Shown: one piece after another, positions 1-41,559 of the stretch
Position numbering within the stretch: position 1 is the first letter of the stretch
Layout: every line of letters begins with the position of its first letter
Assembly (NCBI GenBank): GCA_002395135.1
Contig: DGWC01000077.1
Coordinates: 57,205-98,763 of the forward strand
Direction of reading: 5' to 3'
From: Prevotella sp. UBA4268
Lineage (GTDB): Bacteria > Bacteroidota > Bacteroidia > Bacteroidales > Bacteroidaceae
DNA: 41,559 nt
Notes under the pieces: model-generated
The model's database searches: none
What the model was told of the DNA's origin: nothing
Seen by the model: only the letters and a program-made list of their open reading frames with translations
Program-made: the position numbers and the translations under genes

Positions 1-10
1 CTCCGTCTCG

Positions 11-43
11 GAAGAAAAAACAAACTCGTTTGTTTTGTTCTTC
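11..43. repeat. Near-perfect palindrome upstream of the first operon
   Basis: The left arm (11-25) and right arm (28-43) are complementary apart from one missing base in the left arm. They are separated only by the dinucleotide TC. The right arm contains the -33 region of the promoter that follows. The same 16-nt arm sequence is seen at the right end of the window (41539-41554). The window stops three bases past the TC there. Confidence 0.8.
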
Positions 44-64
44 TCTCTACTTTTCGTAACTTTG
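34..64 (+). promoter_or_regulatory. Promoter of the kinase/U32/sufE/spoU operon
   Basis: TTTG at 34-37, a 19-nt spacer and TAACTTTG at 57-64 match the Bacteroidetes housekeeping promoter (TTTG, N19-21, TAnnTTTG). Transcription would start near 71, giving a leader of about 18 nt. No Shine-Dalgarno sequence is visible, which is usual in this phylum. Bases 28-65 are identical, inverted, to 41517-41554. Confidence 0.75.
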
Positions 65-88
65 CATCCTGAACCATAGATACACGTC

Positions 89-709
89 ATGTATATTGCT
101 GTTGCTGGAAATATAGGTAGCGGAAAAACCACACTCACAGGCATGCTCGCTCGCCATTATCATTGGGAGGCGCGCTATGAGTCGGTGAGCGACAATCCGT
201 ATCTGGAAGACTATTACCGCGACATACACCGATGGTCGTTCAACATGGAAGTGTATTTCCTCAAAGAGCGTTTCCGCGACTTGATTGCCATCTCTCATGC
301 CGACCATACCATCATACAAGACCGCTCCATCTTCGAGGGCGTTCACGTGTTCATGGCCAACAACAAGGCAATGGGGCATCTGAGCGACCGCGACTATGCA
401 ACCTATATGGAACTCTTTGAGCAGATGACGGGCGTGGTGAAACGGCCTGACCTGATGATTTATCTGCGGGCATCGGTACCCCATCTGGTGGATAACATCC
501 AGAAACGAGGGCGCGACTACGAGCAGACCATGCAGTTGGAATACCTGGAAAACCTGAACCGCCGCTATGATGAATTCATCTTCGAGAAATATCCCGGGCC
601 CACTATCGTTATCGACAAGGACCCGCTCGACTTTGAACATCGGCCGAATGATTTCGCCGGAATCATCGACCGCATCGACCAGGTGCTCTTCGGGTTCTTC
701 CCGGAATAA
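89..709 (+). CDS. Deoxynucleoside kinase (first tandem copy)
   Basis: This 206-residue cytosolic protein belongs to the dNK family (dGK/dAK type), which uses ATP to phosphorylate deoxynucleosides for dNTP salvage. The P-loop GNIGSGKTT is at residues 7-15. The DRS motif, which contacts phosphate and substrate, is at 78-80. An arginine-rich lid (KRGRDYE) is near 139-145. The length is normal for the family. It is the first gene of a five-gene operon that starts at the promoter at 34-64. A closely similar kinase follows after 50 nt. Substrate preference cannot be read from sequence. Deoxyadenosine/deoxyguanosine is the usual assignment, and in some bacteria such pairs form heterodimers. Confidence 0.9.
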   Translation: MYIAVAGNIGSGKTTLTGMLARHYHWEARYESVSDNPYLEDYYRDIHRWSFNMEVYFLKERFRDLIAISHADHTIIQDRSIFEGVHVFMANNKAMGHLSDRDYATYMELFEQMTGVVKRPDLMIYLRASVPHLVDNIQKRGRDYEQTMQLEYLENLNRRYDEFIFEKYPGPTIVIDKDPLDFEHRPNDFAGIIDRIDQVLFGFFPE

Positions 710-759
710 GAAGGAGCGCCCCGAAAAATGAAGAAAACATAACCTAAACCATTACATAT

Positions 760-1389
760 ATGCACATAGCAGTTGCTGGAAACATAGGCAGCGGAAAGAC
801 AACGCTGACCCGAATGCTGGCTCACCGGTACGGGTGGACGCCAAGATACGAACCCGTTGACCACAACCCCTATCTGGCGGATTTCTATGCCGACATGAAA
901 CGGTGGTCGTTCAACCTTCAGGTGTATTTCCTCAACAAGCGCTTCAAGGAGGTTGTGGAAATATCAAAAAGCAGCGACACCATCATCCAAGACCGCACCA
1001 TCTTTGAGGATGCTCGCATCTTTGCGCCCAATCTGCACGGGCAGGGCATGATGAGCGACCGCGACTTCAAGAACTACAGCGACCTGTTCGACCTGATGAT
1101 CTCGCTGGTGAAACTCCCCGACCTGATGATTTACATACGCTCCAGCATTCCCACGCTTGTGGCACAGATACAGAAACGGGGGCGCGACTACGAGCAGACC
1201 ATGCGGCTCGACTATCTGCAAGGACTGGAAAAACGCTACGAAGACTGGATTTCCACCTACAAAGGACAACTGATTATCATCAACGGCGATACTTGTAAGT
1301 TCGGTGAAAACCCACAGGACTTCAAGGAAGTGACCGACATGATTGATGCCAAACTCTACGGTTTGTTCCCCATGGAGGAGAATATATGA
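760..1389 (+). CDS. Deoxynucleoside kinase (second tandem copy)
   Basis: This is a 209-residue paralogue of the upstream kinase. The P-loop GNIGSGKTT is at 7-15, DRT at 78-80 (serine replaced by threonine) and the lid KRGRDYE is in the same place. The first 15 residues are nearly identical to the first copy (MHIAVAGNIGSGKTT against MYIAVAGNIGSGKTT). The rest has diverged, especially residues 90-105 and the C-terminus, which suggests an old duplication with possible change of specificity. Its stop overlaps the start of the U32 gene by 4 nt (ATGA), so the two are translationally coupled. Paired kinases with different substrates are known in other bacteria, for example the dGK/dAK pair of Lactobacillus. 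Whether that holds here is inference. Confidence 0.9.
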   Translation: MHIAVAGNIGSGKTTLTRMLAHRYGWTPRYEPVDHNPYLADFYADMKRWSFNLQVYFLNKRFKEVVEISKSSDTIIQDRTIFEDARIFAPNLHGQGMMSDRDFKNYSDLFDLMISLVKLPDLMIYIRSSIPTLVAQIQKRGRDYEQTMRLDYLQGLEKRYEDWISTYKGQLIIINGDTCKFGENPQDFKEVTDMIDAKLYGLFPMEENI

Positions 1390-2669
1390 TGGAACAGACA
1401 ACCATTCCGCACAACAGCCCCATGCCCTCTATTGACGAGTTCGAGGTGATGGCACCCGTGGGAAGCCGCGAGTCGCTGGCTGCCGCCATACAGGCAGGAG
1501 CCGATTCCATCTATTTCGGAATAGAGAAACTCAACATGAGGGCGCACTCCGCATCGGTATTCGCCATCAGCGACCTGCGAGAGATAGCCGCCACCTGCCG
1601 CGAACACGGCATCAAGAGTTATCTCACCGTCAACACCATCATCTATGGCGAGGACATTCCGCTAATGCACGACATCATCGATGCCGCCAAGGATGCTGGC
1701 ATCTCGGCGGTAATCGCCTCGGATGTGGCCGTGATGACCTACTGCAACCGCGTGGGGCAGGAAGTGCACCTATCCACCCAACTCAACATTTCCAACATCG
1801 AGGCACTGCGCTTCTACGCTCAGTTTGCCGACGTGGTGGTGCTGGCGCGCGAACTCAACATGGAGCAGGTGGGCGAAATCCACCGCCAGGCCGTAGAACA
1901 GCACATCTGCGGACCATTGGGACAGCCCATACGCATCGAGATGTTCTGCCACGGCGCACTGTGCATGGCCATCTCTGGCAAGTGCTATCTCTCGCTTCAG
2001 AACACCGGACGCTCGGCCAACCGCGGCGAGTGCATGCAAATATGCCGCCGCTCATACGTGGTGACCGATGCCGAGACGGGCACACAGTTGGAGATAGACA
2101 ACAAATATATCATGAGCCCCAAGGACCTTAAGACCGTGCGCTTCATCGACCGCATGATGGCGGCAGGCGTACGTGTGTTCAAAATAGAGGGCAGGGCACG
2201 TGGCGGCGACTACGTCTATCAGGTGGTGCGCTGCTATAAGGAAGCCATACGGAGCGTCCTCGACGGCACATTTACGAAAGAAAAGAAAGACGAGTGGGAC
2301 GAGCGACTCGCCCGCGTCTTCAACCGCGGATTCTGGGACGGCTACTATCAGGGGCAACTCATGGGTGAATGGAACGAGCAATACGGCTCCAGTGCCACCG
2401 AGCGCAAAGTATACGTGGGCAAGGGCATCAAGTATTTCTCCAAGTTGGGCGTGGCGGAGTTCTCGTGCGAAGCCGCCCCGTTCAGCGTAGGCGACCACAT
2501 GCTTATCACCGGACCCACCACGGGTGTGCTCTATGTCACCGTAGAGGAGATACACGATGACACCCACGCTGTGACTACCGCACGACAGGGAACCCGCGTA
2601 TCGTTCAAAGTACCCGCCAAGGTGCGCCCCAGCGACAAATTATTTAAACTGGAAAAAACAGAAATATGA
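1386..2669 (+). CDS. U32 family protein (probable tRNA hydroxylation protein, TrhP-like)
   Basis: This 427-residue protein carries the U32 signature at residues 185-203 (EMFCHGALCMAISGKCYLS). Cys193, Cys200, Cys216 and Cys220 are candidate Fe-S ligands, as in the RlhA/TrhP/UbiU group. Although called peptidase U32, characterised members mostly work in prephenate-dependent hydroxylation of RNA or ubiquinone. The architecture, a U32 barrel followed by a C-terminal beta domain from about residue 330, fits the TrhP (YegQ) type that makes 5-hydroxyuridine in tRNA. It sits beside a SufE-like gene and an RNA methyltransferase, which fits an Fe-S and RNA-modification theme. A collagenase-like role is the older and less likely reading. 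Confidence 0.85.
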   Translation: MMEQTTIPHNSPMPSIDEFEVMAPVGSRESLAAAIQAGADSIYFGIEKLNMRAHSASVFAISDLREIAATCREHGIKSYLTVNTIIYGEDIPLMHDIIDAAKDAGISAVIASDVAVMTYCNRVGQEVHLSTQLNISNIEALRFYAQFADVVVLARELNMEQVGEIHRQAVEQHICGPLGQPIRIEMFCHGALCMAISGKCYLSLQNTGRSANRGECMQICRRSYVVTDAETGTQLEIDNKYIMSPKDLKTVRFIDRMMAAGVRVFKIEGRARGGDYVYQVVRCYKEAIRSVLDGTFTKEKKDEWDERLARVFNRGFWDGYYQGQLMGEWNEQYGSSATERKVYVGKGIKYFSKLGVAEFSCEAAPFSVGDHMLITGPTTGVLYVTVEEIHDDTHAVTTARQGTRVSFKVPAKVRPSDKLFKLEKTEI

Positions 2670-3091
2670 CAATCAACGAAATGCAAGACGAGGTGATCGA
2701 GGAGTTTTCCGACTTCACCGACTGGATGGATAAATACCAGTTGCTCATTGATCTGGGCAACGAACAGCAGCCGCTCGACGAGCAATACAAGAACGAGAGC
2801 AACCTCATTGACGGTTGCCAGAGCCGCGTATGGCTGCAAGCCGATTATCGCGAAGGCAAACTCTTCTTCACCGCCGAGAGCGATGCGCTCATCGTGAAAG
2901 GCATCATTGCCCTGCTCATCCGCGTGCTCAGCGGGCACACACCGCAGGAAATTCTCGATGCCGACCTCTATTTCATCGACCGCATCGGCCTGAAAGACCA
3001 TCTCTCGCCCACTCGCAGCAACGGCCTGCTGGCCATGGTGAAACAAATCAAGGCCTATGCGTTGGCGTATAGTTTGAAGAACCATGCGTAA
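2666..3091 (+). CDS. sufE: SufE-like cysteine desulfurase partner
   Basis: This 141-residue cytosolic protein has the SufE fold sequence. The conserved cysteine that accepts persulfide sulfur is Cys51 in LIDGCQSRVW. The following region (ALIVKGIIALLIRVLSGHTP) is the typical second conserved block. SufE takes sulfur from the SufS cysteine desulfurase for Fe-S cluster assembly. No SufS or SufBCD is present here, so the partner must be encoded elsewhere. The start overlaps the U32 stop by 4 nt and the end overlaps the spoU start by 8 nt, so it lies in the middle of a coupled operon. The upstream U32 protein probably needs a cluster, which gives the linkage some sense. Confidence 0.9.
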   Translation: MTINEMQDEVIEEFSDFTDWMDKYQLLIDLGNEQQPLDEQYKNESNLIDGCQSRVWLQADYREGKLFFTAESDALIVKGIIALLIRVLSGHTPQEILDADLYFIDRIGLKDHLSPTRSNGLLAMVKQIKAYALAYSLKNHA

Positions 3092-3677
3092 ACTGCGTAC
3101 CATAGAGATGAACCGCCTGTCGGTGGACGAGTTCAAGGAGGCAGGCAAACTGCCCCTTGTGGTCGTGCTCGACGATGTCCGCTCAATGTATAACATCGGC
3201 AGCGTGTTCCGCACCAGCGATGCCTTCCGCGTGGAAGCCGTCTATCTTTGCGGCATTACTGCCACACCTCCGCACCCCGAAATTCACAAAACCGCCCTGG
3301 GCGGGGAAGACAGCGTGGCGTGGCGCTATTTCGAAACCGCTCAGGAAGCAGTCTGCGAACTGCATCACAACGGTTATATTGTCTATGCCGTAGAACAATG
3401 CGAAGGAAGTACCCTGCTGCAAAACCTGTTTCCCGACCATGCCCAACCGGACACAAGCAACGGAACAGATGGCCGCCATATCGCCATGCAGAAGAGCGCC
3501 GTAGTGTTTGGCAACGAGGTGAAAGGTGTTCATCAGGAAGTGGTTGACCTGTGTGACGGATGCATTGAAATACCCCAGTTCGGCACCAAACACTCCATGA
3601 ACGTCTCCGTTACGGCAGGCATTGTTATCTGGGAGTTTGCCGTCAATCTGATGCGCTCCTTAGGTTTCCAGCGATGA
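3084..3677 (+). CDS. SpoU/TrmH-type RNA 2'-O-methyltransferase
   Basis: This 197-residue protein has the three SPOUT motifs. NIGSVFRTSDA at 37-47 is motif 1, VFGNE at 141-145 is motif 2, and IPQFGTKHSMNVSVT at 163-177 is motif 3, which forms the SAM-binding knot. There is no N-terminal substrate-binding extension, so it is a minimal TrmH-like protein. The target (tRNA position 18, rRNA or other) cannot be decided from sequence. It is the last gene of the operon and overlaps sufE by 8 nt. No clear hairpin terminator follows before the convergent broken lipoprotein gene at 3705. Confidence 0.88.
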   Translation: MRKLRTIEMNRLSVDEFKEAGKLPLVVVLDDVRSMYNIGSVFRTSDAFRVEAVYLCGITATPPHPEIHKTALGGEDSVAWRYFETAQEAVCELHHNGYIVYAVEQCEGSTLLQNLFPDHAQPDTSNGTDGRHIAMQKSAVVFGNEVKGVHQEVVDLCDGCIEIPQFGTKHSMNVSVTAGIVIWEFAVNLMRSLGFQR

Positions 3678-3704
3678 CCACATCCTCACAACCGCCCTTG
3701 CTCG

Positions 3705-4187
3705 CTATTCCCTGACGGTGAAAGTGTTTTGGTAGTTTTCGCTGAAAGTGAATTCTTTTTCAAAACCAACCCTTTTTACAACCAGCCTATACGTGCTTCC
3801 CTTTGTAAACGGCCCGATTTCATAGTCAAGGTCGTATGGGCAGATACAATTACAAAGGCCACGCCCATCATCCTCCATCACTGTGACTACACTGCCGTTC
3901 ATGCTTGCGTCCACCTTTATGTCTTCTGTGCAACAGTTCAAGAACACGTTCTTGTGCTCCACGTGCAGCCATCCTCCTTTCATGGCAGTGAACGTAATTG
4001 TCTCTGCATCAGAAATGCCGCGCGTCTCTATCTTGGCCTGATTGTCTGTCTTGCACCCGGATCAGATCACGCTTCTTGTTCCGAACGAGTCGTTTGACTC
4101 TTCATCGCTGCTGCATCCCGTCACCAGCATCGCAGAAAACAGCAACAGGGCGCTCATCCATTTTCTTTTTATATGTATAGTCTTCAT
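3705..4187 (-). pseudogene. Small lipoprotein gene interrupted by an in-frame TGA
   Basis: Reading from an ATG at 4187, the frame gives a lipoprotein signal peptide with lipobox MLVTGC (Cys at residue 25), then an acidic stretch ending SFGTRSVI and a TGA codon at 4064-4062. The same frame then continues without further stops for 118 codons (SGCKTDNQAKIETRG... to ...NTFTVRE) and ends at 3705. The downstream part has a Cys-rich block (FNCC-like FLNCC, CNCICPYDLDYEIGP) that I recall from small Bacteroidales lipoproteins which carry an SGCK motif shortly after the lipid cysteine. The two halves together make one normal-length protein of about 160 residues. Either a nonsense mutation has broken the gene, or the base is a sequencing error. 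Stop read-through is possible but unsupported. Confidence 0.75.
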
Positions 4188-4328
4188 GATAAATAGTTTT
4201 ATATTAACAACGTGTCACCCACCACTTTCTTGCATCGAAACGAGCATTTTTTTACAAATTGTACGTATATAAAAGACTTTATTTCACACATAAAAGATTA
4301 GAAAAGGTATTTGGACTGTCAGGAAACG

Positions 4329-4365
4329 AAGAATGGCGCACCGAAACAATCGGCACGCCATTCTT
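4329..4365 (-). terminator. Terminator hairpin of the susC/susD operon
   Basis: AAGAATGGCG (4329-4338) pairs with CGCCATTCTT (4356-4365). The stem is extended inside by CCG/CGG. The hairpin lies about 50 nt past the stop of the last operon gene. The T-run on the minus strand is short, so the hairpin is clear but termination strength is uncertain. Confidence 0.65.
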
Positions 4366-4411
4366 TGTTTGTATAGATGATTTCCCCATAGTGAGGGGAA
4401 AAGAATCCAGA

Positions 4412-6022
4412 TTATTTCAACCAACGCGGGTCACCGGCAGCGGCTTTGAAGGCTTCACTGTCGTGGTTGAGGGTGAAGTCGGCTGCTGCTGGGTTGGCAA
4501 AGCCAGGATCGCCAATGATTCCGCTCTCGTCGAACCATACAATCTTGGCATCAGCACCAGCGCCGGCGCCTGTAAGATTCTCGCAGTTGAAATAGAAGTT
4601 GCCCTTCAACGTGGGCTCTGCGTCAGTGCTCGTCTGGTTGGAGAATCCGCGCTTGTAGTTGGTTCCCACCACCACGTTGTTGGTGAACGTGATCTTGTTA
4701 CCGGCAAAGCGGACGTATAACAGGCGATAGTTGGTTGCGGCACCGCCCACGTTGTTGAATGTGCAGTGGTCGATGACTATCTGCGGGCCTGCCTCTCCGG
4801 CAAAGTTGGCTGATGCGTCGTCTATACGGATGAAGTCGCGGTTGCCGGCACAGTCGTAGAAGGTGCTGTTGCTGAGAGTGATGGTGCGTGGCAGTCCTGC
4901 ACGGCTGTCGATGAAGTCACCACCTGCGCATTGGATGCCGTGAACGATACTATTGTTGAAGGTGATGCCTTCGACAATGGCCTTCACGTTGAGATAGACA
5001 AGTCCCTTGCCGCTCTCCTGTCCGTTGATGTCGCAGTTCTGAATGTCAAGCGGAGCATAAGTAACGTCGGCCGTCTTGTAATTGAACAACTGGTCGGCTG
5101 TGCTGTTATTGCTACCGTCGATCTTCAACTGGCTGAGGCTGAGTCCTGCGCCGTCATATAACTCGAAGCGGCCTTTCACAACGGGCTGGTCGGTGGGATA
5201 GATGCCCTTGATGGTGATGGTGTTCGACACTTTCACGGCACCCGTCTTGCCTTCATCGTTGACGTTCAGTTCGTAAGTGCCGCCATAGAGAGCGAACACT
5301 TCGCCGCCCTGAGCCTCTTCGATGAGGTTCTTCAGGTTGTCACCGGCATGTACGAGGATGGCTCCCTGCAGGTCGGCGATGGTGGTGAAGTTGCGGTTAC
5401 CACACTGTTTGCCGTTATAATAAAGGTAGGCAGTGTATTGTGTTTCGGGCGAGAGGCCTTCCACTGTGGCTTTTCCAGCCTCCTTCTCTTCGGCGGTGAT
5501 GGTGTGGGTGACGTTGCCCACCACGATAGTAGTCACGTCAAATCCCTCTTCCACTTCCCAACTGATGGTAACGCTGCGGTCAGAGATATCAGCAGGTTTG
5601 GGGTTGCTCATAAACTGCTTGGTACCTGTTTTGAAGTATGCGCCGTTCCAGGTAGAGGTGCGGCTGTCGTTGCCTTCGGTAACGGCCTGCACGCGCACTG
5701 AGTATGGCGTGTCGAAGAGCAGGTTGCTGACGGTGTAGGGGATGTCTTCCTTGGTCAGGTTCTTGATCACCTGCACGGGTGTGCCTGCAAAGGTGAGGCT
5801 GTCGTCGGCATACACTTCCATGATGTAGTGGGTGGCTCCTGCCGATGCGTCCCACGAGATGTTGGCCGATGTTTCCTTCACGTTGGCGGCTTCGATGTTG
5901 AGCGGTGCGAAGTTCCTGCCGAAGACGAGACTTTTGATTTCGTCTGCCGTATCGCTGCATGATGTGGTGGTTAGAGCCATCACTCCCAGCATACACGCGG
6001 AAACAATATTATATTTTTTCAT
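4412..6022 (-). CDS. Surface lipoprotein with FN3 repeats and DUF4957/DUF5123-like beta-helix
   Basis: This 536-residue protein starts with a lipoprotein signal peptide (lipobox TTTSC, Cys22). Two fibronectin type III-like domains follow at about 35-130 and 135-215. From about 220 there is a right-handed beta-helix region typical of DUF4957/DUF5123 proteins (motifs such as ITIKGIYPTDQPVV and ITFTNNVVVGTN). Such proteins are often third genes in Bacteroidetes polysaccharide loci, especially pectin-type ones. They probably sit on the cell surface and bind or weakly process glycan. No lyase catalytic residues could be identified with confidence. The gene follows susD by 22 nt and ends the operon. 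Confidence 0.8.
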   Translation of the reverse strand: MKKYNIVSACMLGVMALTTTSCSDTADEIKSLVFGRNFAPLNIEAANVKETSANISWDASAGATHYIMEVYADDSLTFAGTPVQVIKNLTKEDIPYTVSNLLFDTPYSVRVQAVTEGNDSRTSTWNGAYFKTGTKQFMSNPKPADISDRSVTISWEVEEGFDVTTIVVGNVTHTITAEEKEAGKATVEGLSPETQYTAYLYYNGKQCGNRNFTTIADLQGAILVHAGDNLKNLIEEAQGGEVFALYGGTYELNVNDEGKTGAVKVSNTITIKGIYPTDQPVVKGRFELYDGAGLSLSQLKIDGSNNSTADQLFNYKTADVTYAPLDIQNCDINGQESGKGLVYLNVKAIVEGITFNNSIVHGIQCAGGDFIDSRAGLPRTITLSNSTFYDCAGNRDFIRIDDASANFAGEAGPQIVIDHCTFNNVGGAATNYRLLYVRFAGNKITFTNNVVVGTNYKRGFSNQTSTDAEPTLKGNFYFNCENLTGAGAGADAKIVWFDESGIIGDPGFANPAAADFTLNHDSEAFKAAAGDPRWLK

Positions 6023-6044
6023 ATTTCAGTTTTCTTTTAAATGA

Positions 6045-7880
6045 TTATTTCAGGAAATCGTTGTTGAGTGTGCCTGCACTGTTGTTGATGATGATCTGCG
6101 GAAGAGGCCATACGCAGCGCTGGCTTGGCTTTTCTACAACATAGAGTCCGTTGATGATGTCATCGGTAAGAGTATTCTCTCCGTTGCTGACAAGCCATCC
6201 CTTGTTTTCGTATTCAGTAGCGTTGAGCGCCTTCTGGATGTCGGCTTTCTCGTCGGTGTCACCGTGGTTGTTGCCGTAGATCTTCATGGTAACACCGTCC
6301 GACTCATACACGTAGTAGAGTTTTGTGGGCAGATCGGCATAGGCACCTTCGCGGTTGGCGAGTTGCTGCAGTTTTGCCTTGGTCTGTGCCAGTGTCTCGT
6401 CGATGATTCCCCAGCGGATGAGGTCTTGCTTGCGCAGCATCTCACCAGCGAACTCAAACTTGCGCTGGTCGCGCACGCCCTGGCGGAAGGCCTCTTTGCT
6501 GGCGGTGTATTGAGCCATCAGCGCGGCCACCTTTTCTGCGGGCAGTGCGCGGTCGAGGATGGGTTTCAGATACTGTGCTGCCGTGGCGGGTCCGTTGAGT
6601 TCGTTTTCTGCCTCAGCGGCCATGAGCAGGATGTCGGCATAGCGCATCACCTGCCAGTTGATACCGTCGTCGAGCGAGGTGGCCTTGCGGCTCATCCATT
6701 CGTGACGCAGTTTTCCGAAGCAGAGCGTCTTGAGTGCATAGGGTTCCTGCTTGGCGGTACCCGAACCAGAGTTCTTCCATCTGTAGGGCACGCAAGTGAT
6801 GTCGCGGCGCACATCGTCAACGTCGTAGTCATAGTAAAGAGTAGGCACGGGACCGCACTCTCCGCCCACAGTGCTGTTGGCGCTGTATTGCACCCACTGG
6901 TTCATGGCGGTGTCGTGGCGCACGCCCTTTGAAGAGACGACACGTCCGCGGCCCTCCTTGAACGGGATTTCCCAGATGGATTCCTGGCCCGACGTATAGT
7001 CTTCCTCGCAGATGCTTCTGAAGTTTTTCTCGAAGGAGCCCAGTTTGTTATAGCCGGCCTTGATCACGTCGACGCACTCGTCGCGTGCAATCTGCCACAT
7101 CTTCTGCTGAGAGAGTTCGTCAGCAGTGCTCAGTCGGTAAGATCCGTCGGAATAGAGTTTGTATCCTCCGGCATACAGGGCGGCGCGTGCGCGCAGACCT
7201 TTCACAAATGATTTGCTCACGCGCTCGGTCGAAGAGGTGTATCTGTTAGAAGCCATGGGCCATGCGCAGTATTGCTCGGCCTCGGCCAGGTCGGCCAGAA
7301 TGCGCACATAGATGCTGTCCTGGCTGGAGCGCGGCAGATAGGTGTTCTCGTTGGTGGTCAGTTCGAAGCGTGCCGGCACGTCGCCGTAGGTTCTCATCAG
7401 TTCCACATAGATGAGAGCGCGGAGCGTGAGTGCCTCGCCCAGCAACTGGGCCATGTCCGGGTTGTTCTCCACGTTGCCATACTGTCTGATGTTGAGAATA
7501 GCGGTGTTGGCCTTTTCAATACCCTGATACAGACCGGTATAGGTGTCGTTAGACACGTTCAACTGTCCGTTGTCGGGCTGGGTGGAATAGTTGGCCGCGC
7601 TGTATTTGGGCGCGGTGCGCTCGCTGTATGTGCAGCCGTTATACCACTCGGCATCGGTATTCATTCCGTAGTGGGCAATCCATCGTCCGCGGTAAGAGTT
7701 GGTGAGGCTCCAGCAGTCGTGTATGGCCATGACGGAACCTTCAGCCAAGTCGGGCTGTGAGAATACTGTCGGCGCGTCGAGTGACGACTGCGAGGGTGCG
7801 TCCATGTCGCATGAAGTGAGGGCAAACAGCGAAACGCACATCAGTGCTGTTGAAATATATTTCTTCATGATTCTGTTCAT
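6045..7880 (-). CDS. SusD/RagB family outer-surface glycan-binding lipoprotein
   Basis: This 611-residue lipoprotein has lipobox FALTSC (Cys24 from the first Met). The RagB/SusD fold shows as an N-terminal TPR-like region (GLYQGIEKANTAILNI, ALTLRALIYVELMRTYGDVP) and a C-terminal region with RWGIIDETLAQTKAKL and a final WPLPQ...NNDFLK block. SusD proteins cap the SusC transporter and hand oligosaccharides to it. Its start abuts the susC stop (7881), so coupling is expected. The start could be the first Met (7880) or the Met at 7868 (MKKYISTAL). The second gives a more usual signal peptide. The ligand cannot be read from sequence. Confidence 0.95.
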   Translation of the reverse strand: MNRIMKKYISTALMCVSLFALTSCDMDAPSQSSLDAPTVFSQPDLAEGSVMAIHDCWSLTNSYRGRWIAHYGMNTDAEWYNGCTYSERTAPKYSAANYSTQPDNGQLNVSNDTYTGLYQGIEKANTAILNIRQYGNVENNPDMAQLLGEALTLRALIYVELMRTYGDVPARFELTTNENTYLPRSSQDSIYVRILADLAEAEQYCAWPMASNRYTSSTERVSKSFVKGLRARAALYAGGYKLYSDGSYRLSTADELSQQKMWQIARDECVDVIKAGYNKLGSFEKNFRSICEEDYTSGQESIWEIPFKEGRGRVVSSKGVRHDTAMNQWVQYSANSTVGGECGPVPTLYYDYDVDDVRRDITCVPYRWKNSGSGTAKQEPYALKTLCFGKLRHEWMSRKATSLDDGINWQVMRYADILLMAAEAENELNGPATAAQYLKPILDRALPAEKVAALMAQYTASKEAFRQGVRDQRKFEFAGEMLRKQDLIRWGIIDETLAQTKAKLQQLANREGAYADLPTKLYYVYESDGVTMKIYGNNHGDTDEKADIQKALNATEYENKGWLVSNGENTLTDDIINGLYVVEKPSQRCVWPLPQIIINNSAGTLNNDFLK

Positions 7881-10800
7881 TTAAAAGTTTAAGTTAAGAC
7901 CGAAGACTAACTGTCGGCTCTTGGGGTAGGCCGAATAGTCAACACCCGGTGTGAGGCCGGTTCTGCGGATGGTAGACACTTCGGGGTCGAATCCGGAGTA
8001 TCCGGTGATGCAGAACAGGTTATAGCCAGTAACATAGAAGCGCAGGCTGCTGATGCCGGCCTTCTTGGTGAGTGTTTCGGGGAGCGTGTATCCCAGCGTC
8101 AGGGTGTTCAGACGGAGGAAAGAACCATCCTCAACAGCCCAGTCGGTGAGTCGGTAGTAGCCCATGTAGGGTGACCACATAGTGGTGTTGGCATTCATCG
8201 AAGCCAGCGTGGCCAGGTCGGTCACCAGGTTGCCTGCCGCGTCGATGTTCGTCCATCGTTTTCCATCAGCCATCATGGTGCTCATGTTGCGGTATTGGCT
8301 GCTGCGGTTTGCCGTGGTGTATTCAATCTTGTTGGCGTTGTATACATCGTTGCCTACGCTGAAGTTGAAGTTAGCGCTCAGGTCGAAGCCATAGGCGCGT
8401 GCGTTGATGGCGAAACCGCCGGTGAAGTCGGGATTGGTATTGCCGATCACCTGCATGTCTGAGCCGTCGGTCTTGATGTCGCCACTGTTGTCCAGGTCTT
8501 TCACCTTCATGTCACCAGGACGCACGGAGTGAGTCAGGAAGTCGGTAGCGTTCACCACGCCCTCCTTCAGAATCCACTCTGAGGTAGCCTCGTTGTAACC
8601 GGTGAAGTCAGATGTCTCATAGCGTCCGTCGTTCACATAGCCATAGATGAGGCCCACTGCCGAGCCCACCTGCAGCACGAAGTCGTTGGGAATCTCTGTT
8701 GAGCCGAGGCAGCCTGATGTGCTGTAGGGGTTGAAGCCCTCGCCCAGCGACTTGATCTTCGACTTGTTGAATCCGATGTTTCCGTTCACTGAGAGTCCCC
8801 AGTCTTTCTTGTTCACGATGTTATAGGTAAGCGAAGCCTCGATACCGCGGTTCTGCGTTTCGCCCAGGTTGCGATACTGTGAAGTGTAGGCACCGCTCAT
8901 CTGATAGTCGATCAGCAGGTCTTTCGTAGAGTTCAGGTAAGCCTCCACCGAACCGGTCAGTTTGCTTCCCCAGAGCGTGAAGTCGAGACCCACGTTGCGC
9001 GTGATGGTGGTCTCCCATTTCAGGTCGGGGTTGGCCATACGCGTGGTGGCACCCATATAACTGGTAAATCCGTTCACATATTGGATGGAGCGAGCCACGA
9101 GATCCTGCTTCAGATAGCCTGGGTCGATGCCGTTGTTACCGGCCGTACCGTAACTCAGACGCAGTTTCAAGTCGTCGAGCCAGTTGCGTGTGCCTGCCAT
9201 GAACTCCTCAGAGGAGATGCGCCATGCGAGGGCTGCCGAGGGGAAGTAGCCCCAGCGGTTTTCCTTTGAGAACTTGGAAGAGGCATCGGCGCGGAACGTC
9301 ACGCTCAGCAGGTATTTGCTGTCATAGTCGTAGTTGGCGCGACCGAAGAACGATAGCAGTTTGTCGTCGGGGCTATAAGCATCCTCAACGGTATAGGGAT
9401 GTCCCTGTACGGTGAGTTTGCGCGCCGTGTTGAAGTCGAAACTGGCGGGGAATCCCTCCAGCATGTCGGTATTGGTTCTTTTCTTTGTAATCACGTATTC
9501 GTGACCAACCATGGCGTTCAGCGCATGCTTGCTGTCCTTGCTGAACAGTTTCTTGAAGTCGTAACTCACCGTGTTGGTGTTGCGGAAGCGATGGCGGTCG
9601 GTGTTGGCCAGTTGCAGTGCGGGCAAGCGCTTGTATGCCTCGGTGTGCACATTCTCGCGGGCATAGTAAGTGGTCTTGCCATAGAAGCGCATGTCATAGT
9701 TGGTGTAGTTGTCATAGCCGAACTCGGTCTTTGCCTTGAAGTTCTTGAAGATCTCCCAGCCGAATGATCCTGCCATGTTCAAGTTCTTGCGCTGCTGCTT
9801 ACGGTCGTTGTCGTCGGCCGACACAAAGGGGTGATACAGTCCGCCCACGTCCTCGTCGTCGTCATACTCGGCACCCTGAGCCAGACCGCCGATAGGCAGT
9901 CCCGGATAGAGCACGGCATTGCGCAGACGCTTGTCGCTCGACGACGTACTGGTGGCATCGTTGGCACCACCGCCGTAGATATCGGTGTTGCTGTAGCGCA
10001 CCTGCAAGTCGAGTGTGGTCTTCTTCGTCGGCTTGGTGTTCACCTTCAGGCTGAAGTTGTCGCGCTTAAAACTGGAACCATACATAATGGCCTTGTCGTT
10101 CATGTGGGCATAACTGAAGGCATACTTGATGTTGTCCGAACCGCCGTTCACGCTCACGTTGTGGTTAAACGTATGTCCCGTGCGGCCGAAGGTCATGTCC
10201 TGCCAGTCGTTCACGGGCTGACCGTCATACAAGTCGCGGTCTTGGTACAGGCCGAACACCTTCTCATAGTCGGTGGACTTGCCGCTCTTGAGCATGCTGT
10301 ATTCATACTGCCATTTCAGATAGTCGGCCGTGCCCAGCACGTCCAACGTCTTGGCCGTCTTCTTCCAACTGTAGTAGGCATTATAACTCACCTTCACCTT
10401 GCCAGCCTGTCCGCTCTTGGTGGTCACCAGGATTACACCGTTGGCACCGCGCGAACCATAGATAGCAGTCGACGAAGCATCTTTCAGCACGGTGATGTCC
10501 TCGATGTCGCTGGCCGGAATGTCGCCGATACCGTCCACGGGGAATCCGTCAACGATATAGAGGGGCTCGTTGCTCTGGGTAACCGAACCGCCGCCGCGCA
10601 CGCGGATAATCACGTCGGCATCGGGAGAACCCTCGGTGGTGGTCACTTGCACACCTGCCAGTTTACCCGTCAGGGCTTCCGAGGCGCTGGCCACAGGCAC
10701 TGCCTGCAGCACGTCGTTGCCCACGGTGGCCACAGATCCCGTGATATCCTTTTTCTTCACAGCACCGTATCCAATCACAACCAGTTCGTTCAGAGCCGTT

Positions 10801-11126
10801 GCCTCGTCCTGCATGACGATATTTACAGTAGACTTACCGGCAACGTTCACCGTCTGCGTCTTCATACCCACGTATGAAACAACGATTTCCTTGCCGCCTG
10901 ACAGTGTGAGAGAGAAGTTTCCGTCAAAGTCGGTTACCGTACCGCCCTTGCCGCCTTTCTCCTGAATGGTAGCGCCGATCACAGCCTCGCCGCTGCTGTC
11001 GGTCACCGTTCCCTTGATGGTCTGCGCAGAGAGCATGCCGCTTCCCATGAGAAGCATCAACGCCACAAGCGCAAACTTTCTTGTGCACATCCATGTGCAT
11101 AGAAAAGTTTTCATTCTTTCAGACAT
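7881..11126 (-). CDS. SusC/RagA family TonB-dependent outer-membrane transporter
   Basis: This 1081-residue protein has a signal peptide (cleavage near MLSAQ), then a CarboxypepD-regulatory-like domain (TIKGTVTDSSGEAVIGATI). The TonB plug follows, with the SusC signatures LTGKLAGVQVTT, PLYIVDGFPVDG and STAIYGSRGANGVILVTTK. The rest is a long beta-barrel ending in an aromatic strand (RQLVFGLNLNF). It imports oligosaccharides across the outer membrane with TonB energy, together with the SusD protein next to it. Its promoter at 11176-11207 gives a leader of about 40 nt. No hybrid two-component sensor or ECF sigma/anti-sigma pair lies nearby, so the regulator must be elsewhere or expression is constitutive. 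Confidence 0.96.
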   Translation of the reverse strand: MSERMKTFLCTWMCTRKFALVALMLLMGSGMLSAQTIKGTVTDSSGEAVIGATIQEKGGKGGTVTDFDGNFSLTLSGGKEIVVSYVGMKTQTVNVAGKSTVNIVMQDEATALNELVVIGYGAVKKKDITGSVATVGNDVLQAVPVASASEALTGKLAGVQVTTTEGSPDADVIIRVRGGGSVTQSNEPLYIVDGFPVDGIGDIPASDIEDITVLKDASSTAIYGSRGANGVILVTTKSGQAGKVKVSYNAYYSWKKTAKTLDVLGTADYLKWQYEYSMLKSGKSTDYEKVFGLYQDRDLYDGQPVNDWQDMTFGRTGHTFNHNVSVNGGSDNIKYAFSYAHMNDKAIMYGSSFKRDNFSLKVNTKPTKKTTLDLQVRYSNTDIYGGGANDATSTSSSDKRLRNAVLYPGLPIGGLAQGAEYDDDEDVGGLYHPFVSADDNDRKQQRKNLNMAGSFGWEIFKNFKAKTEFGYDNYTNYDMRFYGKTTYYARENVHTEAYKRLPALQLANTDRHRFRNTNTVSYDFKKLFSKDSKHALNAMVGHEYVITKKRTNTDMLEGFPASFDFNTARKLTVQGHPYTVEDAYSPDDKLLSFFGRANYDYDSKYLLSVTFRADASSKFSKENRWGYFPSAALAWRISSEEFMAGTRNWLDDLKLRLSYGTAGNNGIDPGYLKQDLVARSIQYVNGFTSYMGATTRMANPDLKWETTITRNVGLDFTLWGSKLTGSVEAYLNSTKDLLIDYQMSGAYTSQYRNLGETQNRGIEASLTYNIVNKKDWGLSVNGNIGFNKSKIKSLGEGFNPYSTSGCLGSTEIPNDFVLQVGSAVGLIYGYVNDGRYETSDFTGYNEATSEWILKEGVVNATDFLTHSVRPGDMKVKDLDNSGDIKTDGSDMQVIGNTNPDFTGGFAINARAYGFDLSANFNFSVGNDVYNANKIEYTTANRSSQYRNMSTMMADGKRWTNIDAAGNLVTDLATLASMNANTTMWSPYMGYYRLTDWAVEDGSFLRLNTLTLGYTLPETLTKKAGISSLRFYVTGYNLFCITGYSGFDPEVSTIRRTGLTPGVDYSAYPKSRQLVFGLNLNF

Positions 11127-11175
11127 AAATTATAAAAATTAAAAAAACGTTTTGATTCGTAATTAGTTTGGGATG

Positions 11176-11207
11176 CAAAGATAAGAAAAAAAAAACATTT
11201 AAGCAAA
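11176..11207 (-). promoter_or_regulatory. Promoter of the susC/susD operon
   Basis: On the minus strand, TTTG (11204-11207), a 20-nt spacer rich in T, and a perfect TATCTTTG (11176-11183) match the Bacteroidetes consensus. The T-tract in the spacer is unusually pure. Confidence 0.75.
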
Positions 11208-11234
11208 TAGTTTGTGCAAATTCCACTGAATTTG

Positions 11235-12173
11235 CTAATATGCCACGTACGCCCGCAGACGCTGAACAGCCTCCGGCGGGAATTCTTTCAGCAAACAAAG
11301 GTCATCCAAATTATTGATTCGGCCGTGCAATCGGCGGTAGTCTACAATGGCCTTGGCGCGGAAGTATCCCATATAGGGGTGGTTGCGCAGTTGGTTGAGC
11401 GACAGTTGGTTAACGTTCATTTTCTCCACTTCGGGCGTGCCCATGGCGAAGAAAGGCAGTGCCTCTTCGGGGAAACCCTCTATCTCGCGCAACTGCTCCA
11501 CCGACACATAGCCGCCCAGCCGCTTGCCGTAGCGCACGATGGCACGGGCATAGCCGCTGCCGATGCCCGGTACGCGCTTCAGTTGGTTGGTGTCTGCCTG
11601 GTTGAGAAGAATCTGCTCGCCCGCTTTGAGTTTCACCGGAAAGCGCAGAGAGTCGGCATGGCGCGCACCCGAGAGGCCGGCATCCTGCTCTCTCTCAGCA
11701 TATAGCGATGCTGCCGACTGATAGTCGGAAGAGATGCGGATATAGGGCTCCAGTTCCCGAAACTGCTTCACCGTGAGCCCGTAGAGCCGTGCAAAGTCGG
11801 AAGGCTTGCGATAAACGCCGCCCTTTGCCCTGTAGCGGTAGATGTTTTTCACCTGCCACGGCTGCAGTCCCAAGCGGAGCAACTGGCTGCTGTCGGCCGT
11901 GTTCGGGTCGAAGGGGAAGCGCTCTGCCGGCCGTGCCTCCACCATGTAGTCTGTTTGCCCCTGTCGGCCGTGGTATGCATAGCGGTGGCTGTGGCGGGCT
12001 GCTGGGTCGGCATATTCGTTGGCATCCACGCTGTCGGTTGCCATCATCTGCGTGGAATCGTTGCGTCCGCCCACGGCAAAGAATACGATGAGTGCCGCCA
12101 TGATGACCGTGAGCAGCACCAGCATCACTTGCCGGTCGGATTTCTGAAAATAGAAAAACTCCTTGATGTTCAT
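11235..12173 (-). CDS. Membrane-anchored helix-hairpin-helix (ComEA-like) protein
   Basis: This 312-residue protein has one N-terminal membrane segment (about 16-36, VMLVLLTVIMAALIVFFAVGG) and several helix-hairpin-helix modules. The clearest is QLKRVPGIGSGYARAIVRYGKRLGG. Weaker ones start at about residues 85 and 245 (LRNHPYMGYFRAKAIVDYRRLHG). HhH pairs bind DNA non-specifically. In ComEA the anchored domain receives DNA during competence. Here the protein is longer than ComEA, with at least three modules. A role in DNA binding outside the inner membrane is inference. It has its own promoter at 12242-12273 and lies just below a large repeat array. Confidence 0.85.
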   Translation of the reverse strand: MNIKEFFYFQKSDRQVMLVLLTVIMAALIVFFAVGGRNDSTQMMATDSVDANEYADPAARHSHRYAYHGRQGQTDYMVEARPAERFPFDPNTADSSQLLRLGLQPWQVKNIYRYRAKGGVYRKPSDFARLYGLTVKQFRELEPYIRISSDYQSAASLYAEREQDAGLSGARHADSLRFPVKLKAGEQILLNQADTNQLKRVPGIGSGYARAIVRYGKRLGGYVSVEQLREIEGFPEEALPFFAMGTPEVEKMNVNQLSLNQLRNHPYMGYFRAKAIVDYRRLHGRINNLDDLCLLKEFPPEAVQRLRAYVAY

Positions 12174-12241
12174 GGTATTTCCCTCAACCGCTTTCGCTGT
12201 TTGTTATTCATAGTCACCCAAAGGGGTAGATAAACTGAATG

Positions 12242-12273
12242 CAAAGATATGCATTATTCTTTGTCTGGCCAAA
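12242..12273 (-). promoter_or_regulatory. Promoter of the helix-hairpin-helix gene
   Basis: On the minus strand, TTTG (12270-12273), a 20-nt spacer and TATCTTTG (12242-12249) match the consensus. The leader is about 60 nt. Confidence 0.75.
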
Positions 12274-12309
12274 CAATCGGGAGAGAAAATGATGTGAACA
12301 CCACGCTAT

Positions 12310-12520
12310 CAACATGCAAATGGCATGTTCAAAGCATGGAAACGGAACGAGCAAAGCACTGAAACGGAGTGTGAATACCATAGAAACGGAGCCTGTAAAC
12401 CATAGAAATGGAGCCTGCGGAGCGGCACTATGGAAAAGTAAATTAATTTAATTTGCTCGATAAATTAAGTTGATTTGAAAAGTAAATTAAATTGATTTGC
12501 ACGGTAAATTAAATTAATTT
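12310..12520. repeat. 22-bp-phased degenerate repeat array 1
   Basis: About ten units with a period close to 22 bp fill most of the 520-bp gap between 12174 and 12693. The left half has GC-containing units around ATAGAAACGGAGCC (12332-12419). The right half has four AT-rich units whose 15-nt cores (AAATTAAnTTnATTT) are centred at 12447, 12469, 12491 and 12513, exactly 22 bp apart. Each core is close to a palindrome and is separated by a variable linker of about 4-7 nt. A related array with similar unit order lies at 30918-31316. No protein-coding gene is seen in the gap. 12530-12690 shows nothing I recognise. Confidence 0.8.
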
Positions 12521-12693
12521 GCTGAAGCAAGCAGATGGTTTGGAGGTGCGAAAGCGGCAGTATGCGTCGGGCAAACCGTTGGTTTGCTGGGAGAATGGTG
12601 CATGTTTTGACGGGCGGGAAACACAATATGCGCCCGACCTTCTGGCCAGGCGCATGCTGTGTTATTTGCTTTTCTCGTCTTGTCTCTCCTCGT

Positions 12694-13398
12694 TTAGTTC
12701 TTCAGTGAATAGGTAACGGTGGTGACCACGCGCACCTTCTTGATGTAAGGGGTGTTGGAGTCGCGGTCGTCGATGGAGAACTGGCCTTGGTCGGCACTCA
12801 CAATCTTGTTGAGGCGCGAATGACTGTTCTCGGCAAATTGCTGCGCAGTCTTCTCAGCGTTCTCAATGGCCTCTTGCATCATCTTGGGCTTCATCTCACG
12901 GAACGAAACGAACTCGTATTTGATGGGGTTCTCATAGCCGCCGTCGATGATGGCGATGCCCTCTTTCAAGAGGTCGCCTTGACGGGCAATGATGGCGCGC
13001 ACCTTGGACACCTGACGCGACGTAACGGTGATAACGGAGGTGATGATGTAGCGGTAGGGCTTGAAGTTGTTGTTGTATTGCTCGGCCTGCAGGTCTACCA
13101 CTTGGGGGGCGTTCACCGTGAGTTCGTCGTCCTTGATGCCGTTACGCTGTAGGAACGATTTGATTTTGGCCTGCGTGGCACCGATCTTGTCGTATAACTC
13201 GGGCAGGTTGTTGCCCATTTCCTTGGAGACGATGGGCCACGTAACCTTGTCGGCTTCCACCTCTTGTTCGGCCAGTCCCTTGACGTTCACCTTGCGGTCT
13301 TTGTTGGCAATGTCGCTGATTCCCGACTTGATGAACCAGCCCAGCAGCACGATGCCCAGAGCGACGAGGGCTGCGGGAATGATGTTTTTTTCTTTCAT
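12694..13398 (-). CDS. SIMPL domain (DUF541) protein
   Basis: This 234-residue protein has one N-terminal membrane segment (about 8-24, IPAALVALGIVLLGWFI), then a SIMPL/DUF541 domain. Recognisable features are VKGLAEQEVEADKVTWPI, an alternating ITSVITVTSRQVSKVRAII block, and a C-terminal helix-strand unit with AIENAEKTAQQFAE and VRVVTTVTYSL. SIMPL proteins are periplasmic or outer-membrane proteins of poorly known role; some oligomerise into cage-like or channel-like assemblies. A good -7 element (TACCTTTG on the minus strand, 13429-13436) lies about 30 nt upstream, but its -33 partner is unclear. Confidence 0.88.
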   Translation of the reverse strand: MKEKNIIPAALVALGIVLLGWFIKSGISDIANKDRKVNVKGLAEQEVEADKVTWPIVSKEMGNNLPELYDKIGATQAKIKSFLQRNGIKDDELTVNAPQVVDLQAEQYNNNFKPYRYIITSVITVTSRQVSKVRAIIARQGDLLKEGIAIIDGGYENPIKYEFVSFREMKPKMMQEAIENAEKTAQQFAENSHSRLNKIVSADQGQFSIDDRDSNTPYIKKVRVVTTVTYSLKN

Positions 13399-13428
13399 AC
13401 GCTTAGATGTTTAATGGTTTTGATGGTG

Positions 13429-13436
13429 CAAAGGTA
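13429..13436 (-). promoter_or_regulatory. Probable -7 element of the SIMPL gene
   Basis: TACCTTTG on the minus strand fits TAnnTTTG and lies about 30 nt upstream of the start. No convincing TTTG is seen 19-20 nt further up. Confidence 0.5.
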
Positions 13437-13512
13437 CGGTTTTCGGCGGAAACGGGAAAGGGATTTCCCCTACAGATGGGAGAAAAATCCCTAAATATGC
13501 AGTTTGTCTCCG

Positions 13513-14292
13513 TTAGTTGAGGATGTGCAGGCGGTCGGCAGTGGCAATCCAGAGGTCGGCCATGCGCTGGTGGCCCGCTGCGGTGGGATGGATGCCGTCC
13601 CAGATCCAGTAGTGCGGGCGAGGCTGGCTCTGCACGAGGCTGGCAAACATCTCATGATAGGGAAGCAGGGCGGCGCCGTGGCGGCGGGCGATGTCTTCAA
13701 TGATGCGTGCCAGGCGGGCGATGATGTCACGGCGCTCGGCGAAGTCGGGTCGGTTGCCGATATTGCCTCCCTGGTCTACGAAGGGCGTGCCGAGGAGTAT
13801 CTTCACGTGGGGATTCTGCGCCTGCAACTGGCTGAGCAGTTGCTCGTATTGCTGTTGCCAGGCGGGATAGTCGAAAACGATGTCGGGGTTTTTGGCGCGT
13901 TGGGCGAGGTAGCGGTCGGCATCGTTGGTGCCCACGAGCAGTGTCACCACGTCGGGTTGCAGGTCGAGTGCGTCGGGCTGCCAGCGTGCTGCCACGTCGG
14001 CGAGTGTGTTTCCGCTGATGCCGCGGTTGATGAACACGTAGTCGGAGTCGGGACAGAGGCTCATGTAGTGGGCTGCGCAGAGCATCATGAAACTGTGGCC
14101 ATATAGGTGGTTCAGGTCGGTGAGGTTGCGCTCGCTGGTGGGTTTCATCAGGCCTCCGCTGCGCCCCCATCCGCCGTCGGTGATGGAGTCGCCGATATAG
14201 AGCACGCGCTTGTGGGCTGCCATGGCCATGGTGCTGACGAGCAGGATGGCGGCGAGCAGCGCGAGGGGTTTAAGGAAAGGATGGTTTGTCAT
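13513..14292 (-). CDS. Secreted SGNH/GDSL-type hydrolase
   Basis: This 259-residue protein has a signal peptide (LALLAAILLVSTMAMAA) and all four SGNH blocks. GDSITDGG holds the catalytic Ser (about residue 36), GISGN the Gly, VGTNDADR the Asn, and WDGIHPTAAGH the catalytic Asp-x-x-His. Such enzymes are esterases acting on acetylated sugars, lipids or thioesters. The substrate is unknown here. It is the last gene of an operon with DUF554, cobyric acid synthase and the redox pair, with a 23-nt gap to the DUF554 gene. Carbohydrate deacetylation would fit the esterases further right, but that is inference. Confidence 0.9.
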   Translation of the reverse strand: MTNHPFLKPLALLAAILLVSTMAMAAHKRVLYIGDSITDGGWGRSGGLMKPTSERNLTDLNHLYGHSFMMLCAAHYMSLCPDSDYVFINRGISGNTLADVAARWQPDALDLQPDVVTLLVGTNDADRYLAQRAKNPDIVFDYPAWQQQYEQLLSQLQAQNPHVKILLGTPFVDQGGNIGNRPDFAERRDIIARLARIIEDIARRHGAALLPYHEMFASLVQSQPRPHYWIWDGIHPTAAGHQRMADLWIATADRLHILN

Positions 14293-14315
14293 AGGCTTTG
14301 AGGGTTTGATGTGGA

Positions 14316-15038
14316 TTACGCGCCCCAGAGGGCCATCAAGAGGAACCAGACGACGGGAACGAGCAGCGAGGGCAGCAGGTTGAGCGTGTGGCAGTCTTTC
14401 AGATGGAGCAGGGAGAGGCCGGAGCTGGTAATCATCAGTCCGCCCACGATGAGCAGTTCGGCCATGAGTGCATCGCTGATGGCGCTGGCGGATATTTTGG
14501 TGATGAGATAGAACATGCCCTGCCAGCAGAAGAGCACGGGTGCGGCCAGGGCCATGCCGATGCCGTAGGTGGAGGCGAACACCATGGAGGAAACGAAGTC
14601 GAGCGTGGCGTTGGTGAAGAGAAAGGTGTGGTCACCCTTCAGGGCGCTGATCACGGGTCCCAGCATGGAGAGCGGACCGATGCAATAGAGCAGGATGGCC
14701 GTTGACAGGCCGTCGGCCAGGCGCGACTGATTAGCACCGCTGGCATTCGGGTCGGTGCCCGGTCGCTTTGCCCGCTTGTCAACCAGGCGCTTGAAGCGGC
14801 CGTCTATGTCGAGCGCAGTACCGATGATGCCGCCTACGGAGATGGCGACGATGAACAAGACGGGATACTGGCTCTTGGGGAAATTGGTGATGGTGGCGTT
14901 CAGGCCGATGGCCAGGCTGGCCAGTCCAAGCCCGGTATAGAGCACTTGCTTGTATTTCTCCTTGATGCCGCGGTGCAGGATGCTGCCGATGATGGCTCCC
15001 GCGATGATGGTGACGGTGTTGACAATGGTTCCTGTCAT
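14316..15038 (-). CDS. DUF554 family membrane protein
   Basis: This 240-residue protein has about six hydrophobic segments and the DUF554 (YdfK/YqgA) signature at its N-terminus (MTGTIVNTVTIIAGAIIGSI, then GLGLASLAIGL). The role of the family is not established; transport has been suggested. It lies 18 nt below cobyric acid synthase and 23 nt above the GDSL gene, so it belongs to the same operon. A link to corrinoid or metal handling is only a suggestion from position. Confidence 0.88.
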   Translation of the reverse strand: MTGTIVNTVTIIAGAIIGSILHRGIKEKYKQVLYTGLGLASLAIGLNATITNFPKSQYPVLFIVAISVGGIIGTALDIDGRFKRLVDKRAKRPGTDPNASGANQSRLADGLSTAILLYCIGPLSMLGPVISALKGDHTFLFTNATLDFVSSMVFASTYGIGMALAAPVLFCWQGMFYLITKISASAISDALMAELLIVGGLMITSSGLSLLHLKDCHTLNLLPSLLVPVVWFLLMALWGA

Positions 15039-15056
15039 GGTGGGGTGGGTGTTTTC

Positions 15057-16550
15057 TTAAATAATGGTGGGGGTGTTGCCCCTGAGGATGCTGTAGAGCG
15101 TGTCCATGTCGGTATATCGGCGCGTGGCAGCGGCCAGCAGGGCATATTGCTCTTCTTTGTAGGCGGCATAGTCGAACCGTGTGCGCTCGCGAACCGTCTC
15201 GGCGAAGGGCTTGAGCAGGTGGTCGACGACGACGGGGTTGTCGAGTATGCCGTGCATGTAGGTGCCAAAGCAGTGGTGGTTGAGATAGTAGCCTGCGGGC
15301 AGGTGGCGGCCGCCCTCTCTCGTGGTGTGCGTCTCACCCATGTGAATCTCGTAGCCGTGGCACTCGTCAGGATAGTCGAGGAAGCGGAACGTGGTTTGCA
15401 CCGTGCGCTTTTCGCCGCTCATGGTGGTGCGCGTGGGCAGCAGAGCGAGTCCCGGCATCCGCTCCACGTCGCCCTCCACATGGCTGGGGTCGAGAATCTC
15501 CTCGCCCATCATCTGATAGCCGCCGCAGATGCCAATCACGGTCTTTCCGTCGTGAGCGGCGCGGAGAATGGCCTGTGCCACTCCGTTTCGCCTCAGTTCT
15601 ATCATGTCGGCAATGGTGCTTTTCGAGCCGGGTAGGATGATGATGTCGGCCTTCTGGATTTCTTCCGTGTTGTTAGAATAGAAAAGATGTACGCGCGTGT
15701 CGCGTTCGAGCACGTCGAAGTCGGTGAAGTTGCTGATATGGCGCAGCATCACCACGGCGATGTTCACCTTGCCGGCTTGCGCCTCGCGGCTTTTCATCTC
15801 CAGCGACACCGAGTCTTCTTCCTCGATATGGATGTCCTTGAAATAGGGCAGCACGGCCAGCACGGGTACTTGGCAGAGTTGCTCTATCATGCGGCGGCCT
15901 TCGTCAAAGAGCGAGATGTCGCCGCGGAACTTGTTGATGATGATGCCCTTGATGAGGCGGCGCTCCTCGGGCGGCAACAGCATGATAGTGCCGTAGACGC
16001 TGGCAAACACGCCGCCGCGGTCGATGTCGGCCACGAGGATGACGTCGGCCTGCGCATGCATGGCCATGCTCATGTTCACCAGGTCGCGCTGGCGCAGGTT
16101 GATTTCGGCAATGCTTCCGGCACCTTCCATCACCACGGGGTTGTAGCGGGCGGCCAGACGGTGGAATGCCTGGTGGACCTCGTGGCGGAGCATGTCGCGC
16201 GAGATGCCGCCCTCGGTCTGCTCACCGAAATACTCGCGGGCATGGTAATTGCCGATGGGGCGGCCGTTGAGCACCACCTGCGACGTGTGGTCGCTGTTGG
16301 GTTTCAGCAGCAGGGGGTTCATGTCGGTATGGCACGGCACGCCTGCCGCCTCGGCCTGCACAGCCTGGGCGCGCCCTATTTCCAGCCCCTCGGGGGTGGC
16401 ATAGGAGTTGAGGGCCATGTTTTGCGCCTTGAAGGGAGCCGGCGTGTAGCCGTCTTCCTTGAAAATGCGGCAAAAGGCGGTGGCCACCATGCTCTTGCCT
16501 ACATCGCTGCCCGTTCCGGCAAACATGATGGGATGGAGTCTTTCGGTCAT
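15057..16550 (-). CDS. cobQ: Cobyric acid synthase
   Basis: This 497-residue cytosolic enzyme amidates the b, d, e and g carboxylates of adenosylcobyrinate a,c-diamide using glutamine and ATP, giving cobyric acid. The N-terminal synthetase domain has the modified P-loop AGTGSDVGKS and FKAQNMALNSYAT. The C-terminal class I amidotransferase domain has the nucleophile Cys in VIGICGGYQMMG, with His and Glu expected around the GYEIHMGETH and YMHGIL blocks. The length is normal. The next-but-two upstream gene on the same strand (19614-20966) encodes the a,c-diamide synthase, the enzyme for two earlier amidations. Other cobalamin genes are not in the window. It sits in an operon between the aldo/keto reductase and DUF554. 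Confidence 0.95.
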   Translation of the reverse strand: MTERLHPIMFAGTGSDVGKSMVATAFCRIFKEDGYTPAPFKAQNMALNSYATPEGLEIGRAQAVQAEAAGVPCHTDMNPLLLKPNSDHTSQVVLNGRPIGNYHAREYFGEQTEGGISRDMLRHEVHQAFHRLAARYNPVVMEGAGSIAEINLRQRDLVNMSMAMHAQADVILVADIDRGGVFASVYGTIMLLPPEERRLIKGIIINKFRGDISLFDEGRRMIEQLCQVPVLAVLPYFKDIHIEEEDSVSLEMKSREAQAGKVNIAVVMLRHISNFTDFDVLERDTRVHLFYSNNTEEIQKADIIILPGSKSTIADMIELRRNGVAQAILRAAHDGKTVIGICGGYQMMGEEILDPSHVEGDVERMPGLALLPTRTTMSGEKRTVQTTFRFLDYPDECHGYEIHMGETHTTREGGRHLPAGYYLNHHCFGTYMHGILDNPVVVDHLLKPFAETVRERTRFDYAAYKEEQYALLAAATRRYTDMDTLYSILRGNTPTII

Positions 16551-16574
16551 GATATGAATGGTTGAGGGGTTGGG

Positions 16575-18002
16575 TTAGAGTCGGCCTTCGCGCTTCAGCG
16601 TTTCCGTGAACTCGTCGATGCGCCGCATTTCCTGTGGGATGTCGATGCGCTGTGGGCAGTGGGATACACACTGTCCGCACTGGATGCAGTGGCTGGCCTG
16701 CCGGAGTTTGGGAACAGAACGGTCGTAGCCGATGAGGAACGCCCTGCGCCGCCGCCGGTATTCTGCGGCCTCCATGCTCTTCTTCTGCTCTTCGTCGGTG
16801 TGGGGCATGTTGCCTTCCTTGATGCACTTGTTGTAGTGAGAGAAGATGGCAGGGATGTCGATGCCGTAGGGGCAGGGCATGCAGTAGTTGCACTCGTTGC
16901 AGGGGATATTCTTCAGGTTATAGATGTCCTCGGCCACCTGCATGAGGAATTCGTTTTCCTCTTTGGATATGGGCTTGAGCGGCGAATAACTCAGGAGGTT
17001 GTCGCGCAGATGCTCCATGTAGGTCATACCGCTGAGCACCGTGAGCACGCCCTTGGGTGTTCCGGCATAGCGGAAAGCCCACGAGGCCACCGAGCGCTCG
17101 GGTTCGCGCTGCTTCATCTTCCTGACCACGGGGTCGGGCACGTTGGCAAGCCGTCCGCCCAGCAGCGGTTCCATGATCACGGCGGGTATGCCGCGCTTCT
17201 CCAGTTCTGCATAGAGATAGGATGCATCGGTGTTGCGCTTGTTGATTTCGTCGGCCCAGTCCCAGTCCAGATAGTTCAGTTCTATCTGTACGAAGTCCCA
17301 GTGATAGCGCCCCTCGTCGTGCCATTGCAGCAGCATGTCGAAAATCTCGATGTCGCCGTGATAGGAGAATCCGAGGTTGCGGATGCGCCCTTTCTGCTTC
17401 TGCTCTACGAGCCAGTCGAGAATGCCGTTGTCCATGTGGCGGGCATTGAAGGTTTCCTCGCTGTCCATGTCTTTCGAATCGCCGCCGATGCCGTGGAGCA
17501 GCAGATAGTCGATATAGTCAACCTGCAGTTCCTTGAGCGAGTTCTCAAACATCTCGATGGAGGCTTTGCGGCTCCAGGTTTCAGGCGAGAAGTTGCTCAG
17601 TTTGGTGGCCACGAAATACTTGTTGCGCGGATGGCGGTGCAGGGCGATACCTGTGCAACGCTCAGAGAGTCCCTTGCAGTAGGCAGGACTGGTGTCGAAA
17701 TAGTTCACACCGTGCTCAATGGCATAGTCCACCTGCTTGTTGATCATCTCTTGGTCGTAGTCGGCATCGGGATTCTCCCTGGGATTGCCGCCGCCCACCA
17801 CGGGCAGTCGCATCATGCCATAGCCCAGGAGCGACACCTTGTCGTGGGTGTTGGGGTTCACGCGGAAGGTCATCTTGTCCTTGGGCGGCTCCTGGCTTCC
17901 CGTTGTCTCGTTGGGGTTGCTGCCGTTCTTGCAGGCAGCGAGCAGTGCCGATGAAGCCACGGCGCTGCCTCCGAATATCTTGAGAAAATGTCTTCTGTCC
18001 AT
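16575..18002 (-). CDS. Aldo/keto reductase with C-terminal 2x[4Fe-4S] domain and Tat-like lipoprotein signal
   Basis: The 475-residue protein begins with a twin-arginine type signal (DRRHFLKIFGG) that ends in a lipobox (LLAAC, Cys24). The AKR barrel follows, with the catalytic tetrad visible: Asp and Tyr in NYFDTSPAY, Lys in FVATKLS, His in YLLLHGIGG. The C-terminal part has two ferredoxin-type clusters (CNECNYCMPCPYGIDIP and CIQCGQCVSHCPQRIDIP). It is likely an envelope-located oxidoreductase that exchanges electrons through its clusters. The membrane polyferredoxin encoded 34 nt upstream is the obvious partner. The substrate is unknown. Export by Tat depends on a TatC that cannot be seen here. 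Confidence 0.9.
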   Translation of the reverse strand: MDRRHFLKIFGGSAVASSALLAACKNGSNPNETTGSQEPPKDKMTFRVNPNTHDKVSLLGYGMMRLPVVGGGNPRENPDADYDQEMINKQVDYAIEHGVNYFDTSPAYCKGLSERCTGIALHRHPRNKYFVATKLSNFSPETWSRKASIEMFENSLKELQVDYIDYLLLHGIGGDSKDMDSEETFNARHMDNGILDWLVEQKQKGRIRNLGFSYHGDIEIFDMLLQWHDEGRYHWDFVQIELNYLDWDWADEINKRNTDASYLYAELEKRGIPAVIMEPLLGGRLANVPDPVVRKMKQREPERSVASWAFRYAGTPKGVLTVLSGMTYMEHLRDNLLSYSPLKPISKEENEFLMQVAEDIYNLKNIPCNECNYCMPCPYGIDIPAIFSHYNKCIKEGNMPHTDEEQKKSMEAAEYRRRRRAFLIGYDRSVPKLRQASHCIQCGQCVSHCPQRIDIPQEMRRIDEFTETLKREGRL

Positions 18003-18036
18003 ATATCAGTAGGGATAAAAGGGGTAATGATGGTGG

Positions 18037-19539
18037 TTAAACAGTGTGGTGCACCTCATGGCCTTCCACATAAATGGCACTGAACGGGCGCGCCGGGCAG
18101 AGATTCTCGCAGGCACCGCAGCCGATGCACTTCGACTCGTTCACGGCGGGAATCATCGGCGACATCTCGTCGTCTTCGTCGAGCGGCACCATCTCTATGG
18201 CTCCCGCAGGGCAGTGGCGCTCGCAGTTGCCGCACTCCACACCGTCGGTTACGGGGATGCAGTTCTTCTTCAGCCAAACGGCGTGGCCTATCTGTATGCC
18301 CGTCTTCTCTTCCAGAGTGATGGGCTTGATGGCTCCCGCAGGGCATACGCTGCTGCACTCGTTGCACTCCACACGGCAATAGCCGCGCTCATAACTCATG
18401 GTGGGCTGCATGAATGTCTGCAAGTCGGTTGATGGACGGAGCACCTCGTTGGGACATGCCGACACGCAGAGTTGGCAGGCGGTGCAGTGCTGCTGCATGT
18501 TCTTGGCCGAAAGCGAGCCCGGCGGCGTGATGGCAGTGGTGCGCTTGGGCGACACCTTGTCTTCTATTACGGCCAGTCCGCCGTCCACCTTCTTCTTCTC
18601 CTGTGCCAGTGCAGCGGCAGCGGTGGCCAGCGTGGCACCCATCACAAACGAGCGGCGGCCGGTGTCAACGCCCTTGTCGGCGGCCTCTGTGCTCTTTGCG
18701 GCCGTCTTCTCTTGCTTGGCAGGATGACCATGACCGTATGTCAATGCGCCGAACTTGCATTCTTTCAGACAGTTTCCGCACACCACGCAACGGCTGTAGT
18801 CCACCGTGTGCTGCTTATAGTCAATGCAGGCGGCCTTGCAGTTCTTGCTGCATTTCGAGCAGTTGCGGCACTTGTCCTCGTCGAAATGAATCTTCAGCCA
18901 CGAGAACCGCGAAAAGAAACTCAGGAATGTTCCCACCGGACACAGCGTGTTGCAATAGGTTCTGCCGCCCCGCCATGCCAGGATGAAGATGATGACGAAG
19001 GTGACGGCGGCCACCACCAGCGTGGGAATGCTCTTCACCCAGATGTCTGTGCTGTAGAAAGCATAACTGCCGAAATGCTCCGCCATGCCGGCGAGCACAT
19101 TGTTGCCCGCCTCATAGACGGGGCGCAGCAGATTGTTGGCCATGCGGCCATACGAACTATAGGGAGCCAGCAGCGCCACGAAGGCATTGATGCCTGCCGC
19201 GAGCGCCACCACGAAGAGAGCCAGCAGGCCGTAGCGCAGCCATCGCTTCTCCTTGGAATAGGCAAAACGGTTCTTCTTCCGCAAGCCGTGCATCCACGAG
19301 ATGATATCCTGCATCACGCCCAGCGGACAAACCACCGAGCAGTAGATGCGCCCGAAAATCAGCGTGACCACCAGCAGCACCGCCACCACCGCCACGTTCA
19401 TGGCGAGCAGCGCGGGCAGCAACTGCACCTTGGCCAGCCACCCAAACCAGGCATGCCATGCCCCGCTAATGTCGAGAAACAACAGCGTTATGGCAACGAA
19501 GGCCACCGCTGCTAAAACTATTCTGATGATTCTAAGCAT
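18037..19539 (-). CDS. Membrane polyferredoxin (NapH-like) fused to a second ferredoxin module
   Basis: I place the start at the ATG at 19539 (MLRIIRIVLA), because a good promoter (19563-19594) lies just upstream and an in-frame upstream ATG at 19629 would precede it. The protein then has 500 residues. Residues 1-190 have four or five membrane segments and the NapH-type motifs YCSVVCPLGVMQDI and YCNTLCPVGTFLSFF. Two clusters follow (CRNCSKCSKNC, CVVCGNCLKEC). At 295-313 there is a twin-arginine-like stretch (GRRSFVMGATLATAAAALA), then four more cluster sites (CTACQLCVSAC, CNECSSVC, CGNCERHC, CIGCGACENLC). It probably carries electrons through or along the inner membrane. It is the first gene of the operon with the aldo/keto reductase. 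Confidence 0.88.
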   Translation of the reverse strand: MLRIIRIVLAAVAFVAITLLFLDISGAWHAWFGWLAKVQLLPALLAMNVAVVAVLLVVTLIFGRIYCSVVCPLGVMQDIISWMHGLRKKNRFAYSKEKRWLRYGLLALFVVALAAGINAFVALLAPYSSYGRMANNLLRPVYEAGNNVLAGMAEHFGSYAFYSTDIWVKSIPTLVVAAVTFVIIFILAWRGGRTYCNTLCPVGTFLSFFSRFSWLKIHFDEDKCRNCSKCSKNCKAACIDYKQHTVDYSRCVVCGNCLKECKFGALTYGHGHPAKQEKTAAKSTEAADKGVDTGRRSFVMGATLATAAAALAQEKKKVDGGLAVIEDKVSPKRTTAITPPGSLSAKNMQQHCTACQLCVSACPNEVLRPSTDLQTFMQPTMSYERGYCRVECNECSSVCPAGAIKPITLEEKTGIQIGHAVWLKKNCIPVTDGVECGNCERHCPAGAIEMVPLDEDDEMSPMIPAVNESKCIGCGACENLCPARPFSAIYVEGHEVHHTV

Positions 19540-19562
19540 AATGTTTTGTATATTATCCGATG

Positions 19563-19594
19563 CAAAAATAACGAAAAAACGCCAACTATCCAAA
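19563..19594 (-). promoter_or_regulatory. Promoter of the polyferredoxin/AKR/cobQ operon
   Basis: On the minus strand, TTTG (19591-19594), a 20-nt spacer and TATTTTTG (19563-19570) fit the consensus. The start point would be near 19556, which supports the ATG at 19539. Confidence 0.7.
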
Positions 19595-19613
19595 AAACAG
19601 GTAAGAATTTTGC

Positions 19614-20966
19614 TTAAGCAAGTCCCCAATACAGATGCACATAACTGGCCAGCAGGTTCTTATATCCGAACACCGGCGTGTTGGTGGCATTGCCCAGCGC
19701 GTCGGCCACCCTCACCGGAAGCAGGGCCGAGCCGTCGGGCTCCACAATCGACGAATAGTGGAATTCATGTCCGCGCCATGTGCGCCCCTTCAGTTCAAAC
19801 GAGCGGTAGCCCAGATGCAGTCTCATGCCCACCATGGTGGCATCCTGCTGCAGCACCCCCGCCATGGGCCACGGCCTGCCTTCGCCGTCGATGATGCTGC
19901 GACACAGATACATCATTCCGCCGCACTCTGCCAGACAAGCCCCTCCGCGCTCCACATAGTCGGCCACGCTGCGGCGCATGCTCTCGTTGGCAGACAGTTG
20001 CTGTAAGAAAAACTCCGGATAGCCGCCCGGCAGATATACAAAGTCAACCCCCTGGGGCAGATGGCTGTCGCTCAGCGGCGAGAAAAACGTCACCCGTCCG
20101 CAGCGTTTCAGCGCGTCGATGTTCTCGCGATAAGTGAAATTGAACGCCGCGTCGCGGGCCACGGCAATGCTGCTGAACGGGAAGGGCTTGTCGCTTTCCG
20201 CCGTCCATGCCACCGTCGCCTCCTTTCCGCCGTTGTCAGCCACCGTCGCCGTTTCATTATTCGCCATCAACGCCTCATCGTCCGCCGTTTCGAAAATGCT
20301 CAAGTCCACATATTGCTCCACAGCCTGTGCCGCCCTCTCAATCATGGTCTCCATCGCCGTCCTGTTCTCCAGCGAGAGCCCCAGATGGCGCGACGGCACA
20401 GCCATGTCTTTGATGTGAGGAATCATGCCCAGACACGTCACCCCCGCATCCTTGCAGGCATCGCGCAGCAACCGGGCGTGGCGCTCCGAACCCACGTGAT
20501 TGAAAACCACATACAGAGGTCTGCTGCCTAAACCCTCGCAAAGTCCCTCGCCGCCGAAACCACGGTAGCCCCACAGCAGGGGTGCCGCGCTGTAGGCCAT
20601 GCTCTTGGCGTTCACCGTCAGGATGACGGGCAGATTGAGCATCGCCGCTATCTCAGCACTGCTGCCGTGCCAGCGGTTGAAACCGTCATACAGCCCCATC
20701 ACGCCCTCCACGATGCACACGTCGGCATCCTTACTGTAGTGGTCAAACACCTTTTTCAGGTGAGCACTCTCGGCAAACCAGGCATCCAGGTTCACGCTCT
20801 CGTGTCCGCATGCCATCTGGTGATATTGCGTGTCAATATAGTCGGGTCCGCATTTAAACGGTTGCACCGTCATCCCTCTGCGGCTCAGTGCGCGCAGCAG
20901 TCCCGCCGTGATCGTGGTTTTGCCGCATCCCGAATTAGTGGCTCCAATCAGAAACTTCCTCATCAT
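19614..20966 (-). CDS. cbiA: Cobyrinic acid a,c-diamide synthase
   Basis: The enzyme amidates the a and c carboxylates of cobyrinate (or hydrogenobyrinate) with glutamine and ATP. I start it at 20966 (MMRKFLIGATNSG), because AAAGGAGAG lies just before this ATG and a perfect -7 box (20983-20990) covers the alternative upstream ATG at 20993. The N-terminal domain has GATNSGCGKTTITAGLLRAL and FKCGPDYID. The C-terminal amidotransferase domain has the nucleophile in CLAECGGMMYL and a WRGHEFHYS block. The product is about 450 residues, normal for CbiA/CobB. The leader is short and holds no cobalamin riboswitch. Confidence 0.93.
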   Translation of the reverse strand: MMRKFLIGATNSGCGKTTITAGLLRALSRRGMTVQPFKCGPDYIDTQYHQMACGHESVNLDAWFAESAHLKKVFDHYSKDADVCIVEGVMGLYDGFNRWHGSSAEIAAMLNLPVILTVNAKSMAYSAAPLLWGYRGFGGEGLCEGLGSRPLYVVFNHVGSERHARLLRDACKDAGVTCLGMIPHIKDMAVPSRHLGLSLENRTAMETMIERAAQAVEQYVDLSIFETADDEALMANNETATVADNGGKEATVAWTAESDKPFPFSSIAVARDAAFNFTYRENIDALKRCGRVTFFSPLSDSHLPQGVDFVYLPGGYPEFFLQQLSANESMRRSVADYVERGGACLAECGGMMYLCRSIIDGEGRPWPMAGVLQQDATMVGMRLHLGYRSFELKGRTWRGHEFHYSSIVEPDGSALLPVRVADALGNATNTPVFGYKNLLASYVHLYWGLA

Positions 20967-20982
20967 TCTCTCCTTTTGTGGG

Positions 20983-20990
20983 CAAAGATA
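20983..20990 (-). promoter_or_regulatory. -7 element of cbiA
   Basis: TATCTTTG on the minus strand is a perfect -7 box, 17 nt above the chosen start. A TTTG at the expected -33 distance is not evident. Confidence 0.55.
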
Positions 20991-21230
20991 CAAAAACTTT
21001 GCTTAAAGTCACACTAAGTTTGAGAGAAAAAAACACGGCGAATCAAATATGCATGATTGAGACCTGTTTCCTGCCTTTGTTGAATGCAGGCCGTGCGATG
21101 ATGCAGTTGTGACAGGCGATGACGGGACTTCGCCGCGGGCTGGATTGCTGGGGCGGAACGGTATTGCTTTTTTGGCTATCTGTGTGCATGTTTTTTCGGA
21201 AAGCCTGCTCAGGCGGTGACTTTTGCTTGA

Positions 21231-21264
21231 AAGTGTTTTCTGCTCAGAAGTGTTTTCTGCTCAG
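21231..21264. repeat. 17-bp direct tandem repeat at the end of the esterase gene
   Basis: AAGTGTTTTCTGCTCAG occurs twice without a gap. The second copy runs over the stop codon of the minus-strand esterase (21261-21263). This looks like a recent local duplication or slippage event at the 3' end. Confidence 0.85.
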
Positions 21265-22424
21265 AGGTTTTTCTGGAAGAATTCCAGGGTTCTTTGCTGT
21301 GCTTTCAGCGGACAACTGTGGGGGATGTCCCACAATTCGGTGGTGAGGTTCTGGTCGGCATGCTGGCTCTGCCACACGCTGTGCATTTGGCTAAAGGCCT
21401 TCTCCACGCCTGGCACGGGAAAGAGTTTGTCTTTCGCACCGTTGATGAAGAGCATGGGCTTGGGGCATGCCAGACTGGCAATGTGGGGATAGTCCATCCA
21501 GCGGCGCAGTCCGGGCAGACAGTTGGCAAAGCCGCCGTTTTCCGACCGCCCGTATTTCCAGGTCATCTGCACGTCGGTGGTCACCATCCAGCAGATGGCG
21601 GCTCCCGCCTTGATATGGTCGCTCAGGGCGGAAAGCATCCAGGCGCGGTAGGCTCCCATGGAGCAGCCCACGCAGCCTATGCGGTTGGCATCCACGCAGG
21701 GCAGCGATGCCAGGAATTCGGTGGAGCGGATATCATCGTAGGTCATATAGGCGCTCAGGTCAACGCCGTACATCATCATGTTTCCGGCTATCATGTCGTA
21801 CTTGCTGCGGTCTACACCCTCTTCACGTCCGCGGTCGCCCCACAGGGGAGCGTCGATGGAAAACACCACGTAGCCGTTTCGGGCCAGATAGTCGCCGAAA
21901 TATTGTCCGTCGTAAAGGTTGTCCACCCACGCATCGGCATCTTTTAAAACGTCATCGCTCACTCCAAAGGGGCGTATCATCTTTTCCTTGCCGATGAAGA
22001 GATGGGCTCCGTGGTCGTGAAGGGCGTTGACGGCGGGAAAGGGTCCGTTGCCGTCGGGGATGAGCAGCAGTGCCTCCACACGATAGTATTCCGACAGATT
22101 GAAGGCTATGCGTTGCGCCTTGTAGCCGTCGCGCTGCTCCTCGGCAATGATCTGCATGTCGTATTGCTTGGGTGCGGGCGGCGGGGTGAGCATGCACTCG
22201 AACACTTTCTGGCGGGCGGCTTTCTTCCACCGTTTGAAATTCTTTATCTTGCTGTTGCCCCATGCCAGGGGATAGTGGAGGTCGGCAATGAGTTGCTCGG
22301 CATATTTGGGCAGGTTTTTGTAATACTCATAGTTGTCGCGCTTCTGTGCACTGGCTGTTGCCGACAGCAGCAGGGCTGCGGCCAGGAGGACAAACGTGGT
22401 TCTCTTCATACGGAATACATTCAT
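21261..22424 (-). CDS. Secreted alpha/beta-hydrolase (acetylesterase-like)
   Basis: I place the start at the ATG at 22424 (MNVFRMKRTTFVLL) or, equally plausible, at 22409 (MKRTTF). Both give a signal peptide ending ATASAQ; residues further upstream look non-coding. The mature protein of about 365 residues is an alpha/beta-hydrolase. The nucleophile is in GCVGCSMGAYRAW (around residue 250), the acid in NGAKDKLFPVPG (around 325) and the His in WDIPHSCP (around 365). It resembles the Bacteroidetes abhydrolase family related to acetylxylan esterases. The likely reaction is ester cleavage on sugars. It is transcribed away from a second secreted esterase (22598). Confidence 0.85.
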   Translation of the reverse strand: MNVFRMKRTTFVLLAAALLLSATASAQKRDNYEYYKNLPKYAEQLIADLHYPLAWGNSKIKNFKRWKKAARQKVFECMLTPPPAPKQYDMQIIAEEQRDGYKAQRIAFNLSEYYRVEALLLIPDGNGPFPAVNALHDHGAHLFIGKEKMIRPFGVSDDVLKDADAWVDNLYDGQYFGDYLARNGYVVFSIDAPLWGDRGREEGVDRSKYDMIAGNMMMYGVDLSAYMTYDDIRSTEFLASLPCVDANRIGCVGCSMGAYRAWMLSALSDHIKAGAAICWMVTTDVQMTWKYGRSENGGFANCLPGLRRWMDYPHIASLACPKPMLFINGAKDKLFPVPGVEKAFSQMHSVWQSQHADQNLTTELWDIPHSCPLKAQQRTLEFFQKNL

Positions 22425-22504
22425 TTTTTGATAAGACGGGCTTGTTTTTATTAAAAAACACTTGCTGCGCCAGGCGCATGGCAAGTCGGCGGGTAATAGT
22501 TTTG

Positions 22505-22512
22505 CAAATTTA
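22505..22512 (-). promoter_or_regulatory. Probable -7 element of the 21261-22424 esterase
   Basis: TAAATTTG on the minus strand fits TAnnTTTG. No good -33 is seen. The leader would be about 75 nt. Confidence 0.4.
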
Positions 22513-22557
22513 CGAAGAAAAAACCAGAACAGATGTGCTTTTACCCGTTTTTTTTCT

Positions 22558-22565
22558 TACATTTG
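22558..22565 (+). promoter_or_regulatory. -7 element of the CE7-like esterase gene
   Basis: TACATTTG fits TAnnTTTG and lies 32 nt before the ATG at 22598. The -33 region has only a weak TGTG (22534-22537, 20-nt spacer). The two divergent esterase promoters lie within 60 bp. Confidence 0.5.
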
Positions 22566-22597
22566 CAGGCAGAAACAACATTAAATCTACTAAAACA

Positions 22598-23908
22598 ATG
22601 AAGAAGTATCTGTTTTTTCTTGTATCGGCGATGGCAGCAGTGATGGCCATGGCCGAGAATTACCCTTATCGCAGCGACTATCTGTGGGTGACCGTTCCCG
22701 ACCATGCCGACTGGACTTACCAGACGGGCGAAAAGGCCACCATTGAGGTGCAGTTTTATAAGTATGGCATTCCGCGCGAGGGCGTGGTGACGTATGGCGT
22801 GGGCAACGATATGCTGGAAGACGACCAGACGGGGAGTGTGAAACTGAAGAACGGGCGCGCACATATTAATATAGGTACGCGAAAGACTCCCGGTTTCCGC
22901 GACCTGCGACTGAATATCAACGTCGACGGCAAGGAATACAGCCACCACATCAAGGTGGGATTCTCTGTCGACGACATCAAGCCCTACACGCAGGAGCCGC
23001 AGGATTTCCGCGCTTTCTGGAACAGCAGCAAGCAGGAGGCCGCAAAGTTTCCGCTCACCTATTCCAAGAAACTGGCTCCCGAATACTGCACCGACAAGGT
23101 GGACTGCTATCTGGTTCGCCTGCAGTTGGACCGCCGCGGTCAGTGCATCTATGGCTATCTGTTCTATCCCAAGGGTGCAAAGAAGGGCAGCCATCCCGTG
23201 GTGATGTGTCCGCCGGGGGCCGGTGTGAAGACCATCAAGCAGCCTTTGCGCCACAAATACTATGCAGAAAACGGGTTCATCCGTCTGGAGATAGAGATTC
23301 ACGGCCTGAACCCCACCATGACCGACGAGCAGTTCCAGGAAATCAGCACGTCGCTGAACAACGGCAACAACGGCTATCTTGAGAACGGGCTCGACCATCG
23401 CGACAACTATTACATGAAGCATGTCTATCTGGCTTGTGTGCGGTGCATCGACCTGCTCACGTCACTGCCCGAGTGGGACGGCAGGAATGTGGCCGTGCAG
23501 GGCGGCAGTCAGGGCGGTGCCTTGGCGATTGTCACGGCCGGACTCGATGAGAGGGTGACGCTTTGCGTGGCCAATCACCCCGCGTTGAGCGACATGGCGG
23601 GCTATGTGGAGAAGGGGCGCACGGGCGGCTATCCGCATTTCAATCACATGAACCACATGCTCACTCCCGAGAAAATCAAGGTGATGGCCTATTATGACGT
23701 GGTGAACTTCGCCCGTTATGTGAAGGCAAAGACTTATCTCACGTGGGGATTCAACGACGTTACCTGTCCGCCCACCACCAGTTATGCCGTATGGAACACG
23801 CTGACATGCGAGAAAGAGCCGCTCATCACGCCCATTAACGAGCACTGGACGAGCGACGAAACGGAGTATGGGCAGATGGAATGGATCAAGAAAAACCTTT
23901 CGAGATAA
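22598..23908 (+). CDS. Secreted acetyl xylan esterase (CE7/AXE1-like)
   Basis: The start at 22598 (MKKYLFFLVSAMAAVMAMAE) gives a clean signal peptide; sequence upstream in the same frame overlaps the promoter. The 436-residue protein has an N-terminal beta-sandwich domain (about 20-130) followed by an AXE1 alpha/beta-hydrolase. The nucleophile Ser is in QGGSQGGALAI (about 303), followed by NHPALSDMAG. The acid is in TWGFNDVTCPP (about 386) and the His in INEHWT (about 414). CE7 enzymes remove acetyl groups from xylan oligomers and other acetylated compounds. It is followed by a strong bidirectional terminator. Confidence 0.9.
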   Translation: MKKYLFFLVSAMAAVMAMAENYPYRSDYLWVTVPDHADWTYQTGEKATIEVQFYKYGIPREGVVTYGVGNDMLEDDQTGSVKLKNGRAHINIGTRKTPGFRDLRLNINVDGKEYSHHIKVGFSVDDIKPYTQEPQDFRAFWNSSKQEAAKFPLTYSKKLAPEYCTDKVDCYLVRLQLDRRGQCIYGYLFYPKGAKKGSHPVVMCPPGAGVKTIKQPLRHKYYAENGFIRLEIEIHGLNPTMTDEQFQEISTSLNNGNNGYLENGLDHRDNYYMKHVYLACVRCIDLLTSLPEWDGRNVAVQGGSQGGALAIVTAGLDERVTLCVANHPALSDMAGYVEKGRTGGYPHFNHMNHMLTPEKIKVMAYYDVVNFARYVKAKTYLTWGFNDVTCPPTTSYAVWNTLTCEKEPLITPINEHWTSDETEYGQMEWIKKNLSR

Positions 23909-23954
23909 GGGGAGAAAGGTGAGTGAAGAACGTTTGGAGTGAACGAAGATAATT

Positions 23955-23981
23955 AGAGGTGAGATAATTGTTCTCACCTCT
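23955..23981. terminator. Bidirectional terminator between esterase and DUF3108 genes
   Basis: AGAGGTGAGA (23955-23964) pairs perfectly with TCTCACCTCT (23972-23981) around a 7-nt loop, with T-rich sequence after it on the plus strand. It serves the plus-strand esterase and probably the convergent DUF3108 gene, which ends at 23986. Confidence 0.85.
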
Positions 23982-23985
23982 TGTT

Positions 23986-24834
23986 TTATTTCACGATGCA
24001 GTCCACGGGATTGCGGTTGCCGCGCATGCTGGTAAGGAAGGCCTTGGCCGAGCCGAAGCGCAGGAACATGTCGAGGCGCACGGGGATGTGGTTGTCGTCG
24101 TCGGTGACATAGAAGCGCACAATCTCCTTGTATTTCCCGTTCTCCTTTTCCATATACGACAGTTCCAGACAGCGGTATTTCTTGTTGTTGTCGGCCTTGA
24201 TGGTGCTCTTGCCGCGATAGCGCAACTGTGCCGGGTCTATGCTGTTTCCGTCGGCAATGGGGATGTTCACCACGTGGCCTTTCTTCCATCCCTCGGGACT
24301 GAAACTGCGTGCGCGCAGGAAGATGTTCAGCATGTCGTAGACACATTCCTCGCAGAAATTGTTGATGGTCTTGCTCGAGCCGTCTTTGTTCAGTCGGCGC
24401 TGGGTGAGTGCCACGCCGCCGTTCTTGTAGTTATACCACACTTCGTCCACGGTGTAGCGGTTTCCCTCGCGCGCACCCTTGCGGAAATAGAGCGGTGCCA
24501 TGTCGAGTGTGCTGTAGCAGAGCAGCGTGTCGCGCAATACAAACATCTCGTCCACCTTGTTGTTGCCGCGGGTGGTGAGGCTGGCGCGATAGGCATCCTT
24601 GCCCTTGTAGTGGCTCTGCACGGTGTACATGGATGCCGATCCGGCCTTCACCCATACGAATTTCCAGTTGTAATAGAGGTTATACGACAGGAATTCTCCG
24701 CCCTTGAAAGCCGTGTTCTTGAATGTGCATTGTGCCGATGCTCCCATTGTGCCGAGCACGAAGAGCATGAGCGTGGCGATGCCGCCGCGTATTTTCTGGC
24801 TGAGGATGCTATGGTTGCTTGTTTTCATTGTCAT
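23986..24834 (-). CDS. DUF3108 family secreted protein
   Basis: This 282-residue protein has a signal peptide (TLMLFVLGTMGASAQ) and a DUF3108 domain. The family pattern is visible in FKGGEFLSYNLYYNWKFVWV, in EGNRYTVDEVWYN and in the final HIPVRLDMFLRFGSAKAFL, where a fatty-acid-binding-like beta-barrel is expected. The function of the family is unknown; an envelope role is likely. An unusual pair of cysteines, NNFCEECVYD, sits near residue 156. The gene follows the Ig-like lipoprotein gene on the same strand after 171 nt, with no clear promoter between. Confidence 0.85.
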   Translation of the reverse strand: MTMKTSNHSILSQKIRGGIATLMLFVLGTMGASAQCTFKNTAFKGGEFLSYNLYYNWKFVWVKAGSASMYTVQSHYKGKDAYRASLTTRGNNKVDEMFVLRDTLLCYSTLDMAPLYFRKGAREGNRYTVDEVWYNYKNGGVALTQRRLNKDGSSKTINNFCEECVYDMLNIFLRARSFSPEGWKKGHVVNIPIADGNSIDPAQLRYRGKSTIKADNNKKYRCLELSYMEKENGKYKEIVRFYVTDDDNHIPVRLDMFLRFGSAKAFLTSMRGNRNPVDCIVK

Positions 24835-25005
24835 GCTTTGAATGTTTGTTTATACTTCGTTGAAAAATAAGTGTCAGCAGAAACGATGCTTCGTTGGCTG
24901 CGCTTTCATTATTGTTGATGCAGAAACGGGCAAAACGTTTAAAAGTCTCCGCCCTTTATTGCCGGCCGACGCACTTGTCGGAGCCTGTCTGTTTCACTCT
25001 TTCGT

Positions 25006-27006
25006 TTACATCTTTTGCTGCAGGTATTCAATGCCCAGTTTCTTGGCACGTTCCAGGTTTCGGCTCTTGATGATTTTCTGTTTGTCGCCTTTCTGTTTGA
25101 CGATGGCGGCCGGTTTCAGTTGTCCGTTGTTGCTCTTGCGTATCATCCAGGTGAGCGTCACGTCCCATTTCTCCTTGCATTCTATCTTGTCGGGATAGTA
25201 GTATACCGCTTCGGGCTGCAGGTCGGCATCATAGTTGCCGGTGTCCCATTTCCCGTTTCCGTTGTTGTCTTCAAACATGCGCAGGTAGTAGGTGCCGGGA
25301 TTGACATAGAAAAACTCTATGGTGCCGTTGTCGGTGGATGTTTCTTTCACCACCTTGTCGGAGCCGTTGATCAGTTGTGCCACGATGCGCTTGCCTTTAT
25401 AGCCGGTCACATTCATCAGCAGCGAACTGTAACTGTCGGTGGATTTCACCTTGAATCCCTGTTTGTGGGCTTTCGACACGTTGCCGTAGATGTCTCTGAA
25501 GGCGGCAGAGTCGATCTCCAGACTGTATTCCATCTCCGGTCTCCACTCGCCCAGCAGTTCATAAGTGCGGGGCTTGCCCTTCTTTTCCCTGAACAGGAAG
25601 GGTGCATTAAACCATAGTGTGTCGTGTTTGGAATAGAGATGAATCATGGCCGTGTCGGGCTTTTCTATCGGCACGGGCATGGTGATGGTGATATTCCTGT
25701 CGGGGTCCATTTCTGCGGGAGCCTGATATTGCGGTGTCAGGAACGTGGCGGGCATCTCTTTCTGCACGGGTTCGCCGCGCTTTTCGGCCTTTGCCTGTTG
25801 TTTCTTCCAGTCGTTGTATTCCTTTTCCTTCTGTTTCATGCGCTTTTCATACGGCTCTTTCGACAGCAGGGTGAGCGTGTCGGTCTGTAGCACGAGTGAG
25901 CCGGTAGAGTCGGTGACATGGTATGTTAGTTCCACGTTGAGCGTGTCCTGGTTGATGAGCAGCGAGTCGCGAATCCAGTAGGTGATAGAGTCTTTCTTCT
26001 CCGTGTGTTCCACCACGAAAGCGTCCTTGTCGTCGAAGTTCAGTCCGCGCAGGGTGGGCAGTATGGAGTCGCCATAACTGAAGTAGAGTCCTATCTGGTT
26101 GGCCTTTGCCCTTTCTGATTTCAGCAGATAGCGGTCGGTCTGCACTTCCTGGAAGGCGCGCAGCACGATGTCGTCGGGCAGGAAGTGGGTATAAGGCACC
26201 CTGTTGATGGTTCTGATGTGGAGCGAGTCGCGCCAGATGGTGTCCTGTCGAATGTCGGGCTTGCTGCTTGTCACGATGGTGTCGTGGTTAAAGGCAATCA
26301 TCTCGCTCTTCTGGTTGAACACATAGTCGCCGTCGGCATCTTGCAGTGCAAAGATGCGGTAACTGCCGTTGGCAATGCCTTTGATGACGAAGTGGCCTCG
26401 GCCGTCGGTGCGGCTCACGCGCAGCATTGGCTCATGATGGAATGCCGAGTCGGCCATGTTGGCATACAGTCCCACCAGAATGCCCTTCACGGGTTCCAGG
26501 TTTTCTGCCTCCACCACATAGCCCGCCACCTCCATGGTGTCGATATGGTCGCCTGTTGAGAACGAGTAGGTGTAGTTGCCCAGCGGGTTTCCCTCGTTGT
26601 TGTCGCTGATGGCATCTGAGAAGTCGATGGTATAGGTGGTGTTTTCCTTGAGCGAATCCAGCAGATTCACCGAAATGCGCTTGCCGGCACCCTTTATTTC
26701 GGGCATCTCCATCTGCGGCGGCGAGATCACCACCTTCTCCGTGGCATTCTCCAACTTGATGTATTCATCAAAGAGAATGCTGATTTTCTTGGATTTCACG
26801 TTCACTTCCTTGTCCTCGGGAGAGCAACTCACGATGTGCGGCGGCTCCTCGTCGAACCATCCGCCATCGGGAGATCCCATCTTGGCGCAAGAGAAGAAGG
26901 CGGCCACAACCATGCCGCACAACAGGAGCAAGCATGCCCCGTGGCGAAGACTGCGGTCTTCTCCGTTTCCTTTTCTGCCTATGTCGTTTGTCTTTTTGAT
27001 GTTCAT
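25006..27006 (-). CDS. Ig-like domain lipoprotein of the Bacteroidetes envelope family
   Basis: This 666-residue lipoprotein has lipobox AFFSC (about residue 40) after a charged N-terminus. An Ig-like (SbsA/Big_5 type) domain follows directly (EEPPHIVSCSPEDKEVNVKSKKISILFDEYI, given here only as its region, about 55-150). Next comes a carboxypeptidase-like Ig repeat (VVEAENLEPVKGILVGLYA) and long beta-rich stretches. A second such repeat is near the C-terminus (DNNGNGKWDTGNYDADLQPE). This arrangement is found in widely conserved Bacteroidetes lipoproteins of unknown role. It overlaps the GH3 gene by 4 nt (ATGA), which implies coupled translation. Confidence 0.85.
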   Translation of the reverse strand: MNIKKTNDIGRKGNGEDRSLRHGACLLLLCGMVVAAFFSCAKMGSPDGGWFDEEPPHIVSCSPEDKEVNVKSKKISILFDEYIKLENATEKVVISPPQMEMPEIKGAGKRISVNLLDSLKENTTYTIDFSDAISDNNEGNPLGNYTYSFSTGDHIDTMEVAGYVVEAENLEPVKGILVGLYANMADSAFHHEPMLRVSRTDGRGHFVIKGIANGSYRIFALQDADGDYVFNQKSEMIAFNHDTIVTSSKPDIRQDTIWRDSLHIRTINRVPYTHFLPDDIVLRAFQEVQTDRYLLKSERAKANQIGLYFSYGDSILPTLRGLNFDDKDAFVVEHTEKKDSITYWIRDSLLINQDTLNVELTYHVTDSTGSLVLQTDTLTLLSKEPYEKRMKQKEKEYNDWKKQQAKAEKRGEPVQKEMPATFLTPQYQAPAEMDPDRNITITMPVPIEKPDTAMIHLYSKHDTLWFNAPFLFREKKGKPRTYELLGEWRPEMEYSLEIDSAAFRDIYGNVSKAHKQGFKVKSTDSYSSLLMNVTGYKGKRIVAQLINGSDKVVKETSTDNGTIEFFYVNPGTYYLRMFEDNNGNGKWDTGNYDADLQPEAVYYYPDKIECKEKWDVTLTWMIRKSNNGQLKPAAIVKQKGDKQKIIKSRNLERAKKLGIEYLQQKM

Positions 27007-28544
27007 TCTTTCATTTTCAGCAGTTCTTCAATATGCTCGCGGCTGTTGCTCAGGCGCGGAATCTTGTGCTGTCCGCCCAGTTTGCCCTTCGACTTCAGCC
27101 AGTCGTTGAACAGGTTTTGCCGCGCCGCGATGATTTCCAGGGGCTGCAGTGTGATGTCCTTGTAGCGCTTGGCGTCGTAGTCGCTGTTGATGTCGCGCAG
27201 TTTGCGGTCGAGAATCTGGGCGAAGGCGTTCAGGTCTTTTGGTGGCACGGCAAACTCGATGAGCCATTGGTGGCGGCATTTGGCGTGGTTGTCCATGAAC
27301 ACCGGCGCCGCTGTGTATTCGCTCACCTCCGCTCCCGTCTGCTCGCAGGCATATTGCAGTCCCTTTTCTGCATTGTCCACAATCAGTTCCTCGCCGAAGG
27401 CGTTGATGAAATGCTTGGTACGCCCGGAGATGATAAACTTGTAGGGGTTGGTGCTGGTGAACTTCACCGTGTCGCCAATCAGGTAGCGCCACAGTCCGCA
27501 CGACGTGGAAATCACCATGGCATAGTTCTTTCCCTTTTCCACCCCCCACAGAGGCACCGCCTTTTCCATGAGCGACGGGTCTACTGCGCCCGTTCCCTCC
27601 ACGGCGTTCTCGATGTATTCCATGGGAATAAACTCATAGAACACGCCGTAGTCGAGCATCAGCAGCATCGACGGGTCGGCCGGATCGTCTTGCAGGCCGA
27701 AGAATCCCTCGCTGGCATTATAGGTCTCCATATAGTGCATGCGGTCAGAGGGAATCATTTCCTCGTAGTGCTTGCGATAGGGAGTGAAGGCCACGCCGCC
27801 GTGGAAGAACACTTCCAGGTTGGGCCACACGTCGGTGAGATACTGCTTGCCGGAGAGTTCCAGCACGCGCGTCAGCACCGAGAGCATCCACGAAGGCACT
27901 CCGCTCAGGTTGGTCACGTTCTTCGTCATCGTCTCCTGGGCTATGCGGTCGCGCTTGATCTCGAAGTCGCTCAGCAGCGCCGTCTGTTTCTTCGGCACGC
28001 GCACCAGGTTGGCCAGCGGGTTGATGTTCTCAATAAGGATGGCACTGAGGTCTCCCACCAGTGAATCTCTCAGCGTATAGTTAGGCGAATGGCTACCGCC
28101 CAGTATCAGCGCGCGCCCGTCGAAGAGGCGGCTCTTCGGATTATTGCGCAGATAGAGCGCCACGGAGTCGAAACCGCCCTGATAGTGTATTTGCTTCAGA
28201 CCGTCGTGAGAAACGGGGATGAACTTGCTCTTGTCGTTGGTGGTGCCCGACGACTTGGCATACCATTTCACCTGTCCCGGCCACAGCACATTGTGCTCGC
28301 CGTGGCGCATGCGGTCGATATATCCCTTCAGTTCCTCGTAACTGTTCAGGGGAACGGTCTGTGCAAAGTCGTCATACGTCTTCACGGTGGAGAACAGATG
28401 CTTCCGCCCGTATTCGGTATGTTTGCCTTGCGCCATCAGACCTTGCAGCACCTCGCGCTGCATGGCTTCCCCCTCGCGCTGATGCCGTTCCAGTTCCTTC
28501 TGCCGCTTCAGGAATACATTCCTGACAATTCCTGTAACACTCAT
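27003..28544 (-). CDS. GH3 auxin-responsive-promoter-like acyl-acid amido synthetase
   Basis: I start it at 28544 (MSVTGIVRNVFLKRQKELER), because the promoter at 28568-28596 lies between this ATG and the alternative at 28631. The product has about 513 residues. The plant GH3 adenylate-forming fold is seen in WYAKSSGTTNDKSKFIPVS (ATP-binding loop), ALILGGSHSPNY, MHYMETYNASEGFFGLQDD and RYLIGDTVKF. In plants these enzymes join amino acids to carboxylic-acid hormones. The substrates of the common Bacteroidetes versions are not known. The protein lacks a signal peptide, so it acts in the cytosol. It leads an operon with the Ig-like lipoprotein. Confidence 0.9.
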   Translation of the reverse strand: MSVTGIVRNVFLKRQKELERHQREGEAMQREVLQGLMAQGKHTEYGRKHLFSTVKTYDDFAQTVPLNSYEELKGYIDRMRHGEHNVLWPGQVKWYAKSSGTTNDKSKFIPVSHDGLKQIHYQGGFDSVALYLRNNPKSRLFDGRALILGGSHSPNYTLRDSLVGDLSAILIENINPLANLVRVPKKQTALLSDFEIKRDRIAQETMTKNVTNLSGVPSWMLSVLTRVLELSGKQYLTDVWPNLEVFFHGGVAFTPYRKHYEEMIPSDRMHYMETYNASEGFFGLQDDPADPSMLLMLDYGVFYEFIPMEYIENAVEGTGAVDPSLMEKAVPLWGVEKGKNYAMVISTSCGLWRYLIGDTVKFTSTNPYKFIISGRTKHFINAFGEELIVDNAEKGLQYACEQTGAEVSEYTAAPVFMDNHAKCRHQWLIEFAVPPKDLNAFAQILDRKLRDINSDYDAKRYKDITLQPLEIIAARQNLFNDWLKSKGKLGGQHKIPRLSNSREHIEELLKMKE

Positions 28545-28567
28545 TTTCGGAAAAATCAATTTGAGTG

Positions 28568-28596
28568 CAAAGGTACGGATTATCTTTCGGATACAA
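28568..28596 (-). promoter_or_regulatory. Promoter of the GH3-like gene
   Basis: TACCTTTG on the minus strand (28568-28575) is a good -7. The -33 is a weaker ATTG-type element about 18 nt further up. Confidence 0.55.
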
Positions 28597-28655
28597 TCAT
28601 ATTTTCTTTTTTTTAACGTCAATCGCTGCAAAACCAGTTTTTTCCGCCTAAATGC

Positions 28656-28686
28656 TTGGCGGTTTCAAATAAAAAACGTATTTTTG
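28656..28686 (+). promoter_or_regulatory. Promoter of cassette 1, overlapped by a small inverted repeat
   Basis: TTG (28656-28658), a 20-nt spacer and TATTTTTG (28679-28686) fit the consensus. The inverted repeat CCGCC-N9-GGCGG (28644-28662) overlaps the -33 element and could be an operator. The leader to the ATG at 28793 is about 100 nt, longer than elsewhere in the window, and AT-rich. Confidence 0.55.
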
Positions 28687-28792
28687 CAGTGATGTACGAA
28701 AAATAATGCTAATACCCGGAACGAAGCCAGTATTACGGAATAGATATTTCTAAAAAAAGATCATTAATATTATAACTAAAAAAACTGTAATT

Positions 28793-30619
28793 ATGAAAAA
28801 AAGAAATTTACTTAAACTATTGATGCTCCTCGTAGTATTCGTAGGAGGAGCAGTGAATGCTTCTGCAGAAACGGTTACTGATGTAATTACTGTGGACAAA
28901 CTGTTTAAAGAGTTGCCAAAGACGACTTATACGGATTTCTCTGGTATAAAAATCAGTTCTGATGCAGTATATGCCGGTCAGTGTGGTGCAGGTGAAGAAA
29001 ATGATGTAATTCAGTTAAGGACAAAAAACAGTAACTCTGGAATTGTTTCCACAGTCTCTGGTGGAACACTCAAATCTGTCACAATAGAGTGGGATTCTAA
29101 TCAAACAGCAGGCGAACGCGTTGTAGATATTTATGGTGCCAACAATGCATATACCTCAGCATCCGAATTATATGCAACAACAGGAAACAATAACCAAGGA
29201 ACAAAGATTGGTTCCGCAAAATGTGAAGATGGAGATAAGACCATTGAGGTTGACGGAGATTATACTTTTGTAGGTATTCGTTCCAATAATGGTGCAATGT
29301 ATATTAAACAAATCACTATTGTATGGGAAACCAGTTCTACATCTAAAGCCGATCCAGAACTTGCTTATTCAGCAGAGAGTTTTACTTATGATTTTGGCAA
29401 TGCTGCAGGAGCAGTGTTCCCTTCATTGACATATAATCCCAAGTATGAAGGAACGATTACTTACAAATCAAGCAAAGAAGATGTTGCTACGGTCGATGCC
29501 AATGGAAATGTAACCCCAGTAGGAAACGGAACAACAACAATTACTGCTGTTGCTGAGTCTACAGACGCGTTTAAGAGCGGCTCCGCTTCTTATGTTCTTA
29601 CGGTAGAGAATAAAAAATTTGAAATCGAAGACGGTGTGTTCGACTTTACCAAAACAGAAGATTATGGTTCAGAAGCGGATCTTATCTCTGATGGAAGTAT
29701 TTATGCAGAAGCATCTACTACTTGGACTGCAATAAATGTTACAATGGAAGCAGGCGGAAAATATCGCTGGTGGTATAATGCAAAAGGAAATTCCATGCGA
29801 CTCTATTCAGGAGGTGACGATGCTGCCCCCGGTTCGCTTACATTCTCAGTGCCAGCAGGCAAAGTGATTAAAAAGATTGAAATAACGGCTACAACGGATA
29901 GCAAAGACCCAGGAATCTTAGCATCTTCAGAAGAAGGATTAGACGGCTTCAATTGGGAAGGAAGTGCAGAGAGTGTTACTTTAACTCATGATGGTGGTAA
30001 GTCTATCAACATCTCTAAGATTGTCGTCATCTATGAGAATGCTGTAGAAGACAATATTACCGTATCTGTTGGTGCAGAGGGCTTTGCCACATTCGCTGCT
30101 CCTTACGTGCTGAATGTTCCCGAGGATTCTCCTATTAAGGCTTACGTGGCAACTGTTTCTGGCGACGAAATCACACTGACCAAAGTTAACGTGGTGACTC
30201 GCGGTCAGGGTGTGCTGCTCTATGGTGAACCGAACGCAACCGCAGAGTGGTCGCCTTCAGCAGAGGATGTTATATTCCCTGGCGAGAATCATTTGATTGG
30301 AACACTTACAGGCATTGAAAAACTGGAAACACAAGAACCCACTTCAGCCAATAAGAACTACATCCTGAACGTTGGTTCTAAGGGCATCGGCTTCTACGCC
30401 GCCAACGGAATGGAAGTTCCCGCAGGCAAGGCATACTTGTCAGTTCCTGCATCAACAGGTGCCAAGCAGTTCTACAGCATCAAGATGGCCACGGGCATCA
30501 GCGAACTCAATGCCGAGAAGGCCGACAACGCTATCTACAACCTGAACGGTGTGCGCGTGAAGGAGATGAACCAGAAGGGCGTTTACATCGTGAACGGCAA
30601 GAAGGTGGTGAAGAAATGA
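28793..30619 (+). CDS. Secreted multidomain protein with C-terminal sorting-like tail (cassette 1)
   Basis: This 608-residue protein has a signal peptide (VFVGGAVNASAE). A beta-sandwich with GTLKSVTIEWDSNQTAGERV and YTFVGIRSNNGAMYIKQITI follows (about 30-185). A Big_2-like Ig domain (YKSSKEDVATVDANGNVTP) is at about 189-272. A second sandwich starts EIEDGVFDFTKTE (about 275-420). The C-terminal module (from about 422, VSVGAEGFATFAAPYVLNVP) ends in a sorting-like tail IYNLNGVRVKEMNQKGVYIV and NGKKVVKK. Such tails resemble type IX secretion signals, so surface or extracellular location is likely. No catalytic motif was found; adhesion or glycan binding is possible. Codons before about 30060 are AT-rich, and after it match the rest of the window. 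Confidence 0.8.
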   Translation: MKKRNLLKLLMLLVVFVGGAVNASAETVTDVITVDKLFKELPKTTYTDFSGIKISSDAVYAGQCGAGEENDVIQLRTKNSNSGIVSTVSGGTLKSVTIEWDSNQTAGERVVDIYGANNAYTSASELYATTGNNNQGTKIGSAKCEDGDKTIEVDGDYTFVGIRSNNGAMYIKQITIVWETSSTSKADPELAYSAESFTYDFGNAAGAVFPSLTYNPKYEGTITYKSSKEDVATVDANGNVTPVGNGTTTITAVAESTDAFKSGSASYVLTVENKKFEIEDGVFDFTKTEDYGSEADLISDGSIYAEASTTWTAINVTMEAGGKYRWWYNAKGNSMRLYSGGDDAAPGSLTFSVPAGKVIKKIEITATTDSKDPGILASSEEGLDGFNWEGSAESVTLTHDGGKSINISKIVVIYENAVEDNITVSVGAEGFATFAAPYVLNVPEDSPIKAYVATVSGDEITLTKVNVVTRGQGVLLYGEPNATAEWSPSAEDVIFPGENHLIGTLTGIEKLETQEPTSANKNYILNVGSKGIGFYAANGMEVPAGKAYLSVPASTGAKQFYSIKMATGISELNAEKADNAIYNLNGVRVKEMNQKGVYIVNGKKVVKK

Positions 30620-30625
30620 TTCTTC

Positions 30626-30653
30626 AGTTCATAGTTCATAATTCATAGTTCAG
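30626..30653 (+). repeat. Heptamer repeats between the large gene and the peptide gene, cassette 1
   Basis: Four imperfect copies of AGTTCAT fill most of the 54-nt spacer. The equivalent spacer of cassette 2 has the same heptamer. Confidence 0.85.
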
Positions 30654-30673
30654 AAACAAAAAAATTAACAGAT

Positions 30674-30856
30674 ATGAAAAAAGAATATATCAAGCCAATG
30701 GCATTGGCAAAGGAAATGAAGGGCGAGGAAATGCTTACCGGTAGTAAGATTCTCTGGGTGGATGATGACCTGAACGGCGGCGGTGGTGTTACCCAGGAAG
30801 AGGGTGCCACAAAGCCTGCCATGGGCAAAGGCATCTGGTTCTATCTCGACGACTAA
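30674..30856 (+). CDS. Short acidic peptide of unknown function (cassette 1)
   Basis: This 60-residue peptide starts MKKEYIKPMALAKEMKGEEM and ends in AMGKGIWFYLDD. The first 20 residues are nearly identical to those of the second peptide at 33329. The middle is variable and acidic or Gly-rich (WVDDDLNGGGG). The end again shares MGK, IW and an aromatic/acidic tail. There is no signal peptide. Similar short proteins starting MKKxYIxP are common in Prevotella and Bacteroides, to my knowledge without an assigned role. A conserved front and variable back resemble a leader/core precursor, but no modifying enzyme is nearby. It follows the large gene by 54 nt and precedes a strong terminator. Confidence 0.75.
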   Translation: MKKEYIKPMALAKEMKGEEMLTGSKILWVDDDLNGGGGVTQEEGATKPAMGKGIWFYLDD

Positions 30857-30885
30857 TCATCCTCATTGATGCTTCAAGCATGTTT

Positions 30886-30916
30886 AAGGGCGGTTCCGCA
30901 GTGAGCCGCCCTTTTT
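30886..30916 (+). terminator. Terminator of cassette 1
   Basis: AAGGGCGG (30886-30893) pairs with CCGCCCTT (30906-30913), followed by a T-run. It is 30 nt after the stop of the peptide gene. Confidence 0.85.
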
Positions 30917-30917
30917 C

Positions 30918-31316
30918 GTTGCTGCGGAGCGTGCTGTTCGTTGCCGTGGATTGTGCTGTTCATATCCGTGGATTATGCTGTTTGTTTCGGCCGCGTAGTG
31001 TTTCGTTGCAGCCGTTTGGCCCTTTTTCGTTGCTGCTATCTTGCAGAATGTAAGCGCGAAACGGCAGGAATGGAGCCGCTAAAGTGCCGCTATGCCAAAG
31101 CAAATTACATTAATTTACCGCGCATATTACATTAATTTGTTTTTCAAATTAAGTTAATTTACTCAGCAAATTACATTAATTTACTGCTGAGAACCTATCG
31201 TATTGTTGCAGCAAATCAATATGATTTACCGTGCAAATCAATATGATTTACTTTTCCGTTCTGCTGCTCCGTGTCGTCCAAACCGGCAGTTCCTGTCGTC
31301 CAAACTGCCGGTTTGG
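30918..31316. repeat. 22-bp-phased degenerate repeat array 2
   Basis: This fills most of the 668-bp gap between the two cassettes. Units such as GTTGCCGTGGATTGTGCTGT repeat every 22 bp at 30918, 30940, 30962 and 30984. GC-rich units around GAAACGGCAGGAATGGAGCC lead into AT-rich units with 15-nt cores centred at 31109, 31131, 31153, 31175, 31220 and 31242. The last two units (31272-31293, 31294-31315) begin with the same TGTCGTCCAAAC and form a 14-bp perfect hairpin. The order of unit types and parts of the sequence (ATGGAGCC, then CTATG, then AAAG, then AAATTA) match array 1. No gene is seen here. 31317-31437 shows nothing else recognisable. Confidence 0.8.
31278..31316. terminator. Strong hairpin at the end of repeat array 2
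   Basis: CCAAACCGGCAGTT (31278-31291) pairs perfectly with AACTGCCGGTTTGG (31303-31316) around an 11-nt loop, followed by TGTTTTCTTC. It may end stray transcription before cassette 2, or be only a structural part of the array. Confidence 0.5.
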
Positions 31317-31437
31317 TGTTTTCTTCGCAGCATTCTGTAGGTGACCATGCAGACTTGGGAGATAATGAAACGAATGAGGAACGTGCAGGCGGAAAATGAC
31401 GAAAAATGTTGAAAATGAACATGTTTTCTCGTTTTTA

Positions 31438-31469
31438 TTTGGAAGATTGGAATTTTATGCTTAATTTTG
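31438..31469 (+). promoter_or_regulatory. Promoter of cassette 2
   Basis: TTTG (31438-31441), a 20-nt spacer and TAATTTTG (31462-31469) fit the consensus. The leader is about 50 nt. Confidence 0.65.
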
Positions 31470-31524
31470 CCCCACTTTTTCGGAAATAACAAAATAACAT
31501 AAACTTTTTAATCAACAATTAATT

Positions 31525-33273
31525 ATGAAGAAAGGATTTTTACTCCAATTCATCATGCTCCTCATCGTCTTCGTGGGAGGAGCAGTGAGTACGTATGCTC
31601 AGAAGACTACTACGTACAAGTTCACATCTAAATCTTGGAATGCAGATAATGGTAATTGGACAAGCGGGAAAGACGGTAATCAATTAAATGCATCTCAAGG
31701 CGTGCAGATTACTACAGGCACTAGTGGTGCTAATGCAACGTCACCCATTTCTTTTGAAAATGTAAGTAAGGTCGTTGTTACTTATTCTACAAATTCAAGT
31801 AAAGGTGCTGGTAATGTAGCCATTCAGGTTGGCAGTAATACAACTCAGTCACAGGAAGTTAACAAGGAAGGAGGCACAACAGACCGTACACTTGAGTATA
31901 CATATACAGATTCAGAAAGTGGTAATGTGAAAATTACTGTGACATGTACAACCAATTCTGTTTATATCAAGAGCGTAGACATTACTGCTTCCAACGGTGT
32001 TGCTTCTTTGGAAGATCCCAAGATAGCATATCCCGTAAGCGAATTCACTTACGACTATGACAAAGCAACGGGTGTAAGTTTCCCAGAGTTGACCATTAAC
32101 TCCGAGTATGATGGTGAAATCACCTATAAGTCTAGCAATACGACAGTGGCTACAGTAGATGAAAACGGAAATGTAACTCCTGGAGAGAACGGAACAGCAA
32201 AGATTACTGCATCATGGCCTGCCACAGAAATCTATTCAAGCGGCTCTGTTTCTTATAGTCTGACCGTTATGAACAAACCAACTGCTTCATTTGAAATCGA
32301 AGACGGTGTGTTCGACTTTACCAAAACAGAAAATTATGGTTCAGGTGCGACACTTATCACGGAAGGTTCAGATTATGCAGAAGCATCTACTACTTGGACA
32401 GCAATAAATGTAGAAATGGTCGTAGATGGAAAATACCGTTGGTGGTCTGGTACAAATAACACTATGAGACTCTATGCAGCAGATGACACTCATAGTGCAG
32501 GTTCTATTTCATTCTCGGTGCCGGAAGGTAAGGTGATTACTTCTGTCGACTTCGGTCAGACTGCTTCATCTCTGAGTGCAAGTGTGGGTGAAATCAACGC
32601 GAAGGTATGGACAGGTGTATCTCAGTCCGTAACTTTTACTTATAGTGCTTCAAAGGGTTCCATCAACATCTCTAAGATCACCGTTACCTATGGTGACGTT
32701 CCTACCGTATCTGTATCTGTTGGCGAGACAGGCTTTGCCACACTGGCATCTGACATCGCTTTGGATTTCACCAATTCAGAAATCAAGGCCTACAAGGCTT
32801 CTGTCAGCGGTGAGAACATCACACTGACCAAGGTTGACAAGGTGGCTGCCGGCGAAGGTGTGCTGGTTTACTATGCTGACGGTGCCAAGACCGAGGATAT
32901 TCCTGCTGCAACTGAGACTGTTGAGGCTTCTGCTGACAACGCTTTCGTGGGCGCTCTGGAGGAAATCGCTTCTCTGCCTACCGAGGGTGAGAGCGGTAAG
33001 AACTACATCCTGAGCATCGTAAACGGCAAGGTGGGCTTCTATCAGGCTGCCGGTAAGAAAGTGGCTGCCGGTAAGGCTTACTTGTCAGTTCCTGCAACAG
33101 GTGCCAAGGAGTTCTACATGGTTAACATGGAGAATGCCGTGGTTACCGGCATCAACGAGGTGAACACAGAGAAGGCCGACAACGCCATCTACAACCTGAA
33201 CGGCGTGCGCGTGAAGGACATGAGCCAGAAGGGTGTTTACATTGTGAACGGCAAGAAAGTCGTCAAGAAATGA
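31525..33273 (+). CDS. Secreted multidomain protein with C-terminal sorting-like tail (cassette 2)
   Basis: This 582-residue protein is a paralogue of the cassette 1 protein with the same domain order. The signal peptide (VFVGGAVSTYAQ) is followed by an N-terminal sandwich (about 30-160) that is poorly conserved, and a Big_2-like domain (TYKSSNTTVATVDENGNVTP, about 167-250). The second sandwich begins FEIEDGVFDFTKTE (about 255) and the C-terminal module begins at about 393 (VSVGETGFATLASDIALDF). The tail IYNLNGVRVKDMSQKGVYIV plus NGKKVVKK is almost identical. A stretch of about 50 nt near 32290 differs from its partner near 29620 by a single base, which suggests gene conversion or recent duplication. 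Function is unknown; extracellular binding is likely. Confidence 0.8.
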   Translation: MKKGFLLQFIMLLIVFVGGAVSTYAQKTTTYKFTSKSWNADNGNWTSGKDGNQLNASQGVQITTGTSGANATSPISFENVSKVVVTYSTNSSKGAGNVAIQVGSNTTQSQEVNKEGGTTDRTLEYTYTDSESGNVKITVTCTTNSVYIKSVDITASNGVASLEDPKIAYPVSEFTYDYDKATGVSFPELTINSEYDGEITYKSSNTTVATVDENGNVTPGENGTAKITASWPATEIYSSGSVSYSLTVMNKPTASFEIEDGVFDFTKTENYGSGATLITEGSDYAEASTTWTAINVEMVVDGKYRWWSGTNNTMRLYAADDTHSAGSISFSVPEGKVITSVDFGQTASSLSASVGEINAKVWTGVSQSVTFTYSASKGSINISKITVTYGDVPTVSVSVGETGFATLASDIALDFTNSEIKAYKASVSGENITLTKVDKVAAGEGVLVYYADGAKTEDIPAATETVEASADNAFVGALEEIASLPTEGESGKNYILSIVNGKVGFYQAAGKKVAAGKAYLSVPATGAKEFYMVNMENAVVTGINEVNTEKADNAIYNLNGVRVKDMSQKGVYIVNGKKVVKK

Positions 33274-33280
33274 TTTTTTT

Positions 33281-33305
33281 AGTTCATAGTTCATAGTTCA
33301 TAGTT
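33281..33305 (+). repeat. Heptamer repeats between the large gene and the peptide gene, cassette 2
   Basis: Three perfect copies of AGTTCAT plus a partial fourth lie in the 55-nt spacer, as in cassette 1. Confidence 0.85.
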
Positions 33306-33328
33306 AGAAACAAATAAATATAAAAGAT

Positions 33329-33505
33329 ATGAAAAAGGATTATATCAAGCCAATGGCTTTGGAAAAGGAGATGCAGAGCGAGCAGATGCTGGCCGACAGT
33401 ATCCTGAGTGTTGAAGGTGAAAGCGGCAGAGGCAAACTGCAGAACACAGATGCTGAAACCGATGCCATGGGCAAGCAGAGCATCTGGGACTACACCAACG
33501 AGTAA
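33329..33505 (+). CDS. Short acidic peptide of unknown function (cassette 2)
   Basis: This 58-residue peptide (MKKDYIKPMALEKEMQSEQM at the start, AMGKQSIWDYTNE at the end) is the counterpart of the peptide at 30674. Shared features are MKKxYIKPMAL, a KEM..E.ML block, then a serine and an Ile-Leu pair, a variable acidic middle, and AMGK..IW with an acidic end. No signal peptide and no cysteine is present. It lies 55 nt after the large secreted-protein gene and 43 nt before a terminator, so both are probably on one transcript. It could be a regulatory peptide, a precursor peptide or a partner of the secreted protein; sequence alone does not decide. Confidence 0.75.
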   Translation: MKKDYIKPMALEKEMQSEQMLADSILSVEGESGRGKLQNTDAETDAMGKQSIWDYTNE

Positions 33506-33548
33506 TCACTGCGAGGACGTTGACTTAACAACTCCATGCTTATACAAA

Positions 33549-33586
33549 GAGGGCGGCGCTTCATTTTGGGAGTGCCGCCTTCTTTT
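33549..33586 (+). terminator. Terminator of cassette 2
   Basis: GAGGGCGGCGCT (33549-33560) pairs with AGTGCCGCCTTC (33571-33582), followed by TTTT. The stem sequence resembles that of the cassette 1 terminator (GGGCGG). Confidence 0.85.
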
Positions 33587-33606
33587 GTTAAATATGCTCA
33601 ATAAGT

Positions 33607-33637
33607 TTTGAGGTTATGCACAAAAGCCGTATCTTTG
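33607..33637 (+). promoter_or_regulatory. Promoter of the GH2 gene
   Basis: TTTG (33607-33610), a 19-nt spacer and TATCTTTG (33630-33637) are a perfect match to the consensus. The leader is about 20 nt. Confidence 0.8.
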
Positions 33638-33665
33638 CGAAATAGAAAACAAACGAAAGAAATCT

Positions 33666-35729
33666 ATGGAAATAAAAAGAAATGTAACTTTGTTCTTGTG
33701 TCTGCTGTGCGCCGTGGCCGGATGGTCGGCAACGCGCAGTGTGACGATGCTCAGCGACGGCTGGCAGTTTTATCCGGCCTATGACGTGAGCCGCCATCCC
33801 AAGGCAGAGACGGTGAGCGTGCCGCACACGTGGAACCTCAACGATGTATTTAGCGGCATGAAATATGAGCGCGGTACCTATCTGTATGAGCGCACGCTGA
33901 CATGCGATGCCGCCCAGATGAAGGGCAAGCGCGTGTTCCTGAAGTTCGATGCCGTGAACTCGTTTGCCGAGGTGGCCGTCAACCAGCAATATGTGGGTCA
34001 TCATGCAGGCGGATATACTGCCTTCTGCCTTGAGATTACCGATAAACTGAAAGAGGGCGACAACAAGATAAGCGTGGTGGCAAGCAATGCCTACCGCACC
34101 GACGTGGCTCCGCTGGCCGGCGACTTCAACGTCTACGGCGGCATCACGCGCCCCGTAGCGCTCATCGTGACGGGCAGCGACTGCATCTCGCCTCTCGACT
34201 TCGGTTCGTGCGGTGTCTATGTGCATCAGGACAAGGTGAGCCGCGAGCGGGCCTACATCACCGTGGAAACCATGCTCTCGCTGACGAGCGGCACGCAGGG
34301 CAAGCAGGTGCGCGTGCGCATCGTTGACGGCGAGGGACGCACGGTGGCCGAGAAGACTGGCGACGTGGTTTCGCCCGCATCCCACAACACGGCCCTCAGC
34401 ATTGAGAACCCGCAACTGTGGAACGGACGACAGAACCCCTATATATATAAGGTGGAGGTGGAACTGATGGACAACGGCAGGGTGGTGGACAGCGTGACCG
34501 ATCAGACGGGACTGCGCTATTTCTCCATCGATGCCGACAAGGGATTCTTCCTCAACGGCAAGCACCTGGACCTGCACGGCGTGTGCCGCCACGAAGAGGG
34601 CTACAAGACTGCCGGACTGTATAACGAGGCCGCCATGAAGCAGGATGCCGACATCATCCGCGACCTGGGTTCCACGGGCGTGCGCTTCGTGCATTATCCC
34701 CATTCCAAATATGATGTGCAGATGTACGATGAGCGCGGCATCGTGCTCTGGTATGAACTGAACCTCGCCGGACCGGGCGGTTACAACTCTCCCGGCTACG
34801 TGAAAAACCCACAGTTTGAGGCCAACGTGATGCAGAATCTCATCGAGATGATCAAGCAGAACTATAATTCGCCGGCCATCTGCTTCTGGAGCCTGTGCAA
34901 CGAACTGTCGTTCAAGTATGACGAGCCGGCCACCTTCCTGCGCCAACTCAACGCCAAGGCGAAGCAACTGGACCCGCAGCGGCTCACCACGCTCGCCATC
35001 TGCTATAGCCAGGACCTGTTTCAGGGCATCACCGACACCTTCGGATGGAACAAGTATTTCGGATTCTATGAGAACCAGAGCGGCGTGGGCGAGTTCTTCG
35101 ACCAGGCCAAGATAGAGGCCAACGGCATTCCCATGGGCCTGTGCGAATACGGTGCGGCGGGCAGTCCCAACCAGCACGGATTCGAGAAGAAGGTGACCAA
35201 TAAGATTCACTATGAGGAGAACCAGGCGCGTGTGCACGAGGAGAACTGGCGCGACATGTATAAGCGTCCCTATGCCTGGTGCAAGTTTATCTGGCAATAC
35301 AGCGACAACCCCTCAAGCATCCGCGACGAGGGCGACGGTCCGGGCATGAACGACAAGGGCATCGTGACGTGGGACCGCAAGACGTTCAAGGACTCTTATT
35401 ATTTCTATAAGGCCAACTGGACCACTGAGCCGATGCTCTATATCGCCGCACGGCGCTACACCCAGCGCACCGACGCTCTGACCGACGTGAAGGTGTACAC
35501 CAACCAGCCGCAGGCCACGCTCTACGTGAACGGCAAGAAGGTGGGCAAGGCGAAGAAAGACGACATCAGCCGCATCGTGTTCAAGAACGTCACCCTGCGT
35601 CCGGGCGAGAACACCATCACCGTGAAAGCAGGCAAACTGACCGACGAGTGCCGCTGCACGCTGGATGCCAACGCCAAGAAAGAAGACAGCAAACAGCAGG
35701 GCGGAAGGCTTGACGGAGCCGTGAATTGA
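33666..35729 (+). CDS. Secreted GH2 family glycosidase (beta-galactosidase-like)
   Basis: This 687-residue protein has a signal peptide (LFLCLLCAVAGWSA). The GH2 sugar-binding domain (DGWQFYPAYD, VSVPHTWN, KGKRVFLKFDAVNSFAEVAVN), immunoglobulin-like domain and TIM barrel follow. The acid/base Glu is in FWSLCNELS (about 420) and the nucleophile Glu in MGLCEYGA (about 494). GFFLNGKHLDLHGVCRHEE is the usual barrel entry. A C-terminal Ig-like domain (VKVYTNQPQATLYVNGKKVGKAKK) ends the protein. Beta-galactosidase is the commonest activity in such GH2 enzymes, but beta-glucuronidase and others are possible. It is convergent with the next gene. Confidence 0.92.
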   Translation: MEIKRNVTLFLCLLCAVAGWSATRSVTMLSDGWQFYPAYDVSRHPKAETVSVPHTWNLNDVFSGMKYERGTYLYERTLTCDAAQMKGKRVFLKFDAVNSFAEVAVNQQYVGHHAGGYTAFCLEITDKLKEGDNKISVVASNAYRTDVAPLAGDFNVYGGITRPVALIVTGSDCISPLDFGSCGVYVHQDKVSRERAYITVETMLSLTSGTQGKQVRVRIVDGEGRTVAEKTGDVVSPASHNTALSIENPQLWNGRQNPYIYKVEVELMDNGRVVDSVTDQTGLRYFSIDADKGFFLNGKHLDLHGVCRHEEGYKTAGLYNEAAMKQDADIIRDLGSTGVRFVHYPHSKYDVQMYDERGIVLWYELNLAGPGGYNSPGYVKNPQFEANVMQNLIEMIKQNYNSPAICFWSLCNELSFKYDEPATFLRQLNAKAKQLDPQRLTTLAICYSQDLFQGITDTFGWNKYFGFYENQSGVGEFFDQAKIEANGIPMGLCEYGAAGSPNQHGFEKKVTNKIHYEENQARVHEENWRDMYKRPYAWCKFIWQYSDNPSSIRDEGDGPGMNDKGIVTWDRKTFKDSYYFYKANWTTEPMLYIAARRYTQRTDALTDVKVYTNQPQATLYVNGKKVGKAKKDDISRIVFKNVTLRPGENTITVKAGKLTDECRCTLDANAKKEDSKQQGGRLDGAVN

Positions 35730-35761
35730 TGGGTTGCGTTGCGAGATTCTTGCGTGTCTTG

Positions 35762-37051
35762 TTACTTGCCCGTGCCGTTGCATTGAGGACACCTGCCCGT
35801 GCCGTGGCACGTTTTACACTTCTTTGTGCCGTTGCAAGCCTTGCAGGTGGCCTCGCTGGCGCCGGCTTTAATCCAGCCCGTGCCGTCGCAATAGCCGCAG
35901 AGTTTGCTGCCGTGGCAGGCGCTCTTCCGGTCGCCGTAGGCCGTAGGTGAGCATTTGCCAGAGCCTTTGCAGCGCGAGCATTTGCCCGACGCGCTGCCCG
36001 CCGACTTCTTGGTGCTGCCATTGGATGATGAAGTAGACGATGAACTGGTATCAGTGGTGAGCGCACTTGTGTCAACGGCCTTTCCGCCATTTGCCAGTCC
36101 AGACACTGATGAAACCAGTCCTGCGAGGATGTCCCATCCGCTGCTTGAGTTATACGCGTCGTATTCTCTCTGGCGGGCAGCATAGTAAGAATCTGTTTTT
36201 CCGTCCCATCCGCCCCATGCCAGGTCGATGCTCAGTCCGTTTCTCATGTTTGCGGCCAGGAATTCTTTCAGTTGTTCAGGCGATTTAACAAGGCCTGCCA
36301 CTTCGTTGGTGCCCGCATTGCCGGCTTTGTCGAACAAGATGCGATAGGTAGTGCTCGATTTCGCGTAGGCGCTTGTGCTTTGATGATAGTTCTTGCTGAT
36401 GCTTCCTATCACCCATCCTTGTTGCTTCAGTTGGTCGACAAGGTAGAGTAAATAGTCGTTGCCAGAAAAATTTTTATATAACTGCAGTATGGGTGCACCC
36501 TCGTGTCCGTTTTGTGCCACGGCACAGTCAATGTCGCAAGCGATGAGGTAGAGCCCTTTCGCATTCATGTTCTGCACCTTCTTTGTTATTTTCTCATCAG
36601 AAGAGAGAACACCTAATTTCACAATCGACTGCTTGGTGATTCTGGGGTTCTTCTCAAAAATGGCGAAACCGTTATCGTATTGGTAATACTTCAGCGGAAA
36701 GCCTTTCTTGAAATAGGAATTAACCATCTTCTTCCAATTGAATCCGAAATTGGCCATGCAGTCAATCTTCTGGGCTACCGACTCCGTGTTTTTGTGGTGA
36801 ACCACCACAATGCCGTATTTGGTGTGGCACACCGACTTCACATAGCGTCCGCTGTCCATCATTTTCTGAATCTTTTCTACGATATCCTTTCTTTCATAGT
36901 ACTGGTCGAGTCCTCTCGGAAGGATATCACATTTCAGGTCAACGTCGTTGCCCTGATACATGTTCACAATCATGATATCGTCTTCTCGCTGTTGTGCAAA
37001 TGCCCATGTTGCAGTGGCAATCAATAAGCAGATAACAAAAAGTTTTTTCAT
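35762..37051 (-). CDS. Secreted protein with C-terminal DnaJ-type cysteine repeats
   Basis: This 429-residue protein has a signal peptide (LFVICLLIATATWAFAQ). Residues 20-240 contain two or three degenerate units of the type 'YVKSVCHTKYGIVVVHHKN' and 'YYQYDNGFAIFEKN', resembling repeats in some Bacteroidetes secreted proteins. A Ser/Thr-rich linker (TDTSSSSTSSSNGSTKKS) leads to a tail of zinc-finger-type repeats: CSRCKGSGKC, CGYCDGTGW, CKACNGTKKC, CKTCHGTGRC and CPQCNGTGK. This pattern is the cysteine-rich domain of DnaJ, but there is no J domain, so it is not a DnaJ. The tail may bind zinc outside the inner membrane. The role is unknown. A probable -7 (TATTTTTG, minus strand) is at 37101-37108. 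Confidence 0.8.
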   Translation of the reverse strand: MKKLFVICLLIATATWAFAQQREDDIMIVNMYQGNDVDLKCDILPRGLDQYYERKDIVEKIQKMMDSGRYVKSVCHTKYGIVVVHHKNTESVAQKIDCMANFGFNWKKMVNSYFKKGFPLKYYQYDNGFAIFEKNPRITKQSIVKLGVLSSDEKITKKVQNMNAKGLYLIACDIDCAVAQNGHEGAPILQLYKNFSGNDYLLYLVDQLKQQGWVIGSISKNYHQSTSAYAKSSTTYRILFDKAGNAGTNEVAGLVKSPEQLKEFLAANMRNGLSIDLAWGGWDGKTDSYYAARQREYDAYNSSSGWDILAGLVSSVSGLANGGKAVDTSALTTDTSSSSTSSSNGSTKKSAGSASGKCSRCKGSGKCSPTAYGDRKSACHGSKLCGYCDGTGWIKAGASEATCKACNGTKKCKTCHGTGRCPQCNGTGK

Positions 37052-37100
37052 TGTTTTGTTAAGATAAGGTCTATAATAATGGTTTCTGTCTAATCATATA

Positions 37101-37108
37101 CAAAAATA
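37101..37108 (-). promoter_or_regulatory. Probable -7 element of the DnaJ-type-repeat gene
   Basis: TATTTTTG on the minus strand, about 50 nt above the start. No good -33 is seen. Confidence 0.45.
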
Positions 37109-37159
37109 ATGATTTTTGAGGAGGAGACCATCAGCGCGTAACATTATTTAAGAATATAT

Positions 37160-37190
37160 TTTGTCGATTGTGAAAAAAGCGTTATCTTTG
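37160..37190 (+). promoter_or_regulatory. Promoter of the beta-helix/fucosidase genes
   Basis: TTTG (37160-37163), a 19-nt spacer and TATCTTTG (37183-37190) match perfectly. Confidence 0.8.
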
Positions 37191-37228
37191 TAGCCGTGAA
37201 CTAATCTCAGAAAATCAAAAAAACGGAT

Positions 37229-39151
37229 ATGAAGAAGTATATTTTTGTTTTCGTGGCAATGGTCATGCTTTTCGTGGAGCAAGGGCATGCACAGCGAGTG
37301 ATAGAAACCACGCCGCAGACTTTCCAGAAGTCGATGGCGGCGCTGCGCAGTGCAGTGAAGAACCAGAAGGAAGACGTGGTGGTGAGATTTCACGGCGGCG
37401 AGTATGAACTGTCGGCACCGCTGGTGTTCGACACCAGTCTTTCGGGCAAGAACGGCCACTCCATCATCCTGAAAGCCGCCGAGGGTGAGACACCAGTTAT
37501 CAGCGGCGGCCGCCACGTAACGGGCTGGCAGCGCGTTCACGGCAACCTGTGGAAGGCCGCGTTCAACAGTAACGAGAAACTGCGCACGCTGATTGTGAAC
37601 GGCAAACGGGCGCGCATGGCGGGCTCGCGCCATCTGATACAAGGTCTCGGTGCCTACGGCAAGATTGCCATTACGGGCAGTGAGCCTTGGGCATTCGGTG
37701 CCGGCGAGGCTCCCGTGGGCATCAAGATGCTGGCAGGAGCCGAGATGGGTGCCTTCCGCAATCCGCAGGATGTGGAACTGGTGCAGAACAATGTGTGGAA
37801 CGAGAAGATTCTCTGCGTGAAAGACATGCAGAAGTGGGGCGACACCATTGCCGTGGAACTGCAGCAGCCCATCAGCGGTATCCTCACCACGCTGAAATGG
37901 GCGGGCAAGACCAATTTCGACCGTCTGTTCTTTGTGCGCAACGCCTTGGAACTGCTCGACGAACCGGGAGAGTTCTATTTCGACCGTAACGCGCGTACCT
38001 TATATTATATTAGTGACGGCGAGGACATGGCAAAAGCCGAGGTCATTGCACCGCAAACAGAGGGACTCATCAAGATTCTGGGAAAGAACAACAGCCAGCA
38101 GGCGGGCAACATCCGCATGGAAGGGCTCACCTTTGCCTATGATGCGTGGAACCTGATGCCCCTGGAGCAGTCGCGCGGATTCGGCGGTATCCAGAGTCTG
38201 GGACTTGCCCTGAAGTATATCCCCGACGGCAACTGGCATCCCACGAAATACAATTCATGCGACGTGCCCGACGGAACCATCGAGGTGCGCAACGCAAAGA
38301 ACATCCAGATTGTCCGCAACAAATTCCTCCATCTGGCATCGGCAGTGGCCATTAACCTGGACAACGACGACTCAGACATCGACGTGACGGGCAATGTGTT
38401 CTGCGACCTCCTGGGTAATATCATCAGCGTGGGGCATCCGCAGCACTATGAAATCGGCGACGGCGAAGGCCGTTTTGCCAAAGGAGTGGAGGGACTGTGC
38501 CACGACATCCGCATCACCAACAACTATGCGCGCAACGTTTGTCTCGACTTCCGCCAGTTGGAGGCCATGCTCGGTTTCTTCGTGAAGAACGTGAACTACG
38601 ACCATAACGACGTGGCGGGCACTCCCTATGGCGTGGTGGCGCTCGGCTGGTGGTGGGGCAATGCAGCCATTCCGGAGTCGAAAGTGGCAGGAAACAACTC
38701 AGTCAGTTACAACAACCTGGGACATTCCCATCAGGTGCTTACCGACGGCGGCATCATCTATATGCTGGGTCGCCAGCCCGGTTCCCGGTGCGAGGGCAAC
38801 TATCTCTACGACGGTCCGCGCTGCATCTATCCCGACGACGGCTCTTCGGGCTGGACCATCCGCAAGAATTTCATCAACAGCGTGCGCCAGATGTGGCTGC
38901 ACATCGACTCCGACCGCGACTATGACATCACGATTGAAGACAACTATGTGAAAGACAACTATCTGAAGAACAGCGGAAAAGGCGTGGAAGTGGTGCGCAC
39001 CCACAAATACCGCAACATTCCGTTCGACGATGAGGCACTCGCCATTCAGCAGGCTGCCGGCATAGAGCCAGCCTACAAGGACATCATTCCTGCCGAAGAG
39101 CCGCAGCCCATCAAACTGTATATCGAAATGGCCGTGAGGAAGATACAATAA
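37229..39151 (+). CDS. Secreted right-handed beta-helix protein, GH141-like
   Basis: This 640-residue protein has a signal peptide (FVFVAMVMLFVEQGHAQ). The N-terminal part has VVVRFHGGEYELSAPLVFD and GETPVISGGRHVTGWQRV, a beginning typical of GH141-type proteins. The rest is a parallel beta-helix (IQIVRNKFLHLASAVAINLD, ITNNYARNVCLDFRQLE, SVSYNNLGHSHQVLTDGGI). GH141 includes a Bacteroides alpha-L-fucosidase acting on rhamnogalacturonan II, and a xylanase. Catalytic residues are not certain from sequence. The next gene is a GH29 alpha-L-fucosidase, 70 nt on, which fits fucosylated substrates. A hairpin overlaps the stop codon (39131-39168). Confidence 0.78.
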   Translation: MKKYIFVFVAMVMLFVEQGHAQRVIETTPQTFQKSMAALRSAVKNQKEDVVVRFHGGEYELSAPLVFDTSLSGKNGHSIILKAAEGETPVISGGRHVTGWQRVHGNLWKAAFNSNEKLRTLIVNGKRARMAGSRHLIQGLGAYGKIAITGSEPWAFGAGEAPVGIKMLAGAEMGAFRNPQDVELVQNNVWNEKILCVKDMQKWGDTIAVELQQPISGILTTLKWAGKTNFDRLFFVRNALELLDEPGEFYFDRNARTLYYISDGEDMAKAEVIAPQTEGLIKILGKNNSQQAGNIRMEGLTFAYDAWNLMPLEQSRGFGGIQSLGLALKYIPDGNWHPTKYNSCDVPDGTIEVRNAKNIQIVRNKFLHLASAVAINLDNDDSDIDVTGNVFCDLLGNIISVGHPQHYEIGDGEGRFAKGVEGLCHDIRITNNYARNVCLDFRQLEAMLGFFVKNVNYDHNDVAGTPYGVVALGWWWGNAAIPESKVAGNNSVSYNNLGHSHQVLTDGGIIYMLGRQPGSRCEGNYLYDGPRCIYPDDGSSGWTIRKNFINSVRQMWLHIDSDRDYDITIEDNYVKDNYLKNSGKGVEVVRTHKYRNIPFDDEALAIQQAAGIEPAYKDIIPAEEPQPIKLYIEMAVRKIQ

Positions 39152-39168
39152 CGTATCTTTCTCACGGG
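39131..39168 (+). terminator. Hairpin overlapping the stop of the beta-helix gene
   Basis: CCGTGAG and AAGATAC pair with GTATCTT and CTCACGG, with the TAA (39149-39151) in the loop. A short T-rich run (CTTTGGTTTTC) follows. It may weaken or end transcription before the GH29 gene, which has no clear promoter of its own in the 70-nt gap. Confidence 0.65.
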
Positions 39169-39221
39169 CTTTGGTTTTCGGGGGTTCCCCGCACGTCAGC
39201 GATTACTAACGCCAAGCATTT

Positions 39222-40646
39222 ATGCGAATGAAAAAGATTGTTTTCTTGTTTTTAGGAATGTCGCTTCTGGCCGTTTCCTTGCATGCACAGGAGCGCTTTG
39301 AGCCCACATGGCAGTCGTTGGAGCGCCATGAGGCAGTGCCCGAATGGATGCGCGATGCCAAGTTCGGCATCTATTGCCACTGGGGTGTCTACTCGGTGCC
39401 CGCCTATGGCAACGAGCAGTATTTCCATTACATGCACGACGAGGGCGTGGGACTGATGAACGCGCGCCAGCGCCACGAGCAGATCTACGGTCCGCTCACC
39501 CGTTTCGGCTACCATGATTTCATTCCGATGTTCAAGGCAGAGAAGTTCAATGCCGACGAATGGGCGGAACTCTTCCGCAGCAGCGGCGCCCGCTTTGCCG
39601 GCTTGGTGGGCGAGCATCACGACGGATTCTCCATGTGGGATTCCAAGTATACACCCTTCAACGCCAAGAAGATGGGACCGAAGCGCGACATCGTGGACGA
39701 ACTGTCGCGTTCCATCCGTCAGCACAACATGAAATTCTTTCTCTCCCTTCACCACGAAAACAACTATTACTACGTGAAGGTGAAACCCGAATGGGCGGCC
39801 AACAACCCCAAGTATGCCAAGATGTACGGCTGTCTGATGCCACGCGCCGAATGGTATGACATGTGGCTCAACAAGAGCAAGGAGGTGGTGAGCAAGTATA
39901 GTCCCGACATCATCTATTTCGATGCGTGGATGGACTCCATTCCCGAACAGAAGAAACTGGAGTTTCTCGCCCACTATTTCAACCATGCGCAGCAAACGGG
40001 TCAGGAAGTAATCTTCACCTATAAATTCAAAGAGTTTCCCCGTTCCATCGGCATGCTCGACCACGAGATGAGCAATCCCGACCAGATAGATTCCACACCT
40101 TGGTTGTGCGACTACACCATCAGCACAGGCTATCATTCGTCGTGGGGCTACGTGCGCGGCATGCAATACCGCTCGCACCGCGACATTATACACAAACTGG
40201 TGGAGGTGGTGAGCAACAACGGCCAACTGCTGCTCAACCTTTCGCCCATGGCCGACGGCACTTTCCCACAAGAGCAGAAAGACATTGTGGAGAATGTGGG
40301 CGTGTGGCTCTGGTCGTACGGCGAATGTATCTACGGCACGCGACCCTATGTGGTGTCACACGAAACCACGTCAACCGGCGAGCGCGTCTTCTACACCCGC
40401 AAGGGAAACTGTGTGTACGTCATCTTCCTCGACTGGCCCGGAACCGAAAAGCCGTTGCTCCTCACAGCGCTCAAAGACAGCCTTCTGCGGGCAACGGTGA
40501 CCGATGCCACACTGCTCAGCGTGAAACGCAACTTTAAATGCCGTGTCAGCCAAGGAGCCGACGGGCTTACGCTCACCATTCCCCGCGGCTCGCGCCTGCC
40601 CTCAGATGCTGCCCATGTGGTTCGGCTCACGCTGTCGGGTGAGTAG
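39222..40646 (+). CDS. Secreted GH29 alpha-L-fucosidase
   Basis: This 474-residue protein has a signal peptide (LFLGMSLLAVSLHAQ). The GH29 barrel shows as AKFGIYCHWGVYSVPAYGNE, FAGLVGEHHDGFSMWDS and KFFLSLHHEN. The nucleophile Asp is in PDIIYFDAWM (about residue 232). LLLNLSPMADGTFP is the usual block at the end of the barrel, followed by a C-terminal beta-sandwich. GH29 enzymes release alpha-L-fucose with retention. The acid/base cannot be placed safely. A smaller beta-sandwich and the length fit the family. The start at 39222 is MRMKKIV; the Met two codons later is equally possible. It converges on the pantothenate kinase-like gene with 11 nt between stops and no visible terminator. Confidence 0.92.
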   Translation: MRMKKIVFLFLGMSLLAVSLHAQERFEPTWQSLERHEAVPEWMRDAKFGIYCHWGVYSVPAYGNEQYFHYMHDEGVGLMNARQRHEQIYGPLTRFGYHDFIPMFKAEKFNADEWAELFRSSGARFAGLVGEHHDGFSMWDSKYTPFNAKKMGPKRDIVDELSRSIRQHNMKFFLSLHHENNYYYVKVKPEWAANNPKYAKMYGCLMPRAEWYDMWLNKSKEVVSKYSPDIIYFDAWMDSIPEQKKLEFLAHYFNHAQQTGQEVIFTYKFKEFPRSIGMLDHEMSNPDQIDSTPWLCDYTISTGYHSSWGYVRGMQYRSHRDIIHKLVEVVSNNGQLLLNLSPMADGTFPQEQKDIVENVGVWLWSYGECIYGTRPYVVSHETTSTGERVFYTRKGNCVYVIFLDWPGTEKPLLLTALKDSLLRATVTDATLLSVKRNFKCRVSQGADGLTLTIPRGSRLPSDAAHVVRLTLSGE

Positions 40647-40657
40647 TAATCGCCTCT

Positions 40658-41494
40658 TTATTCTGCCAACTTTACGTCGTTCTGATAGCACAAGGCAGCG
40701 CCGATGGCTGTGCAGAACTGCGAATATGTGGGGATGATGAAATGCACGCCATAGAGTTTCTCCATCATTGGGAAGATGGTTTTGCACTGAGGCAGCAGCG
40801 TCAGGTTGCCAATCATCACAAACTCTTTGATGCCCGTGCCCAACGAAGCCAGAATGGTGGCCGACCCGATGGTCTGCACCACGGTGCAGATGATGCCTGC
40901 CGCGATGTCCTCGTGCGAGGCGTTGCTCTGCACATTTCCGAAGATGGAGGCCGTGGCATCCAGTGGCAGTCCCGGCAGTGGCACCGCGCTGATGTCGCCA
41001 ATCTGTAGGTTCACGTGCGAGATGTCGCCATGCTCGGCCAGTGCAGCCACGTGCCTGATGTCGTCGGTGTTGAGCAGCAGTCGCGACAGTCCCTGCAATG
41101 TACCGCCGCCGATGCCGATACCGCCGATGTGCTGGATGTGATCCCCGTCGTATTTCACAAACGAAGTACCCGTTCCCATGCTCACCACGATCATCCTGTC
41201 CTGGTTCGACTCATAGCGCGCGCCCAGTCCGTCGGCGATAAACTCCTCCGCCTTGCGAGTGGGCAGTCCGTAGAGCGATTCGTTCACATAGGCACTGCCC
41301 ACGCCCGTGAGCATCACCTGTTCAATGTCGTCCAGACTGATCTGGTTGTCGTGCAGATATTTGCCGAATGCGCCATACAGCGAGGTGATAGGGTCGGTGG
41401 CCTTGATGCGTATGGGCGACACCACCATTCCCTCTCTCAGCCCCACAATCTTCGTGGTGCTGATGCCTACATCTATTCCAATAACGATTTTCAT
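40658..41494 (-). CDS. coaW: Type II pantothenate kinase-like protein (CoaW family)
   Basis: This 278-residue cytosolic protein has the ASKHA fold: phosphate-1 loop IGIDVGISTTKIVG, VSMGTGTSFVKYD, and the adenosine-loop GIGIGGGTLQGLS. This pattern fits type II pantothenate kinases, which phosphorylate pantothenate at the first step of coenzyme A synthesis. The usual bacterial enzymes are type I or III, so it may be the main kinase or an extra one. The C-terminal FCTAIGAALCYQ motif is typical. A perfect promoter (41518-41548) lies about 20 nt upstream of the ATG. Confidence 0.85.
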   Translation of the reverse strand: MKIVIGIDVGISTTKIVGLREGMVVSPIRIKATDPITSLYGAFGKYLHDNQISLDDIEQVMLTGVGSAYVNESLYGLPTRKAEEFIADGLGARYESNQDRMIVVSMGTGTSFVKYDGDHIQHIGGIGIGGGTLQGLSRLLLNTDDIRHVAALAEHGDISHVNLQIGDISAVPLPGLPLDATASIFGNVQSNASHEDIAAGIICTVVQTIGSATILASLGTGIKEFVMIGNLTLLPQCKTIFPMMEKLYGVHFIIPTYSQFCTAIGAALCYQNDVKLAE

Positions 41495-41516
41495 ATAGGT
41501 GAATACATAAACTGCG

Positions 41517-41559
41517 GCAAAGTTACGAAAAGTAGAGAGAAGAACAAAACAAACTCGTT
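41517..41559. repeat. Inverted copy of the left-end promoter/palindrome
   Basis: Bases 41517-41554 are the exact reverse complement of 28-65 (38 nt). The last 14 nt (41546-41559) are also a direct copy of 17-30, because the underlying sequence is a palindrome around TC. Confidence 0.9.
41518..41548 (-). promoter_or_regulatory. Promoter of the pantothenate kinase-like gene
   Basis: On the minus strand, TTTG (41545-41548), a 19-nt spacer and TAACTTTG (41518-41525) fit the consensus. The element is identical to the promoter at 34-64. Confidence 0.75.

Follow-up and report, generated by a model that had tools for sequence, protein, structure and literature searches.

The stretch of DNA analysed here (the window, 41,559 nucleotides from Prevotella sp. 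UBA4268) carries two neighbouring units of the same order on the + strand, at 28679-33588. Each consists of a promoter box, a large ORF for a secreted protein, a repeat, a small ORF and a hairpin with a T run. The duplicated cassette of the initial annotation is therefore real, with box, large ORF, small ORF and hairpin found in this order in both units. Their features are:

28679..28687, +: Bacteroidota-type -7 box TATTTTTGC of cassette 1, a match to the TAnnTTTGY pattern
28793..30619, +: large secreted protein 1, 608 aa, with a signal-peptide-like start, Big_2 at aa 216-257, pre-tail domain and tail
30047..30484 (borders approximate), +: pre-tail domain of protein 1, of the GFATFAAP...PAGKAYLSVPAS type; the presence of a peptide goes with that of this domain
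30485..30616, +: C-terminal tail of protein 1, ending IYNLNGVRVKEMNQKGVYIVNGKKVVKK, found with the A4 profile; no match to TIGR04183 or PF18962
30626..30652, +: AGTTCAT heptamer repeat of cassette 1, not cassette-specific, with other copies in the genome
30674..30856, +: peptide 1, 60 aa, with a predicted leader of aa 1-21 containing Y5xxP8, a predicted core beginning at T22 (TGS) and the conserved Ser24
30743..30745, +: Ser24 codon of peptide 1; this Ser is predicted to be phosphorylated, by analogy with the phosphosite described in PMC13381572
30886..30913, +: terminator-like hairpin of cassette 1 (z -4.2)
31462..31470, +: -7 box TAATTTTGC of cassette 2, a match to the TAnnTTTGY pattern
31525..33273, +: large secreted protein 2, 582 aa, with Big_2 at aa 192-229, pre-tail domain and tail
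about 32698-33138, +: pre-tail domain of protein 2
about 33139-33270, +: tail of protein 2
33280..33305, +: AGTTCAT-type heptamer repeat of cassette 2
33329..33505, +: peptide 2, 58 aa, with a predicted leader of aa 1-21 containing Y5xxP8 and a predicted core from A22 (ADS)
33398..33400, +: Ser24 codon of peptide 2, likewise a predicted phosphorylation site
33544..33588, +: terminator-like hairpin of cassette 2 (z -7.1)

The TAnnTTTGY pattern, which we take to be the consensus of the Bacteroidota-type -7 box, has 22 matches across the window against a mean of 8 in shuffled sequences. A rule-based hairpin scan found 5 hairpins against 4.5 in shuffles; the hairpin of cassette 1 was listed and that of cassette 2 was missed. 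The AGTTCAT repeat, first described as part of the cassette, does not belong to it: it is absent from 10 of the 14 spacers at the first 14 loci, and its 24 overlapping matches in the window's own genome represent 13 places, of which 3 coincide with known peptide cassettes. Most of the pre-tail domain of protein 1 is modelled by AlphaFold2 with a pLDDT of about 90.

The two peptides share 54% identity and belong to a multi-copy family, with matches in 35 of 40 genomes of the genus and up to 24 in a single genome. Selection acts on the peptide frame, since window peptide 1 and the peptide of locus L012 differ with a dN of 0.13 and a dS of 1.63. Other close pairs also have dN < dS, with the exception of L056/L058, where no constraint was seen and where L058 adjoins a degraded cargo gene. 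In each of the 130 distinct YxxP-containing peptides, a Ser follows the motif Tyr at a distance of 19-21 residues (distances of 17-22 were searched), although this count is partly circular because the sequences came from profiles holding both YxxP and Ser. Two of the 132 entries lack the motif and were left out, P0023 being a homologue missing its first residues and P0072 a fusion product. The predicted cut region is mostly LL|AGS, which places the Ser at +3.

The initial annotation saw the peptide and the large protein as a functional pair. Checking for a tail gene upstream, as it had proposed, found one at 14/14 of the first loci, and a gene with the same tail precedes the peptide in 51 of 60 sampled places in the genus. 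Of these, 47 were found by pattern, and L079 and L109 (overlapping genes), L108 (206 bp distance) and L058 (degraded tail remnant) were also counted as tail. Among the nine exceptions, L057, L061, L064, L068 and L083 adjoin genes that by eye are lipoprotein- or fimbrillin-like, with a Mfa_like_1 (fimbrillin-type) match at L057 and L083 only. L071 has another type of tail, L088 has no large gene, L101 lies at a contig end, and at L103 the upstream frame stops without a tail. Among the family loci a tail is upstream in 20 of 27 parsed (of 29), one of them judged by eye. The best-per-genome loci have a tail upstream in 14 of 21 parsed (of 28), judged by eye, a figure that weakens the case.

The recurrent pairing of peptide and large protein thus stands, but what the peptide accompanies is the combination of tail and pre-tail domain, not any gene with the tail. 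In two genomes, the peptide is present with 22 of 28 tail genes that have this domain and with 1 of 28 that do not, using a domain cut of 20 bits chosen after the scores had been seen; the corresponding table is 22/7/1/26 at 10 bits and 22/4/1/29 at 30 bits. The tail itself, initially called sorting-like, resembles the T9SS type A sorting tail by eye (YNLxGxxV...KGxYIxNGKKV), yet 0 of 26 tails match the curated T9SS models TIGR04183 and PF18962 at E<=1. The T9SS translocon protein SprA is encoded in the same genome as the window (G000:C38) and was found in 72/81 peptide-positive and 19/40 peptide-negative genomes. The partner proteins may be exported by T9SS; no class of T9SS cargo is known to us in which a peptide gene regularly follows.

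Candidate enzymes for the peptide are encoded in a single operon of the same genome, on contig C69, with an HprK-like kinase, an archaeal-type signal peptidase and a PqqD adaptor. Genes for HprK and S26 lie within 3.2 kb on the PqqD strand at 64 of 75 PqqD loci. The kinase has the PEPCK/HPr-kinase fold (model pLDDT 92), and 13/13 chosen copies match TIGR04352 (best 6e-8). All 13 chosen copies of the archaeal-type SPase I match TIGR02228 at E<=0.01 (best 3e-11), with Ser, His and Asp invariant. The window genome's own kinase and peptidase score far below the cut-offs of these curated models. Genes for NTP_transf_5 and ABC proteins are present in some loci: the NTP transferase and an ABC transporter occur together in 2/75, and a further 13 have ABC alongside HprK and S26. 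Within about 7 kb of the window genome's own operon there is no NTP transferase and no ABC exporter.

In three genomes a peptide lies at an operon end (L211, L213 and L263). G142, a genome of the peptide-negative set, has a weaker peptide at the head of a PqqD operon. Peptides are within 3.5 kb of PqqD in only 6 of the 77 loci fetched from 136 PqqD places, and three of these six were fetched because the closeness had already been noticed. Among the 73 loci chosen without regard to closeness, 3 have a peptide near PqqD against an expected 0.44 (p 0.01), a rough expectation because its match threshold is stricter than that of the count.

The kinase is present in 79/81 peptide-positive and 20/40 peptide-negative genomes (p 6e-10, kinship ignored). 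Its frequencies, again ignoring kinship, are 70/72 and 13/19 in SprA-positive genomes and 9/9 and 7/21 in SprA-negative genomes. The 20 peptide-negative genomes that have the kinase, G142 with its weaker peptide among them, weaken the case. Within the genus the kinase is found in 11/11 chosen peptide-positive genomes; of five peptide-negative genomes, it is absent from three, a remnant with 3 stops in one and present in one. Genomes G155 and G165 have peptides with no kinase or PqqD match, G208 has peptides with no PqqD match, and G004 has the kinase with no peptide match.

It is likely that the peptide feeds, as precursor, an RRE-guided pathway of RiPP type with a close resemblance to that of the Linear Polyphosphorylated Peptides (LPP, lppAKBSDN; Popov et al. 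2026, PMC13381572), and that it is phosphorylated. According to that paper, LPP precursors have the motif YxxPxVLxHQxIxFETxxS, with a YxxP...FET|AQS leader and S3 as the sole phosphosite. The peptides share with them a small size, a conserved N-terminus with a YxxP leader, a variable C-terminus and a Ser three residues past the cut, the cut being a prediction here. Both systems have an HprK-like kinase and an archaeal-type SPase I next to a discrete RRE, and the NTP transferase and MsbA-like ABC transporter that accompany LPP have counterparts in some of the present loci. The RRE Asn and Asp that hold the Pro and Tyr of YxxP are present: N35 and D74 of PqqD align with N33 and D70 of LppB (numbering derived from the chain), and are kept in 73/75 and 75/75 copies. 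The leader, MKKxYxxP...LL, would be bound through YxxP by the stand-alone PqqD adaptor, the HprK-like kinase would phosphorylate the conserved Ser of the (L/M)(L/M)-A-G-S motif, and the one kinase-peptidase-PqqD operon (here that on contig C69) would serve many dispersed precursors in trans.

There are differences. That paper describes LPPs as confined to Bacillota, each gene cluster holding between one and three precursors; the hosts here are Bacteroidota, and a single genome can have as many as 24 precursor matches. The present peptides have YxxP and the Ser, but their leader has neither HQ nor FET, and the window genome's operon is without the NTP transferase and exporter. The PqqD profile, too, is closer to a lasso RRE than to LppB. 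New in comparison with known LPPs is that the precursors are mostly away from the enzymes, dispersed behind exported-protein genes.

An unmodified peptide that acts as a small cytoplasmic chaperone, keeping the pre-tail domain export-competent, would track that domain, and peptide similarity does follow domain similarity within genomes (r 0.40, p 0.0005). Copying of entire cassettes could by itself produce this correlation, and the part upstream of the domain also correlates (r 0.29 within genomes). A fused model left the peptide disordered and undocked, a weak result as it was based on 19 sequences. Such a chaperone is unlikely, as it leaves unexplained the YxxP motif, the Ser, the co-occurrence with the kinase, and the peptides at PqqD operon ends and beside fimbrillin-type genes.

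Less likely still is another RRE-dependent RiPP, for example a lasso-like one in which PqqD hands the leader to a cyclase encoded elsewhere. The lasso RRE TfuB1 is the nearest solved structure to the PqqD profile (2.6e-6, against 0.21 for LppB), and YxxP is also the lasso motif. The phosphorylated paeninodin-like lassos share a PqqD RRE, an HprK-like kinase and a nucleotidyltransferase, according to PMC13381572 and PMC7533575, the former giving Bacillota members a WxxP leader. They need a macrolactam cyclase and a B2 peptidase, however, and neither family was found in Pfam among the seven neighbours of the window genome's operon. The HprK-related kinase A (TIGR04352) and SynChlorMet ScmC (TIGR04249) cassettes have a homologous kinase, with the copy here far below their cut-offs; no mention of the names SynChlorMet or HprK-related kinase was found in the literature searched.

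A secreted bacteriocin or signal, cut and exported by a C39 transporter at LLAGS and placed by surface genes only for co-expression, is very improbable. The many paralogues and variable C-termini would suit it, as would LLAGS, which we take to resemble double-glycine leaders loosely. C39 was found in 52/121 genomes, with 0 matches in the window's own genome (assembly 85% complete), in G113 with its 15 peptides and in G117. Equally improbable is a selfish or neutral small ORF duplicated along with the tail genes, for although cassettes seem to duplicate as units, the core is variable and L056/L058 is unconstrained, the other close pairs have dN < dS, the peptide is at only 1/28 tail genes without the pre-tail domain, and the kinase is missing or broken in 4/5 peptide-negative genomes of the genus.

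Under the preferred reading as an LPP-like precursor, most sampled precursors lie directly behind an exported-protein gene with pre-tail domain and tail, and each core would therefore be made together with one surface protein. It is possible, though tentative, that every phosphopeptide works specifically with the exported protein whose gene lies just upstream, acting through the pre-tail domain of that protein in its export, anchoring or assembly, with one operon serving many precursors dispersed over the genome. In such a genome-wide two-part surface system, RiPP maturation would be part of protein secretion rather than chemical warfare. The recurrent pairing points to a connection between peptide modification and surface proteins that can be tested.

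The Discussion of PMC13381572 states that what LPPs do biologically is unknown. A system in Prevotella-type bacteria in which there are many native precursors, each next to an exported protein that can be identified, turns this role into a direct genetic question. The peptides also provide a concrete substrate hypothesis for the kinase-peptidase-PqqD operon, which is widespread in this family (64 of 75 PqqD loci), and a testable function for a class of small proteins that is common yet has no family name in the libraries searched.

Two cassettes with the same order of elements were found in the window by scans for ORFs, repeats, promoter boxes and hairpins, in agreement with the initial annotation, which had described a duplicated cassette.

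28679-33588, (+): two cassettes in identical order, each a large secreted protein gene followed by a short peptide gene

The window lies on contig C45 of a draft genome of 3.15 Mb (108 contigs, 85% complete) that is Prevotella-like as judged by its nearest named protein relative. Both large proteins begin with a segment like a signal peptide and contain a Big_2 domain, a pre-tail domain and a C-terminal tail. The peptides share 54% identity with each other; neither has a Pfam match at E<=1, and nothing convincing was found for either in NCBIfam. In most close peptide pairs dN is far below dS (e.g. 0.13 vs 1.63), the exception being the pair at loci L056 and L058, where dN is not well below dS. 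Because the spacers between large gene and peptide lack a TAnnTTTGY box in both cassettes and a hairpin is present downstream of the peptide, the cassette mRNA probably ends with the peptide. The flanking genes encode a GH3-family protein (27003-28631, (-)) and a family 2 glycoside hydrolase (33666-35729, (+)). Four tandem arrays of differing units, all with a 22 bp period, are present in the window (12361-12417, 12438-12522, 30915-30982 and 31099-31185), two of them built around ATTAATTT.

The peptides follow a common plan of M-K-K-x-Y-x-x-P, about 11 residues, mostly L-L-A-G-S, and a variable acidic stretch; 47 of 59 carry a Trp among their final 22 residues. A Ser lies 19 to 21 residues past the Tyr (19 in 91, 20 in 35, 21 in 4) in all 130 distinct motif-bearing sequences, which were collected with profiles that themselves contain the motif. 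With a strict DNA pattern, 3 peptides turn up in the window's own genome; a search with one sequence gives 4 places there, and a profile built from 48 sequences gives 13 at E<=0.01. This profile has matches in 35 of 40 same-genus genomes, with up to 24 per genome, and at E<=0.001 in 81 of 121 family genomes and 18 of 22 genera. At L052 (2501-3835) the peptide frame reads without a stop into a secreted ORF that is endonuclease-like by eye, and a similarly long peptide frame is found at G050:C1:48239.

The first 14 loci all have the start of the peptide 13–82 bp downstream of an ORF whose tail is YNLxGxxV...KGxYIxNGKKV or a similar sequence. Among the matches listed for seven genomes, the tail is upstream of the peptide in 51 of 60 further places (47 by pattern, 2 overlapping, one at 206 bp and one degraded tail remnant). 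The pairing of peptide and large protein proposed from the sequence alone is thus recurrent, with the tail upstream in 14/14 and 51/60 places. The tail is also upstream in 14 of 21 parsed best-per-genome loci, judged by eye, and in 20 of 27 parsed loci of the family sample, with gaps of up to 239 bp. Exceptions include peptides beside fimbrillin-type genes. Family peptides adjoin lipoprotein-like genes at L057, L061, L064 and L083, with Mfa_like_1 in L057 and L083. At L071 and L182 the large gene ahead of the peptide ends differently (..VVAKNGKFYNAAGAVIK and ..VIVKNGVKYSTNGQILK, respectively), perhaps in a second tail type.

Tail matches outnumber peptide matches in the window's own genome (55 vs 13) and in comparison genomes G055 (75 vs 22) and G050 (104 vs 16). 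Of 40 tail genes chosen for having no known peptide, 7 had one, partly by eye. The segment preceding the tail was made into a profile, with peptide-linked genes from other genomes as the training set. In G055 a peptide is present at 14/17 domain-positive and 0/15 domain-negative tail genes, and in the own genome at 8/11 and 1/13; the pooled association (p 7e-9, similar at other score cuts) is from a case-control sample in which many positives were picked for having a peptide. Judged from these sequence associations, the true partner of the peptide is the pre-tail domain, not the tail as such. Within genomes, peptides that resemble each other tend to go with domains that resemble each other (r 0.40, p 0.0005), which is what duplication of whole cassettes would produce. 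A fused structure model gave no support for contact between peptide and partner.

Since the YxxP motif resembles that of lasso leaders, the genomes were searched for PqqD, a stand-alone RRE adaptor, which gave 136 matches spread over 113 of the 121 genomes. Neighbourhoods were taken for 77 places, 75 of which match the PqqD profile made here, and neighbours on the PqqD strand were counted up to 3.2 kb away. HprK-like kinase and small S24/S26-type peptidase genes are found beside PqqD in 49 of these 75 loci, the same two with an ABC transporter in 13, and these three with NTP_transf_5 in 2. A further 6 have HprK and NTP_transf_5 only, and 5 have other or no such neighbours. PqqD with NTP_transf_5 and HprK-like genes but without an adjoining peptidase is seen at L212, L220, L225, L226, L248 and L285, the first four of which have nearby ORFs resembling polysaccharide genes by eye. 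The operon of the own genome lies on another contig.

G000:C69 12064-13721: own PqqD operon

Its neighbours are genes for a 2-oxoacid oxidoreductase, an aminotransferase, a sigma-70 factor and a trypsin/PDZ protease. In the HprK-like kinase the P-loop SGTGKST and NDD are invariant; its structure model is confident (pLDDT 92), and the fold that it matches is that of PEPCK/HPr-kinase (best E 2e-6). The Ser, His and Asp of the peptidase are invariant, and the model for archaeal-type signal peptidase is matched by 13 of 13 chosen copies. In three genomes a family peptide is located at one end of such an operon: as the last gene, directly after the ABC transporter (L211), or as the first, just before NTP_transf_5 (L263) or about 300 bp before it (L213).

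PqqD would take the peptide via YxxP, the HprK-like kinase would phosphorylate its conserved Ser, and the peptidase would free the core. The placement of the peptide with domain-bearing exported proteins suggests that the core may have a role with the partner protein at the surface or en route.

Linear Polyphosphorylated Peptides (LPP), as described in PMC13381572, have a gene set of discrete RRE, HprK-like kinase, SipW-like peptidase, NTP transferase and MsbA-like exporter, and a leader YxxP...FET that is cleaved before AQS, with S3 as the sole phosphosite. They are termed there restricted to Bacillota and of unknown role. In its RRE, HprK-like kinase and peptidase this gene set agrees with the operons found here, some of which also have NTP_transf_5 or an ABC transporter, and the motif-to-Ser spacing agrees with that of the family peptides, whereas the leader letters between motif and Ser are not the same. 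In LppB, the LPP RRE, N33 and D70 are described there as holding Pro and Tyr; the aligned residues in the PqqD set are Asn in 73/75 and Asp in 75/75. The profile of this PqqD set nonetheless lies closer to a lasso RRE than it does to LppB.

Literature searches, in which few subscription papers were covered, returned no report of this peptide and exported protein system for T9SS with RiPP (titles and abstract starts of the papers listed), Bacteroidetes RiPP precursors with T9SS, PqqD with HPr kinase and Bacteroidetes, or small proteins and peptides with T9SS or Prevotella, and nothing joining three of Prevotella, HprK, PqqD, signal peptidase and phosphorylated peptide. Of two surveys covered by passages, one on Bacteroidales RiPPs (PMC10352776) gave no hit for 'type ix', and one on lasso peptides of the rumen (PMC7533575) gave none for 'prevotella'.

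At E<=0.001 the kinase is present in 79/81 peptide-positive and 20/40 peptide-negative family genomes (p 6e-10, kinship of the genomes being ignored). In genomes with SprA, the T9SS translocon, these figures are 70/72 and 13/19; in those without SprA they are 9/9 and 7/21. SprA itself is found in 72/81 peptide-positive and 19/40 peptide-negative genomes. Genome G113, listed as 100% complete, has 15 peptide matches and the kinase, yet no SprA match. Within the genus, again ignoring kinship, all 11 chosen peptide-positive genomes have the kinase, and of five peptide-negative genomes three lack it, one has a three-stop remnant and one has the kinase. The HprK-like remnant at L300 (G053:C13:35995-36327), in a genome without peptide matches, contains three stops.
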